Origin: Antedon mediterranea
Taxonomy: Eukaryota; Echinodermata; Crinoidea; Comatulida; Antedonidae
Direction of reading: 5' to 3'
Assembly (NCBI RefSeq): GCF_964355755.1
Contig: NC_092679.1
Location: 11,026,932-11,090,931 of the forward strand
Length of the DNA: 64,000 nucleotides
This document shows positions 1 through 64,000 of this stretch, piece by piece; the stretch's first letter is position 1, and every line of letters starts with the position of its first letter. The notes below the pieces were generated by a model. The model did not search any database and was not told the origin of the DNA. It saw only the letters and a list, made by a program, of their open reading frames with translations. Made by a program: the position numbers and the translations under genes.

Positions 1-1
1 G

Positions 2-91
2 GAGAAACATATTGTTGAAGAAGCAGCAGCAGAATTCGAATCTCGATCAGAGGATATGCCTATCGATGAAGAATCAGATTCTGATTTTTAA
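2..91 (+). CDS. C-terminal tail of an acidic protein (partial)
   Basis: An open frame enters from the left edge and ends at a TAA at 89-91. The 29 residues seen are alanine- and glutamate-rich (EEAAAEFESRSED) and end in a run of acidic and serine residues (EESDSDF). This looks like the last exon of a nuclear or transposon-associated protein, but nothing identifies the family. The start lies outside the window. It could also be chance, since acidic low-complexity frames stay open easily. Confidence 0.3.
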   Translation, partial: EKHIVEEAAAEFESRSEDMPIDEESDSDF

Positions 92-274
92 GTAAGTCTG
101 GCAATCAACTAAAAAATGTTGAACATTACATAATTCTACAACAATGTACCAAGATTATTCAATTAGCCATGCAGTATAGACCAATTTTTTTTAAAATACA
201 TTACACGCCATTATTAATTATTTTTTACTGTACTTATTATTGATTAACATTTCTAAAACAATATGTGCAACTGT

Positions 275-745
275 AAAGAAAAGAAATTTATAAACCAACA
301 TTATTAAAGTCTTTATAATATCTGGCTTCATTCTTGAGTCTCCATCCAATTCCTTTTTCCAGTTACTGTTCTAGAATATTATAAATTTACTCACATGGGT
401 TTGCTTTAGAAGAGTCAATTTTATTTTTAAAAACCAATTAGTTTAAACTACACATAATTTAATTATAAGAAACAATTACATTATTAAAGTACTTTTTATT
501 TTAAATTTAACATGATAAAGAAAAGAAATTTATACAAACCCAATATTATAATATATGGCTTCATATTTGGGTCTCCATCCAATGCTTTTTTCCAGCTACT
601 TTTGTAGAATATAGTTCTTTAACTTTACATGCATGGTTTATTTGCTATATTTAAATACTGCCACTCAGTCTCACTGTGTGTTTGTGTTTAAAAACTAATT
701 AGTTTATTAAATTGTACTTTTTATTTGATATTTAACATGATATTT
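275..745. repeat. Diverged direct repeat, about 240-bp period
   Basis: Two copies, near 275-515 and 517-745, share AAAGAAAAGAAATTTATA, then a TCTCCATCCAAT-TTTTTCCAG block, then a AATTAGTTTA block and an AACATGATA block in the same order. Identity is patchy, so the duplication is old. Nothing coding is visible. Positions 92-270 and 746-885 are AT-rich and show nothing recognisable. Confidence 0.55.
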
Positions 746-885
746 GTGAAGACTCTCTTTCATTTGTGTAAAGTCCACCTTATAGTAAAATTCTTGAAGA
801 AGAAATACAGTAAAATTGAGTTAAACTAGTGGGAAAGTAAAAAAGGATGAGGGCAACCAAAATGATGAGGGCAACCAAATATTTT

Positions 886-1372
886 AGGATTCTGCGAGCC
901 CTGATTATACCATTGTATAAATCAGGTGATCATAAAGACCTTAACAATTATAGAGGAATATATCTCTAATATCTACTGTATCACGTCCAGGGTGGTTTTA
1001 GAGCTAATCTTAGATGCGAAGATCACATTTTTGTTTTAAAAAGTGTTGTCTCTTGTAGGCTTATCGAAAAGAAAAATACTTACATGGCATTCTTGGACTT
1101 CCAAAAAGGCGTTCGATACTGTATGGAGGGATGGAATGTTAAAAGCTGTATGGGACTGTGGTATAAGACGTATATGGCGGCTGATATATTCATTGTATCA
1201 TAAGTGTGAGGGTACAGTAACATTTGGAGATATTACAACAGATCCTTTTGAAAATGAGGAAGGTGTAAAACAAGGCTGCATCATTTCTCCTACACTTTTC
1301 TGTATTTTTATTAACGAGTTTGTAAAACTTTTAAAGTCACAAAACGTTGATATTAGAATCTCTGACATTTAA
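886..1372 (+). pseudogene. Broken non-LTR retrotransposon (LINE) reverse transcriptase
   Basis: Reading the + strand gives LINE RT motifs in order. They are PLYKSGD...NNYRG near 912-958, GGFRANLRCEDHIF near 992-1030, LDFQKAFDTVWRDG (the RT block with the first catalytic Asp) near 1095-1133, and the GCIISPTLFCIFINEF block near 1275-1320. The frame has a stop after NNYRGIYL, shifts near 1065 and ends at 1372 before any YxDD motif. Only the fingers and part of the palm remain, so it is dead. The motifs fit an endonuclease-type LINE; the clade cannot be assigned by eye. Confidence 0.8.
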
Positions 1373-1446
1373 TTATGGTTGTAATACTTGGTGTAATGGA
1401 AGTAAAGCAGATATTGAAAAGTTAGAACAAATATTTTAAGGACATC

Positions 1447-1955
1447 ACGCAATACGCCTAAAGAAACTCTCTATGGTGACCTAATTGTCTGGGTCAATCA
1501 ATCAAATATTTACCGGTACAGAATGAAATTTGTAGATAGAATTATTATGATGGATATGCATAGGTGGCCAAAGCTAATATTAACAATGATAAACCAAGGA
1601 TGTAACTTCCAAGATTTTCGTTTCAAGTTTCTAAATTTACCGGATAAGCTTTTCTCAGAATGTAATAAACCTAATATTGTTATGCAATTAAGAGAAGGTA
1701 ACGCAATACGCCTAAAGAAACTCTCTATGGTGAACTTGTCTGGGTCAATCAATCAAAAATTTACAGAATGAAATTTGTAGATAGAATTATTGTGATGGAT
1801 ATGCATAGGTGGCCAAAGCTAATATTAACAATGATAAACCAAGGATGTAACTTCCAAGATTTCGTTTCAAGTTTCTAAATTTACTGGATAAGCTTTTCTC
1901 AGAATGAAACCTAATATTGTTATGCAATTAAGAGAAGGTAAAGATTACTTAACGC
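1447..1955. repeat. Tandem duplication, 254-bp unit
   Basis: The string ACGCAATACGCCTAAAGAAA starts at 1447 and again at 1701. About 250 bp following each start are nearly the same, including AAGGATGTAACTTCCAAGAT and GATAAGCTTTTCTCAGAATG. The unit lies just downstream of the LINE RT remnant and may be LINE-derived sequence duplicated after insertion. Small indels separate the copies and no gene spans them. Confidence 0.85.
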
Positions 1956-1999
1956 CATGGTTTTTAAATTTCAAAGATACCAATTATAAATTGTTTCAG

Positions 2000-2090
2000 T
2001 GAAAGTGGCGATAGAATTTCTGATAGTGACAAAAGTGAAGATGAAGAAAGTAATATTCCTCTATCTGAATTAAACGATCTACGCTCATAA
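2000..2090 (+). CDS. Possible short terminal exon, acidic
   Basis: After a TTTCAG acceptor-like site at 1994-1999 there is an open stretch rich in Ser, Asp and Glu (ISDSDKSEDEESN), ending SELNDLRS and TAA at 2088-2090. The composition resembles the acidic N-terminal or linker regions common in transposases. No domain is visible and no partner exon is certain. Confidence 0.2.
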
Positions 2091-2417
2091 GAGAGAAAAA
2101 TGCAACCGATTCTGATTTAACAGCCGAAGATGAAATAACTTTTATATGTCGGCTTTAATCTTAGCTTTGCATTATTGTTTGTTTAGTTTTAAAAACACAC
2201 GACCATCAAATGGACTACAGGCCCTATAACTCAAATATAAATTTGTGCAATATTGGGCATTATTATAGCATTTTAAATTTACGATTTGTAGCAATGGAAG
2301 TTATTGTTGTTTAGTGATTTTAAAATTATTTTGCCGTATCTTGTATTACCTTACTACATTAAATGTCCTCGATAATAAAATAAATATTCCATTATTCAGT
2401 CTGTTGAGAGAATATAC

Positions 2418-2928
2418 CATTTTACAGAATTGCCACCGCAAAGTAAGCCAACTGAACAGACATGTGAGGCTCTATCTCGTGACTTTGAGATATTCGCTGC
2501 TTGGGTGAGATGTTTTGAACATTTTGTTTTTGATAAGACATGTAAACAGCACAAGAATCCAAACAAAGTATCAGATCACACTCCTAGTAAAACAAACGAC
2601 GATGAAATAACAGATATGGATGTAACACTTGAATGTTATGAATCGTTGGGCCAGTCAACACAAATAATAATAATAAGAATACTGTGTAGATGGCATAACA
2701 ATCGATGAAATAGGTGAAGTTGAAGTGAACACATCTGCCCCAATCCCACCACCAAAGAAGACAACGTTGGCCAAGAATAAAACAGTTCAAGAAAAAAGGA
2801 ATTCTGGAGAGGCCTATTTGTTAGAAAAATCAAACAAACAAATTAAGCCTATAAGTTCATACGACAACCAAGATTCTATTTTTTGCGGACATCACTTAAA
2901 TACCAAGCGTTTATCATGCCAATTATAG
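2418..2928 (+). CDS. Candidate exons of an uncharacterised protein, possibly BESS-like
   Basis: Two neighbouring open stretches look protein-like rather than random. The first (2430-2665) contains the segment FEIFAAWVRCFEHFVFDKTC and then a polar tail (SDHTPSKTNDDEITD). The second (2703-2928) has PIPPPKKTTLAKNK, a charged stretch and a final DSIFCGHHLNTKRLSCQL. That ending resembles the D-x-x-F-...-L-x-x-L pattern of BESS motifs in MADF-BESS proteins, which often accompany Harbinger transposases. The resemblance is weak. The two frames differ, and I see no clean intron joining them. They lie 1 kb upstream of the transposase on the same strand. Confidence 0.3.
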
Positions 2929-3887
2929 ATGGCCATGAACCTCCAAGAAAAAAGATACCATATATTTGGTTAGTTAATTTAATTTCACATAATTGATATT
3001 TTTCCTTATTTATAATGGCCAGGTTCTATATAATTGATGCCAGAAACAAGGTATAAACAAATCTCTTTAATATGTTTTAAAATACATGGTCATGCAATGC
3101 TTGACCTGAAATTGTTATTGAATATTGATAATACATTTTTACAATCATAAAATCCAACTGTATGTATGAATAAAATTGTTTTTATTAACTTTGTCAGTAC
3201 ATGTATTCAATAATAATGATTATGAGAAGACAAAATGATAGAGAATTTCATCATGTTCTCTTATTTAATAATAATCATCATGATTCTTAATTTACTTAGA
3301 TCTGTATAAACCATCCATGAAGAGAGGAGCTGTTGTGGTGTATGTATATTTCTATGTACCGTAATTGTAGAAATCATCTATTATTGTCATTATTATAATT
3401 AATTTGATTTTTATTTTTCAAAAATACATCGTGTATACTGTAATTTTTGAAGGAAAACATGTTTTGACAAAACATTTTTTTCTAAAATCATTCCTAATAA
3501 ACATAATTAGTAGTGAGAGAGTTATGCATTTTACTATTTACAGCCAATTGAAGACCAAGAAGACTCGCCTAAGAGTACAAAAATAGATGCAAGTATCCAG
3601 ATATTTCATGTTAACTATTATTTATCATGATGGAATCAATAACAAATGGTTTATGCATAACAAGAATCAAATCATTCTATTTTTTTCTTAGGTTACCAAA
3701 TACTCAATATATTTGAAAACACTCATGAAAAACTTTTGAAAAAAATTACTACTATATAGTACCCTTGATTGATCAGGCCTAACGAATCCCTAGTCTAAAA
3801 TAATTTTAAATAGGACTTATAAATTGAATCGCTCCTGCAGCAGCAGTCGGCTTAATTAAGTTAATGTTATAAATTTCATGTTTTATA

Positions 3888-4977
3888 TTGAATAGGTTAG
3901 ACAAGGAAACATTTAAATATGTTGTCGATGAACTGAGACCCCACATTGGAAAATCTGACAACAACAACGGACCAACATTTTCTGCCGAATGGAGAGTAGC
4001 GATGACGTTATACAGGCTATCCACCGGAATGCCATTTAACAAGACAGCAAATCAGTTTGGTTGTGCAAAATCAACTGCTTGCACGGTCTACCATGAAGTC
4101 TGTGAAGCAATCGAAGCTGTTCTGATGCCGAAGTTCATAAACTTTCCAACTGGACAACAACTAAAGGTAATAATACAACAAACAAATTTTGAGGGGATGT
4201 CTGATATTTTCTTATTAATTTACCCTACACAAAACCAATCATGCAATATCTTTTTCTTTTGCACAGAAAAATATGGAAAAATTCAAGATAAAAGGTGGCT
4301 TTCCTCAAGTTGTAGGTGCCATTGACGGTACACATATCGCCATAATTGCTCCCCGTGATCAATCGCAAGATTATTTTAATAGGAAGGAATACTTTAGCAT
4401 TGTGCTTCAAGGAGTGGTGGATGCAGACGGCATGTTTATCAACACTTTTTGTGACATGCCCGGGAGTGTCAATGACGCCCGTGTGTTCAACATATCGAAT
4501 TTTGGTGAACGATTAAAAGACAAAAGTATTTTTGAACCATATATCGTAGAAACTGTAAATAATGTTCAGGTACCGCCACTAATACTAGGTGATGGGGCAT
4601 ACCCTTTACTGCAAAACTTAATGCGCCCATTTCCAAATCGCCCAAATCGCCAAAGGGAGCATGCCAGGTTCAACTATAAATTATCCCAATGCAGGGTTAT
4701 TGTTGAGCATGCATTTGGCCGCTTAAAAGGAAGATGGCGCATACTTTTAAAGCGCAATGAACATGAAATTCAAAAGTTGCGCCCAGTTATTCAAGCCTGT
4801 TGCACATTGCATAATATTTGTGCTAGTAATGGTGTGCCGTATCAACCCCATTGGACTGATGATGAAGTTAGAGCTAGCCTTGGCAATCACCACAACCGAA
4901 TGAACCCAATCACCGAAGGGCCCAGAGCCGAGCAAATTAGAAGTGCCATTATCCAAGAGTTGATGAAAGAAACATAA
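3888..4977 (+). CDS. PIF/Harbinger-type transposase (DDE_Tnp_4 family)
   Basis: Two exons, to 4166 and 4267-4977, join in phase 0 across a 100-bp intron (donor AAG|GTAATA, acceptor TTTTGCACAG|A). The first gives the helical N-terminal region (EWRVAMTLYRLSTGMPF...FGCAKST). The second gives the catalytic core: the first Asp in GAIDGTH (codon 4324), the second in LGDGAYPLL (4591) and the Glu in IVEHAFGRLKGRW (4705). These match the DDE triad of HARBI1-like transposases, which cut DNA at terminal repeats. About 329 residues are visible, close to family length. The first exon has no ATG; it may begin after an AG at 3895, so a 5' exon is missing from my model. Poly(A) signals lie at 5054 and 5067. 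No frameshift is seen. Confidence 0.93.
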
Positions 4978-5375
4978 CCTTCAATGAAGAAAAACAATTT
5001 AATGAACTTGGTGGACGGATTTATTGATAACCAAATATTTTTCTTTATCGCAAAATAAACATGTAAATAAAATACATTTAAAGGTGGAGTGATTAAAGTT
5101 AAGAAAGAAACTGGCATTTTTTTTGGTGAAGCTGAAACATTTTATAATTGCACAAGAATGTTTTTGTTAAGAAGTTATTATAAAATAGACATAAATATAC
5201 TAACACAACTACTACTACTACTGTACTGATATATTAAAGTTGCAATTAAAAAAAAAGAAAATCTGTATTCACATGTATTTATTGAAGTATACCATATTAA
5301 TAAAATATGCGACCAATTTACAAGTTTGAGTTGTAGTGCTATTTGCATGATCATATATTACACAAAGGATAAACA
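4978..5375. other. Convergent 3' ends with poly(A) signals
   Basis: This 398-bp gap separates the stop codons of the transposase and the antisense Myb-like gene. AATAAA occurs on the + strand at 5054-5059, about 77 nt after the transposase stop. TTTATT at 5278-5283 gives AATAAA on the - strand, about 93 nt after the other stop. Nothing else is visible. Confidence 0.6.
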
Positions 5376-7625
5376 TTACTGGTACTGATTCCACTGCTGA
5401 CTGGGCCCAGGACCATACTGCATTTGTTGCTGCTGGCGGAATTGGTGATGGGCTCCTTGGTTTTGTGATTGTACTGTTTGGCTAAGTATCGCTAAAAATT
5501 GTTTCTGAAAATCCATATTTTGTTGTCGTTCTTCTCTCCTTTCGATCATTTGTTTTTCTATCAGTGAGACAACCTTATCCATCTTATTATCCATATTTTG
5601 CTGTACACGCTTCAATTCAACTTCTTGTCTTTCGTCAATAGTCCTCCACCTTTTAAAATTGTACTCTTGTAGTTCCTTGAGGCTTTTGGTGACCGCGTCA
5701 ACTGTTCTGTCTTTCTTTGTTCTTGTTGATGTATCCTCATTTGCAGTTCCTATTTAAACAATTCAAAATGATAGATTTATATGAAAAAAAAAGTGTACCA
5801 CAGAATCATCATTATTTGCAAATTTAGAAAAATGCTTACTGTTAAGTCTGCGTCTTTTGATCTGTACCGGAGTCTCGTGTATTGCATCATCCTCCTCATC
5901 CAATGCAGGTTGTGGGTTATGTGCAGTAGCAATTGGCTGACTAACTGCAGATGTCGCTGTAAAAAAAAAGTATTAGTTGTTTTACTGGCACTAGCACTGA
6001 CAGTGCTAGTGCCAGTTTACAGTTGGGATCTGCAGGTATTCATAGTGAGAAAACATGTATTAGTTAAAGCTACACTTACTGGATTGTTCAGAGTGATTTG
6101 ACTCTGTATCGACTGGTGAATTGTCAGTAGACGATTCTCTTTGAGGGGGACTGTCTTCATACTCATTTTCCCATCCTAAAAAAAAAAATGTTTATAAGAG
6201 AGATTGATCCAATCAGTGTGAATTTAGTGGAGGGCTGTCGGGTTGATATTTTAAAAATTCTTAAATCTTACCATAAATCTTTCCCCTTTTCCGAGGCCTA
6301 GCAAACATAGAGTCCCTATAACCTGAAATGCCATCATCAGAATCATCTCGCCATAGACATTCTGTACGGAATAAAACAATGTAAAAAAAAATTAAAATAT
6401 TTGAATAGTTAACTTTGTCAGAGTTAGGGCCAAGACATGAATGATCAATTTTAATTATACAGCCAAGTTACCTTCAGCATAATCGTCCACACACTGCTTG
6501 CATGTAACCGCTGCTCCAAAGCCTTCTTCATGCTGTTCACCAGCACATGGTGGGATACCATGTGTGGGTTTTCCACACACTTTACATGTATGACTACCAC
6601 ACTCTTTACCACATACCCCACACAATGGAAAACCTGAGTGAAGAAAAAAAACATTAATGTGTGTAATTAGTTGTAGCTTATTTGGTTTACAGATTGAAAA
6701 GCATTCTGTAGTATTGGAGCTAAAACTGAACAAAGCGAGCGAACTTTAGTTTTTGCTGCAATATCATCATTTATTAATATTAAGTAGTACAAGATCTTTT
6801 GATTAAGTTCCAAGGGTCAACATAAATAACTGCTAGGCTTAGGCCCTGGTACTTTAAATTCAAGATGCCGTTTTTGTGTTGTCCATCATTTCAAGTAGTA
6901 TGTTTAGGCCTATTACAACAAAAGGTTGGAATACCTGCTGGCCAGGCTTAGGCTGAAGTGAATGTAAAAATACTAGCCTAGGCCTTCTTTGATAGGCGAC
7001 AGACGTTATTTAGGCCTAGTTAGGCCCTCTTTATTTATATAGCTAGGCCTTTTGCCTACTAGACAACATTTAGATTTTTAGAATAGCTTACCTTCTGGTC
7101 TTGTTGCCTGGGTTGTCATTTGCCTTGGATTGATAGGTACCACTTTCTTGACATTCTCGATATGTTTAGCAATAGAAGTAGTAGACCTACTAGGGTTAGT
7201 TGGAATGTTAACAAGCCTAGGCCGTCCTACTAGGCATTCGATTGTCCTAGCAATCCGGCGGGTGGGTTTACACTTGGTTTTCCGCCAAGTATCTCGTTTA
7301 AGGCATGGTAGTGCGGACTTGATGACTTTGGATCATCACGTTTGATGTTCGTTGTACCTTTGCCTGTACCTCGAATAACTATATCTCTAACAGCCTTGTG
7401 TTCTGCTCTCAAATTTTTGAATTTCGTGATGACTACACCCGCCGTTATCCCGGTGTGTCCTAGATCTCTCATTCGTTGAGCTATCTGTTCGTGAAGCTTA
7501 GCCTTCTGTCTGAATAGCTTATCCTCCACTTTTTCGGCAATTTCAGGTTCTTTCCAAATATCTATCAAGTCTCTCTCTTGATCAAAAGTCCAGAGGTGTC
7601 TCTTCTGTTTGGGCTTTTCCGACAT
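5376..7625 (-). CDS. Myb/SANT-like DNA-binding protein with Cys-rich zinc motif, seven exons
   Basis: Exons read 7625-7274, 7142-7092, 6633-6472, 6361-6272, 6175-6080, 5956-5840 and 5749-5376. Every junction I placed keeps phase, giving about 413 aa with no stop. Exon 1 starts MSEKPKQKRHLWTFDQE, whose Trp and following helices fit a Myb/SANT-like trihelix domain (residues about 10-90). Exon 3 has paired CxxC and CxxH motifs (CGVCGKECGSHTCKVC, KPTHGIPPC, TCKQC) like a zinc ribbon. The middle is acidic and Ser-rich, with basic patches RPRKRGK and IKRRRLN that may be nuclear localisation signals. The end is a charged coiled coil, then a Gln-rich tail. Harbinger elements commonly encode a Myb-like partner that helps transposase binding and nuclear import. 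Its place beside the convergent transposase suggests that role, but a host gene is possible. The 51-nt exon 2 is the least certain. Confidence 0.8.
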
Positions 7626-7849
7626 TACGATCAAATGTTAAATATAAAATACTAAAATAGATTAAATAAGACGTACGAGCACGAGTGGTGGATCAAATGA
7701 AATGCAAGCGTCGGCGTGAGAGAGAAAAAAAACCCCGCGAAAAACGGTCAAAGGTTAAAAATTCCTTCAATCCTATTGGTCGGTTGCTGACGGCTGGACT
7801 TCCTGCTGCGTTGTTTATTTACTCAAGCCTCGTAAAATAACTCGCTATC
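7626..7849. promoter_or_regulatory. Probable 5' flank of the Myb-like gene
   Basis: Immediately upstream (on the - strand) of the Myb-like start is a mixed-composition stretch with an inverted CCAAT box (ATTGG at 7776-7780). No TATA box is clear. I infer promoter function from position only. Confidence 0.25.
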
Positions 7850-7995
7850 CTTGGATTTACTAGTAAATCCAAGCGACGGAAATCGTCGAGATAAAACCTT
7901 CTTCTCGACGTAATTGAGCGTTCACATCCAAACTTATGGCGACATCGTCTGGATTATCTATTTAAATTATCTCGCCATAGTTCGATGTGAACGCC
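7850..7995. repeat. Cluster of palindromes, MITE-like or transposon terminus
   Basis: CTTGGATTTACTAGTAAATCCAAG at 7850-7873 is a perfect 24-bp palindrome. Next comes CGACGGAAATCGTCG, a small hairpin. Then GCGTTCACATC near 7918 pairs with GATGTGAACGC near 7983, and the arms extend inward (TTATGGCGA with TCGCCATAG). GCGTTCACATC-type ends are plausible Harbinger-like inverted termini, but I found no matching copy upstream of the transposase. It may therefore be an independent 80-150 bp foldback element. Confidence 0.6.
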
Positions 7996-8116
7996 ACTAA
8001 TGTAATCATAGAGCTATACATTTTATATCTCCATGCTGTAGTTATGCATAACAAAATATCATTTCAATCATTTAGGAATTACACACTATTGCTTTTGTTG
8101 ATTTGATTTATGACAG

Positions 8117-9105
8117 GAATGTTGCGAAAAGCTGCAGAAATGAGAGAGGACGAAAGTATTTTAAAAGACATTCGAGGCAAAAGCTGTTCTTGTATTGAAG
8201 TGCGATATCATGACCAATGTTACAAAAACTACACCAAAATAGTTGTTAATTCACGTAAACGACATGATTCTGGAAAGTGAGTAAAACGTAACTTTCTAAA
8301 ACTCTGTTGGTTTTTGTAATTTACATTTTTAATTTTTTTTTATTTGCTTCAGTCTACTCTAAATGTTCAATTTTTAAACACCAAAATCTATAAAATATTA
8401 AAATATATTTTAATAATATTTATTATTATTTACAGGGAATTGGAAAGTGTTTTTTTAATATTATAAGCAAAGCTATAAGGTATTTTGCAGAGATGTAATT
8501 GATAAACGGTTACAGTATGGACAGGAGATACTAAGACTGGCAAAACTCCAAAAGCTTTTCATCAAATCAATTGAAAAAACAGAAAATGTTAACTTGTCAA
8601 CTATAAGGTAGGCTGTCGACCACTTCTTAAAAATGATTGTAATATTTTTTAGATCCAGTTACTGTCATAATAATTTCTTCATTGTATCTGTGTTACAATT
8701 AATTATAATCAATTAATGCGTTATTTATAGATCAGACGTGTTGAAGAAGAAGCTCAGGATGGATTATCCTAAACCTAATTTTTCATTCACCCACAAGAAG
8801 GTTAGTTGCTTAGTGTGTTTATATTAAATGATTATTTCACCAGGGATAATTAAAAAAAAAAAATCTTTTTGTGATTGGTCAAACTAAATATTTTATTTAT
8901 TTTTTCTTAATTAGAAATGAATCAGTTCTGGTGTACTTTAGCAATGTATCCCCTGGATTTGTGGCTGATCCATTTTTGTCATCAGGAAAAAGTACAACAG
9001 ATGAATCATCAGAGTATGACATAGATATTCCAACTGCTTCTACAACACACAAAATCTCCACTGATGGTGACAATGGAGACAAACTAAGGACTCTATATTT
9101 TGCAG
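8117..9105 (+). pseudogene. N-terminal exons of the large FEN1/XPG-like family copy
   Basis: Four exons fit splice consensus: 8117-8276 (with SCSCIEVRYHDQCYKNYTK), 8491-8607 (helical, QYGQEILRLAKLQKLF), 8731-8800 (VLKKKLRMDYPKPNFSF) and 8915-9105 (NESVLVYFSNVSPGF, ending TLYFAG). Exons 1 to 2 and 2 to 3 join in phase. Exon 3 to exon 4 is off by one nucleotide, a probable lesion. Exon 4 joins the long exon at 9969 in phase 1 across an intron holding a MITE. I recall this order (a CYxxYT segment, a helical segment, then LFYxxxxD-type text) from long unannotated proteins repeated in cnidarian, fish and echinoderm genomes. Function is unknown. The N-terminus may start further upstream. Confidence 0.6.
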
Positions 9106-9170
9106 GTACGGTTAAAATACAATAACTTGTGTATATTGGTTTATTTTTAAATAACAACAATAAATGTTAA

Positions 9171-9775
9171 AGACCCCTTCCCTGCAATTTTGGACGTTTT
9201 TTGGAAAATAATACATAATCACTTTAAAAACATTAAACCATGTCATTCCTTGTCTTAAATGTACGTTTTATGGTAAATTATGATAAAAAGTGAGAAACAA
9301 TGCACTACCTAAGTAGCTCGCGGCGATCGACGGTCTTAGGCCTAGCCTAGCTAGGCTTAGTTTTGTAAGCCTAGCTGGTAAACATCGATAACGTACGAAC
9401 ATCGTACGCTAGCTATATACCTAGCCTGACGTTGTGTAGTTGCTGCATTAATTGTCTTTCTATTTTGCCAGACTCCGTTGATACAAATTGGGGAAAACCC
9501 GGTATTTTCGCTGAAAAGTTAGGAGTCTTCCATTTGTTTTGGCTTCACGATCGATCGAAAAGTGGGCGAATTACAGGTGAAAAACAAAAATATCAATCCG
9601 CGCGCAATGCATTTTGGGATTTATAGCGGGCCGTTATTAGAATCGATTTATTTTTCACATTTTTAACCGTTTAAAGATGAAAAAAGTTATCGCAATAGGA
9701 CCATATAGTATTATTTTTACATTAAATATAGTTTGTGATCTTAAATTAGATCTAAAAAACGTAGGGAATGGGGCT
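9171..9775. mobile_element. 605-bp MITE with TTAA target duplication
   Basis: The left end AGACCCCTTCCCTGC and the inverted right end (reverse complement AGCCCCATTCCCTAC) form imperfect terminal repeats. Both sides are flanked by TTAA (9167-9170 and 9776-9779). The TTAA duplication is typical of piggyBac and Kolobok superfamilies. No transposase is encoded. It sits inside the intron between 9105 and 9969 of the large family copy and contains the local AGGCCTAG-type motif near 9338-9352. Confidence 0.8.
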
Positions 9776-9968
9776 TTAAATTGCATAATTAAGGAAATGC
9801 TGTGGATCAAAGAGGTGAAAGCTGTATACACTCAAAAAACAAAACTGTTATGATAGTAAGTGATGTAAAGTGGTGTCGATCATAAATGCTGTACACAATA
9901 CAGTATATATGCTTTAAATTTATTATTACTATGTTTCATTCACCCAATGCTATAAAATGTACTTTCAG

Positions 9969-12521
9969 GTACGATAGTAAATAATGCCATCAAATCCAAC
10001 AAAGGTATGCAGAGTGAATGGCCTCCAAGAGCAGCGGACATTAATGATGTTGACATATCTGAAATTGTGCCATATGAGTTGTTTAATCTAATTGCAAAGT
10101 GTGTTGGTGCTGCAGAAGATACTACTGAAGAAACTCGAATGAAAATGTTATCGATATGCCACGACATCCTGTACCTTGCTTGGAAAGGAAGAAGGCAGAC
10201 TTCGAAGTCACTTGCTCTAGGATTAACTGTTCGACATTTGACGGGGTCATCACATCTTCTTAATATATTAAGTAAGTTTGGACATTGTCCTTCACTGGAC
10301 AAAGTGGTTTCATATGAAACTAGTTTGGCATTATACAGAATGGCAACCATGTATAATGTCCCTGATGGTTTTACTCCTGGCAAGTTGATTATTTTAGTCT
10401 GGGATTTTAATGAAGAAACTATGAGTGGTAAAGTAACAACTCATCACACTAATGGCATTATGCTACAGAAGATGGGTGATCAGAAATCAAAAAGAGTACT
10501 TGACAAACCTGTAGTAAAGAAAGGTATTTGTTCACTACCTTACGTTGAAGTCCAGTTGAATGAGTATCACCGTGTACAACGTGTAGGTCCAGGATGTCAA
10601 GTTGATACCAGTTCAACCAGTGAACATCTTCAGCTAATGATACAGCAAAATTAAAAGATTTTTCTTTTGTGATTGCAAGATTGTACTGCCAATCTGAAGT
10701 TCCAGGGGGTGGACTGGTTTTAACATCTCAACAAGCAACTACTCTATTCAGAAAACAGCAATCCATTACCTACCAGCAATAGAATCTTCACCTACAGATC
10801 TAACAACTGTAAACACAATAATATACCAAAGTCTCGACATTGCATTACAGAAGCTTGTGTTGGTTTTTGACCAAGCCATATATGCTAAGATCCAAGAAAT
10901 TAGGTGGTCGAACGACCAATTGAAACAAAGAATAGTGGTTCGTCTTGGCATGTTCCATACCTGTACAAGTTTCATAGCAATTATTGGGAAACGGTTTGCT
11001 GATGCAGGATTGAGGGGACATCATGATTGAGTCTGGTCTTGTTGCAGGGGGTTCTATGAATGGTTTAATCTCTGGAAAGCATTATAACCGGTCAATTCAT
11101 GCATATAAAGTAATGTATGAGGCATTTGAACAATTACGATTTGCTGAATTTCTAGAATCACTAGCAGAAGCAGATGTAAACATGATGAAGGAAAAGGTGA
11201 CAAATGCAGTTTGGAAAAGAATGGAACCATCAATGGTTGAAGAGATATATCTTCAATATGCAGAATTTGTACGTAATAGTAAAGATCCCACTTTCCAATA
11301 TTGGAGCTCCTTCTTGGAAATGATTTCATTATTAATGACGCTGATTCGTGCAACACGACAATCGGATTGGGAACTGCACCTGGCCATCATAAGATTGATG
11401 ATCCCATGGTATTTCGCATATGATCGGACAAATTATTCACGGTACTTACCAGCATATTGGGCAGAAATGATGGAGTTGCCAACTACGCACCCAGAGGTTT
11501 ACGACGATCTAAGTAAACGATGCTCATGGACCGTCCAGAGGCAGGACAGACACGCGTTTGCATCTATTGCTTGTGATCAAACGATAGAAGAAACCCTAAA
11601 CCGGGACTGCAAAATTGAAGGTGGCATCCATCGTTTCACACTTAACCGGTCAGCTGTTAAGAGATGGATACTTGCACAGCCAGAAAGAGCAGAGATTGCA
11701 CGATCGTGTGAAAACATGTGTAACTTGCACAAAGAACCAAGAAGCCCAAAAGAGCTAGACATTTCACGCACTAAGAAGGTAACCAAACTTGTTGAAGCAG
11801 TTGTAGCAACAACCTGTAGCATGATTAATCCTTTTTCATCAACATCAGATGAATTAGAAAACATCAGTTCTGGCTCTGTGGCTACAGAGCTGGTACAAAA
11901 AGACATCAGTAAAGCCTATGAAGTAGAAGAAAAACAAGCATCTGAGTATTTGAAATCAAAGATGGGCTCGGATTCCGGAATGTATAGCACCATAAAGCAT
12001 AATCGACTTAGGACATTAAAAAATAACTTTGAAAAAAAGGTCAAGGCTGGTTCAATGACCACTGACAATAAATCGCTGTATTCCCGCTTGCTTGTCGTTG
12101 GGCAAAGTAGAGAGGTAGATTTGAAAGAAGTCCTGACATACTGCTTAGGCAATATTCCTTTTTCTTAATGAAACTTCTTGAAGAAAAAGCCAATGATGTA
12201 CCGGACTTGTATGTCTCAAAGATTCCTGTTAAAGGGACACTTCTCATTGACGGAATGGCACTTCTACAAACACTAAACAATATACCTGAGACTTTCCAGC
12301 AATTGGCAAATGATGTGTTGAGAAAACTGATAGCGCTTGCCTCTTTCCACAAATGTAACAGGATTGACTTTGTTTGCGACACCTATCCAGAAGTAAGTGT
12401 AAAAAACCTTGAACGTTCTCGGAGAGCTGGCAAAGGAACCGAAATCATCAAAATTTATGGTAAAGATCAGAAAACACCAAGTCAATTCAAAAAGTACCTG
12501 GCAAGCAGGGCTGAAAATTAA
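9969..12521 (+). pseudogene. Main exon of the large family copy; ends in a PIN/FEN1-like nuclease N-terminal half
   Basis: Long open blocks in changing frames read as one protein. The blocks are MQSEWPPRAADIND..., a segment with FGHC and THHTNGI, VVRLGMFHTCTSFIAIIGK, FAYDRTNYSRYLPAYW, and WTVQRQDRHAFASIACDQ. The final block (12168-12521) has LLIDGMALLQ, then helices, then IDFVCDTYPEVSVKNLERSR and a basic stretch. A buried strand with an early Asp and a later D/E plus K-x-x-E-R-x-R fits FEN1/XPG-like nuclease folds (inference). Frame breaks lie near 10600-10640, 10705 (a G run), 11017 (an extra G in GAGGGGACATC) and 12165. This copy cannot make the full protein. Domestication elsewhere in the genome is possible. 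Confidence 0.7.
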
Positions 12522-13504
12522 CGGTTGCCCGGTCGCCAATGGCGACCTTTATTTGGTAAGGGCGAGTATTAATTTTGTGATGGTCGACCCGTCTGGCGAC
12601 TTCCAGAAACTGCATCCACCTACCTTTTATAACCAATCTAGGCCTAGGCTAATAATATATAAGCTAAGTTATAAAGCTTATACAAGCCTAATGGCAGTCC
12701 CTCGCAGTGGTGGCGCCACCGGGGGGGGGGGGGGGGGGATTGGGGGGGGGGATTGGGGGGGGGGGGGGGCTACGGGGGCTCTAGCCCCCTCGTCGGGGAG
12801 CCTAGCCCCCCCGTCGGGGAACACGGGTACTTTTTGTCGGGGAATATAATATACAGTAAAAAACGTTCGCGTTCACTTCATACAGCTTCAGCGCCTAGAA
12901 AACCACGACGTTCCATTGACCGTGAGAGTACGTCAGAGGGCTATTATGCACTTTTATGCATTCATTATTGCCAGCGATCTAACTTACTACTAAACATTAG
13001 CTAGGTACGCACTTGTCTGGCGGTATCCCTTTGTACGAATCGTTCGACGTTGGGTTGAGACGCGTGATATCAAGTTCCATCCAGGGACCAAAATGTGTAA
13101 TGTAGTTATTTTCCAGGCGAAGTTTATCGACGGTTACCGAAGGGAACACGGGTACTTTTTGTCGGGGAATATAATATACAGTAAAAAGCGTTCGCGTTCA
13201 CTTCGTAGCTAGCTTCAGCGCCTAGAAAACCGCGACGTTTCATTGACCGTGAGAGTATGTCAGAGTGATATTATGCACTTTATATGCATTCATTATTGCC
13301 AGCGATCTAACTTACTACTAAACAATAGCTAGGTACGCACTTGTCTGGCGGTATCCCTTTGTACGAATCGTTCAACGTTGAGTTGGCGAAGTTTACTGAC
13401 GGTTACGTCGTGTACTGTGTCGACGTACGCTACACTACAGCAAAAACGAATTAAGTTAGTTGTTCGTATGTTCACCAATTTTTTAATTTACAAGTAACCT
13501 TCAT
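12522..13504. repeat. Repeat-filled interruption with G-runs and 325-bp tandem duplication
   Basis: The nuclease coding text stops at 12521 and resumes near 13505, with a middle piece of the domain missing. Inside are a G-rich tract (12721-12770, runs of 10-18 G with GATT spacers, strong G-quadruplex potential), a CCCC/GGGG snap-back at 12775-12819, and two copies of a 325-bp unit. GGGAACACGGGTACTTTTTG starts at 12817 and 13142, and both copies continue through CTTGTCTGGCGGTATCCCTT. No gene is visible. Confidence 0.75.
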
Positions 13505-14184
13505 TAGGTCCTGAGGTATGCAGATGTCTTATCAGTTTACATGTTTTTACTGGGTGTGACTCCACCAGTGCCTTTTATGGAAAGGGAAAGAAAAAGGCAT
13601 TTGAATTAGCAATCACTGATGAGAAATATTTGAAGGCATTTGCGGAACTTGGAGATGAATATAGTGTACCTGATAATGTATTGCCAGTACTAGAAGAATT
13701 TGTTTGTCAATTATATGGCCAGAAGTGTGACCAAGTAAATGTTGCACGATACAAAGCATTTTGTTCAACTATTTCCGAGAAAAGTCTGCCCCCATGCAAC
13801 ATGTTAAAAGAGTAGCATTTCAATCAGCTGTAAACAAAAAAGCTTTAGTTTCTATAACACATACTCCATCTCCTAACAACTATGGTTGGACAGTTGAGGA
13901 CAAGAAAATTTATGCCAAATGGATGACGCAGTCTCCTGCCCCAAAGAGTCTAATGGAAGTTATCAGATGTGGCTGCAAGGTGGGGAAATGTAAACAAAGG
14001 AGGTGTATGTTCATGTAATAAAAACAAGTTGCGGTGTTCTGATCTGTGCAAGTGCAGTGAGTGTGAAAACAGGACAAGAGAAGAAGAAGAAGAAAAAGAA
14101 GAAGACACACCAGACTATGGCATTGAAGATGATGAATTAGACTATGATGAATTAGACTATGAGGAAGATGAATATGAAATATAG
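13505..14184 (+). pseudogene. C-terminal part of the large family copy: GCD/G-x-G-K nuclease motif and Cys-rich tail
   Basis: Reading 13510-13812 gives HVFTGCDSTSAFYGKGKKK, then helical text up to a stop after MLKE. GCDxT...GxGKK strongly recalls the FEN1/XPG segment where a catalytic Asp is followed by a helix-hairpin-helix (GxGxxKA). A shift continues as VAFQSAVNKKALV...NNYGWT...APKSLMEVIRCGCKVGKC. Another shift near 14000 gives GGVCSCNKNKLRCSDLCKC. The Cys array (CxC...C...CxC...C..C..CxxC) looks metal-binding. The end is acidic, with repeated ELDYDELDYEEDE. The Cys tail following the nuclease core is a constant of this unnamed family as I recall it. At least two frameshifts occur here. 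Confidence 0.65.
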
Positions 14185-14344
14185 TTTATACGGTTTTGAA
14201 TGCAACAAAATCATCATAAAAAGTAACTGTAATGTAATAGGCCTACACTATAACCAATGTGAAACACTAACCATGGTTATGCAAACAGAAACTGTGATCA
14301 TGTGAATAAAGAAAAAGATAAAAAAAAAATGAAAACAAAATGGA

Positions 14345-14960
14345 AACCATGAGAATATAAATAAATAATATAACCATGAGAATATAAATAAATAATGTAA
14401 CCATGAGAATATAATAAAAACTGTAACCATGAGAATATAATAATAAAAACTGTAACCATGAGAATATAATAAAAACTGTAACCATGAGAATATAATAAAA
14501 ACTGTAACCATGCATAATATAATAAAAACTGTAACTATGTAACCATGAGAATATAATAAAAACTGTAACCATGAGAATATAATAATAAAAACTGTAACCA
14601 TGAGAATATAATAAAAACTGTAACCATGCATAATATAATAAAAACTGTAACTATGTAACCATGAGAATATAATAAAAACTGTAACCATGAGAATATAATA
14701 AAAACTGTAACCATGAGAATATAATAAAAACTGTAACCATGAGAATATAATAAAAACTGTAACCATGCATAATATAATAAAAACTGTAACTATGTAACCA
14801 TGAGAATATAATAAAAACTGTAACCATGAGAATATAATAAAAACTGTAACCATGAGAATATAAAGAAAAATAGTAACTATGAGAATATAAAGACATTGTG
14901 TAACCATTAAAAGAAGTTGTGTAACCATGAGAATATAAAGAAAAATATTAACCATGAGAA
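14345..14960. repeat. 26-bp minisatellite
   Basis: About twenty tandem units of CCATGAGAATATAATAAAAACTGTAA fill this stretch. A variant unit, CCATGCATAATATAATAAAAACTGTAACTATGTAA, recurs at intervals (near 14505, 14617, 14762), so the array has a higher-order pattern of several normal units plus one variant. Units at both ends are degenerate. The long - strand frame across it is an artefact of the repeat. Confidence 0.97.
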
Positions 14961-14984
14961 TAAATACAATTACATAGAAACAAA

Positions 14985-15710
14985 ACAAATATTTTATGTT
15001 TGTATTTTATTTAATAATTTAAATTTACTATTGCATTGGTGTTTATTACTAGGAATATGTGTTCTATATGTTTCACAGTTAAATCATATCACTGATCAGT
15101 CACTATGTACATCCTACGGTATAAACTTCGCATTGCTGCTGTATTTCTACTGCTATTAATAGCCTACCTGTCGGGAGAAACCATTATACGAACAGTTGAA
15201 GCCATTTGTAATTATTAAATGTTTTAATGTCGGGGGATAATTATTAACTCTAAATTTCCTTTTTAGAGTTATAAATTTGTATTCACCAAATTTATTTAAA
15301 AAAATAAAGAATAAATCTATTTTGATAATAAATAACTTGCCTATATATTTCTTATAAACCGTGATAATAATAGTACAGTCTAGTTATAGTGCGCCACCAG
15401 TTGTTTCAGCCTCGCTAATTCGTAAAAAATCGTTGGCATATTTACCAACTTTAACGGTAATTTTCTACCAAACGCCAGGTATTTTTTTGTGGAACTTTTA
15501 CTTTTTGTACTATTAGTATTTATTTAGAACAGTATATGTAGTAAAAAAGTATTATGCTTGATGAGGAACGGGATTGCTTTTCCAGGTATCATTTCAGCTT
15601 CGCCGTAAGGCCTATTAAAGTAATATATATGTTAGCTTGTGTAATATCTGAAGATAATTTTGTTAGTGATTTGCCTATAGGCCTTCTGTGAAACTGAACA
15701 TATTTTTCAG
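14985..15710. other. No gene seen
   Basis: AT-rich single-copy-looking sequence with short AGGCC motifs. No convincing frame, terminal repeat or RNA was seen. Confidence 0.4.
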
Positions 15711-16383
15711 AATTTGAAGACTACCGCTAGTACCAATCTTGCCGTTGCGGATGATGGACGATGTGAGTACATAAGATTTAATTTGTAATAATTTGATGTC
15801 TCTTCTTTATATAAAGAACTTAGTCAGAGTAGTAGGGCAAGCTGACCATTAATTATACCATATTCTATATTAACTTATTTGTAGTGGCTGATCATATGTC
15901 TGGAGAAAGCAGGCCTGCGGCGAAATCGCCATCATCATCATGTCCTCCTCCTTTCCAAGAGGATTCTGATACTAGTGGTAGGTTTTGAAAATAATTGTTT
16001 AGCCGTGAATTTGGTGTGTTATTGATTGGAAACAATTTACACATGTGACCTACAAGGATTTTATAAATACTTTTTAAAAACATTCCTCATGTGTACGTCG
16101 TTGTAAAGTTCTTGGAATATAAAAACACATCATTAACTATTATTTTTTTGTTTATAACAAGAATTTACATACCTGGGCAAGGCCAGATTTGGGGTCAGTG
16201 TCAGCAGGGAGAGTCTGACACTGGCTGAAATGTCGGCAACCACAATAATGAAATTGGCCCTAAATCTGCTGGAACTGGTCGTTTGCAAGGAAGAGTGCGC
16301 AACTTTATATAAGTATAGATGGGTTTGGCCGGGATAAGGTGGCGATGGCCGAGGTTAAGAGATGGGCACTTAGATGCGAGTAA
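15711..16383 (+). CDS. BEN-domain protein fragment, three exons
   Basis: Exons 15711-15762, 15885-15977 and 16162-16383 join in phase 1 each time. The second encodes a Ser/Pro-rich linker (SPSSSCPPPFQEDSDTS). The third gives FTYLGKARFGVSVSRESLTL, then AEMSATTIMKLALNLLELVV and CKEECATLYKY. That is the helical pattern of a BEN domain, where a strand and short helix precede a K-x-x-LxLLxxLF-x-x-E core; BEN domains bind DNA or chromatin proteins. The frame ends at a TAA at 16335. The alternative frame DGFGRDKVAMAEVKRWALRCE reads on like the missing last BEN helix up to 16383, so a one-base shift near 16315 is likely. The first exon is missing. Confidence 0.5.
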
Positions 16384-16734
16384 ATTAACAGTATCGTTGG
16401 TTACGAAAGCAGCAATCCCCTTTCAAGCCTTTATGTTTTTAATGTTTCTTTAAAACAACTCGTTTGTTACAGCACTATATAGGCCTACTGTATCATTGTA
16501 ATGCATCTTATGCATGGACAATAATTAAACACTGTAAATAAAAACACAACACAACATTCTATGATTTGTGTATTGTATTGAGCAAAGGGAGCATGTGTGG
16601 ACCGAAATTGTCCAAAAAACTAAATGATAAATAAGAGCAATAAAAAATAATAAATATACTGTCTAAGTATTGATAACGAGATGTATTGTGATTAAAAAAT
16701 ATGTCGACTTCTGAATTTTTATCAAAGCGAGAAT

Positions 16735-16955
16735 CTCCAATAAAAAACGATCGAGATTCTCCAGTGGGATCCCGACATTTTTTTAAGCAAATCCCGGTGG
16801 GATCCCGCCGGAAATCCCGATCGATTTTTTTAAAATGAGGAAGGTATTTTACGCAAATTGTAAAAATCCCACCGGAAATCCTGATCGTTCTTTTTAAATC
16901 CAAGTGGATTTTACGCAAATCCCACTGGGAATCCTGATCGTTTTTTTACCCAAGA
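16735..16955. repeat. GGGATCCC-type degenerate repeat, copy 1
   Basis: Three imperfect units repeat GTGGGATCCCG...GATCGTTTTTTTAA...TTTACGCAAATCCCAC. The same GGGATCCCG plus GATCGGGA vocabulary appears at 33839-34230 and 36290-36335. It is probably one dispersed family of palindrome-rich repeat. Confidence 0.6.
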
Positions 16956-16959
16956 ATAG

Positions 16960-17600
16960 TTTTAAAACTACTATTTGATTAAATCTGCAGCCATATGATA
17001 CCTTATTTTCTAACAATTCTATATTATTCTTTTAAAACAAAAATCATATTGTTCAGACAACTATTGGCTGAAAAATTTTATTTTTTCATTAACACATCTC
17101 TAAACAGTTCGTACATTTATTTATACGTCATTGAAAATTGTGTGCTGTTTTTTAATTGATCGATCAATGTTGTTTCATTATTCATTCATATTAACTTTTC
17201 CTATGCTATTGTTTTAAATACACATTTAGTTATACTACTGTATTACACTAATTAAAGTATTTACTGTATTGCTACGCTAAATAATAAACTACTGTATTTT
17301 TATTTAAGGTAAATTTTAAACTTCTACACTAGCCTATACAAATGTGCAGTGAATATAGTGCATGTACCGTCAGTGTTTGAAAATTTGTTCCAGTATTATG
17401 GCACAGCTCCATGTGCTACATATTGTGATTTAATAACTCAAATAAAATTTGATTTTTCCTGCAGTCGAACTATATATTTCAGTGGCACCTTAGATTTGGA
17501 ACAAAAAAAAAATTGCAAAACTTAAATAATAATTTCTTTTTTTTATTCATTAGATTCTAATAAAAGTGAATCGAAAGTAGAAATAAGTAATAAGTAATTT
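16960..17600. other. No gene seen
   Basis: Very AT-rich intergenic or intronic DNA; nothing supportable on either strand. Confidence 0.4.
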
Positions 17601-17603
17601 CAG

Positions 17604-17680
17604 AGACTGATGATGTTCAAGAATCTGATTGTAGTTCGTCAGATAGTTTTTCAAATGATGAATCAGTTGGCAGGAAACAG
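17604..17680 (+). CDS. Acidic N-terminal exon, duplicate of the one at 18352
   Basis: After TTTCAG a short exon reads TDDVQESDCSSSDSFSNDES and ends GRKQ before GTGAAA. The same text in altered form (NYVQESDCSLSDSFSD...GRKH) occurs 750 bp downstream, so this part of the C2H2 family gene has been duplicated. It probably encodes a disordered acidic N-terminus. Confidence 0.4.
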
Positions 17681-18135
17681 GTGAAAAAGACAAATGTTTA
17701 CAGATGCGATGGGAATGATATAGAAAACTAGAAAGCGACTACCTACATACCGCCTACTGTAAAATTCTTCAGATTTAGTCACCGGAAAGTGTGTTTCTTA
17801 ATTCTGTGTGTGATTTAGGCTAATTTCACTACAAGCATGTGTATGCAAGTTTGGTGTAAAGGTTATATAACCCGCCTTTCCACTAACAATTATAGCTTCA
17901 GCCGACTAACAATAGAACAGAAACGCGTAAAGCAAATGAGTGAATTTGAAAAGGAAATAGGGTTTTTAAACTACTCACATAAAAAAACTTTTACATTAAA
18001 TTTAATTATTTTTTTACCAGTACAAATCACAAAATATAATTCTTGCCTCTTGTACAAAAATGAAGTTTTTTGGACAAGTAGTTCTTGAGAAAATACAATT
18101 TAAATTTACTTGTTACTTTAAGACTGCTCACCAAC

Positions 18136-18330
18136 TTTTGAAATTTCTTTTAACACTAGCAAGTCTGAAAATAATTTTAATTCGGATTGCCTCCAAAATT
18201 TAATGGGTGGTCCTTGACCACATATCTATCTGTATTTTCATTTTGGGAAAGATCTTGTAATTACTTTTTGAGTAATCCTGCTAACAAACAAACAAGCGAT
18301 CGATTACATATACCTCCTTGGCGGAGGTAA
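18136..18330. repeat. Dispersed element ending CCTCCTTGGCGGAGG, copy 1
   Basis: This shares with 24637-24778 the run TTTTAACACTAGCA-GTCTGAAA..., GGATTGCCTCCAAAATTTAA and CCACATATCTATCTGTATTT. The 3' end has AACAAACAAACAAG and the palindromic terminus CCTCCTTGGCGGAGG at 18313-18327. Such a tail is common in marine invertebrate interspersed repeats (3' end of a non-LTR or SINE family, from memory). Confidence 0.6.
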
Positions 18331-18351
18331 ATAATAAACCATGTATTCCAG

Positions 18352-19076
18352 ACACTGATACATTATCAATTTGCTTATCAGATGATGGAAGTTTGGATGA
18401 GAACTATGTTCAAGAATCTGATTGTAGTTTGTCCGATAGTTTTTCAGATACTACAGTTTTATCTCCCAGAAAATATGTTGGCAGGAAACATATGTCAAAA
18501 AGAAAAAGGTTGACAGAAAGGATGATGAGGATGATATAGAAGAAATTTGCGTCATGACCTCTTCCAATCTACCTTCCAAGAGGGTTTGGGATCGTCAACA
18601 TTTCTGTGTTTTTTGTAATAAACAATTCTCTAAACTTGTCAGGCATTTTGAAAGGAGACATAGTGATGAGACAGAAGTTGCAAAAATCCTGCCTAAGAAA
18701 TCCAAAAAGCGATCTTTGATTTGGGTGTTGCTTACTAACAAAGGTAATCATGCCCACAAGCCATATTATCTGGAAATTTTGATAATGTTGTAGAGGCAGT
18801 AAGGCTTGTTTCAGGATATGACAGTACAGAAATCAAGTATAAAATGCCATCACTGGCCCTTAAACTTGGACACTCATTGAAGACGTTTTCAAGAATAGGA
18901 AGAGCAGATGCTATTCAATCTGGAAATTCTGACCTCCAGGCAAATGCTGAACAATTTGAACAACTTTGTACATTAGAATGGAAAGATGAAGTTTCTCATC
19001 ATGCTCTTACAACCCTCTACAAGGCAAAGTGGAACAAGCCAGGAATGGTACCTCTAGGTGAAGATGGAGTGGAGTT
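18352..19076 (+). pseudogene. C2H2-type zinc-finger family protein, copy A, internally deleted
   Basis: An acidic start (CLSDDGSLDENYVQESD) is followed, after a shift near 18505, by VWDRQHFCVFCNKQFSKLVR and HFERRHSDETEVAK. That is CxxC-x12-H-x4-H, a C2H2-like finger that opens a large unannotated family I recall from fish, corals and echinoderms. In its full members a second Cys/His finger, a helical middle and sometimes a tyrosine-recombinase-like end follow. Here the text jumps from KGNHAHK to VVEAVRLVSGYDSTEIKYKM and continues ALKLGHSLKTFSR...LCTLEWKDEVSHHAL...WNKPGMVPL. The second finger is therefore deleted. The copy stops where a tRNA-like SINE begins. Confidence 0.6.
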
Positions 19077-19160
19077 GGGGCTTGGTGGTTATGATGCTTG
19101 GCTACCAATCTTAGGGTCCTGGGTTCAAGTCCTGTCAGCAAAAAAAACATAGTTTGCTAG
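19077..19160 (+). mobile_element. tRNA-headed SINE fragment interrupting copy A
   Basis: GGCTTGGTGGTTATGATGC (A-box-like) and GGGTTCAAGTCC (near-perfect B box, 19119-19130) are spaced as in a tRNA-derived promoter. CTGTCAGC and an A-run follow. Protein-family text ends exactly here, so the SINE inserted in the gene copy. The body after the head is short or absent. Confidence 0.6.
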
Positions 19161-19209
19161 AGGATGCAGGTGAACCCTTTCTGGCTCCCTAACTAATAGG
19201 CCTTATAGC

Positions 19210-19805
19210 TATGCAAATCCAGATGACTACTGTCCATGTGCCGACTGGCCTGGGTTATTATATGTCAAAAAGAATTTTACAAACACAAATGCAAGCTAAG
19301 AGATCCAGATGCCAATAAGAAAGGCCAAAGAAAGCAGTACATTAAGACAGGAAGACTTCTCCTGCCTTCTCAAATTGATAATAGTTCAGTAATAGTCCAA
19401 CAGTTGTTGAGACGTCTCCAAACAGGGGTTATTTCATTAGTTATAAAAGGGGATCCGTTGATAATTGCGATGGCCGAGAAATTGTTTAGTAAACATGGCC
19501 ATAATCAAGAGCAATTTGACCATGTGCGTCAAACCTTGAGACAAACAGCTCGTCTTGTGCTTGAATACAGATGCATTAAGTGGAATCAGAATGGGTTAGT
19601 TGATCTTATAGATCCAAGCAAGTATGGAGATGTAATTATGTCAGTAAGGAGAGTAGCAGGGTTTGATCAGGAGACTCACCATTGTGAGAAACCAACTTCA
19701 GTTCTAAAGCTTGGGCATATGTTAAAGAAAGCAGCAATGCTAGTTGTCAGAAAATCATTAATCACTGGAGATGAACTAAATGTTACTATTAAAGCAAGGA
19801 CCATA
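19210..19805 (+). pseudogene. C2H2-type zinc-finger family protein, copy B (middle part)
   Basis: DDYCPCADWPGLLYVKK, then after a one-base slip EFYKHKCKLRD, gives the second finger (CxC...HxxxC). Then come RLLLPSQIDNSSVIV, a basic-hydrophobic helical middle (FDHVRQTLRQTARLVLEYR), and LIDPSKYGDVIMSVRRVAGF with LKLGHMLKKAAMLV. The last part is homologous to the VVEAVRLVSGYD...LKLGHSLK block of copy A, so these are two diverged copies in tandem. The family text stops near KART (about 19805), where a retroelement tail begins in the same frame. Confidence 0.55.
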
Positions 19806-20087
19806 CCTCACCAGCCAAGTCAACTGCTACCCTACCTCCGACAAACTCACAGCATGAAGAACCACCAACCAACGCTCAACAAGTGGAAAAGTCAATCGAC
19901 CACGGGATCAGCATCACTACTCAAACGCCGCACCAAACCCCTGCAGACTCTACCACCAGCAATCTTGACAGAGACGACAGAGTCATTGCAGCCATCCTCA
20001 ACACCAGCTACTACAACGGCTACCGTCAGATGCTCTGGTCGCGTCCCTAAGCCACCTGTGTGGCACAAGGATTATAACATGACTTAA
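19806..20087 (+). pseudogene. C-terminal end of an LTR-retroelement polyprotein
   Basis: A Thr/Pro-rich tail ends CSGRVPKPPVWHKDYNM and stop. The R-x-S/G-R-x-x-KPPxxxKDY ending is typical of gypsy- or BEL-type integrase C-termini. It is followed within 40 bp by a GGGGCAG purine stretch and an LTR start. The rest of the element is missing, and its reading frame is fused to copy B by the insertion. Confidence 0.55.
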
Positions 20088-20121
20088 GTCTTTGTCCTAG
20101 TAGTACGTCAAAGACTGGGGC

Positions 20122-20671
20122 AGTGTTACGTACTTAGTTGAAAATACAAAGTACCGTTTTGATTTTACGACCATTTGGAAAAACACCTCACAATGCAATA
20201 TCTGTATAATAAGAATAGCTAATTTGGCACACATCCCATGTTGTTCCTTGAAGTCAAATTACCCTAGATAACAGCAACAACTCCTAAATTGAATGCATAC
20301 AAATCTGACCCAGGTCCTAGACTATTACCTAAATGCAATCGCTAAAAAAAATGATATGATATATTATGAATTGCTAAGGTACAGTATACTTAGTTAGTTA
20401 TAGTTTGAATGAAACTAACTAACGCACCGCATGTGGCGGTCCCACTTAAGTGTTGCTCGTGGGCCCCTGCACTGGATGCATTCTTGTTTTGGCATGATGA
20501 CGAAGAACGCCTAAACAAAGCACACAAACACACCCTAACAGAGTATCTAACGTACTATGCAACAGTGGATACGCCTGACTGATTCTAATAAATGCTACAC
20601 AAAGCCGGTGAACAGTCCCGGTATGTGAAACTCACTAAACTGTTGTTTTTATTTTTAGTGGTCTGCAGCTA
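20122..20671 (+). mobile_element. LTR (probably 3') of the truncated retroelement
   Basis: Starts TGTTACGTACTTAG just after the polypurine-like GGGGCAG, and ends near GGTCTGCAGCTAGCACA. This gives TG...CA ends over about 550 bp. A poly(A) signal AATAAA lies near 20588. The start is well supported by position after the pol stop; the end is my estimate. Confidence 0.5.
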
Positions 20672-20678
20672 GCACATC

Positions 20679-21339
20679 ATGTTTTTATCTGAATTCTGCA
20701 GTGATACATGTTCATCAAAAACAAATAATTGTAAATACGGCACTGACTGGCAACCAGATTTACCAGAAGGCGAGGATGCTTCAACTCAAAATGCAATGAT
20801 GGAAGAGATGAAAGAAATGCATTTGTGTAAGATTTGGTCAGTGCTGTCAACAAACTGCAGGAAAAAACTTACCCTACCCTTAGATCCATCATAAATGGAA
20901 ATCATCCTTGAAGATATGACATTAATTCCTATTTGAACTTTTTGGAATATACACGCATTTCAATCGCTTAGTTGGAATTAATCTGCAGGACAAAATTATT
21001 CAAGCATTTGACTCAACGTGAACAACATAAGGGTACCATTTGCTCAAATTGAAAAAGCAAAGAAGGCAAAGGGGACCAGCGAACCAGAAGTTCTTGGAAT
21101 TATGTACCTAATCACTGCATATCTTGGAGAGAATGGATGTGACATGTTCAAATCATGTAGAATTTGCATACTATTCTGGTGGTATAGGACCACATGATGT
21201 GTGCTGTTTTTGTGGAGAAAGTGATGCAACCCGCCCACAGAACCTACTAGTTGACTACAAAGTAGTTTTGCCTGTTTGTGCTGCATGTGTTCATGATGGA
21301 AAAGAAAATCCAAAGTCGCACAAAAGGCACAAAGATTAA
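20679..21339 (+). pseudogene. Cys-rich fragment of unknown protein
   Basis: Beyond the LTR, short frames continue. 21124-21339 reads HDVCCFCGESDATRPQNLL then VVLPVCAACVHDGKENPKSH and ends at TAA (21337-21339). CxxC...CxxC with following His/Lys resembles a treble-clef zinc motif found near the C-termini of several unannotated transposon-associated proteins. Intervening DNA has stops, so this is a remnant. Whether it belonged to copy B cannot be told. Confidence 0.4.
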
Positions 21340-23600
21340 AATAGTTTTGTACTGTACTGTGAAAAATAAATACTTTAATATTCTAAAAATGGTGTGAAGT
21401 AGTTTTATTCTGTATCTTGTTACTAAACCTTAAGAATTCGGATAAATACACAGAAAGATAGCGAAGGATACAATTTTCAGTAACATTAAAAAAATTAAAA
21501 AAACCTGCCCCTCCCTAACAATTTCGGGCATATGTTTGTCTTGTGAACCTCTGAGGGCCCCTAATGATCAGCAATAGCTGGATGGATCACCCTCATATAT
21601 ATTTTTTTTTTTGGCCTAATATTAGTACTATATTTGTATTAACATTTCAATGTATATGTAAAGATTAAGATTAGTAAAATGCAATGTTTAAATTGTAACA
21701 GCAAATTATATTGAATTATGTGTCATTGATTGTGTGTACACTACAGTTATTGTAGTAGACTACTGTTAACTGTCTGAAAACCTCCTAGCAAACATGGTTC
21801 ATTAACCACCACTGTGTTAGGGAGCAGATTGAGATCAACTGATAAGAGCCAAATGCACTAACACTAACATTAAATAGGCCAAAAAAACAAAACAAATTGT
21901 AATGATTTTAAATTAAACTCTTAAAAAAAAAAATTCTATTTCAGTATAATTGTATTGTTTTTATTGATTGTGATGTCATTTGCTTAGGCTAGTATTTGTA
22001 TTGTTACTTTGTACAACATCAATTGGTATGCTACCATTCTATTAATACAATTAAAGATTATGTCTCTTGAAGCAATAAAACCAATACAACATTACATATA
22101 ACTGAGGTACAGATTTATTTATGCAAAACAAAAACCTTGCTTCATACAAGCATTTTAATATCCAGAATCGCCAAACATTTGCCCATTAATCTTGCATAAA
22201 ATATTTATTATTGTTTACCGGCAGCCATTATTGGAATTACCACATCACACAAAAAAGGAGCATAATGTATACACGATTTTCAAATCATAAACTGCCATGA
22301 TGTCATTTTAGAAATTTAATCAAACATTTACTGGTAATTAAGTAAATCGGTACACTCTTCAGGAAGACTTTCAAGGGCATTGTACCAAATATATCCAATC
22401 TGAACAGTACTAAATGACTTTAGAAAAGACAATGTATTATATGAGATGACCTATAACTTGTACTTTTCTTGCAGTTTTTTTTAGGAATAATTGGTACAGT
22501 CAAGCAAAAACAGAAGACAAAAGTTAATGAGTCTGAGTAGCTTCCATCTACTTTTCGGCTTAAGACCATTATGTACATTGGTTTATTTTGTCACTGTTCA
22601 GTTTTCCCCCACAATAAGGTTTAAATCAGACTCTGGGAACAAAACATTTTTGATATGTTGTACTGTATAGAGACATTAGGTCAAACATTACAACATATCA
22701 AAACATTTTGTTAAAAACAGAAGAAAAAAAAACTAAATGCCAATATTTTGTCATTGATAAATGGACTAAAAGATTTTGAGTCGGAGTAGCTTCCATCTCA
22801 TCTCAAAAATATTTTTTAACGGTATATGTATACTTGTACTTAAAATGATTTACAGATATTTTGTGAATTAGTATTTATATACAGGTTTAAAATACAGAAA
22901 ATATGTTTATCAATTTTACACTCGTATCTGTAAAATTTACAGAGAAAACTGTATTCAACAGTAACATATTGTCTGTATATTCTTTTTACTTTTACAATTG
23001 CAATCACATATTACAGACGGTTTTGGCTAAGTTAACATGCATTTTTCTGTAAAAATACACAATTATTTTTTACAGTGAAATATAACTGCATGTTTTTTTT
23101 ATAAAAGGGAAATCCCGGTCAGCAAAAACACGTAGCTGTTGTAGAGGAAAAACCTGCAAAAAATGTTTAATTGCCTTAAACAAACGTGTATATGATCATT
23201 TCACTGAATTATGTAATAAAAAAATGTATGGAAAACAATCATACATCATTACTGAATTGTCTATTTGACACCCTATGAATGCGTGTTTTATTTTTTATAA
23301 AAGGGGAATCCCAGTCAGCGTAGAACACACATGAAATCTACGATTAATTCGACCCCATAGCCCTCCTGCAGGCTTTTTGCATAAAACAGGGTATTCTTAA
23401 TTCAAACAATCTTATATACCAATAAAATGTACATAATGTTTTTATTGAGTCTAAATAGAAATAACTCTCTTAAATTCATCGATTGAAAATTTCAATTGTA
23501 TTTACGTTTGATGATCAAAACCAATCTTTTTCGACTGAATATGATAATTATCAACATAAATTACGATCCAGTTGAAAATCAAGTTTCAGCTTAAAGTTTG
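21340..23600. other. No gene seen; one hairpin
   Basis: AT-rich. Arms ACAAAACATTTTTGATATGT (22639 on) and the inverse at 22688-22712 form an inverted repeat with a short loop. A TTTTATAAAAGGGGAATCCC-like motif occurs near 23098 and 23293 and again, altered, near 28535. No coding signal. Confidence 0.45.
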
Positions 23601-23751
23601 ATTACAACATCCAATCAGCGACTCTAACGCTGTGATGTGAGAGCGTGCGGGTACCCAACACAGCCGGCCGTTTTATGTTTTTTTTGTTCCCTCCATCGCC
23701 GGTCCGCCGACCAACCTCTTTCTCTCCTATCCTGCATACTGGTCAGACAAA

Positions 23752-23838
23752 ATGAATGTGCCAGACCCAGACGAATTTCGATCAAAACTATCATCAGGTA
23801 ATATCCCTGACGAAGTAATAAATGTTTTAGAAGGCATG
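23752..23838 (+). CDS. Possible first exon of an unknown gene
   Basis: An ATG after a GC-richer leader opens MNVPDPDEFRSKLSSGNIPD followed by EVINVLEGM and a stop. Donor-like GTAATA at 23800 or GTAGGC at 23836 could end the exon. The text looks like a small helical N-terminus. No second exon was found, so this is only suggestive. Confidence 0.3.
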
Positions 23839-24560
23839 TAGGCCTACTGTAGGCATTCATTTTAAATTTATTTTTAAGCATATGAGCTACACTCTACTGG
23901 GCTGGGCACAGCATGCATGATGAGTAGGCTAAAAAGGCGCAGCCTAGTACTAGTAGGCCTAGGAGTGGGTAGTAGTACAGTTCGAGCGAGAGCGCACTCT
24001 GGTATGGTGCGGCTCAGGCGGCCGGCTGCAGATGATAGCGTGATGCGGCCGTGGTCGGAAAGTAGGCCTTACGGTGTAGTATGTAGGCGGTGACTCTAGT
24101 AGGCTAGCCTAGTAGAACTAAGCCTAGCCTAGATTGCCTACAGTACTACTACTACGCCTAGCCTAGTAGGCCTTAATTTTTTAGGCTTTTTTTTTTCATT
24201 AATTAAATTCCATCTAACGGCATCTAATAATTAATATTATAAAGACTAGACAAGTAGCCTGATCATGGCTGATGCGGCCTATCTAGGGCCAGGCCTAGTA
24301 GTAGACCTAATAACTACTTTATAGGAGGCCTACTACACTGTTAGTAGGTCTAAGGGTCTACAAAATGAAGTCTGATCTTATTAATCTTTACTGTCCATGT
24401 TTTTTGGGGGCAATGCATCTTTATTTAAATTTTTATATCTCTGAGTAAAACATATCTGTTCTTGTCAATCTTGACCAACCCATCCCTGCCTAAACTAGCC
24501 CAACATACTGTAGGCCTATAGGTCTTAGGCCTAGCTACTGCTATCACTCTTCTATGCTAA
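23830..24560. repeat. AGGCCT/TAGGCCTAG-rich stretch
   Basis: Dozens of TAGGCCTA, CTAGCCTAG and AGTAGGCCT words are interspersed, not tandem. Similar clusters lie at 6950-7050, 30440-30640, 35110-35410, 37890-38090, 40120-40175, 44655-44790 and 46220-46290. Nothing coding was seen. Confidence 0.7.
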
Positions 24561-24636
24561 CCTACTGTACAGTATAGGAAAGCAGTATAATTCTCGATAA
24601 AATACATTTTCAGTTTACTTTTGAAAACTGTTTCCT

Positions 24637-24778
24637 ATCTTTTAACACTAGCAGGTCTGAAATAATACTAAAAAGTAGTCCAGAATTGGGACCCTGGTCC
24701 GGATTGCCTCCAAAATTTAATGGAGTGGTCCTTAACCACATATCTATCTGTATTTTCATTTTGGTAAAGATCTTATCT
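24637..24778. repeat. Dispersed element, copy 2
   Basis: Shares TTTTAACACTAGCA, GGATTGCCTCCAAAATTTAA and CCACATATCTATCTGTATTT with 18136-18330, in the same orientation. It adds an AAAAAGTAGTCCAGAATTGGGACCC-type segment that copy 1 lacks. It is truncated at the 3' end. Confidence 0.65.
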
Positions 24779-25430
24779 AGGCTGCTAAAGTTTTAATTCT
24801 TTCCAAGTTCATTTTGGTGATATATTGGTAAGTATCCCCTAAATGGGAGTATTCTCATTCAGGGGACAATAACCAACCTAAACCAACACAATTTTTGGGT
24901 CCTGAAGATTAACTGCAGTATAAAGCAAATGCATACGTGTTAGCCAAATTTTTCATTTTTAGTTGTTGTAAATTTAACCAAAAATATTTCATGTAGAATG
25001 TTAGTTCACTTTGATTCTTCCAAATTCATTAAAAAGCATCTTTATTTAGGGTTTGATTAGGTGTTTTTAGTTCCTACTGTAGATCTAGCCTGCTAACACT
25101 GAATATACTAAAACACACCCGCATTTCAGGATCTGTAGTCTAGGTCTAGGAGGAGACTGACTGTGATCACTTGAAAGCAACAGGGCAGAAGACACTTTGT
25201 ACAACGGTCAGGCTCTCTGTCAAAAAAACTTCTCCTTCATAAACAGTTTTGAGGTGAAAGCTCACTTTTAATCCATGGCATATGACGGTAAGATGTAGAG
25301 TGAAAAGTCTTCAGTAAACTTTTTTAATTAAATAACAAAACAGAAAAAAAATCCAACCGTAGGTTTTCTTAGCATATGTTGGTCAAGCTGGAGGGAACAC
25401 ATACAGTTGATAGATCTAATTGAAGACCTG

Positions 25431-28400
25431 CTATGATGAACATGCTGATCCATTTGACATCTTGCCAAACATGTTTTTATACATTTTTTTGGTTTTTTCC
25501 TCTTGATTAGCTAACTGTGACTCACATTTTGCAATATATTTCTTAATACCTGGATCTGAAAATGAAAATAACAATACTATTACCATTTTGTCCGAAGCTG
25601 GAGGAAATAATAATAATAATTATCATAATAATCATGATTTAGTCTCACTATCAGTTGCAAATCATAGAAGCAATACCGTTTTTAGTGGTATTAGATACTA
25701 AATACTAATGACTTTATAGTTCTTGTTGCCAAGTAGACATGTTTGGTATCATGGTCACCGTCTAAGCGGTATTCAGTTTCCAAAGTGAGTCGGCCACATC
25801 CAAAGAATTGTCAATATAGCTCAGAAAATTGATTCAACCTATTTGTAGTTGCTTTTTGCTATTGGTTATCCGCACTTAATAATAAATCCTGGTTATTGTC
25901 AGGAACTTTTTAGTTAACACACTCCTTTAACTGTCCTGTTTCTTTTTTTTCTATTTCTTTCACTATTCTTCTTACTTTTTATCATTTTTGTCTTGCATAT
26001 CTCTAAAATTGTGAAAACATAAGATTTCATAACTTTGTCAACATATGGACATTTATCCTCAAGATTTTGATATTGTCTAGTTCAATCAATTATCTTTCAG
26101 ATGATTTACCATTTTTAAAATGTTGATGAACTCATCATGTTCATAAGCATGAATAACTTGGGTCACTTATTTTCAACATTACAGTAAATTTCAATATTTT
26201 ATAGGGCTCTCCTCAGAATAAAAAGTATATAAATACTCATGATTAAAACGTTTTCTGGTAGCTGTTGAATTGTAGATACGAATTCATGCACAAATTTTGC
26301 ATATGGCCAGTTGAATTATAAAAGTCGTATTTTCATATTTTTACGTTCATAGTTCATCACAGTTCATCATCATAGTTCATCACATTTAAAAGAGCGCGCA
26401 TCTATATTCTACGTATCCAAATTTTTTTTACACGTTAATATGTTGTTGCTCAGACAATTTTAAATCATTCCGAAAGAACATGTAATCATGAAGAATTTAT
26501 TCATCAATAAAATACTTTAGGCTGCAGTGGGGTAATCATTCATTATGGCAAATATAAATGCGCTTATCAATATCATTACAAAAATAGTAAATTAGATTGC
26601 AAGACTTTTTTACTTCTTTCCGTAGTACGATTTTTATTTAAAATGGTTCAGCATTATATTGTCAATTCTTCAGACTACGCATACGATTTTAACATTAAGA
26701 TTTGTTGCCGATACTGATATTAAATAAACAATTGATTGGCAACATTCTATAGAGGGACACAGGAAGAGACACAAGAGTTCAAAAGGTGTTTGTTTGGTAC
26801 CAAAGCTTTAATAGCAGGCAATTGCTTTGGGTAATCATTTGATCTCACCACCGATGCAAATCCTTGTGTTCATTATTCATGGTGATATTATTATACACAT
26901 GATGTTATTATTGATGACAGGTTTATGTTATAAATATTTTGTTTCCATGAGAAATTATAACCTGACTTCACTCTCTAGAAACATACCAATTATGCCTTGT
27001 GAATGTTGCTTTGCTTGATTAAAACTTTCCAATGAAGCCATAAAGTTGTGTTTGTAATAGTAAGCTAAGCCTTGTCTGTAAAATGCTTTAACATTCTTTT
27101 TATCCAGTTCAGTAACAAATTTACTATATTCAATTATTCTGTCATAGTTAGGTTGTGTACCCTGCAGTAAACACACTATGGAGGAAAAAAAATGTTTACA
27201 TTATTCTTGAAGTGGACAACAAAAACAATTATACAATAATAATAATAATCCAGTGTTATATCAAATAATTATGGTGACCTATGGAGTTATGTTTGCATAT
27301 CGTACGCGGCATACAACTCCATAGGTCTGAACCAGGAAAACATTAGTTGAAGCCACCTCTTATGACACTGATCTTTTGTTACGACAGCTCAAGGTACAAG
27401 ATTAGTAAACGACGCTTAGGATACACTACATGCATCAATGATTTTGACCTCTAACCAATCAAATTTACCAGATATCCGCCCAAATCGTTTCTAATGAAAG
27501 CATTAGTTAAGCAAATCTAAACACTTAAACAATATTAATTATAATATGACATTGCTTGTGATACAGAAGGATAACTCCATGGATCTGAACAAACACCGAG
27601 AAACTGAGAGATTGGAATGCTTCATTCATCACCAAGGAACACGTGTGTATAAACCTATATTAAATCTGTTAAAATAGTATTTTTTAAAGAAAGTTGGTTT
27701 GTCTTCAACATTATGATGCTGTACTCAACCTGTTTAACCGTTTTTCAGCTATTAAAAACAATTATCGTAGAAGGAGATAGGTAAATGAAAAGCATCCTTG
27801 TATTATTATATTCGGGTATTTTTAAGGGGATCCACTCAAGTCGCCCTATCGCAAAGTCGCCCAATACAAAGTCGCCTCAACGCAAAGTCGCCCTGGCACA
27901 TTCGCCCCATCGCAAAGTCGACCCAACGCAAAGTTTTTATTTCGGTATGGTATTTAAACCTTTATAAAGTGCCGCCGCTACAGTAGTATGCTGTTTTAAT
28001 CATATCGGTTGCGTTTTATATCGATCGCATTGTTACTTTGGTCGCCCTAAATGTCGTATACATTAATGTTTATCTTATTATATACATAATATGTGCTTTT
28101 TGAAAATCATTTAAAATATAATTCCTTGTTTTGAAAGTTTCTAAAAAGATTACCAGTGATTAAAAGTTTTGAAAATGTTAATATAATATGATTTTAAAAT
28201 TAGTTACCAGAGCCACAATTATATGAATCTTTCAAGTGTACACCAGCTCATTTTTGTAGGATAATATAATAATAATGTATAAATGTGATATCGTATAGTA
28301 GATTATTAAAAACAAACAGCGTTATGTAAGACAATGAGTGTTATAGGCTACTTATTGATCATTTTGCATTTATTGACAAGTATAATGTCTACTGTTATTT

Positions 28401-31342
28401 AATATTATTATGGTTTTGACTTATACTCATCGCCGATATGATCGTTTTACACGCAGGTATTTTAGTTATTTAGTAAAATTAAGACGCTACATTTTTACTA
28501 TGAAAAAACCATCATACAGTATCGTGTGCGTGTTTTAAAGGGGAATCCAAGGTCATCAGAAACACGTATCAGCCATAAGGCACAGCTCCGATTGGTTTCA
28601 GAAATTGTGAGTCGCCTTTAAATTAACAGCACAATGATCATTTTACTGAAATTCCTTTCAATCCTTTTGGTTATAAAACAATCTAATTATCATACCTTAT
28701 AAATATCCTTATACCGGGTGTTTATTTAATTTTAAATAAGGCCTAAACAAGACAGTGAAGCGGCACGAAATAATACGTACACGGACGTAAGACGAATACA
28801 CACACACGCACGTCATTATTTTTACGACATATTTGGTGGATGATGCAATTTTATATTGGATAATGATGGGATTGCCTTTACAAATTGTTTACAAATTGTC
28901 ATTTTTGACGGCACACACTAGACCTGTAAAATAAAAACAATTTAATTATTATTAATAAATATTCATCGAACAAAGTACAGTAAAAATAATTTAAATCACA
29001 ACATCATTTTATCGCGACCAAAATTAAACGCGACAGATTTAGAACGCAACCGACATCATCGTATAATTTGTTAAATTCCATAGATAATCTGTAATCATGT
29101 TTTCAAAGAATACTGTACATTATTACAATCTATTCTAATTCTTTATACACATTTTTGTTCATATGAAGCAGACAGGCCTGACAAAATTTGCATTTTTATT
29201 AGACATTTCATGTTTTTGAAAATTAAAGGCAAGCGCAAAAATGTTGGGACTTTACAGTATTCCCGATAGGCCTTTTGCTAGGATTTTGATTAGCATATAG
29301 CCTCCTGTAGATGAGGATAGTTTCTTCATGAACAATACAATGCATTGAATCTTAGATAACAATACCACACCTGTATATTATACATTAAAACTTAGATTAC
29401 ACTACACCTTTAACAAGACAATTAAAAGAAATAGTTGATGAAATCTTTAGGGGCGACTTTGTGTGGGGCGACTTTGCGATGGGGTGACTTTGCGATGTAA
29501 CATGTAATTTTATTGTACAAATTTTGCCCTTACATAAATGTATAACAGATTACACACAAACATCAAATATTAAAAATATAAAATTCATTAAAAATATAAA
29601 ACCTTTAAAATCACAAGGAAAATTAGCAGCTATCTATTCAACAAATCCAGAGGCCTATTTATAAAAGCTATTGCAAAAAAAAAGAGAATGAGCGAAAGTA
29701 AGCACAATAAACCCTTAAACAAGATCTTTCTAGACATACCATTTTTATTCACATGGGTACATAAGAAATAGTATATTTTTAACCTCAAAGACAATACTTT
29801 TCGAAATGTCACGAACGTGTTCAAAAATGCTGTAACAAAATTCGCTTCATTGGGATACCTACTATTAATAACCAGGTAAGCATAAGTTAAGGTAAGCAGA
29901 AAATTGATAAGGAATACCAGGGCTCGATTTAGTACTAGCCCGGCGTACAATGGCTAGTAAAAACAGCTCCGGGCTACCTAAAGTATCTTCCTTTAAGCCC
30001 GGATGGCTAGTAGGTTGTGGGAACTCGAAATTGGGACGAAATGACCTCATAAAAATAACTCCAGCATAAAAGACATATGTCTTGGCAACATCAGCAAAAA
30101 TACCACTCGCGCGCTGCTGTGGCCATAACAAGTGATGATGTAGGCGGAGCCTCTCACAATCAAGCAAATTTTCCGAATTATGATTGGCCATTTATGTTTT
30201 TGTCACCCAGGTTATTGTGAAGTAGGCGGAGCTTCATTATCAGGTCAAACGTGTCACAAAAATATGACCATAAATAACGAACTGTGATTGGCCAAATGTA
30301 GTAGAATTTTGTCAATGTTAAAAATAACTTGTCTAGTCTTGTCAGGCCTGGTTGTCACAGATCAAAGTTAGGGATATTTTGTAGGGCCGGGTGGCTGGCT
30401 CTATCCCTGTAGGTAGGCCATGGAGGCCATATTTTATAATATGCGTAGGCCTAGATAGAATCAAAAGCCATCGTTTGGCATCGTGATGGCTGCTCAGCAG
30501 CTAGGCCTAGCTAGATACTACCATTTTGGTAACAGTTGAGTAGAGTAGGCTAGGTGCTCCAATGCGATCTAGCTAGGCTAGGTAGGCCTACGTCTATCCT
30601 AGCTACCCTACTATAAATAATAGGCTCTCTAGGCCTAGCCTAAGGTAGACAGAATCTAATTAGTTTTCTTGGCTAGGTTGAAGCCCAACAACAAAAAGAC
30701 CTCAATAAATCGATTCTGTGAATATGGTGAGCATAAAATAGACTATGCGTCGCGACGCAAAGTTAATTTTTATAATGTGAACAATAAAGAAATACAATTT
30801 TGTGTAATTTTTCATGCAAGTATTTATGTAAATGTTTAGCAATTCTCGAGCGTTTAGATTAGTGCGCCCTCTATTGTACAAAATGCCTGAATTCATTTAT
30901 ATGGCGGCCCTGCTATCACGGTGCGATAATAAGAGTGGGCTAGTAAAATAATGTATGGGCTAGTGAAATCTACAGTGACCTAGCCCAGTGGGCTAGCAAC
31001 ATGAAAAAGATAAATCGAGCCCTGAATACATACTGTATTTAAATGACACTGTTTTTTACCTGATAAATTATTATAACATCCAATTTCAATGATCCTCATT
31101 TTCTCTTTCATTTCATCAGATATAACAAACTGGTCAGAAATTTGCAACATTTGTGTAAGAGGGTTTGCTTTCTGCTGCAGACTCTTTATGAACAGTAATG
31201 CACGATGGTACTTTCCTATTGCTTTTCTGTACTCTTTCTGTTTATATAATGTATTCCCTTCTGTTTTGTAGAGATCTGCTTGCATGATTTTTTCAGCTAC
31301 TGATGAAGGCAAAGATGTTCTACCTTCAAATATCTCAGTCAT
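25431..31342 (-). CDS. TTC9: TTC9-like tetratricopeptide repeat protein, three exons
   Basis: Exons 31342-31060, 27175-26987 and 25555-25431 join in phase 1 at both introns (donors G|GTAAAA and G|GTATGT; acceptors CCATAG and TTTCAG) and give 198 aa. Exon 1 starts MTEIFEGRTSLPSS and holds TPR1 (KTEGNTLYKQKEYRKAIGKY, residues about 26-60). The junction encodes CYNNLS-V-CLLQ, a signature of TTC9A/B/C. Exon 2 holds KKNVKAFYRQGLAYYYKHNF, the last TPR. Exon 3 reads DPGIKKYIAKCESQLANQEE and KKMYKNMF, the helical tail that ends TTC9 proteins. Length matches vertebrate TTC9 (about 170-220 aa). TPRs form a cytosolic protein-protein scaffold; TTC9 family members bind Hsp90-type or cytoskeletal partners. 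Intron 1 (3.9 kb) and intron 2 carry mobile elements. The frame is intact, so this is the best host gene here. Whether it is A, B or C type cannot be said. Confidence 0.92.
25600..26950. other. TTC9 intron 2, no other gene
   Basis: AT-rich intronic DNA with an (AAT)n run at 25607-25632 and no terminal repeats that I can pair. Confidence 0.5.
27837..29497. mobile_element. 1.66-kb DNA element with tandem-repeat-type inverted ends
   Basis: The left end (27837-27935) is a series of CGCAAAGTCGCCC-like 14-bp units. The right end (29449-29497) is the inverse (GGGGCGACTTTGTGTGGGG). Subterminal matches pair internally (a GGTCGCCCTAAATG stretch near 28040 with inverse text near 29010-29060). No transposase is present, so it is non-autonomous. 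It lies in TTC9 intron 1. Target duplication was not resolved. Confidence 0.7.
29918..31024. mobile_element. hAT-like non-autonomous element
   Basis: CAGGGCTCGATTTAGTACTA at 29918 pairs with the inverse TAAATCGAGCCCTG ending at 31024. CAGGGCTCG ends are characteristic of many hAT elements. GAATAC flanks both sides, a partial target duplication; the expected 8 bp is not clean. The 1.1-kb interior has no transposase. It contains AGGCCTAG words at 30440-30640. It is inserted in TTC9 intron 1, close to exon 1. Confidence 0.75.
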
Positions 31343-32030
31343 TGTATAACTTTTCTTTCAAACTATTTTTCTGTAATAAAAAATGTTAAAAATGTAAGAT
31401 CCGACAACAGCAAAGACATACTGTACTTTTTTCAAAACCAAGCACAAAAGGAAGATAAGGCTAGAGGGGGTTAAGGCTTGGTTGAGTTGGTTCCTGAAAG
31501 AAGGGCACTTTAACCGAGGATACCAATCTGTTTTTTGATTGGCAAGTGTGGAGAGGCAGTGAAGTGTGTATTAAAGTACACCAGTTTCGTTACCACTACG
31601 ACGATTTATCGTAAGTGGAAAGGAAACCGATCGAGTAGATTGTTATGCGAAAATGACGTGTCTGACGGTAGTATCTCGGCCGTAAGATTGTTGAACAGGA
31701 AAACGCTAACGTATAATACGTTTGTTACAACTATTACCCTGCATTTACAGGAAACCGACGATCTTGTACATTTTGGATGTTTACGCCGCGATTGTTACAA
31801 CACTTCTGAAAGTTGGATTGAAGTCAACTTTGCATTATACGTAAGAACCAGTCAATCACTGTCCTCTACTGTGAATATATAATGGCATTGAGAGAAATAG
31901 TTGAATATTCACCTGATTCGTTTTTTTTTAAAGGTACAGGTATTTAGAACTATTGTTAGCTATTTTTAAAGTATATATATTTACACAATAAATGTTATTT
32001 TCAATTTAATACAATCATATAAGAGGAAAA
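31343..32030. other. TTC9 5' flank
   Basis: Just upstream of the TTC9 ATG, a TTATTACAG (reverse strand near 31372) suggests an acceptor and hence a 5'UTR intron. A + strand frame at 31535-31882 has no recognisable protein text. No promoter box is convincing. Confidence 0.3.
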
Positions 32031-32049
32031 ATACTTCAGCTACAAGTCT

Positions 32050-32250
32050 ACGCACCCACCCTGCTGTGGGTGATGGTCAACCCATAGTCATGCCAACGCA
32101 TACCCAACTTGGCTATCTCGCACCTAAATAATTTGTTAACTCGTACCCACTTTGGCTAACCCGTACCCAAACCAACGTGTAACCATTCAAACTCGTACCT
32201 AATTATTTGGCTACGAGTTGGCATGGGTACGGGTTGACCTGCAAGTATTC
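32050..32250. repeat. Foldback element with GGTCAACCC ends
   Basis: GGTCAACCCATAGTCATGCC near 32073 pairs with the inverse of GGCATGGGTACGGGTTGACC ending near 32243. Inside, ACTCGTACCCA words repeat. A small perfect hairpin, CACCCACCCTGCTGTGGGTG, precedes it. This is a MITE-like palindrome. Confidence 0.6.
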
Positions 32251-32597
32251 CCTGCTGTTATTACAGTGAACCATGATGATGGAATGATTGTGCTTGCTAG
32301 AGCTCATCATAAACAATATTCAAAATTTTGTTTGAAATATTCCTGCAAAATACACCTCAGATGACATCATCATTGTTGTGATGGCCCAGTGGGTTTTCTT
32401 AACTTTTCGTAACAGTAGTCTTAACAACTGGGTTTCAGTAAAAAATTCAACTTATCGTACACAACTTTAAGCCTGTTATATCGCTCTTTACTTTGCGAAC
32501 CGACACGGTCCAAACAGTCACTTCTGACGTTTTTTGGGGTTTGGGCCAACTTTGCGTAACAGTTATGCATTAATTAATTAAACCAGGTTTACAAACA

Positions 32598-32999
32598 ATG
32601 TGTATGATTTTTAAAAGATTGCGTGTGTACAGGTTGTTTGGTCTAATTGCTGTTATGGAACTAGTTTCATGTTTTTCAGTGTTTATTTTTTCGCCCCAAT
32701 TGCTCTGGATGTGCCTAGCCGTACCCGCCAGCACAAGCCATGCTGTTTTAGCTGCGAGATACATGAGCAAGGAGCTGCACGAACTACGTAATAAATACAT
32801 GTGTTGTGAGGCAGCCATTGCTGAAATTCTGTACGAGTTGTCAAGACAAAACCCTTCGTTTTATTTATATAGGAAAAAGAATCGGAAGAGAGGGAAAAGA
32901 GGTGGTATTAAACAACGTTTACGCCGTAGATTAAATAGACTTCCATTGCCCTCAATTCTTCTAACAAGTATAACCTTATTTCTTGTGTGTTCACTGTGA
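32598..32999 (+). pseudogene. N-terminal piece of a CR1/L2-like LINE ORF
   Basis: The frame has a basic block KKNRKRGKRGGIKQRLRRRL followed by NRLPLPSILL. Many fish and invertebrate LINEs start their endonuclease ORF with R-K-R-G-R-R-G-G-V-x-x-R-L-R-R-R and then LPLPxIxLxNVxSLxNK. Here the text diverges right after PSILL, so the endonuclease is lost. The neighbouring frame at 33039-33335 is open and of balanced composition but unrecognised. Confidence 0.4.
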
Positions 33000-33038
33000 T
33001 CGTACTTCAAAATCGAATAAGTCTAAAGGCGGTGGAAT

Positions 33039-33335
33039 ATGTTGTTACATAAGGCGCCTTCGGTAAATTATTTCAAACGACAAGAACGCGTTCAGGCACG
33101 TTTGCTATTGTATTACGACAAAGGTCATAAAGACGCGTTTGGCAAGACGATTTGGGGGAACCCCGTTTGGATGCGTTTATTCACGTTTGGCATGTTGCTC
33201 CGCCCCATTGAACGCTTGACTGAGCAGCATTATTGTGTGTTATTTGGTACGATTCCTTCATTGAGTATTAAATTTCCAGATAATGGCATATTGTTCTTTA
33301 CACGCCCGCCGTTTGTCAAGACGTACTTTACATAA
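33039..33335 (+). CDS. Unrecognised 98-residue frame
   Basis: Starts with ATG and stays open to TAA with a protein-like mixture (FKRQERVQARLLLYYDKGHK, MRLFTFGMLLRPIERLTEQH). Local GC is higher than in the flanks. I see no domain, signal peptide or membrane segment. It could be an element-encoded fragment or chance. Confidence 0.2.
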   Translation: MLLHKAPSVNYFKRQERVQARLLLYYDKGHKDAFGKTIWGNPVWMRLFTFGMLLRPIERLTEQHYCVLFGTIPSLSIKFPDNGILFFTRPPFVKTYFT

Positions 33336-33838
33336 AAATTACTTTTTAAAGCTTGGTACTAGGGCCTAGTCTCTAGGGGAGGCCTAGGCCTACTAATTAT
33401 TTCAAAAACACATTTATTTTTCAAAATTGTAAAGGTTTTGAAACTTGAAGACCAATCAAATAAAATAAATATACCTGTTTCCCGTGTTTCAATTCACAAA
33501 TCACTTTATTTGTTTGTATAATCCACATGTTTATGCCAAGTTTACAACGTGTATTTACAACACGGGCGCAGACATTTTGTATTGATTGTACCATGGAGTT
33601 ATACTCTCCTTGCCTAATTACGGAAAAATATACAACAATGCGTACAATATCGATACCAACGCGATTCCTTGTCTGTGGGGATTCCCTCGATGATACGGCC
33701 CCGCACAGCCCACATTGCACTGTAATAAATAATGCGGCCTACACTATGATTTAATCCTACCTTGGGTTAGCGAATTATAAAAAACAACACCTAGGCTAGG
33801 ACACCAACAAAATATATGCAACCCCATAAAAAATAAAT

Positions 33839-34230
33839 GCGGGATCCCGCCGGGATGTCACGGGATCCCGCCGGGATCGGGATCGGGAAAAGATCGCAAA
33901 TTCGGGATATCACGGGATCCTGGTGGGAATCGGCCATCCTGTCGGGATCGGGAAAAAATCGCAAAATCGGGACATCACGGGATCCCGGTGAGAATCGGCC
34001 ATCCCACTGGGATCGGGAAAAGATCGCAAATTCGTGATATCACGGGATCCCGGTGATAAACGGCCATCCCGTCGGGATCGGAAAGATATCGCAAATTCGG
34101 GAGGGCGGGATTCGGTCATTTGGTTTGTGGCTCCCATCGGTCAACCAGGATTTTTTTGTTCGGGATCCCGCCGCTACGACGGGATAAGGATAGACGGGAT
34201 TTGGTGTCCCTATCATCAGCTAAGCATGAA
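33839..34230. repeat. GGGATCCC-rich 65-bp tandem array
   Basis: Four to five imperfect units of about 65 bp run CGGGATCCCGGTG-GAATCGGCCATCCCG, TCGGGATCGGGAAAA, ATCGCAAATTCGGGACATCA. Each unit contains several self-complementary GGGATCCC words. Edge units are degenerate. The same vocabulary is found at 16735-16955 and 36290-36335. Confidence 0.85.
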
Positions 34231-34259
34231 TTCATTTAGCGATATCATGGCGGGATTTG

Positions 34260-37190
34260 TTTAATGATTCCATCGATTAGTGGGATTTGTCCTTGTAATC
34301 GAGAGTTGAGACCATCTATTTAGCATTGAGACGGGAATAGAACTTCTCTACTCTTCCACAAACTTAATATTTAGCGAAACATTGGTGCGTCTTAATTTCG
34401 AAATCGCCGGTGTATTCATTTCATTAGGTAATACAGTAATTCGTAACAGACGGTAAGTTATTATTTTATTATATAGGTTGTTTTTGATTTGAATTGAGTT
34501 ATTTTTTGTTTTAAATACATGTACCACAATGATCAAACCAGCCGTGCATCCCTTTTTACAATATAGTATTAATTCTAAAGACAGTTTACTTTATGTACCA
34601 CACCTTTTGCTGCGCTGCCACGACTACTTTGATCGTTATAGTTAATCACATTATTATATCATTATTTAACACCTCATCTTCAGTAATACCATGGAGTCCT
34701 AACTTATTTCTCCATGGTAATACTAACAACGAGTTGATTTCTTATCGTATTATCATCACATTGCACGTGACATTTACGCATCTCGTTCCCGCCTTGATTT
34801 AAATTTGTAACCAGACCACAGCAATTCTAGGCCGGTCGGCTACTAGCAGCGACGTACAACGCATTCAAACCGTAGGTGTTTTTGATAAATTTGTAGATTT
34901 ATTCGTTGTGATTAATATTTATTAATTACACCTTATTGTTATACCCTATATAGTATCATAGTAGCTCCTTTAGTTGAAATATATATAGACCTAGAAGCTC
35001 ATATTTGTGTTGCATTGCAAGTCAAAAAGGTACAGCAGCCTGCCTTGCCAGACTCCCCCTCCCCTTCCTCATCCGCTAGCCTACCACATCCTCCCCCTTG
35101 CGTATCCTACGTAGGCCTAGGCTCTTTCCGCCTATTTGATACTATAGGTCTTTGATACTAAGCTTTACTAGGCATAGGCCTATATATTATTATTATTTTG
35201 GTCTCTCCAGACACAATGTGAAAACTATTTTGTGCATAGGCCTATATTTATTAAAATGTTTATCATACACCACCATACTCAATAATATAATTATGAATAT
35301 TGCTTTGTGTAAAAAAGGACTTGAACTCGGACTACTATGATATGAGTGTAAACATGCATCTGAAAAGTACTACTAGGCTAGTAGTAGGCCTAGGCCTATG
35401 ACTATCTCTAGGCTTGGCCTAATTTTGAATTGGAAATATTATCGATGATGTTATGGCTGTTTCGATCCTTACAGTTAGGGAGGTGGCTATTGATTGGATC
35501 TCCTGCATAAAACGTATATTGCACTCATCAGCTGAAAACCAATGGCTTAATACCCTCAACAAGTTAATAAAACTCAACTTGGTCATAAAAACAATGGAAA
35601 GCTATTCAATAATATACAAAAAAAACTCAAAAGTGTTGTTTTAACTCGTTATTAAATCATAAACAACATATCGTAAAAGATGGATCAACACTGATAATAA
35701 TGCCGGATGAGTATTGCAGAGGGTTTTGGAAATCTCATATGTTTTGGTTATATTGTATTACTATGATATATTATCCTACATCGGCAGATCGGTTGTTCAA
35801 TCATTTACGATATTAATACAAATAATTAGTTAGAATAATTAATGAACATTGTTAGTAAAACAAAAAACATGCTTAATACAACAGACCTACTCAAAATATT
35901 ACAGACTTTATTCTGAAATAAAAGAAGGAAACAGTAAATATTACAAACACATCAAACGACCAAAATGTTGCCAATTCTACCGATAACAATCAACAACAAC
36001 AGTGAATCAGTTAAAATCTTTATTTTAGTTTAAGATTTAAGCACACAATTATCGTAATGAAATTTGTATATAATATAAAAATGCATTTTTATTGTTTTAA
36101 CAGATTTCATTTAATTTCTAGACGTCTGTCCTTCTTGGAGTAAGAGTTTGGTAGAATCAGTATTTCAGAACGGGAGTACCGACCAGGATTTTATATTTAC
36201 AAGTCTAAATTTGGCGGGATGGCACTTAAATCCCAATAAAAAACATCTCGATATTTTGGCGAAATTTTAATCGGGATAATGCGCAAAAACGAACGATACC
36301 GACGGGATCCCGGCCGGGATCCCGACGATTTTTTTTATAGGGAAGATAAATATATATTCCATGTTAAGATTTAAGATACAGTATGCCTTTTAAATTATTA
36401 AAGAAAATGCCCGACTCGAATTTGGATGGACAGTTCAGAGCAGCTAAGAGAGTATTATATTACGTTTCATGTCATGTGACACAAAATTCAGGTACCGTAC
36501 ACGTAATTAGCCACCCCTGGTACTGAGTTAAAAAAACATGAGAGGTTGCGGTAAACAGAGAGTATCGGGTTTCATGCCATGTGACACAAAAAAAACCTAG
36601 GTCTGTATTAATTACGGTCTTTTGTCGGCAGTCTTTTTGAGCGACCTACTGAACGTTCTGATACTATATTTAAAATATTGTTGACGATCTTTTTTTGTCC
36701 TGGATCGACTGGACGTTCGCTATATTATTTTTATTAGTTAGCCTAGTTCATTTTGTTGGATCGTGTCTCTACGTTTGTTTACATCGTGGGAAATTTATAT
36801 TCGATTATATAAACGATTATGAATAAAAAATATTATATATTTCTTATTAATTTACAACTTGGTCCTCCGCCAGTCAAAATTAACACATTAATTTTCACAC
36901 CTTGTTACTTCACTAAGAACATCGTAGGGTTGTTTATTAAGGTTACGAACTCTCTTGGAAGGACTTCGTTCTTGTGGTAAGCTCAGTTGAAAACATCCAG
37001 AGGTCAATTACTATACTTTACTGTAACTAAAAACATGTTGTTGTTGTTGGTGTTGATGCTGATCCGATAGTCGTTAAGTTGTACTGATTACGAGTATCAT
37101 TGGTCCTGGCCGGCCTAGCCTGGTGATCTGATCCCCCCCAAAAAATACTTTTTTTAATCAGTATTAATATTATTATTTTATTTTTCATTT
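34260..37190. other. No gene seen; scattered repeat fragments
   Basis: AT-rich, with AGGCCT clusters near 35110-35410. A GACGGGATCCCGGCCGGGATCCCGAC palindromic core lies at 36301-36326 (positions approximate). TTTCATG-CATGTGACACAAAA is duplicated near 36466 and 36571. No coding text. Confidence 0.45.
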
Positions 37191-37203
37191 ATTATTTGAT
37201 TTA

Positions 37204-38053
37204 CCGTATATTTCGGTGTATAAGTCGCACCTGTGTATAAGACGCACCCCCAACTGAGAGTAAAATATCTGTATTTTTTATATCGTCGATGTATAAGACG
37301 CACCTTATATTTCATCAAAACAATGTTTTTTTAAATTGTAATCAATAGTATTGTAATAATATATTTTGTTATATCTACAACGGCGTCCTTTATTTAGGTT
37401 TTTTCTTACCTAGGCTCGGCCGCGCCCAGCCTCAACAAGTTCTTTCTAACTTGTTATTCATGAGTTTCGCCGCAACATCAAGTGCATGACCGTGTGTGTA
37501 ACACGCACGTGTGTGGGCTAGCCTCGCTCGATCATTTCGTGAGGGCGCACGTTTTCACGGACAAATCGTATTCGATTAGTATCTATGTATCCGAGAAGTG
37601 TGTACGCTAGGTCCATGCTATAATCACCTGGAGAATATACTAGTCGAATACCGTACACCATGTGGCCACCAAAAGAAGGGCTTGCGCTTGGGGTACGGCG
37701 ATCGTGCGTATAACTACTGTATAAATAAATACTATTCCAATCGTACGTAAACGTTTACAAATGAAATTTTATCGGAGCGCCATAATGAACAAATCTTTTC
37801 ATCATATTTAGTATAACATCATGCTAAAATGACTTGAAAACTAGACACAAGCAGGTTGCCGTTACGTTAGTTAGTTAGTTACTGTAGCTAGGCCTAGCCT
37901 ACTCAGGCCTAGAAAACGAGGTGACGATAGCCTAGGCCTAGGCCTATGTACAATCTGTGTGGTGAGGCATTTAGTTCGGTGTATAAGACGCACCCTTAAT
38001 TTAGAGGTCAAATTTGCGTGTCAAAAGTGCGACTTATACACCGAAATATACGG
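37204..38053. mobile_element. 850-bp TIR element with TA target duplication
   Basis: The left end CCGTATATTTCGGTGTATAA and the right end (inverse, TTATACACCGAAATATACGG) are perfect over at least 28 bp and are flanked by TA on both sides. TATAAGACGCACC words repeat at both ends. The same TIR type (taccgtatatttcgg...tataagtcgcac) is widespread in animal genomes as a non-autonomous DNA transposon. TA duplication fits a Tc1/mariner-like or similar source. No transposase is inside. Confidence 0.85.
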
Positions 38054-38172
38054 TATTAGGCTCAATAGATACCTAGCTAGGCTACTAGTAGGCCTAGATT
38101 ATATAAATAATAATAGCAAATACTGTAATATTAATTAATAAAATACAGCTTCCATTTGACATTAACATTTTT

Positions 38173-38204
38173 TAGGTTATATGCATTATCATGCATATAA
38201 CCTC
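38173..38204. repeat. Perfect 12-bp-arm hairpin
   Basis: AGGTTATATGCA, a 6-base loop and TGCATATAACCT. The right arm word TGCATATAACCT recurs at the start of both copies of the 286-bp duplication at 41823 and 42109, so these may be ends of one family. Positions 38205-39100 hold AT-rich DNA with a GCGTAATCAAAAATTACGCG-type palindrome near 38356-38376. Confidence 0.6.
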
Positions 38205-39121
38205 TTGATTCTGTCAAAATCTTTATTTATTTATTTATTCTTTCCTTAGCACTATTTTGTCCGTGAATTATCTTGGCATCAGTTTAATCTAGCTAAGTCA
38301 AGCTTTCAGAGTATATTCCTCATGGCCAGGAATCGATGTGGTTATATTTTCACGATGCGTAATCAAAAATTACGCGGTCTACGCGCGATTTTACGAAATC
38401 ACGTTTGTAATCATATCTTCACAAGCATGAATCACAATTAAACAAAATTTGGTACTCATAAATTTCAGGTCATATTTCATCATATGGCAATACAATTACG
38501 TGCGTAGCGCATATAACGCTTGCGTACGCGCGCTTAAAATGTTCAAAATTGTCAAAATTAATTTTCGATGAAATTAGAGTACGTTTCAGGCAATTTTAAG
38601 CGTTTAAAAAATTGCCATGAGTGCGCAGATTTTTTCACGCGCACGGCGCGTTAAACATTAATGCGCACTCTTTTTGCCCGATTTCTGTTTTACAATCTTT
38701 CTTTAATAATATCATCATATTTGATTCACGTTTCAACTCGAAATTGCGTTATACGAGCACGTCGAAAGTGACTGGCTACGCACGTACTGTAGTTAACAAA
38801 ATGGTGAAAATATGCTAAATTTTAAAATTAATATATATCGTCAGAATGCAGGGGAACACCTATTTTTTATTTCATTTTCTTGAAGTGTATGTATCATAAG
38901 TATGATTTATTATCAAATTAACATTAACTTTCTTCCTTCCAAATTTCATATATTAAAGTTAAAAGTATATAGTTTGACAGTGCATTATTTGTTTACATTT
39001 TAAAGATGTCATCATGTAGTAAAAAATTATAATTCATTGCGGTATGTAATAATCTATTTGCACCAAACTGGTTACTGCATAGTAAATACACGGAGGAATT
39101 TTTCTACAACTTTTAGTCAGT

Positions 39122-39188
39122 GGTGTATGGCTCGATGGTCTGTGCTCGTGTCTATGGCATTCAAGGTACCGAGATCGAGTCTCACCTT
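39122..39188 (+). mobile_element. tRNA-like SINE head
   Basis: ATGGCTCGATGGTC fits an A box, and GAGATCGAGTCTC, 45 nt on, fits a B box, in a frame resembling a tRNA with a slightly long anticodon arm. Acceptor pairing is poor, so it is not a working tRNA. A T-rich tail follows. Confidence 0.45.
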
Positions 39189-39587
39189 GGGAAACGAAAT
39201 AAGATTTTGTTTTTTTAATATCCGTATTGTTTGTTCAAATTTATTTCTTAGTGTATAGATTATACACATGATTTATAATGAAATCTAGATAAAAATTAAC
39301 TTATGTCTTTATTATTATGTAACAACAAATGAGGCGCTCCAGCTCAAAGCGGCGCTGTGTCGCAATAGACCAACCTATGTAATAACTATCACAAAGTTCA
39401 ATTTCAGCGAATTTGAAAAAATTTTCAATTTTATTTTTTTTACATAATATGAATTATTGATATGTGTTTTACCTACCCACGAAGTCTTATCATGAACCAA
39501 TAAATATAAATGTGTTAAATTCCGTAATCTTTGAAGTGTGTTTCTTTTAAAATATCTGAAAACAAAAATGTAAAGTGCCCGAACGAC

Positions 39588-39649
39588 AATAAAATACTCC
39601 ATTTTTCGCTAGAAGTATCATCGGCTTTCTCCTTCGCAAACTCCGCCAT
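39588..39649 (-). CDS. Possible first exon, antisense side of a bidirectional promoter
   Basis: On the - strand an ATG in an AACATGGCGGAG context (YY1-like, Kozak-like) opens MAEFAKEKADDTSSEKWS. Donor-like GTATTT follows within 60 bp. The start context and the NRF-1-like promoter beside it are the reasons for listing it. The protein is unknown and no downstream exon was found. Confidence 0.35.
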
Positions 39650-39992
39650 GTTTGGTATCGGCAGAAAGCTTAGATTTTATTCTATCTAACCCCGCCCTTG
39701 ATTCGTTGGAAAAATATTATTCTAACCAATTAAACATCGTCTTATTGCCGTCTTGTTGTTGCTATCTTGCCCAAACAAATCTGCAAAAACTACGTTGCTG
39801 ATTGGTCAATTTTCATTACATCATTACTGAGCATGCGCATTTACTATGTTTACGCTTCGATCTGGCTACCGCGCCTGCGCGAAGTAGATCGAACAACACA
39901 TGTTCCAGGGAAATTCTCACGAAAACATACTTTATTCATCTAGCGAGCGATAACTATTATTTATATTACTGATTTTTCGCAATACGTTCGTA
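39650..39992. promoter_or_regulatory. Candidate bidirectional promoter
   Basis: Between two head-to-head ATGs are CCAAT boxes in both orientations (ATTGG at 39800-39804 and CCAAT at 39727-39731). There is an NRF-1-like GAGCATGCGCATT near 39829-39841 and a second GCGCCTGCGCGAAG near 39870-39883. Local GC and CpG are higher than in the flanks. This combination is typical of housekeeping bidirectional promoters in animals. Confidence 0.5.
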
Positions 39993-40922
39993 ATGTCTCG
40001 GAAGGACCCGCCTAAGGAAATTCTAGATACGTTAAATGGTGCCAATGATTTTGGTTTTATTTTAATAATGAGGATGCTGAAGTAATCTTAACCAACTCAT
40101 GATGACCAACTAGTCTAGCTAGGGCCTAGGCCTAGCTAGTAGGCCTCCTAGCCTAGGTCTAGGCCTAGGCCTAGTACTTTTTGCTGACGATGACGAAGTG
40201 GAGAATGGCCATCCTAGGCCCGTTCTCCAGAGGGTAGACGTCCTTAGATGTAATGAAATGCCTCTGTAAGTACATTTTATTTTTTCTTGTATGTAAACTA
40301 AAATCCGTCTTGTCACATTAAATGTTAAATATCACTATGAATGAAGAAATGATATAACTTAAACTTTATATTATTAATATTACTAGGCCTATGGTCTACT
40401 AGCCTATACTAATTCAATAAATTAGTTGAGGTAAAATAAAGTCAACTTAGGCCTAGGCTTAGGCTAATTAAAAATGTCAATAAGCAAATTTGATTTTTAC
40501 AAATACATTTATGCTTGTTTGTTAAATTAAACTGACTGTATTTGTTTTTCTTTAGTTGTGACAAAACTGCAGATTGGTGTAACATTCAAAATGATGAAGA
40601 ACTGCAGAGAATCCGATCATTCAAACGCTGCAGATGTGGTAACGGACCCGACAAAAACGTTTGCCTAAAACAATTTGAGGAAGAATTTATGTATGGTGTA
40701 TTACAAGGAGTATATTGATACGCCAGAACAAAGCCTACAGTTGCTCAAGAATGAAAACAACATACCTCTACTTATTTTACCAGAACCCATTCCATACCAT
40801 CATACCTCTATGACTCGGTACGAGAGTTTTGTAAATTTGAGGCAAGGGATATTGTGTGTCCCGCTCCAAGCGAGTAGAGGTCCTGTCGCTATATGTTGTT
40901 GTAGAGTTAAAAATCCTGTTTA
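39993..40922 (+). CDS. Unknown short gene with Cys-rich middle exon
   Basis: The ATG at 39993 opens MSRKDPPKEILDTLNGANDF. A one-base shift would continue FYFNNEDAEVILTNS. A second stretch (40176-40269) reads DDDEVENGHPRPVLQRVDVL and RCNEMPL before GTAAGT. After TTCTTTAG (about 40554) a third reads CDKTADWC...RSFKRCRCGNGPDKNVC, with a Cys pattern suggesting a metal site, and ends in frame near 40715. An overlapping frame runs on to 40922 (GILCVPLQASRGPVAICCC). No family is recognised. The order and splice signals suggest a real but perhaps damaged gene driven from the bidirectional promoter. Confidence 0.4.
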
Positions 40923-40929
40923 GCAATTT

Positions 40930-41820
40930 ATTTATTTGCAATAAAATTAATATTGATTTTAAGTGACAGTTGCGGCAATTTTAACTGGTCAAATATTTTA
41001 TTTTTTATTTGTTTTGTATTTATATTTTAATGTGCAATCTATTCACTTTTCTATTAAATGAAATTTTTTGACAATCATCTCATACTGGTTTAACTTTTTT
41101 AACAGGGCAATAACTTTAATAGCAATTTATTAATATACTTTTATTTATACTTTTATTTTATACTTTCATTTAATACAGTAATTAAAAAATGGGTATATAA
41201 ATTTTCTCAGTGTCATGCTTTGTCGACTTTCATTTTGTTGGCATTCAGTTGAGAAAATACTGGTTTTGAAAATGATAATGTTGAAATAAATTAATGATTT
41301 TAACAACTAATGTTCTTTATTGTATTGTTATTGTGTGTGAAAAATTTCTTTAGAATCAGACAATGGGAACTTTACTGTTGCTATGGTGTTTTGACTGTCC
41401 TTTTCCAAAACCAGCACAGTTTACGCTCTGTTGATTTCAAAGTCATTTTCCTCTAAAACCTGGATTTCCTTTTAGTGAAAGTGCTGTTTAGTTTTTGGCT
41501 TATAACTTTGGATAGGTTCAACTAAATTTAATGTATGATATATCATTGTTAATGTAAAGCTTAATATGTAAAGAATATGAATTTATAAAAAGATAGGAAT
41601 TAAAAAAACTGATCTGGATGCTGATTTTGAGCTGGAGCACCTCAAATGTGGTTTATGACATTATACGCATATGGATCTTTGATCGGATTGTGATACCGGC
41701 TATGGTGGTCGCGTTAGCAAGGCCAGGTCACGCCCTATCATATATTATAAATAATTAAAGATTCTGAGAAAATCAATCAATCAATATATCTTTTAAAAAT
41801 CAATTATCTTTATTTAAATC
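40930..41820. other. No gene seen
   Basis: AT-rich, possibly 3' untranslated or intronic DNA of the gene upstream. Nothing paired or coding was seen. Confidence 0.35.
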
Positions 41821-41821
41821 A

Positions 41822-42390
41822 ATGCATATAACCTATAATTCGTCATAGTGACGAATTAAATCTAGTTTTAAATAATATTTATTTTCAGGAACCGTTGATG
41901 ATGCAGAGTTCTTTGTCTTTGTGACTTCAAACTGAGAGTGAAGTGGATAAAAAGACATTGTCATACCCAAACTATAATTTAATTATTTAAAACAAAATGT
42001 TGAATTACAAATATATGTATGTTGCAGAGGATTTAGATGAATTACAATACAAATATTTATGTTGAATGCAAACCTACTACACTATACTCTGTAAATTATG
42101 TTATGTTATGCATATAACCTATAATTCGTCATAGTGACGAATTAAATCTAGTTTTAAATAATATTTATTTTCAGGAACCGTTGATGATGCAGAGTTCTTT
42201 GTCTTTGTGACTTCAAACTGAGAGTGAAGTGGATAAAAAGACATTGTCATACCCAAACTATAATTTAATTATTTAAAACAAAATGTTGAATTACAAATAT
42301 ATGTATGTTGCAGAGGATTTAGATGAATTACAATACAAATATTTATGTTGAATGCAAACCTACTACACTATACTCTGTAAATTATGTTAT
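41822..42390. repeat. Near-identical 286-bp tandem duplication
   Basis: ATGCATATAACCTATAATTC starts at 41822 and 42108, and the following 283 bp appear identical. Each copy has a perfect hairpin (AATTCGTCA-TAG-TGACGAATT) and a TTTTCAG acceptor followed by a short frame (DDAEFFVFVTSN and stop), so a possible terminal exon is duplicated too. High identity means a recent event or an assembly duplication. Confidence 0.9.
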
Positions 42391-42399
42391 TGTCATGTG

Positions 42400-45300
42400 G
42401 TAGACCTTAAAAATTGAATATTTATTGTATGTTAGGCCTATTTTATATTTTATTAATACTGTATTAGTTTAATATTACTATTAATTTATATTATACAGTA
42501 CTAGTTTGTACATGTTTTTACCCAAAAAAAATGAATAAATAATTTGTTATTCAATCTAATTGCTTGTTTGTTCATCAATAACAAAACAATTGTAAGCAAG
42601 TATATAACAGTTCTTGTTAGCCGCTTATTTCAGGTCATATTATTAATATTAGCTAGGCCCGACGCGCTCGATCACAACGTCACTAAGTGACTTTCCGCCC
42701 CTGGAACAATCGCTCGCTAATAGGGCTAGGCCTCGGACTCGTATAAAAGCTATTATAATAGTTATGATAAATATTCCTCAACTAAAATGTATACTGTGAT
42801 AAATAAACAAGTAATAATATACGTTGTATTGGAATGTATTTATTTATATGAATTCTTATACGTGGACAATTATAAACATCGCGTATATCGTTCGCTATAA
42901 ATAAATTCATAAACACGATGACGATGTGTTTACAAAATGGCGGTTTCGCTACTGTAGTTTTCGATGGAACAAATAGTGGTACCTTTAGTCGGAGCTGCAT
43001 CCCAACCGCCGAATTTTGTATCTTAATATCGTATTCTGTAGATTATTAATTTTTCTAACAGGGATTTTAAATTCAGGACTGTTCAATTTTTCTAAATATT
43101 TTATTTTAACGATTTTCTAGGGTACAATTTCGGAAAAAAGACATTGGTTGATTTTGCCGTTAAATTACAGATTATCGTTTTGTTCAAATACATTTAATTT
43201 TACATGACAATATATTAAAACCATTTATGAATTTATTTCACTAACAATATTTTTCCGATAATCAGCTAAATTTACAAATATTGTGTTTTTCCAACACCCT
43301 AAAATTTAGCAATTTTGAACTAAATTAGAAAAGTAGGGCGCCCTCTCCGAGTCGAAATTTGACACGATTTGTCGACTGGCTGTCCCACTGATATAAAGTT
43401 GTTTACGGGAATTCGGGCAAATTCATTGCTCTAACTTTGTGTAGTAACGATCAGAGAGATTCATGGTACATGCGCGAGAGAAAACATTCCGCTGCGGGTG
43501 ATTCGCATCCACCAATCAAATCAGCTACAATCCAAAATCATTCAACCGTGAGCAATGCCAATCGCGAGAAAGCTCAGCTTTGATTGGCTTACGATGACAA
43601 AATGGTGGTTTTGTAGTTGAGCCTCACGGAATATTCTGTTCCAAAAATGAAATACATGGATATTTTTTATGGTATGTGTGCTTTTTCTTTAAAAAGTTTG
43701 AATAATAAAGGCCTCATATCGAGAAAAAAACGTGTTTTTGGCACTTATAATAAATATATTTTAGACAAAAAAGCACATGGCATGTGGAACTATATACGGA
43801 CACGAAATCAGGGGGGGCTCGGGCCCCCCCCCCCCACTGGATACACCACTGCTCACAACATAATATTACTGTATGTAACATGTTTATACGATTTCTTTTT
43901 AAATAACAATAGTTTTTAAAACATTTTAAACGATACTGAACTCGGTGTCAAACAACACACTGCGAAATGTTCGCCATCTTATATTTAACAATTAATTGCC
44001 AGAATGTATGCTTCATTTTGCCCAAAAATATTAGAAACTATAGAGGGTAGGGTTATAAAATCCGATTAAACATGTATTTACTTTTGAAATAGAAATGTTT
44101 TCAGCTGGCGTAATAGAGGTTAATATTTCATTATTATTATTCATATTAATAGGGCCTATCAAAGAAAATTATCTCGGTCACTAACCAATACATTCAATAA
44201 AACATAAACAAATCATTTTCTATTTTTTAATACAGTGAGATAACAATATTTGCTATGATGATGACGATATGTTTTACATATTGAAATTGAAATATGGTTT
44301 ATGATTTTTAAAACTGTGAATTGTTTAACAAAAATTAAAATGTTATATCGTCGCCCTTTTGATATGTACAGCAGGTTCTTTATAAAACCACACTGCAGTT
44401 TAAAAATAAAAACAAAAAATAAACATACATTGATTTATGGAAATTTTCTGATTCTAAAATGGCCACAGTTCGAGCGAAGTATTTGTGGAAAAGGAGCTGT
44501 TTTGAAAGGCATTTTTTATTGTGATAAATGTAATTTAACCGTGGCTAAATCATGGGCACATGTTACATAAAAATGGCCCAAAATTGTATGATGTGGGTGT
44601 GAGAAATAATTTAGGCGAGAAATCGAAGATATAACAGTGTGGTGCGAAACTGCAGTAGCGCCGGCCTAGCTAGGGTAGGCCTACCTACTAGTTAGGCCCC
44701 TAGGCCTAGTAGTACTAGCTAGGAGGCCCTCCTAGTACTAGTATAGCCTAGCCTAGTAGTAGTAGTAGAGAGAGAGGAGGCGGCCTACATTTATTTTATA
44801 GGCCTAATACCATTACCAGTTTCATTACATTTTTAGATGCAAATCATAATAACCGATACTATAAAGAAAAAAACTACTAACCTAAAAGCATAATATAACA
44901 TGTAAAAACACTGCAGATACGAAAAGAGCACAGCTAGGCTAGCCTTGGCCTACCTCCTTTTTACGTACGTATGTTCTCCACACATACCATGCAAATATAG
45001 GAAAGTTAAGGCAAACTATAGAGGGCGTCGAAATATCTAGCGCGTAAAATCAAAGAACAAGAATCTCTCCTGTTGTGCATGTTAATAAGTTCTTTGGTAA
45101 AATCAAAAGTTTACACAGACGATGTTTTTCGCGATAAACTGAAAGTTTGAAAGCCAATTATTATATTCTCAGTTACAAGTACACTGTCACTAGGCCTAAG
45201 TAAATTTGCACATTTTAGTGTGTTTTACGACCATGCATGTAAGTAAATTCTATCAGGTGCCGTTTTCGGCCACCTCCACTGGACTAGGCCTACTAGCTAG
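42400..45300. other. No gene seen; CCAAT motifs and C/G snap-back
   Basis: Mostly AT-rich. Inverted CCAATCAAA-type motifs lie near 43511 and 43580. A GGGGGGGCTCGGGCCCCCCC snap-back at 43812-43835 is followed by ACTGGATACACCACTG, a tail I have seen in interspersed repeats. An AGGCCT cluster lies at 44655-44790. Short frames here look random. Confidence 0.4.
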
Positions 45301-45319
45301 GCCTACAATGTATACCATA

Positions 45320-46508
45320 GGCCAAAAAAAAAAAATTATTGTGTTGGCGTGGCCACGCCCGACCGACCCTAAACTGACGAAAATGAAGGTCGGCTTTTTT
45401 TTTTTTTTTTTGGGAGCCAAACGGCAATTGTGAAACGAAATGGTGAAAAATATTGTCTTATTTGCCAAATTGGCGAACATATTTCACCTCCGCCGGACGT
45501 GTGAAAAAGAAGCGTGCAACAACCAACCGTGAATCAATCACGTGATAACCAGAATACGCGATTATCAATTTTGGGGGGATCCAAGTTTTAATTAAATAAA
45601 CGCTTTGATTACACACTGGTTGAGACAGGTTTTTAATAGTTATCACATTTAAACACCCTCTTAATTAATGGACTCTACCAATGTTGATCTGCAGCATGCA
45701 AAAAGAACAACAGATCGTACATCTCGGACGAGGTTGTTGATGGGGTGATTTTTGGTTTCACTGTGTACAGTACTACTACGATCCGATTACGAACTTGTTA
45801 AATGATGTAAAAGGCATGGATTCGCCAAGCATATAGGCCTATACGTTTAATAAAAATTTACCTAAGATTGTCGTAAGCTCTTTTGTTCAAGCTTGTTATT
45901 TATATAGCGATAATCCATCTGTTCCGGCATGTACGTAGCCTAGGCCTCTAGCCGGCGGGCGGACCTCTAATTAATAAGCCTATGCCTACTCCTCGATCGA
46001 TCGATGTCTCTGGTTGGAGGAATTTCCCCGCGATAAGAAATCGCCGAAATATATCATAACGACCTACATTTTAATGTTTATCTTTAAATGCCAGTGTAAT
46101 TACGTATGGATAAAACAATATAAAACTCAATATTTTTCATCTAAAATAATATAATAGACTTGCCGCTTGCGTAACTTCAGAGCATTAACACGACCTTGAT
46201 TGTTTTTGTTGGAAATGGTAGCTAGAGCCTAGCCTAGGGCTAGCCTAGGCCTTTTTGCCTAAAAAAGCTAGGCCCTAGGCCTACGTTTATTTAATAAACC
46301 TTTGTTGAAACAATTATAGCTAGCGTGAGCCTATGGTGCTATGAAAAGTGTTTAAAAAGTCTTTTTGTATCATTTGTGTGAATTGTTTATTATTTTGCCG
46401 GCAACACATTTTTAGTCTGGGGAAAAAAAAAAAAACTTTTCCTACCGACCTACCCATTTTTGGGATTTACCAAAAACGTGGCCAACACAATTTTTTTTTT
46501 TTTTGGCC
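45320..46508. mobile_element. 1.19-kb non-autonomous element with long imperfect TIRs
   Basis: The left end GGCCAAAAAAAAAAAATTAT, TGTGTTGGCGTGG..., a GGTCGG block and a poly-T run pair with the inverse at 46410-46508 (CGTGGCCAACACAA then TTTTTTGGCC). TIRs are about 100 bp with indels. No coding frame inside is convincing. Target duplication is unclear. Confidence 0.75.
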
Positions 46509-46657
46509 TTATGATAGGGGTGTGGTGTTTTATGTTTTATGTAGAGAAGGGTGTCTATTAAATGGGAAGGGGATGGGAAGACAATCTGTTATGTAACCTA
46601 CAGTAATACAAAACATAAAAACTAGCAAGCATGTACTTTTTATTACGCCGTTGCTAA

Positions 46658-47060
46658 AGATACGGTACCGTATCCATGCTTTTAAAAACTAAAGATACGG
46701 TAATTATAGAGGGCGCTTCCGTTTGCTAAAAAGTACGGTAAAATTGCATTCCTAAAACTCGTACCTAAATATAAAACTCGTTCCTAAATATAAAACTCGT
46801 TCCTAAATATTAAACTCCTTCCTAAATATTAAAAACCTAACCTTCTAAATAATCTCTCTTAAATTAAAAACTAAAAAAAAGACGTCAAGAAGAGTATCGA
46901 ACCTACAACCCCTTAAGCCAAAGCCTCACCACATGCCCACTAGGCTACACAGCTGGCTTGCAGAAAACAATAACCTATTTGATTAACATCCACATTACAT
47001 AGCGCCCTCTATAATTACCGTACCTTTAGTTTTTAAAAGTATGGATACGGTACCGTATCT
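46658..47060. mobile_element. 403-bp MITE with about 60-bp TIRs
   Basis: AGATACGGTACCGTATCCAT and 40 further bases at 46658 are matched by the inverse at 46999-47060 with only about two differences. The first bases are themselves a palindrome (ATACGGTACCGTAT). The interior carries a tRNA-like sequence on the - strand. It has no protein. Confidence 0.85.
46888..46958 (-). mobile_element. tRNA-like sequence inside the 403-bp MITE
   Basis: On the - strand, GTAGCCTAGTGGGCATG gives an A box and TAGGTTCGATACTC a B box about 35 nt later. CTTGACGTC follows. It is SINE-like rather than a folded tRNA. It may supply pol III promoter activity to the element. Confidence 0.55.
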
Positions 47061-48070
47061 ATATAAGGCATGTTATTATTAGGTACTGTGTTAGGAAATG
47101 ACAAGATTTTGTAACAATATTACTATATTAAGTATTTATTATATATATAAACTAAACACTACAGACAGTATAATTATAATTAAAACATATTAAATACTAG
47201 GGGTAGGGGGGTGCGGTACTCGGACGGATAACACTATAATGTACACAATTGCTAAAATTGTACATTTAGACAAACTTTTAGAATTTTAATAGAAACTTAC
47301 AAATATAACTGTAATAATAATTTAGTGTCGCCAAAAACAGCAACTAAATTCATATCTAGAAGGGCCCTGGATTACCTAGGCCTTCAAGGATCGGTACTCG
47401 GACGCCCTCAATGTTTTGTTTATATTTCACATTTTTTCATAAAAAATTTTTTTAATATACAAATATAATCATTTATTCTTTATATTTACAAAAAATTATT
47501 TATAATATTTGATTTTAATAGAGATATTGAATTACTTTAAAAAATGCGATCCACTAATTAATTTTAGTGATTAATTCCATGTTTTTATATATAGCGCCAC
47601 CTAGTAGTGTCCGACTTCTAAAACAGGGGTACCATTTTGGTTCTTGGTATTTGAAGCCCTCTATCAGCCCATGGATTAAAGAATAGAAGGATATGCATCG
47701 ACGGTGACATCAAACGATTTTCCAACGCGCTTGCCTATACTAAAGCACTGCTGCCACTCAAACAAACACGCTCATTGAACTCCGTGTCTCTAGCCGCAGC
47801 CCACTGTAGAACGCTGCGAATCAACTGCTACATTTTTTAAGAACAAAACGTAGCCATGTAGAAATTGTATGCGCAGTCTGAATGTTCTATTGACATGTCT
47901 GCGTCGCTGATTAATTGACTACAACAATATATTGCTGAACAATTCTGTTTTAGTTTCATCACAATCGGACTACGAAAAGTTCACTTTCTTACGACGGTTA
48001 ATTTTAAGTAGTTGGTAATATTAATAAAATATGCAATTTTTTTTTTTTTGATATTACCATATGAGCCTAC
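47061..48070. other. No gene seen
   Basis: AT-rich. GCGGTACTCGGACGG near 47212 is partly repeated as ATCGGTACTCGGACGCC near 47390. No frame or pairing is strong enough to name. Confidence 0.35.
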
Positions 48071-48490
48071 TGTTATATATGCATGTTGTAACGACGCCTT
48101 TGGCGTGCCATAATTGTTCTCTCTCTCTTCTGAATAAATGTTTAGTTGTACACGCTGTGTTTAGAGCCCTTACTTTACATATATAATTTACTATATACAA
48201 CATAAAATTTGGCGACAAGGATGAGCATGGCAGTTATAATAGGAAAGGTGGAATAATTTGATTCATCTTTAGAAGCTTGGGATTCGTATACTGAACGGTT
48301 AGATCAATATTTTGTAGCCAACAAGGTCGATGATGATCGGAAGGTACCGGCATTGCTTGCACTCATCGGACCGAAAACGTACACGCTACTAAAGAATTTG
48401 TGTTCGACACTGTCTTACGCAGATTTAATTACAAAGCTCACGACACATCTTTGCCCAAAGCCATCGGAAATCGCTGAACGATTTCGGTTC
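48071..48490 (+). mobile_element. Ty3/gypsy LTR end and gag start, cut by copia insertion
   Basis: A short LTR (about 48071-48202, TG...CA, AATAAA at 48134) is followed by TTGGCGACAAGGATG, the classic primer-binding region. Then gag text runs SLEAWDSYTERLDQYF, LLALIGPKTYTLLKNL and LCPKPSEIAERFRF with one early stop. Gag builds the particle. The frame is cut at 48490, where a copia LTR begins with TGTTAAG. The rest of this gypsy may be the pol piece at 55 kb, which belongs to the same gypsy type by memory of the family. Confidence 0.75.
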
Positions 48491-48670
48491 TGTTAAGTTA
48501 TCCCCTCATATGTAATGCACCTTTGACGTGTCATACTGTAATTATTCGCGGGTCTCTTCTACTGGTAAAACCTCGTGAGATGATTCAGTGAAAAATAAAC
48601 CACACTTTGTTCTTTAATTTCCTGTAGTTTCTGTGTTATTATTTCTGTATATTCCCAAGCTTTAAATCCA
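48491..48670 (+). mobile_element. Ty1/copia 5' LTR
   Basis: 180 bp from TGTTAAGTTATCCCC to AAATCCA, directly followed by GGTTATGGGCCCAG. That is the half-tRNA-Met type primer site usual for copia elements. AATAAA lies near 48594. No matching 3' LTR was found after the pol stop at 52601. Confidence 0.8.
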
Positions 48671-51600
48671 GGTTATGGGCCCAGCCGTTTTCAAAGACTG
48701 CTTTTTAACGGAGATGAAGAAAAATATGAACTTTGGGAAATAAAATTTCTAGGGTACCTAAACACACTAAAACCAGCGTTAAAAAACACGATTACGTCTA
48801 CACAGCCGGAGCCAGCCACCGACGAAGATAACCATAAAAATGAAAAGGCGTATTCGGAGCTGATACAATTCCTAGACGACAAGTCATTATCGTTGGTCAT
48901 TAACGATGCAACTGACGACGGGAGGAAAGCTCTGTCTATTTTAAGAACCGAATATTCTAGCAAATCTAAACCAAAAGTGGTGCAACTTTACACCATAACT
49001 AACAACACTCGAAATGGGTGAGGAGGACTGCACGTCGTTCATTATCAGAGTGGAAAAGATTATCACATCATTACAAAGAGCAAAAGAAACACCTAGTGAC
49101 GCACTTCTAACAGCAATGGTATTAAAAGGTTTGCCTGGAACATACGCTCCATTTAAAATATACATAAATACACAAGAAAAAGACATATCTTTTGTAGAAT
49201 TTAAAACATCCCTAAGAAAGTTCGCAGAATCAGAGAAACTAAATACACCAGAATCTAATAACGACAGAGTGATGAAAGTTGGAAACCCACAAAACTCCAG
49301 AAAATGCTACGATTGCGGATCACCTAACCACTTGATAAAAGATTGCCCTACAAAAACCTGTAAATACCACAAGAATGCCAATCACCTTGACAAGGACTGT
49401 TTCAGAAATAAACCAAAGGACCAAATAAAGAAAGCGGAGGATGGATTTGAACATTCCTTTTTCTTTCAAGCGTCAGAAAACATAACATGTCAAGATGGTA
49501 TTTTAGTAGACACTGCAGCTGCACCTCACATGTAGTAAATGACCGAGAGAAATTCTCCAGTTTCGATCCAACCTTTAAAAGCCTTAATCATACTATTGAA
49601 CTTGCGGATGGTAGCGTAGCAAAAGGTGTTGCAGTAAAGAGAGGACATGCACACATAAACCTGATAGATGAAAACAACGAGAAAGTAGAAACTGTCTTAA
49701 AAAATGCCCTGTAGATACCAACGTACCCACACAACATAATGAGCGTAAGAGCTGCAACGACAACAGGAGCAAGAGTAACCCTTAGTAAAGAAGAAAACAC
49801 AATCACTAATGCTGGAAGAACATTCAAAATGAGTATTATTGATAACCTATACTACTTACCAACCACAAGTGCACCTAGAGAAGTAGATAAAGTAAGCCTT
49901 GTTAAAGATTTACAATATTGGCATAGAGTCCTAGGACATTGTAACTTTGACGATGTACTAAAATTAGAAAAGGTAGTGGACGGCATGGAAATCAAAGGTA
50001 GTAAAGTTAATGAAACATGTAACATATGCACTGAAGGTAAATTTGTTAATGTAAGAAATAGAGAACCAAACAAAAGGGCCAATTGTCCATTAGCCTTAGT
50101 ACATTCTGATCTGGCAGGGCCAATATCACCATTGGCTAAAGACGAATTCAAATACGCCATATCATTTACTGATGACCATTCTGGTTTTGTTTTTGTTTAC
50201 TTCCTCAGAATGAAAAGTGATGCTGCAACAGCTACCAAACAATTTCTTTCTGACTGTGCCCCAATAGGCAAAGTTAAGTGCTTGCGAACTGATAACGGTG
50301 GTGAATATGTCAGTTCTGACTTCAAAAGCCTAATGACAGATAGAGGTATTAAACATGAGTTTTCATCTCCAAATTCACTCCATCAAAATGGAACCGCGGA
50401 ACGTAATTGGCGCACTCTTTTTGAAATGGGTAGATGTCTTTTGCTGGAATCTTCACTGCACTGCCAAAGTCCTTATGGACTTATGCAGTAAGAGCAGCGG
50501 GCTATATTATAAGAAACCGTTGTTTCAACCAACGCCTAAATAAGACTCCTTTTGAGACCATGACAGGCTATAAACCAAATTTGGGGAAAATGCACATTTT
50601 TGGAAAACCTTGCTACGCATACATACATAACTCAAAGAAACTAGAACCTAAGAGTAAGCGTGGTATATTTCTGGGATATGATTCATCTAGTCCAGCATAT
50701 TTAATCTATGACCCAAACACTGGCAAAGTTCAGAAATTCAGATTGATAAAAATTATATCTGATCAAACATCTAACACCAACCAACAAACACAAGACAGAT
50801 GAAAGTGACGAAACAAATGTAAACTTGGAGGATAATGAGAACACAAATGAATCCCAAATTATTGAACATGAAAATACCTCAAATGTTAATTATGATAACT
50901 TAGAGGAAAATGACAACAATGGGGTAGATATTGATGATGCCCACAGAAGGTACCCTCAAAGGGAGAGAAAGTATCCCAATTACCTACAGGAGTGTGAGAC
51001 TGAATTTGACAGTGATGATTCGATCTATCATATGTCATGTCAAAATGTTCCCTTAACATTTACAGAAGCTACAAATTCCCAATATTCAGAAAGTTGGAAA
51101 AGGGCAATGGATGAAGAATTACAATCATTGAAAGATAATAACACCTTTAAGATAGTCACATTACCCAATGACAAACACCTCATTGGCGGAAAATGGGTAT
51201 TTGCTATAAAGGAATCGACCGAGGGTAATCACACGTACAAGGCAAGATACGTTGCCAAGGGTTTTAACCAAATAAAAGGCATAGACTATCATGAGACATT
51301 CTCGCCCACAGCCAATTTGACCTCAATTAGAACATTAATGCAAATATCTGTACAACATAACCTTATAGTCCACCAGATGGATGTGAAATCTGCATACTTA
51401 AATGCAGATATTGATACCGAAATATACTTAAGCCAACCTGAAGGCTACGAAATTAAGTCTGAAAATGGGGAAAAATTAGTATTAAAATTGAACAAGTCAT
51501 TATGCGGGCTTAAACAGTCAGGTAGAAATTGGAATCAGCTGTTGCACAACCACTTGAAGAGTAATGATTTTAAAAGAAACCCAGCAGACTACTGTGTATA

Positions 51601-52601
51601 TACAAAACGCAACAAAGATGACTTAGTAATTGTTGTAATATGGGTTGACGATATATTAATTGCAGCCACAAATGAGAATGTACTTAGTGATTTTAAGACA
51701 AATATGAAAATTAGTTTAAAATGAAAGACCTTGGGGAAATCAGCTATTTCCTTGGAATTGATTTCAAACAAGAAGCCGATAAGATAACTATGAACCAAAC
51801 ACGATATACACTGAAAGTACTTGAAAAATTTAATATGTCTAACTGTAAGACAAGGTCAACCCCCTGTGAAGTACAGACCGGCATCTGTCCAAATAATGAG
51901 AAAGTACAATTAGACAGATACAGGCAAATAGTTGGAAGTTTAATTTATCTAGCTACATGTACAAGACCAGATATCATATGGGTTGTCAGTAAACTCTCCA
52001 GAAGTTTAGCTGACCCCAAGTTAGAGGATTTAACCACAGCAAAACATGTATTAAGATACCTAAAAGGCACTGTAAATCATAAATTAGTTTACAGAAAATC
52101 TGATTCAATGAAATTAACCTCGTATTGTGATTCTGATTGGGCTAGTTCGGATGATAGGAAGAGTACCACTGGGTATATCTTTAGTTTGAATGAATGTAGT
52201 GCTCCAATATATTGGAAAACCAGAAGACCGCCTACTGTGGCACTGTCCACCTGTGAGTCTGAATATATGGGTCTTGGGGCTGCAACACAGGAGGCCCTTT
52301 ACCTACTGCAGTTGTTAAATGATATCTGTCCCAATGAGTTTAAATGTGCTCATATTTCATGTGATAACCAAGGTGCTATGCATTAAGCAGAAATCCAGTG
52401 CAAAGACAAAGGTCTAAGCATATAGATATACGGTATCATTTCATAAGGGATGTCTTAAAAGATGGACAAATAGATATCCAGTATTGTCCAACAGAAGACA
52501 TGGTGGCAGATATTTTAACTAAACCAGCCACCAAGGTTAAACTAGTGAAATTACAGTCTTCCCATATCTCGAAAACCATTAATGCTAGAGAGTTGATTTG
52601 A
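48671..52601 (+). pseudogene. Ty1/copia retrotransposon gag-pol, frameshifted
   Basis: Order and motifs fit copia. The UBN2-type gag (LLFNGDEEKYELWEIKF) shifts near 49000. The zinc knuckle CYDCGSPNHLIKDC is near 49306. The protease Asp is in LVDTAAAPHM, with a break just after it. The GAG-preintegrase HxxC...CxxC motif includes WHRVLGH. Integrase has HSDLAGP, TDNGGEYVSSDF and a Glu-bearing NGTAERNWR, with a break near 50480. RT has KWVFAIKE, MDVKSAYLNADI and the YxDD-equivalent WVDDILIAA, with a break at 51720. RNase H (YCDSDWASSDDRKSTTGYIF) breaks after GAMH. At least five one-base frameshifts separate nearly intact domains, so this is a recent but dead copy. Between 52602 and 52680 no LTR is visible. 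Confidence 0.93.
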
Positions 52602-52679
52602 ATTCAGAGTTGATTCAGAATGTACATATTTATATTCGCTGTAATGAAACATTTTACGCAAAAATTGTCTTGATTGAAT

Positions 52680-53876
52680 TATGACATTTGACTCTTGACC
52701 CTATTTCTCAATATTTTCATATAATTCAACTAAAATATCTGTACAGACTGTTTTGGCCTCAAATGACTCAGATACAGGTTTTCTATAGCCAGCATAGAAC
52801 TGTTAGTAATTCTCAAAATCACACCTTTGTTACTTCCCTAGAAAATATGCAAATTAGTAGTACAAGAAAGTTGCCATATCTCTCTCTCTTGGTCATTAGC
52901 GTTTTCGAGATACATAAGGCAATTCACTGTAATTTGCATATTTCATATAGCTTGTACTACTAATTTGCATACTTTCGAGTTGCTTGACTTTTGGAATTAC
53001 TAAACGATCCTATACTGGCTATATAAAACCTGTATCCAAGTCATTTGAGGTCAAAACAAAGTCTGTACATACATTTTAGTTGCATTATATGCAAATATTG
53101 AGAAATAGGTTCGAGGGTCAAATGTCATACTTTCGATAATTTTTTTTTTCAATAATGACCCAGATACAGGTTTTCTATAGCCAGCATAGAACTGTTTAGT
53201 AATTCTCAAAATCACACCTTTGTTACTTCGCTTGAAAGTATGCAAATCAGTAGTACAAGAAAGTTGCCATATCTCTCTCTCTTGGTCATTAGCGTTTTCG
53301 AGATACATAAGGCAATTCACTGTAATTTGCATATTTCATATAGCTTGTACTACTAATTTGCATACTTTCGAGTTGCTTGACTTTTGGAATTACTAAACGA
53401 TCCTATACTGGCTATATAAAACCTGTATCCAAGTCATTTGAGGTCAAAACAAAGTCTGTACATACATTTTAGTTGCATTATATGCAAATATTGAGAAATA
53501 GGTTCGAGGGTCAAATGTCATACTTTTGATAATTTTTTTTTTCAATAATGACCCAGATACAGGTTTTCTATAGCCAGCATAGAACTGTTTAGTAATTCTC
53601 AAAATCACACCTCTGTTACTTTGCTTGAAAGTATGCAAATCAGTAGTACAAGAAAGTTGCCATATCTCTCTCTCTTGGTCATTAGCGTTTTCGAGATACA
53701 TAAGGCAATTCACTGTAATTTGCATATTTCATATAGCTTGTACTACTAATTTGCATACTTTCGAGGTGCTTGACTTATACTGGCTATATAAAACCTGTAT
53801 CCGAGTCATTTGAGGCCAAAACAAAGTCTGTACATACATTTTAGTTGCATTATATGCAAATATTGAGAAATAATAA
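52680..53876. repeat. 392-bp palindromic satellite, three tight units
   Basis: CAGATACAGGTTTTCTATAG recurs at 52769, 53161 and 53554 (periods 392 and 393). The unit is an inverted repeat: the second half ends with CTGGCTATATAAAACCTGTA, the reverse complement of the start, around an AT-rich core (GTACTACTAATTTGCATAC). Paired - strand frames of 93 aa repeat with the unit and are not genes. The array starts where the copia 3' LTR should be. Confidence 0.9.
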
Positions 53877-54960
53877 TAATAATAATATCCTGGATTTATA
53901 TGACCTCTAAGCGCTGTACATAAACTAATACGAAAAAAGGGAATTCCAACCATGCCAAAACGAAGGCGTGATTTTGGGAATTACAAAGCGGTCCTATGCT
54001 GACTAAAGAAAACATGTATCCGAGTTATTTGAGTCCAAAACAAAGTCTCTACAGACATTTTAGTCGCATTATGTATGCAAACATTGATAAATGGGGTCGA
54101 GGGTCAATCGTTGTATTTCCGGTAATTTTTTTGTAAAATGTTTCATTAGAGTAAATATAAATATGTACATTCTGAACAAGTTATTGAAAAAATAAACTCT
54201 CTAGCCTTAGTGGTTTTCGATATATAGGAACCTTTAATTTCACCCTCTAATTTGCATATTTCATGTAACTTGTACTAATAATTTGCATACTTTGAAGGTG
54301 AGTATACAGGTGTGATTTTGAGATTTACTAAACATTCCTATGTTGGCTATTAGAAACCTGTATCCAAGTCATTTGAGGGCAAAACAAAGTCTCTACAGAC
54401 ATTTTAGTTTCATTATTATATATGCAATATTGAGAAATGGGGTCGAGGGTCAAATGTCATAGTTCCGGGCATTTTTTTGTAAAATGTCTCATTACAGCAA
54501 ATATAAATATATACATTTTAAATATTTTAGTGAAAAAATCAACACTCTAGCATTAGCGGTTTTCGAGATATGGCAACGCTGTAATTTCACTCCCTAATTT
54601 GCATATTTAATATTACTTGTACTACTAATTTGCATACTTTCGAGGTGCATGACGAAGTTGTGATTTTTAGGAATTATAATACAGTTCTATGGTGGGTATT
54701 GAAAAACAATATCCAAGTCATTGAGTCCAAAATAAAGTCTCTACAGACATTTTAATCACATATTTATGTAAATATTGAGAAATGGGGTCAAGGGTCAAAA
54801 TTTGGTACTTCTGGACATTTTTATGTAAAATGTCTCATTAGAGCAAATATAAATATATATATATTCTGAACCAGACTGTGCAAAAATGAACTCATGAATG
54901 CTCAAAAAATAATCACCTTATCATATGTAACCATTTAAAAAAAAAAAATCTCTGTTTGCA
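53877..54960. repeat. Diverged satellite units and (AAT)n with SINE-like tail
   Basis: 53870-53890 is (AAT)n followed by CCTGGATTTATATGACCTCTAAGCGCTGTACAT, a common interspersed tail. Then four older copies of the same satellite vocabulary (GTATCC-AGTCATTTGAG, AATTTGCATA, AAATGGGGTCGAGGGTCAA) continue to about 54840 with growing divergence. Confidence 0.75.
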
Positions 54961-55022
54961 ATTTGTTTCACTCAAAATGCTAGATTGACTAGCCTACTAG
55001 TATCTACATCACTGAAAACAGC

Positions 55023-55749
55023 AAACCACAGTTCCACAAGCCAAGAAATGTCCCATATTCAATGAGGGACAAGGTCGAAAAAGAGCTTGGACGACTACAA
55101 AATCAAGAGATTATTAGCCCTGTGAAATACAGCGAATGGGCAGCTCCCATTGTACCTGTACTGAAGAAGTCAGGGCAAGTTAGAATCTGTGGTGACTTTA
55201 AAGTTACAATTAATCCTGTGATGAAAGTAGAACAGTACCCATTACCTAAAATAGAAGATATCTTTGCATCTCTAGCAGGAAGTCCGAAATTTACAAAAAT
55301 TGACCTTAAACAAGCATATTTACAGATGGAAGACACTTCAAAGGAACTGTTAACTATTAATACGCATAGGGTTATTTAGATATAACCGACTTCCATTTGG
55401 TGTAGCCTCAGCTCCTGCAATCTGGCAAAGAGCGATGGACCAGGTACTGCAAAATGTACCCTTTAAATCTTGCATATTGGATGATATGATCATCAGCGGA
55501 AAAACAACTGAGGAACACTTAAAAAACTTGGACACAGTTTTAGAGAGATTAGAGAAATACAACTTAAATCGTGAGAAATGTGAGTTTTTCAAAGAAGACA
55601 TCACATACTGTGGTCATGTGATAACTGAAAAAGGGTTACAGAAATCCCCTGACAAGATACATGCAGTTATGAATGCGCCAAAACCTGAAAACAAACAGCA
55701 AATGCGATCATTCTTGGGTTTAATAAATTACTATCGTAGGTTTTTGTAG
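55023..55749 (+). pseudogene. Ty3/gypsy reverse transcriptase, 3'-truncated
   Basis: Text starts KPQFHKPRNVPYSMRDKVEK and covers RT blocks LKKSGQVRICGDFKVTINPV, FTKIDLKQAYLQM, then a one-base shift near 55370, RLPFGVASAPAIWQRAMDQV, CILDDMIISGK and CGHVITEKGLQKSPDK...LGLINYYRRFL. The palm motif is ILDD instead of the usual Y-x-DD, a change at a conserved Tyr. After RRFL an unrelated stretch begins. It is probably the 3' part of the gypsy whose gag is at 48.2 kb. Confidence 0.88.
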
Positions 55750-56090
55750 GGATAGGGATAAAACGAGTAGGGATAAAACTTTTTCTCGGCACGCTTGCAT
55801 ATGATCACACATGGCCAGCATATCAAGGATCACATAACCCCAAAAAACAACAAATTGCTCTGTAGGAACTTCACACACATTATTATATTTGCATGTGTGC
55901 GCTCAGCGCGTAGAAGTTATGCAAATTGCTGTTGTTGTAAAATATAGCGAACGCGCAACAAGCGATTTCTCTCTGCGTCAAGTTTTCAACAAAAAAACAT
56001 CAACATTTTATAAGCAAACCATTAGCGAGTTTTTACAAGTTTAACGATAATTAGTTGTCCTAATTATTAGCACTATTACATTACCACCGA
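55750..56090. other. Unrelated insert between two gypsy pieces
   Basis: Starts with TAGGGATAAAACGAGTAGGGATAAAAC (a 16-bp direct repeat) and has no coding text. It has GCGCTCAGCGCG and is otherwise unremarkable. It separates two retroelement fragments that do not belong to one family. Confidence 0.4.
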
Positions 56091-57350
56091 TGGCTAAACG
56101 GCCTTTGATGCTGTTAAGGTAGCACTTGCAGAGGCAACTTATCTGAAGCATCCTGATTCATCCGCCACATTATGTTTAATGGTTGATGCATCTAACTTTG
56201 CGGTTGGTGGTGTGCTACAACAGATGGTAAAAGACGTTTTATTTTTTTCATCCTCACAGATCACAAACCGCTCACATTTGCACTGAAAGCAAGCTCGGAC
56301 CGCTACTCACCTTGAGAAATTCGTACCACCGATGTCCGACACACTAAGGGTTCGCAAAACGAAGTTGCATACGCATTATCTCGCATCAAACACCTTAAAC
56401 ACACCTGTCCTTACTGCAAAGTCGTCAGATGTCATTGACTTCACCGTCATGGCCGAGCAGCAGAAGAATAATGAGGAGTTAATTTGTCATTTGCAGGAGT
56501 CGACTTTTGATTTGCAGACGCACCAATAGCCATCAGTGATGGAACTATTGTATGTGACATAAGTACGGCACTCCTTGACCTTTTGTCCCTAAGGAGTTGC
56601 GCAGGGCCGTTTTTGATTTGTAACATTCACTATCGCATCCTGGAATTAGGGCTACATTAAAGTTAGTGAGATCGATACGTTTGGTCTAGCATGAATCGCA
56701 ACGTACGTAACTGGGCGAAGTGTTGTGTTCAGTTTCAAAAGGCAAAAGTACATCGCCACACTATTACACCGGAACTTTTGCCACGCCAGACGCGCGTTTC
56801 GATCATGTCCACATCGACCTTGTTTGTCCGCTTCCACCGTCTGATGGAAACAGTTACCTATTGACATGCATTGACCGTTTTACGAGATGGGTAGAAGCCA
56901 TACCTATTCCCAATCTTTCGGCAGCGACTATCGCTAAAGCTTTCGTTTGTAAATAGGTGTCTATGTTTGGGGCACTATCGACCATTACTACCGATCGTGG
57001 CAGCCAGTTTGAATCGCTGTTTATTGCGCTAGTGAACTGGGTACGAAACGCATACACACTACATCATACCACCCAATAGTCAATGGATTAGTAGAAATGT
57101 TCCATCACTTAAAGGTTCGCTTAAGGCCCTCGACGAGCCTCAGCTATTTATTTATTTATTAGTACTTCTTGGTCTTCGTGGCTATCGTCGGCAGTTTTCG
57201 GCACCACGTTACGTTTGCCAGGGCAGTTTGTTATGCCTTCTTCCACTAATGCTGACTTGGACCCTAGTAACTATGTTCATCGCCTGCAGCGCATTATGCA
57301 GAACATACGTCCAACACCGACGCAACACAATTCTCGTAAGGTACACTACC
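56091..57350 (+). pseudogene. Second Ty3/gypsy: RNase H and integrase, decayed
   Basis: TAFDAVKVALAEATYLKHP then LMVDASNFAVGGVLQQM is the RNase H start. LTDHKPLTFALKASSDRYSP and ALSRIKHLK follow after deletion and shifts. Integrase text begins WAKCCVQFQKAKVHRH and continues FDHVHIDLVCPLPPSDGNSY, with the catalytic Asp, and CIDRFTRWVEAIP. TTDRGSQFESLF holds the second Asp. The third region is corrupted by stops. The end DLDPSNYVHRLQRIMQNIRP is typical of gypsy C-termini. Frames change at least five times. Confidence 0.85.
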
Positions 57351-57407
57351 TAGAAAATACTTCTGCTGGAATGGATTAAAAAACTGGGAGGTTGGATTCA
57401 CTGTTAA

Positions 57408-58352
57408 GGTTGTAATCGGAGGTCAAGGTTCCAATAATTGGAAAACGTTTTCCAAGCAGCAGAGAAATCAGATCAGAGTGAGAAGAATAAGGTATATTGT
57501 ATGTACGACTCGCCACATTTGCTTAAAAGCGTCAGAAATAATCTAAAGCAACATACAATTATCATGGACAATCATGAGATCAAATGGAAGTATATTGTTG
57601 ATTTCTACAACAATGATTCAAAATTGCCACTTAGAATTGCACCAAAACTCACATCAAAACATGTAGAACTTCCCCCGTTCTCTCCAATGAGAGTTTGTCT
57701 TGCAGCACAAGTGTTAAGTCATTCAATATCGTCAGGAATCTTAACCTACACTTCATTAGGAAAATTGCCTCCAGAAGCAGTTTACACAGCAGAATTCATA
57801 GACAAAATTAATCAGTTGTTTGATTCTTTCAACTCAAGAAAAATGTAAGATGCCAAGACATACCGAAGAGCAACTAAGGTTGATTCTCCTCACGCCAAAT
57901 TTTGGAAGGAGTGTGTTGAAGGGCTTGAAGATAAAAGATGGGTTCATTTCACGTATCGTTTGTATGAGTGGATGGATACAAACAATTAATGCCGTTCTTT
58001 TATTGTTTAATGAATTAGTCATTGAAGGTACTGTAGTTTTTATTTTCTCCTCCGTTTGAATCAGGACTGCTTAGAAAATTTGTTCTCCATGATAAGACAG
58101 AGAGGTGGACATAGAGACAATCCCACCCCAAATGAATTTCGAGCTGCACTCAGGCAAATTATGAGGAACAAGATGATGGCTCCTTTGGGCAACTCAAATT
58201 GTCAGCCAGACGACGATGTGCTCTTTGATCTTTCAGACTCAACATTTTCCAAACAAACAAATGATTTAGTGAAAGACTGTGATGATCGAGAGGATACTGC
58301 TAGTAGGTCTATTCAATTTGAGTGGAATCAGTTAAATTATATTGTAGACTAA
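57408..58352 (+). pseudogene. P-element-like (THAP9-type) transposase fragment
   Basis: QGSNNWKTF at the start is followed by YCMYDSPHLLKSVRNNLKQH, the P-element core motif, and KLTSKHVELPPFSPMRVCLA, all near family text. One lesion lies at 57845-57950. QDCLENLFSMIRQRGGHRDN and PTPNEFRAALRQ give the C-terminal transposase domain with the catalytic Glu. Absent are the N-terminal THAP zinc finger and the first Asp region. P elements use a DDE-type nuclease with GTP as cofactor. The copy is dead. A LINE tail abuts it at 58363. Confidence 0.8.
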
Positions 58353-58362
58353 CCTCATGTTG

Positions 58363-58990
58363 TTAAAGTTTTCCGTCTTCCGACATTACGCTTTCCACAA
58401 TTTGTTTCCATTTTTTTCTGTTTATGGCAGGATGGTTTGTTATTGTGTTAGTGTTTAGTAGTCCTTGTAAGTCTTTCTTTATTTCTTTATTTGATTCATC
58501 CAGTTATTTCTTGGTCTTCCTACGGGTCGTTTTACTTTCCTGTTAGTTTCCTTCATTGTTTGTTTGATTGGGGTATCATCCGGTAATCTAATTATGTGTC
58601 CATACCATTTTAGTCTCCTTCGTTTAATTCTTTTACTCCATTTTTCTTGTTTTGTTATCTCGTATATTTTCGTGTTACACACTCTATCTGTTAATGTAAT
58701 ATCTATCATCTTTCGCAACATTTTCCTGTGATATCTATACTCTCTTGTAATTTTTTGTTTAGTACCCAGAGTTCACTGTTATATAAGAAAATACTTGCTA
58801 TGTATGCGTCAAACAAACAGGATTTCACGTCTATAGACATCGTTTTGTGTTCTAGCAACGACTTCAGCTTGTTATATGCCAGAGCTGCTAGTGATTTTCT
58901 TCTTTTAATGTCTTTTTCTGTGTCCAAGTTACTACCGAGGTATTTGCATTCTTCCCTAACCTCATATGAGCACAATTGTGTATGTCAGTG
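58363..58990 (-). pseudogene. LINE reverse transcriptase C-terminus, antisense
   Basis: On the - strand, ECKYLGSNLDTEKDIKRRKS, FLYNSELWVLNKKLQESID and RRLKWYGHIIRLPDDTP then GRPRNNWMNQI are the thumb and C-terminal tail shared by many LINE RT proteins. Two shifts split it, near 58715 and 58480. The stop is at 58363-58365. The 5' part is absent, as expected for a truncated insertion. Confidence 0.85.
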
Positions 58991-59039
58991 GGTATCTTGG
59001 CAAGAAAGTTCTGGCGAATCATGATTGAAGTGTGTGTAA

Positions 59040-59440
59040 GGAAGCCCTAATAAACAAAAGTGATATCTTGCAACATCAAAGCCAACTTACAGCAATTTCA
59101 TAATTTTTCTTTTCATAAATTACCTGCTATGATAGTCCTAGTCATGATAGCACCAATAATAAGTGATTTGGAGGAGATTTGCACAGGTTTTTTTTACACA
59201 AACAATGATGTTTTATTAGTATACCCAAAAAATGATGTTTTTTGCCCCCCAAAAAAAGCCAACTTAGAGCAATTTCATATTTTTTTGTCAATAAATGTGT
59301 GTCTTTTTCAGTTTATATATTTGTATATACCGTAATATCAATGATAATGATAGAACCAATAATAAGTGATTTGGAGGAAGTTTGCAGAGTGTTTTTTTTT
59401 AAGTTTACACGATTTACACTGTAAAATCTGACATTTTTTA
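59040..59440. repeat. Tandem copies of an AT-rich unit, about 180 bp
   Basis: AAAGCCAACTTA-AGCAATTTCAT occurs near 59078 and 59259, with AATAATAAGTGATTTGGAGGA following each (59153 and 59359). A third, weaker copy of AAAAAGCCAACTTTG lies near 59798. The palindrome at 59442 sits between copies. Confidence 0.7.
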
Positions 59441-59441
59441 A

Positions 59442-59705
59442 ATCAAATTTTCGTTTTTCATGAAGGTGAAAAATAAACGTTGAAACTTACCAACGTTTCG
59501 TGCGTTAGCATCGCACTTTCTCAAGGTAGTGGTGTCAGCTTGGTTTGCCGACACTGATCATGGCATAGTCACGTGATCACATGCCATGATCAGTGTCTGC
59601 AAACCAAGCTGACACCACTACCTTGAGAAAGTGCGATGCTAACGCACGAAACGTTGGTAAGTTTCAACGTTTATTTTTCACCTTCATGAAAAACGAAAAT
59701 TTGAT
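59442..59705. repeat. 264-bp near-perfect palindrome
   Basis: Arms of about 130 bp (59442-59572 and 59575-59705) match with about one mismatch apart from the small centre around GTCACGTGATCAC. Each arm carries GAAAGTGCG, ATGCTAA and CGCACGAAACGTTGG, in opposite orientations. That is a 5-bp stem followed by GAAAC, the shape of a hammerhead-like core known from Penelope-like elements. Confidence 0.95.
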
Positions 59706-59719
59706 TTCAAAAATATTTT

Positions 59720-60323
59720 GGGAAGGAGATAAATTTTTTAAATTTTATCCGAAAATCTGACATTTTACCAAAAAAATGATGTTTTTCGCCCCAAAAAAAG
59801 CCAACTTTGTGCAGGGTTTTTTTAAGCTTTGCGCTTGGTTTGCGCATTTGAGCAATACCCCTTGTGTTTTGTTTTTTTGTTTGGTTTTTTTTTTATCTTG
59901 TGGTTAATCACCACTCTTATTCATTTAATGTTTCGTAAACAACAATTTTCAAAATTTTTTCGCTATTTTCTTATTTTTATCCTCTTTAATATTAATAATA
60001 ATTTTAATATTTTGGCCTATACGTAGTACCCAATGTTTTCTTAATGTATATATTTGTTTTGTCTAAAATATATGTTTACTACATTATTTTCTGCATATTT
60101 TTTTGTTATGTTATCTATTATACCTGTACATAATATATTGCATATTTAATAAAAAGTTGTTTACTTATGAAACGTTTGTTAACTTATTTATCATAATTTG
60201 TGTATCTTTTTCAGTTTATATATTTGTATATATATATATAATATCAACACATTCACATTCACACACACCGTATATATATAGAAATACATACCATATTATA
60301 CAGATATTGCCTGCTTAGAGGTG
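59720..60323. other. No gene seen; TA-rich
   Basis: Poly-T and (TA)n-like DNA with a possible (CA)n-like stretch at 60247-60268. Frames here are low complexity. Confidence 0.4.
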
Positions 60324-60459
60324 AAATGTAAGATTTGACATCCCCAAGGGAATGATATTATGTTCAAGGGAATATATATTTCCTGAAGCGCAGCTGAGGG
60401 AAATATATAATTCCCCAGGAACATATCATCCCGAGGGGATGTTAAATCTTATATTTTAC
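60324..60459. repeat. Imperfect long hairpin
   Basis: AAATGTAAGATTTGACATCC...AAGGGAATATATATTTCC pairs with GGGAAATATATAATTCCCC...GGGGATGTTAAATCTTATAT around a GAAGCGCAGCTGAG loop. It is a foldback element with about 60-bp arms and many small mismatches. Confidence 0.8.
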
Positions 60460-60464
60460 CGATA

Positions 60465-61005
60465 TAAAAGGCGATATCCGTTATATTACATAGCCAACAA
60501 CAAGTAGAATATCTGCTGGGTTGTCGGGTAGCTAGGCTAGGCCTCCTTTTTGTATTGTATGTAAACAAGCTGCCTAGACACCTTACCTTGCGAAGAATAA
60601 TATACAGATAATTACTAATTAATGATTCCTTGGCAATAAAATATTCACTAGCCTAGTTCGTTTAAATAATAACTGAAGAATTTCCATCATTAATAATAAT
60701 AATAATATCAGGTAGGCCGAAAAAATAATAATTCGTCTTCTTCGAGCCGAATCACCGGATGTTCAGTGCGTCGCGCGCGTACCGGTTACTAATGTGAATA
60801 TTAACCAATCACAAACGGTCTTTCGTAACATCTAGGGAGGACTAATAACAAATGAGGGCGCTATGTATGCATAGTTTAAATAGTTTAGTTGATTAGTTTG
60901 CTATTTCCATAGTTTTGTTTTTATTAGAGGTTTTGAAGAATTATCATGAATTCGATAAAAGTTCACATTGCAGCAAGGAATTTTGTCTGGTTTGATTCGG
61001 ACAGG
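60465..61005. other. No gene seen
   Basis: AT-rich, with (TAA)n at 60690-60712 and one AGGCC cluster. It may be the upstream part of the SINE that follows. Confidence 0.35.
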
Positions 61006-61009
61006 ATGA

Positions 61010-61330
61010 TTGATTGATTGAAATATATATTTATACTGGGTAACCTCTTCAGTCAAAGACTGGTCTCCCAGAGGGCCCAGTTGGTGATCAGTGGCAGTGA
61101 TGTACTAATACACCGGGGTAACCCCCTACTCGTCTCGAAAGATGTACTAGGTTCTTTAAAGTGCACACGAGCTAGATGTGTACACTGGACCTACGGTTTA
61201 TAGTCCTTATCCGAGAAGACTCGTTCTACCACCAGAACCATGGAGTGAGTGAGCCTTGAACCCATGCCGATGTTATGGCTACGTAATTACGGTTCCACTG
61301 TCTTAACCGCTCGGCCACTCACTCACTCAG
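61010..61330 (-). mobile_element. tRNA-headed SINE
   Basis: The - strand start (61330 back to about 61240) reads GAGTGGCCGAGCGGTTAAGA, the conserved D-arm/A-box of Leu/Ser-type tRNAs, then a GGGTTCAAGGC B box. The body (61030-61230) has the GTAACCCCCTACTCG...TTTAAAGTGCACACGAG and TATAGTCC-TATCCGAGA text shared by SINEs in many marine animals (from memory). A GATTGATTGATTG run marks the tail near 61008-61020. Confidence 0.7.
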
Positions 61331-61561
61331 GATAAAGATCTTTAATAAAATAGCTATGACAACAAGTTCTAGATTAGATGGGCACAAATGCTGCCTTACC
61401 GATATTTTGCAATATTGTACCAAATACTCATCATCTGAAATCTGCAAACATTACTTTACGTAATAAATATACATACACTACATATCATCAGTTTTGTCCT
61501 GTTTTTAATGGATGGAACCTGCCACCTCCTGATTGACATGATGTATGTTTTCTTATAACAG

Positions 61562-62585
61562 GTTGACTTGCAATGTCACCATAACACCTACCGTATCCAC
61601 GGTCCTCAACAGCTGACCTGAAGAAAGGTTCTAAAAACACCAAATGTCCGAGCACAATGTTTGTCATAGTAAAGAGGACAGCTGACAGTCGTCGTCAAAA
61701 CAGGTAAGCATGATTGTTTTTATGTAAATTAAAAGACATAATAAGTATATTTTAAACTTCAAGGTCTATAGAAACAAGTAAAAATGCTTGAAGCATTCCA
61801 ATTTGTCCGGGCTGCTTAGTTTCTTTTAGTTTACTTTTAGTTTACTTTTATTCTTTTAGCAGGTAAATAAAAAACATATATGCATGATAAGTGGTTTTCA
61901 AGGGGTTTTTAGGAAACATGGTCTTCCCCGATGTCAGAAATTTTGAGGGCATTTGAGGCCATCCCTTGGAAAACTGCTTTATAACAACCTGAAAATCGAC
62001 TGAATTGATAATAAAAATTTTGGTTTATTTCAAGAAATCTGCTCGGTACTCCCAAAAGACCAGAGAGGGTATATGAAGAGATAAAGTATTCCTGATTCTA
62101 TTCAATGCAAAATAAGTAAAAAGCAAGTATTTATAGTATGCAAGCGACAAAAAATGTATACCTAATTTTTGGTATGATTTTAGGTTATTTTACAAGGAAT
62201 TCAGGACACACCATGGAGACACCGATGGAGCAAAAATGATGCTATTCTTTGACAAAAAGGTTCAAGATTTTAATGAGAACCACAATGATGAATGCGTAAA
62301 ACTAGAGACAACCGGTGATGGCCAGACCATCATTGTTATTTGCACACCCCTTATGAAGCGAGTGCACTCTATGTGGAAAATCAGTAAAGAGATGGTTTTT
62401 GTGGACTCCTCTGGCAACATGGATTGCCAGAACTGCAGAGTCTTTTTATTGCTGAGACATAGCCCTGCTAGTGCTCTTCCACTTGGTGTTTTAATAAGAT
62501 AAGTCCACTTTAACTGCCTTCAAGCTGCTTCATTCAATTTTACCACAGAGTGCTTTCTTCAATGCAAGTAATGGTCCAGGTACAT
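61562..62585 (+). pseudogene. MULE-like transposase-domain fragment
   Basis: Exon 61562-61703 reads VDLQCHHNTYRIHG and, after a shift, KNTKCPSTMFVIVKR. It joins 62184 (acceptor TTTTAG) in frame to LFYKEFRTHHGDTDGAKM, ICTPLMKRVHSMWK, EMVFVDSSGNMDCQNCRVFL and SALPLGVLI. The V-F-V/C-D-S motif is the first catalytic Asp of MULE-type transposases in an unannotated animal family, where PLG and SE-x motifs follow. After a shift at 62503, TAFKLLHSILPQSAFF continues the family. The text stops where a LINE begins, near 62600. Confidence 0.6.
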
Positions 62586-62639
62586 TTACTGCTTTAGCTC
62601 TTGAATGCCTTATCTGTAAACAGTCATTCCATAAATGCT

Positions 62640-63940
62640 GTATACCTGTTATTACAATGTTGATTTAATATTTTACTGCTCATTTTGTCTTGAAAGTGCA
62701 CTCCCTTTTAATCATATAATTAAAGATGATGAATTCCTTTATGAAATTCATCAGCTTAAATATGATCATACCATTGATTGTTTGTATATGAAATCTTTAC
62801 ACTTAAACCTGTTTGAAGCCAATGACATTAGTTCTATTGCTGATTATCTTATGTCGATTAATCATGAATTTGACATAACAGATTTCTCTAAAACATGGTT
62901 TGATAATAACAACAAACCTCCACCCTTAACACACATTACAGGGTACAGTATTGTTCAAACGGACAGGCGACATAAAGGAGGAGGAGGGGTTGCATTATAT
63001 ATAAAAGATACCCTTAACTATCAAATCAGAGAGGACTTAAATTTACCTTCTACATCATATGAATCAATGTTCGTGGAAATTGAAACTAAACCTAAAAACA
63101 AATTATAGGAATTGTTTATCGAGCAGTCGAACCATTCTTAGATTATATTTCAAAAAATACTGAACTTATTTCTAATGAAAAAAAACTTGCTTATATCTGT
63201 GGCGATTTTAACTATGACTTGATGAAATTATCTGGTCCAACAGCTAAATTCCTTAATTATATGTATTCAAATTCTTTTTCCCCCTTATTGATAAACCGAC
63301 ATGAGTCAATACAAACAATGCATTCCTCATAGATAACATTTTCACCAATATATTAAATAACATATTTTATCTGGCATTTTATTTACTGATGTCACTGATC
63401 ATTTTCCGATATTTACATTAAAAGATGATATTATTTTGAATACTGAACAAAAATACATTTATTGTAGGAAAATTAATAGTAAAACTATTTTTGAATTGGG
63501 TATACAACTTAATGAAACTGACTGGGGCGACGTCTTTAATGTTATAAATTGCTGTAATAAAGCTTATGATATATTTTTTAGTAATTTTTCCAAAGCTTAT
63601 GACAGTCACATTAAAATAACTAAAAAGAAAATAAATAGAAGAAAAGAAAGAAAACCATGGATCACTTCGGCCATAATAAAATCAATAAATACCAGGAATA
63701 GACTGCATAAACAATTCTTAAAAACTAATCATATATCGGCTAAAAATAAATATAACAAATATCGTAATAAATTGACACATTTAATTCGTATATCATGCCA
63801 GAAATATTATGGTAATAAATTTAATTTATATAAAAATTATTTTAAGCAAACATGGAAAAATATAAACAAAATAATGGGTAAAAATAAAGAAAAATCTGCA
63901 GTTTTTTCTTAAAAATAAGATTACAGATGGAAATGAAATT
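62640..63940 (+). pseudogene. Jockey/CR1-like LINE endonuclease and RT-N region
   Basis: The start (62695) reads ESALPFNHIIKDDEFLYEIH. Endonuclease motifs follow: FDITDFSKTWFDNNN, ITGYSIVQTDRRHKGGGGVA, LYIKDTLNYQIR, then after a shift near 63108 GIVYRAVEPFLDYI and CGDFNYDLMK, which holds the Asp-Asn pair. After another gap, ELGIQLNETDWGDVF leads to KKKINRRKERKPWITSAI, the linker that precedes RT in such LINEs. The catalytic Glu (usually ESW) is read here as SKTW, a possible loss. RT itself would lie beyond the window edge. Confidence 0.8.
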
Positions 63941-64000
63941 TCCAATTTGTTTAAATGTATATTTTAATAATATAGGTAACTAGCAATTATACCCGCCCCA

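Follow-up and report, generated by a model that had tools for sequence, protein, structure and literature searches.

A probable dead AcademX-type DNA transposon with a FEN1/XPG-like nuclease domain in the genome of Antedon mediterranea

Introduction

What kind of gene has left the broken, nuclease-like reading frames seen at this locus of Antedon mediterranea? The first-pass annotation of the window (the whole stretch of 64,000 nucleotides that was analysed) had placed at 8117-14184 a frameshifted copy of a dispersed multicopy gene, ending in a FEN1/XPG-like nuclease and a Cys array, and had suggested that it may mark an undescribed mobile or defence element. The motifs that it listed, LLIDGMALLQ, K-x-x-E-R-x-R, GCDSTSAFYGKGKKK and the Cys array, are all present on the plus strand, in the open frames 12111-12521 (which holds both LLIDGMALLQ and the basic motif, as KNLERSR), 13498-13815 (which holds GCDSTSAFYGKGKKK) and 13954-14184. 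The element is longer than the proposed interval, running from 7998 to 15614 (Table 1). Our reading is that the window very probably contains an AcademX-type DNA transposon that is now dead.

Table 1. Features of the transposon copy and of the repeats in and beside it, in window positions.
Feature	Position	Strand	Evidence
Decayed AcademX-like DNA transposon copy	7998-15614	+	Edges common with deletion derivatives L054/L055
Other dispersed repeat adjoining the truncated 5' edge	7740-8006		12 places, 77-84% (40 scored of 84 candidates)
N-terminal exon remnant, C..H..C..Y type	8116-8307	+	L009 residues 82-145, 36%, E 5e-7
N-terminal exon remnant	8462-8608	+	L009 residues 137-185, 39%, E 1e-6
Secondary insertion, 610 bases	9170-9779		Absent from the three relatives read (L054, L055, L056)
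Putative transposase region, frame 2, candidate first catalytic Asp (VWD)	9959-10603	+	57% to L007 18-243
Putative transposase region, frame 3, candidate second Asp (FDQA)	10707-11015	+	68% to L007 281-387
Putative transposase region, frame 1, DUF6589-like, candidate Glu (DQTIEETLNRD)	11017-12162	+	56% to L007 388-776
Predicted nuclease, N-terminal part: first Asp LLIDG, second Asp FVCD, K..ER.R gateway motif	12132-12506	+	50% to L007 782-906, E 2e-32
Other dispersed repeat inside the nuclease	12697-13500, mostly 12763-13500		DNA matches
Predicted nuclease, C-terminal part: last Asp (GCD), GKGKKK helix-hairpin-helix-like turn	13504-13812	+	Start of piece aligned to L007 1030-1244, E 3e-38
Cys-rich tail, then acidic tail	13954-14184	+	Open frame
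26-base tandem array, element's 3' part	14345-14890		Related repeats in the derivatives
3' terminal inverted repeat TAGGCCTTACGGCGAA	15599-15614	-	Exact 16-mer genome match

Results and Discussion

Extent and condition of the window copy

The copy has lost its 5' end and is complete at its 3' end. Two relatives elsewhere in the genome, L054 and L055, match the window at 7998-9169, 9780-10234 and 14058-15614 with 89-95% identity, and nothing in the window corresponds to bases 1-1347 of the L054 copy, so that the part of the element that would precede 7998 is gone. At the other side the copy ends at 15614, because the terminal 16-mer TAGGCCTTACGGCGAA lies there; this sequence has 30 exact matches in the genome, the window's own included, and the reversed control pattern has none. 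Because the 5' end is lost, the target duplication of this particular copy is unreadable. The insertion at 9170-9779 has imperfect inverted ends, TTAAAGACCCCTTCCC and the inverse of TTAAAGCCCCATTCCC, and TTAA at both edges, features that we take to resemble those of piggyBac-type small elements.

The coding parts were mapped by tblastn, using the proteins of L007 (an open frame of 1247 aa) and L009 as queries. The L007 protein aligns collinearly to 9959-14130 of the plus strand, in five pieces, the last at 38% identity and the others as given in Table 1, and the E-values of the two nuclease pieces show that the match is not due to chance. Profile searches with the window's own pieces gave a Pfam DUF6589 match below cut-off in the transposase region (E 0.0043), a match of the Cys-rich tail to Pfam TCR (CXC), also below its cut-off (E 0.0022), and no Pfam match for the two nuclease pieces.

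The claim that the copy is frameshifted holds, since the five pieces lie in frames 2, 3, 1, 3 and 1, the last of them also crossing stops, and the damage goes beyond it. Between the nuclease pieces lies a gap, 12522-13497, filled mostly (from 12763 on) by the other dispersed repeat, which has at least 81 matches including itself (from 1071 candidates, of which 40 were scored); apart from itself, these are 90-99% identical. Residues 907-1029 of L007, the middle of the nuclease with its E-x-D and D-x-D acids, have no counterpart in the window, and the window nuclease retains only three of the seven catalytic acids (D11, D56 and D240), the other four being lost. No working nuclease is to be expected from this copy, because its frames shift and residues 907-1029 are missing; judged by its reading frames, it is dead.

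Just outside the element, a 135-aa open frame on the minus strand (7230-7637) encodes a Myb/SANT-like DNA-binding domain (PF13837, which it matches above the cut-off at E 1.1e-9). It has 22 matches in the genome including itself, many of them partial or stop-bearing; it may be a gene, or it may belong to another transposon as an accessory gene.

The window copy's own family

Sequence related to 7640-9110 occurs in at least 27 other places in the genome, at 89-95% identity (84 candidates, 40 of them scored); 14 of these matches start at 7998 or 8007 and 13 at 8267 or 8357. Three of the 27 places were read, namely L054, L055 and L056. In L054 and L055 the part corresponding to 10235-14057 is missing, and with it almost the whole of the transposase and nuclease; L056 has the same gap. 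A search with the coding core, 10240-12500, returned besides itself five matches of 68-70% over about 200 bases, with all six candidates scored. Because this core has no other close DNA match, the window holds the only copy found that carries its family's coding core, in a search that may miss copies.

Copies, termini and target duplications

When the genome (354 Mb, 18 contigs) was searched for copies, a 105-aa C-terminal piece of the nuclease gave at least 150 matches, the window included (150 scored of 318 candidates). Two of the copies, L007 and L008, lie on different chromosomes (C5 and C8) and share 99.97% identity across 7747 bp. The nuclease thus belongs to a dispersed, multicopy gene that has been mobile, as the first-pass annotation had supposed. 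Both L007 and L008 end in TAGGCCATCGGGTGAA, in inverted orientation, and this 16-mer occurs at 25 exact places in the genome, compared with none for the reversed control (102 against 31 when two mismatches were allowed). The terminal inverted repeats begin with TAG. Some of the copies have kept very long open frames.

Ends of the L007/L008 type are flanked by exact 3-bp duplications (TGA, ATT, ATA, CCA and ACA) at five of six pairs, the pair at 24.58 Mb of C3 having no exact duplication. L054 and L055, which start with TAGGCCTTACGGTGAA and end with the inverse of TAGGCCTTACGGCGAA, are flanked by TGT and TAT, respectively (two of two). Altogether the flanking duplications for which a check had been proposed are exact, at 3-4 bp, in nine of the 11 copies with both ends read, and are absent from two.

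Other arrangements of the same gene were also seen. L012:2200-6045, on C3, is a foldback derivative in which the C-terminal part of the nuclease occurs twice, in divergent inverted orientation, its two versions being 97% alike across 1.68 kb; the derivative has the ends TAGACTAGG and a 4-bp duplication, ATGT (one of one). Among the matches listed, 22 minus/plus pairs of nuclease matches, counted by eye, are separated by 0.4-3 kb, in most cases by about 1.7 kb; L012 is the one that was read. A third family (L010/L052 and L011/L053) has frames of 1555 aa, the termini TAGTCTGGGAGCCC and, at both ends, inverted arrays of tandem repeats of about 289 bases, with an exact 3-bp duplication at L011 and none at L010 (one of two). 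By inspection of the frames, the Cys-rich tail is present in L007, L009, L014, L016, L019, L020 and L022 and absent from L005, L010, L013 and L018, which have an acidic tail at their ends.

The nuclease domain

The seven metal-binding acids of FEN1, in their order, are characteristic of that enzyme. In order to compare them with the transposon-borne domain, we aligned 11 paralogues from the same genome that have an open nuclease frame and are 23-44% identical to L007, and set them against a FEN1 reference of 12 rows, drawn from loci in two archaeal assemblies and in genomes that belong to the same phylum as one of the two. The two archaeal FEN1 loci came from a second scan of genome contigs; a first scan, with an XPG exon as query, had given 59 pattern matches and none that was confirmed. 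In the search for viral relatives, viral contigs gave 45 pattern matches and none confirmed, and phage records no match.

Ten charged columns are invariant in all 11 paralogues (D11, D56, K64, R71, K102, D159, D182, D184, D240 and K250) and E157 is nearly so (at least 90% of the 11). In an unforced profile alignment, seven of the ten fall on identical invariant columns of FEN1, compared with at most three in 60 shuffles; D11, D56, K64, R71, D182, D184 and D240 align to FEN1 D37, D90, K97, R104, D183, D185 and D246, respectively. The remaining three stand opposite E (D159), a gap (K102) and P (K250), and in the extended HHalign alignment E157 and D159 align to FEN1 E162 and E164. All seven FEN1-type acids are conserved in order in the paralogues, six being invariant in 11 of 11 and the seventh being E157. 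The condition under which the annotation would have abandoned its proposal, a lack of conserved acids among paralogues, is not what we find. The gateway residues K64 and R71, which follow the second acid and lie on FEN1 K97 and R104, are likewise invariant, and in the turn after the last acid the near-invariant G249 lies on FEN1 G255, a turn that at the level of sequence aligns with that of Exonuclease 1 too.

Taken by themselves, the profile E-values are weak, at about 0.01. HHalign scored the full nuclease alignment at 30.8, whereas 40 column shuffles reached 25.2 at most and the reversed alignment 13.3. For the nuclease core the score was 28.0; here 100 shuffles peaked at 19.7, and the transposase region, used as a control, gave 17.9. 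The program's own probabilities were low (9.9% for the full alignment and 6.7% for the core) and its global mode produced a nonsense alignment. Searched against solved structures, the profile found Exonuclease 1 best (E 0.008, and 0.012 in a second search), but 40S ribosomal protein S3 scored nearly as well (E 0.044, and 0.015 in the second search, where it fell between Exonuclease 1 rows), and L007 searched as a single protein returned sortase matches alone, at E 0.75 or worse. The Pfam XPG models matched none of the 11 members at E <= 1; NCBIfam flap endonuclease Xni, the best of the four families listed, matched one of the 11 (E 7.9e-4). Single-sequence models of two partial window pieces had mean pLDDT values of 50.3 and 47.5, and Foldseek with the first of these low-confidence models gave no match at E <= 0.001, the best being RNase H2 at E 0.41. 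From the aligned residues we conclude that the domain is a distant FEN1/XPG-like 5'-nuclease, in agreement with the earlier claim, with a putative PIN-like fold and a putative nuclease activity.

The putative transposase

Upstream of the nuclease, eight paralogues were aligned, some rows beginning further downstream than others, and three conserved blocks were seen: D-N-x-D, present in the four rows long enough to include it; a second Asp (that of FDQA, for example), present in the six rows that extend to it; and D-x-x-x-E-x-x-x-N, which does not vary among the eight. These blocks may represent a DDE triad, in which the Asp of VWD, the Asp of FDQA and the Glu of DQTIEETLNRD in the window copy would have the catalytic roles. 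Residues 290-582 of L007 match Pfam DUF6589 above the curated cut-off (28.3 compared with 27 bits); among the seven frames scanned, this is the one above cut-off, three match below it and three have no match. No helicase match was found in the same seven frames, and the transposase profile had no match among solved structures at E <= 1. The literature searched yielded nothing on the topic for DUF6589 (PF20231).

Alternative explanations

The FEN1 motifs might resemble the real ones by chance, in a domain of another fold, and the weak profile E-values and low-confidence models would accord with this. We nevertheless regard it as highly improbable, because the whole catalytic set is collinear with that of FEN1, beyond what shuffles give, and because the best of the four NCBIfam families listed, matched by one of the 11 members, is itself a flap endonuclease, Xni. 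That the gene belongs to a host family of PIN nucleases acting in defence or repair, duplicated merely by neighbouring transposons, is scarcely credible, for all that very long open frames persist in some copies: the units that hold the gene in the families read are bounded by inverted repeats, flanked by target duplications and nearly identical at unlinked places; the deletion derivatives have the same ends; and four separate XPG_I exons occur elsewhere in the genome, which we take to be the host repair genes. We rejected the reading as a defence element because terminal repeats enclose the gene in the families that were read; the element is built like a transposon, the copy in the window is dead, and no link to defence was seen.

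A more closely related alternative is a superfamily separate from Academ, which acquired a FEN1-like nuclease independently and shares the 3-4 bp duplication by chance. The sole family match above cut-off, in one of the seven frames, is to DUF6589, a family of unknown function, and this would suit such an origin. The nuclease of AcademX is an XPG nuclease; the portions of the literature covered by our search contained no text naming it as such, which again would leave room for a separate superfamily. A nuclease together with duplications of 3-4 bp are, on the other hand, the very traits stated for AcademX in the published passage (PMC10045372), and we consider a separate superfamily improbable. 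The suggestion of an undescribed kind of element is not supported either, since AcademX transposons with a nuclease and 3-4 bp duplications had already been published. An AcademX-type transposon remains our preferred reading.

Proposed mechanism and significance

In the better-kept relatives, one long frame encodes a putative DDE-type transposase followed by the FEN1/XPG-like 5'-nuclease and, in some lineages, the Cys-rich tail. The transposase would cut the element out and insert it into new DNA with a stagger of 3-4 bp. The nuclease might act at the new site, where it would trim 5' flaps or nicks left on the non-transferred strand; alternatively, it might open the ends of the element at excision. 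Host FEN1 trims 5' flaps or nicks for some other integrating DNA. It is conceivable, if rather unlikely, that by bringing its own flap nuclease the element achieves strand repair at the insertion site without the host, and that the short 3-4 bp duplication, by which the element differs from the helicase-bearing lineage, is set by the nuclease and not by the transposase acting alone.

The analysis supplies a residue-level case, namely a multicopy transposon group with a complete FEN1-type catalytic set, kept although the paralogues share only 23-43% identity with the first, and missed by Pfam XPG, and it could account for uncharacterised similar proteins in other genomes. A role of a nuclease in cut-and-paste transposition becomes testable.

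Comparison with known systems

DUF6589, the function-unknown family, covers the presumed transposase part and not the nuclease. With FEN1, EXO1 and XPG the domain shares the charged catalytic set, the gateway K and R, and a last Asp followed by a turn of the G-x-G-K type; it differs from them in its identity of only 13% (extended HHalign alignment), in going unrecognised by Pfam XPG and in being fused behind a presumed transposase. Among transposons, AcademH, which shares its superfamily with AcademX by name, has a helicase and duplications of 9 or 10 bp, whereas AcademX encodes a nuclease and makes duplications of 3 or 4 bp, as given in the published passage (PMC10045372). The elements described here are unlike AcademH in their short duplications and in having no helicase match in the seven frames. 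They are like AcademX, of the Academ superfamily, in having a nuclease beside a presumed transposase, 3-4 bp duplications and terminal inverted repeats, a comparison that covers the nuclease, the duplication length and the termini, and for which the published passage speaks of a 'nuclease'. We file the group as AcademX-like because its nuclease and its 3-4 bp duplications fit the AcademX description in that passage.
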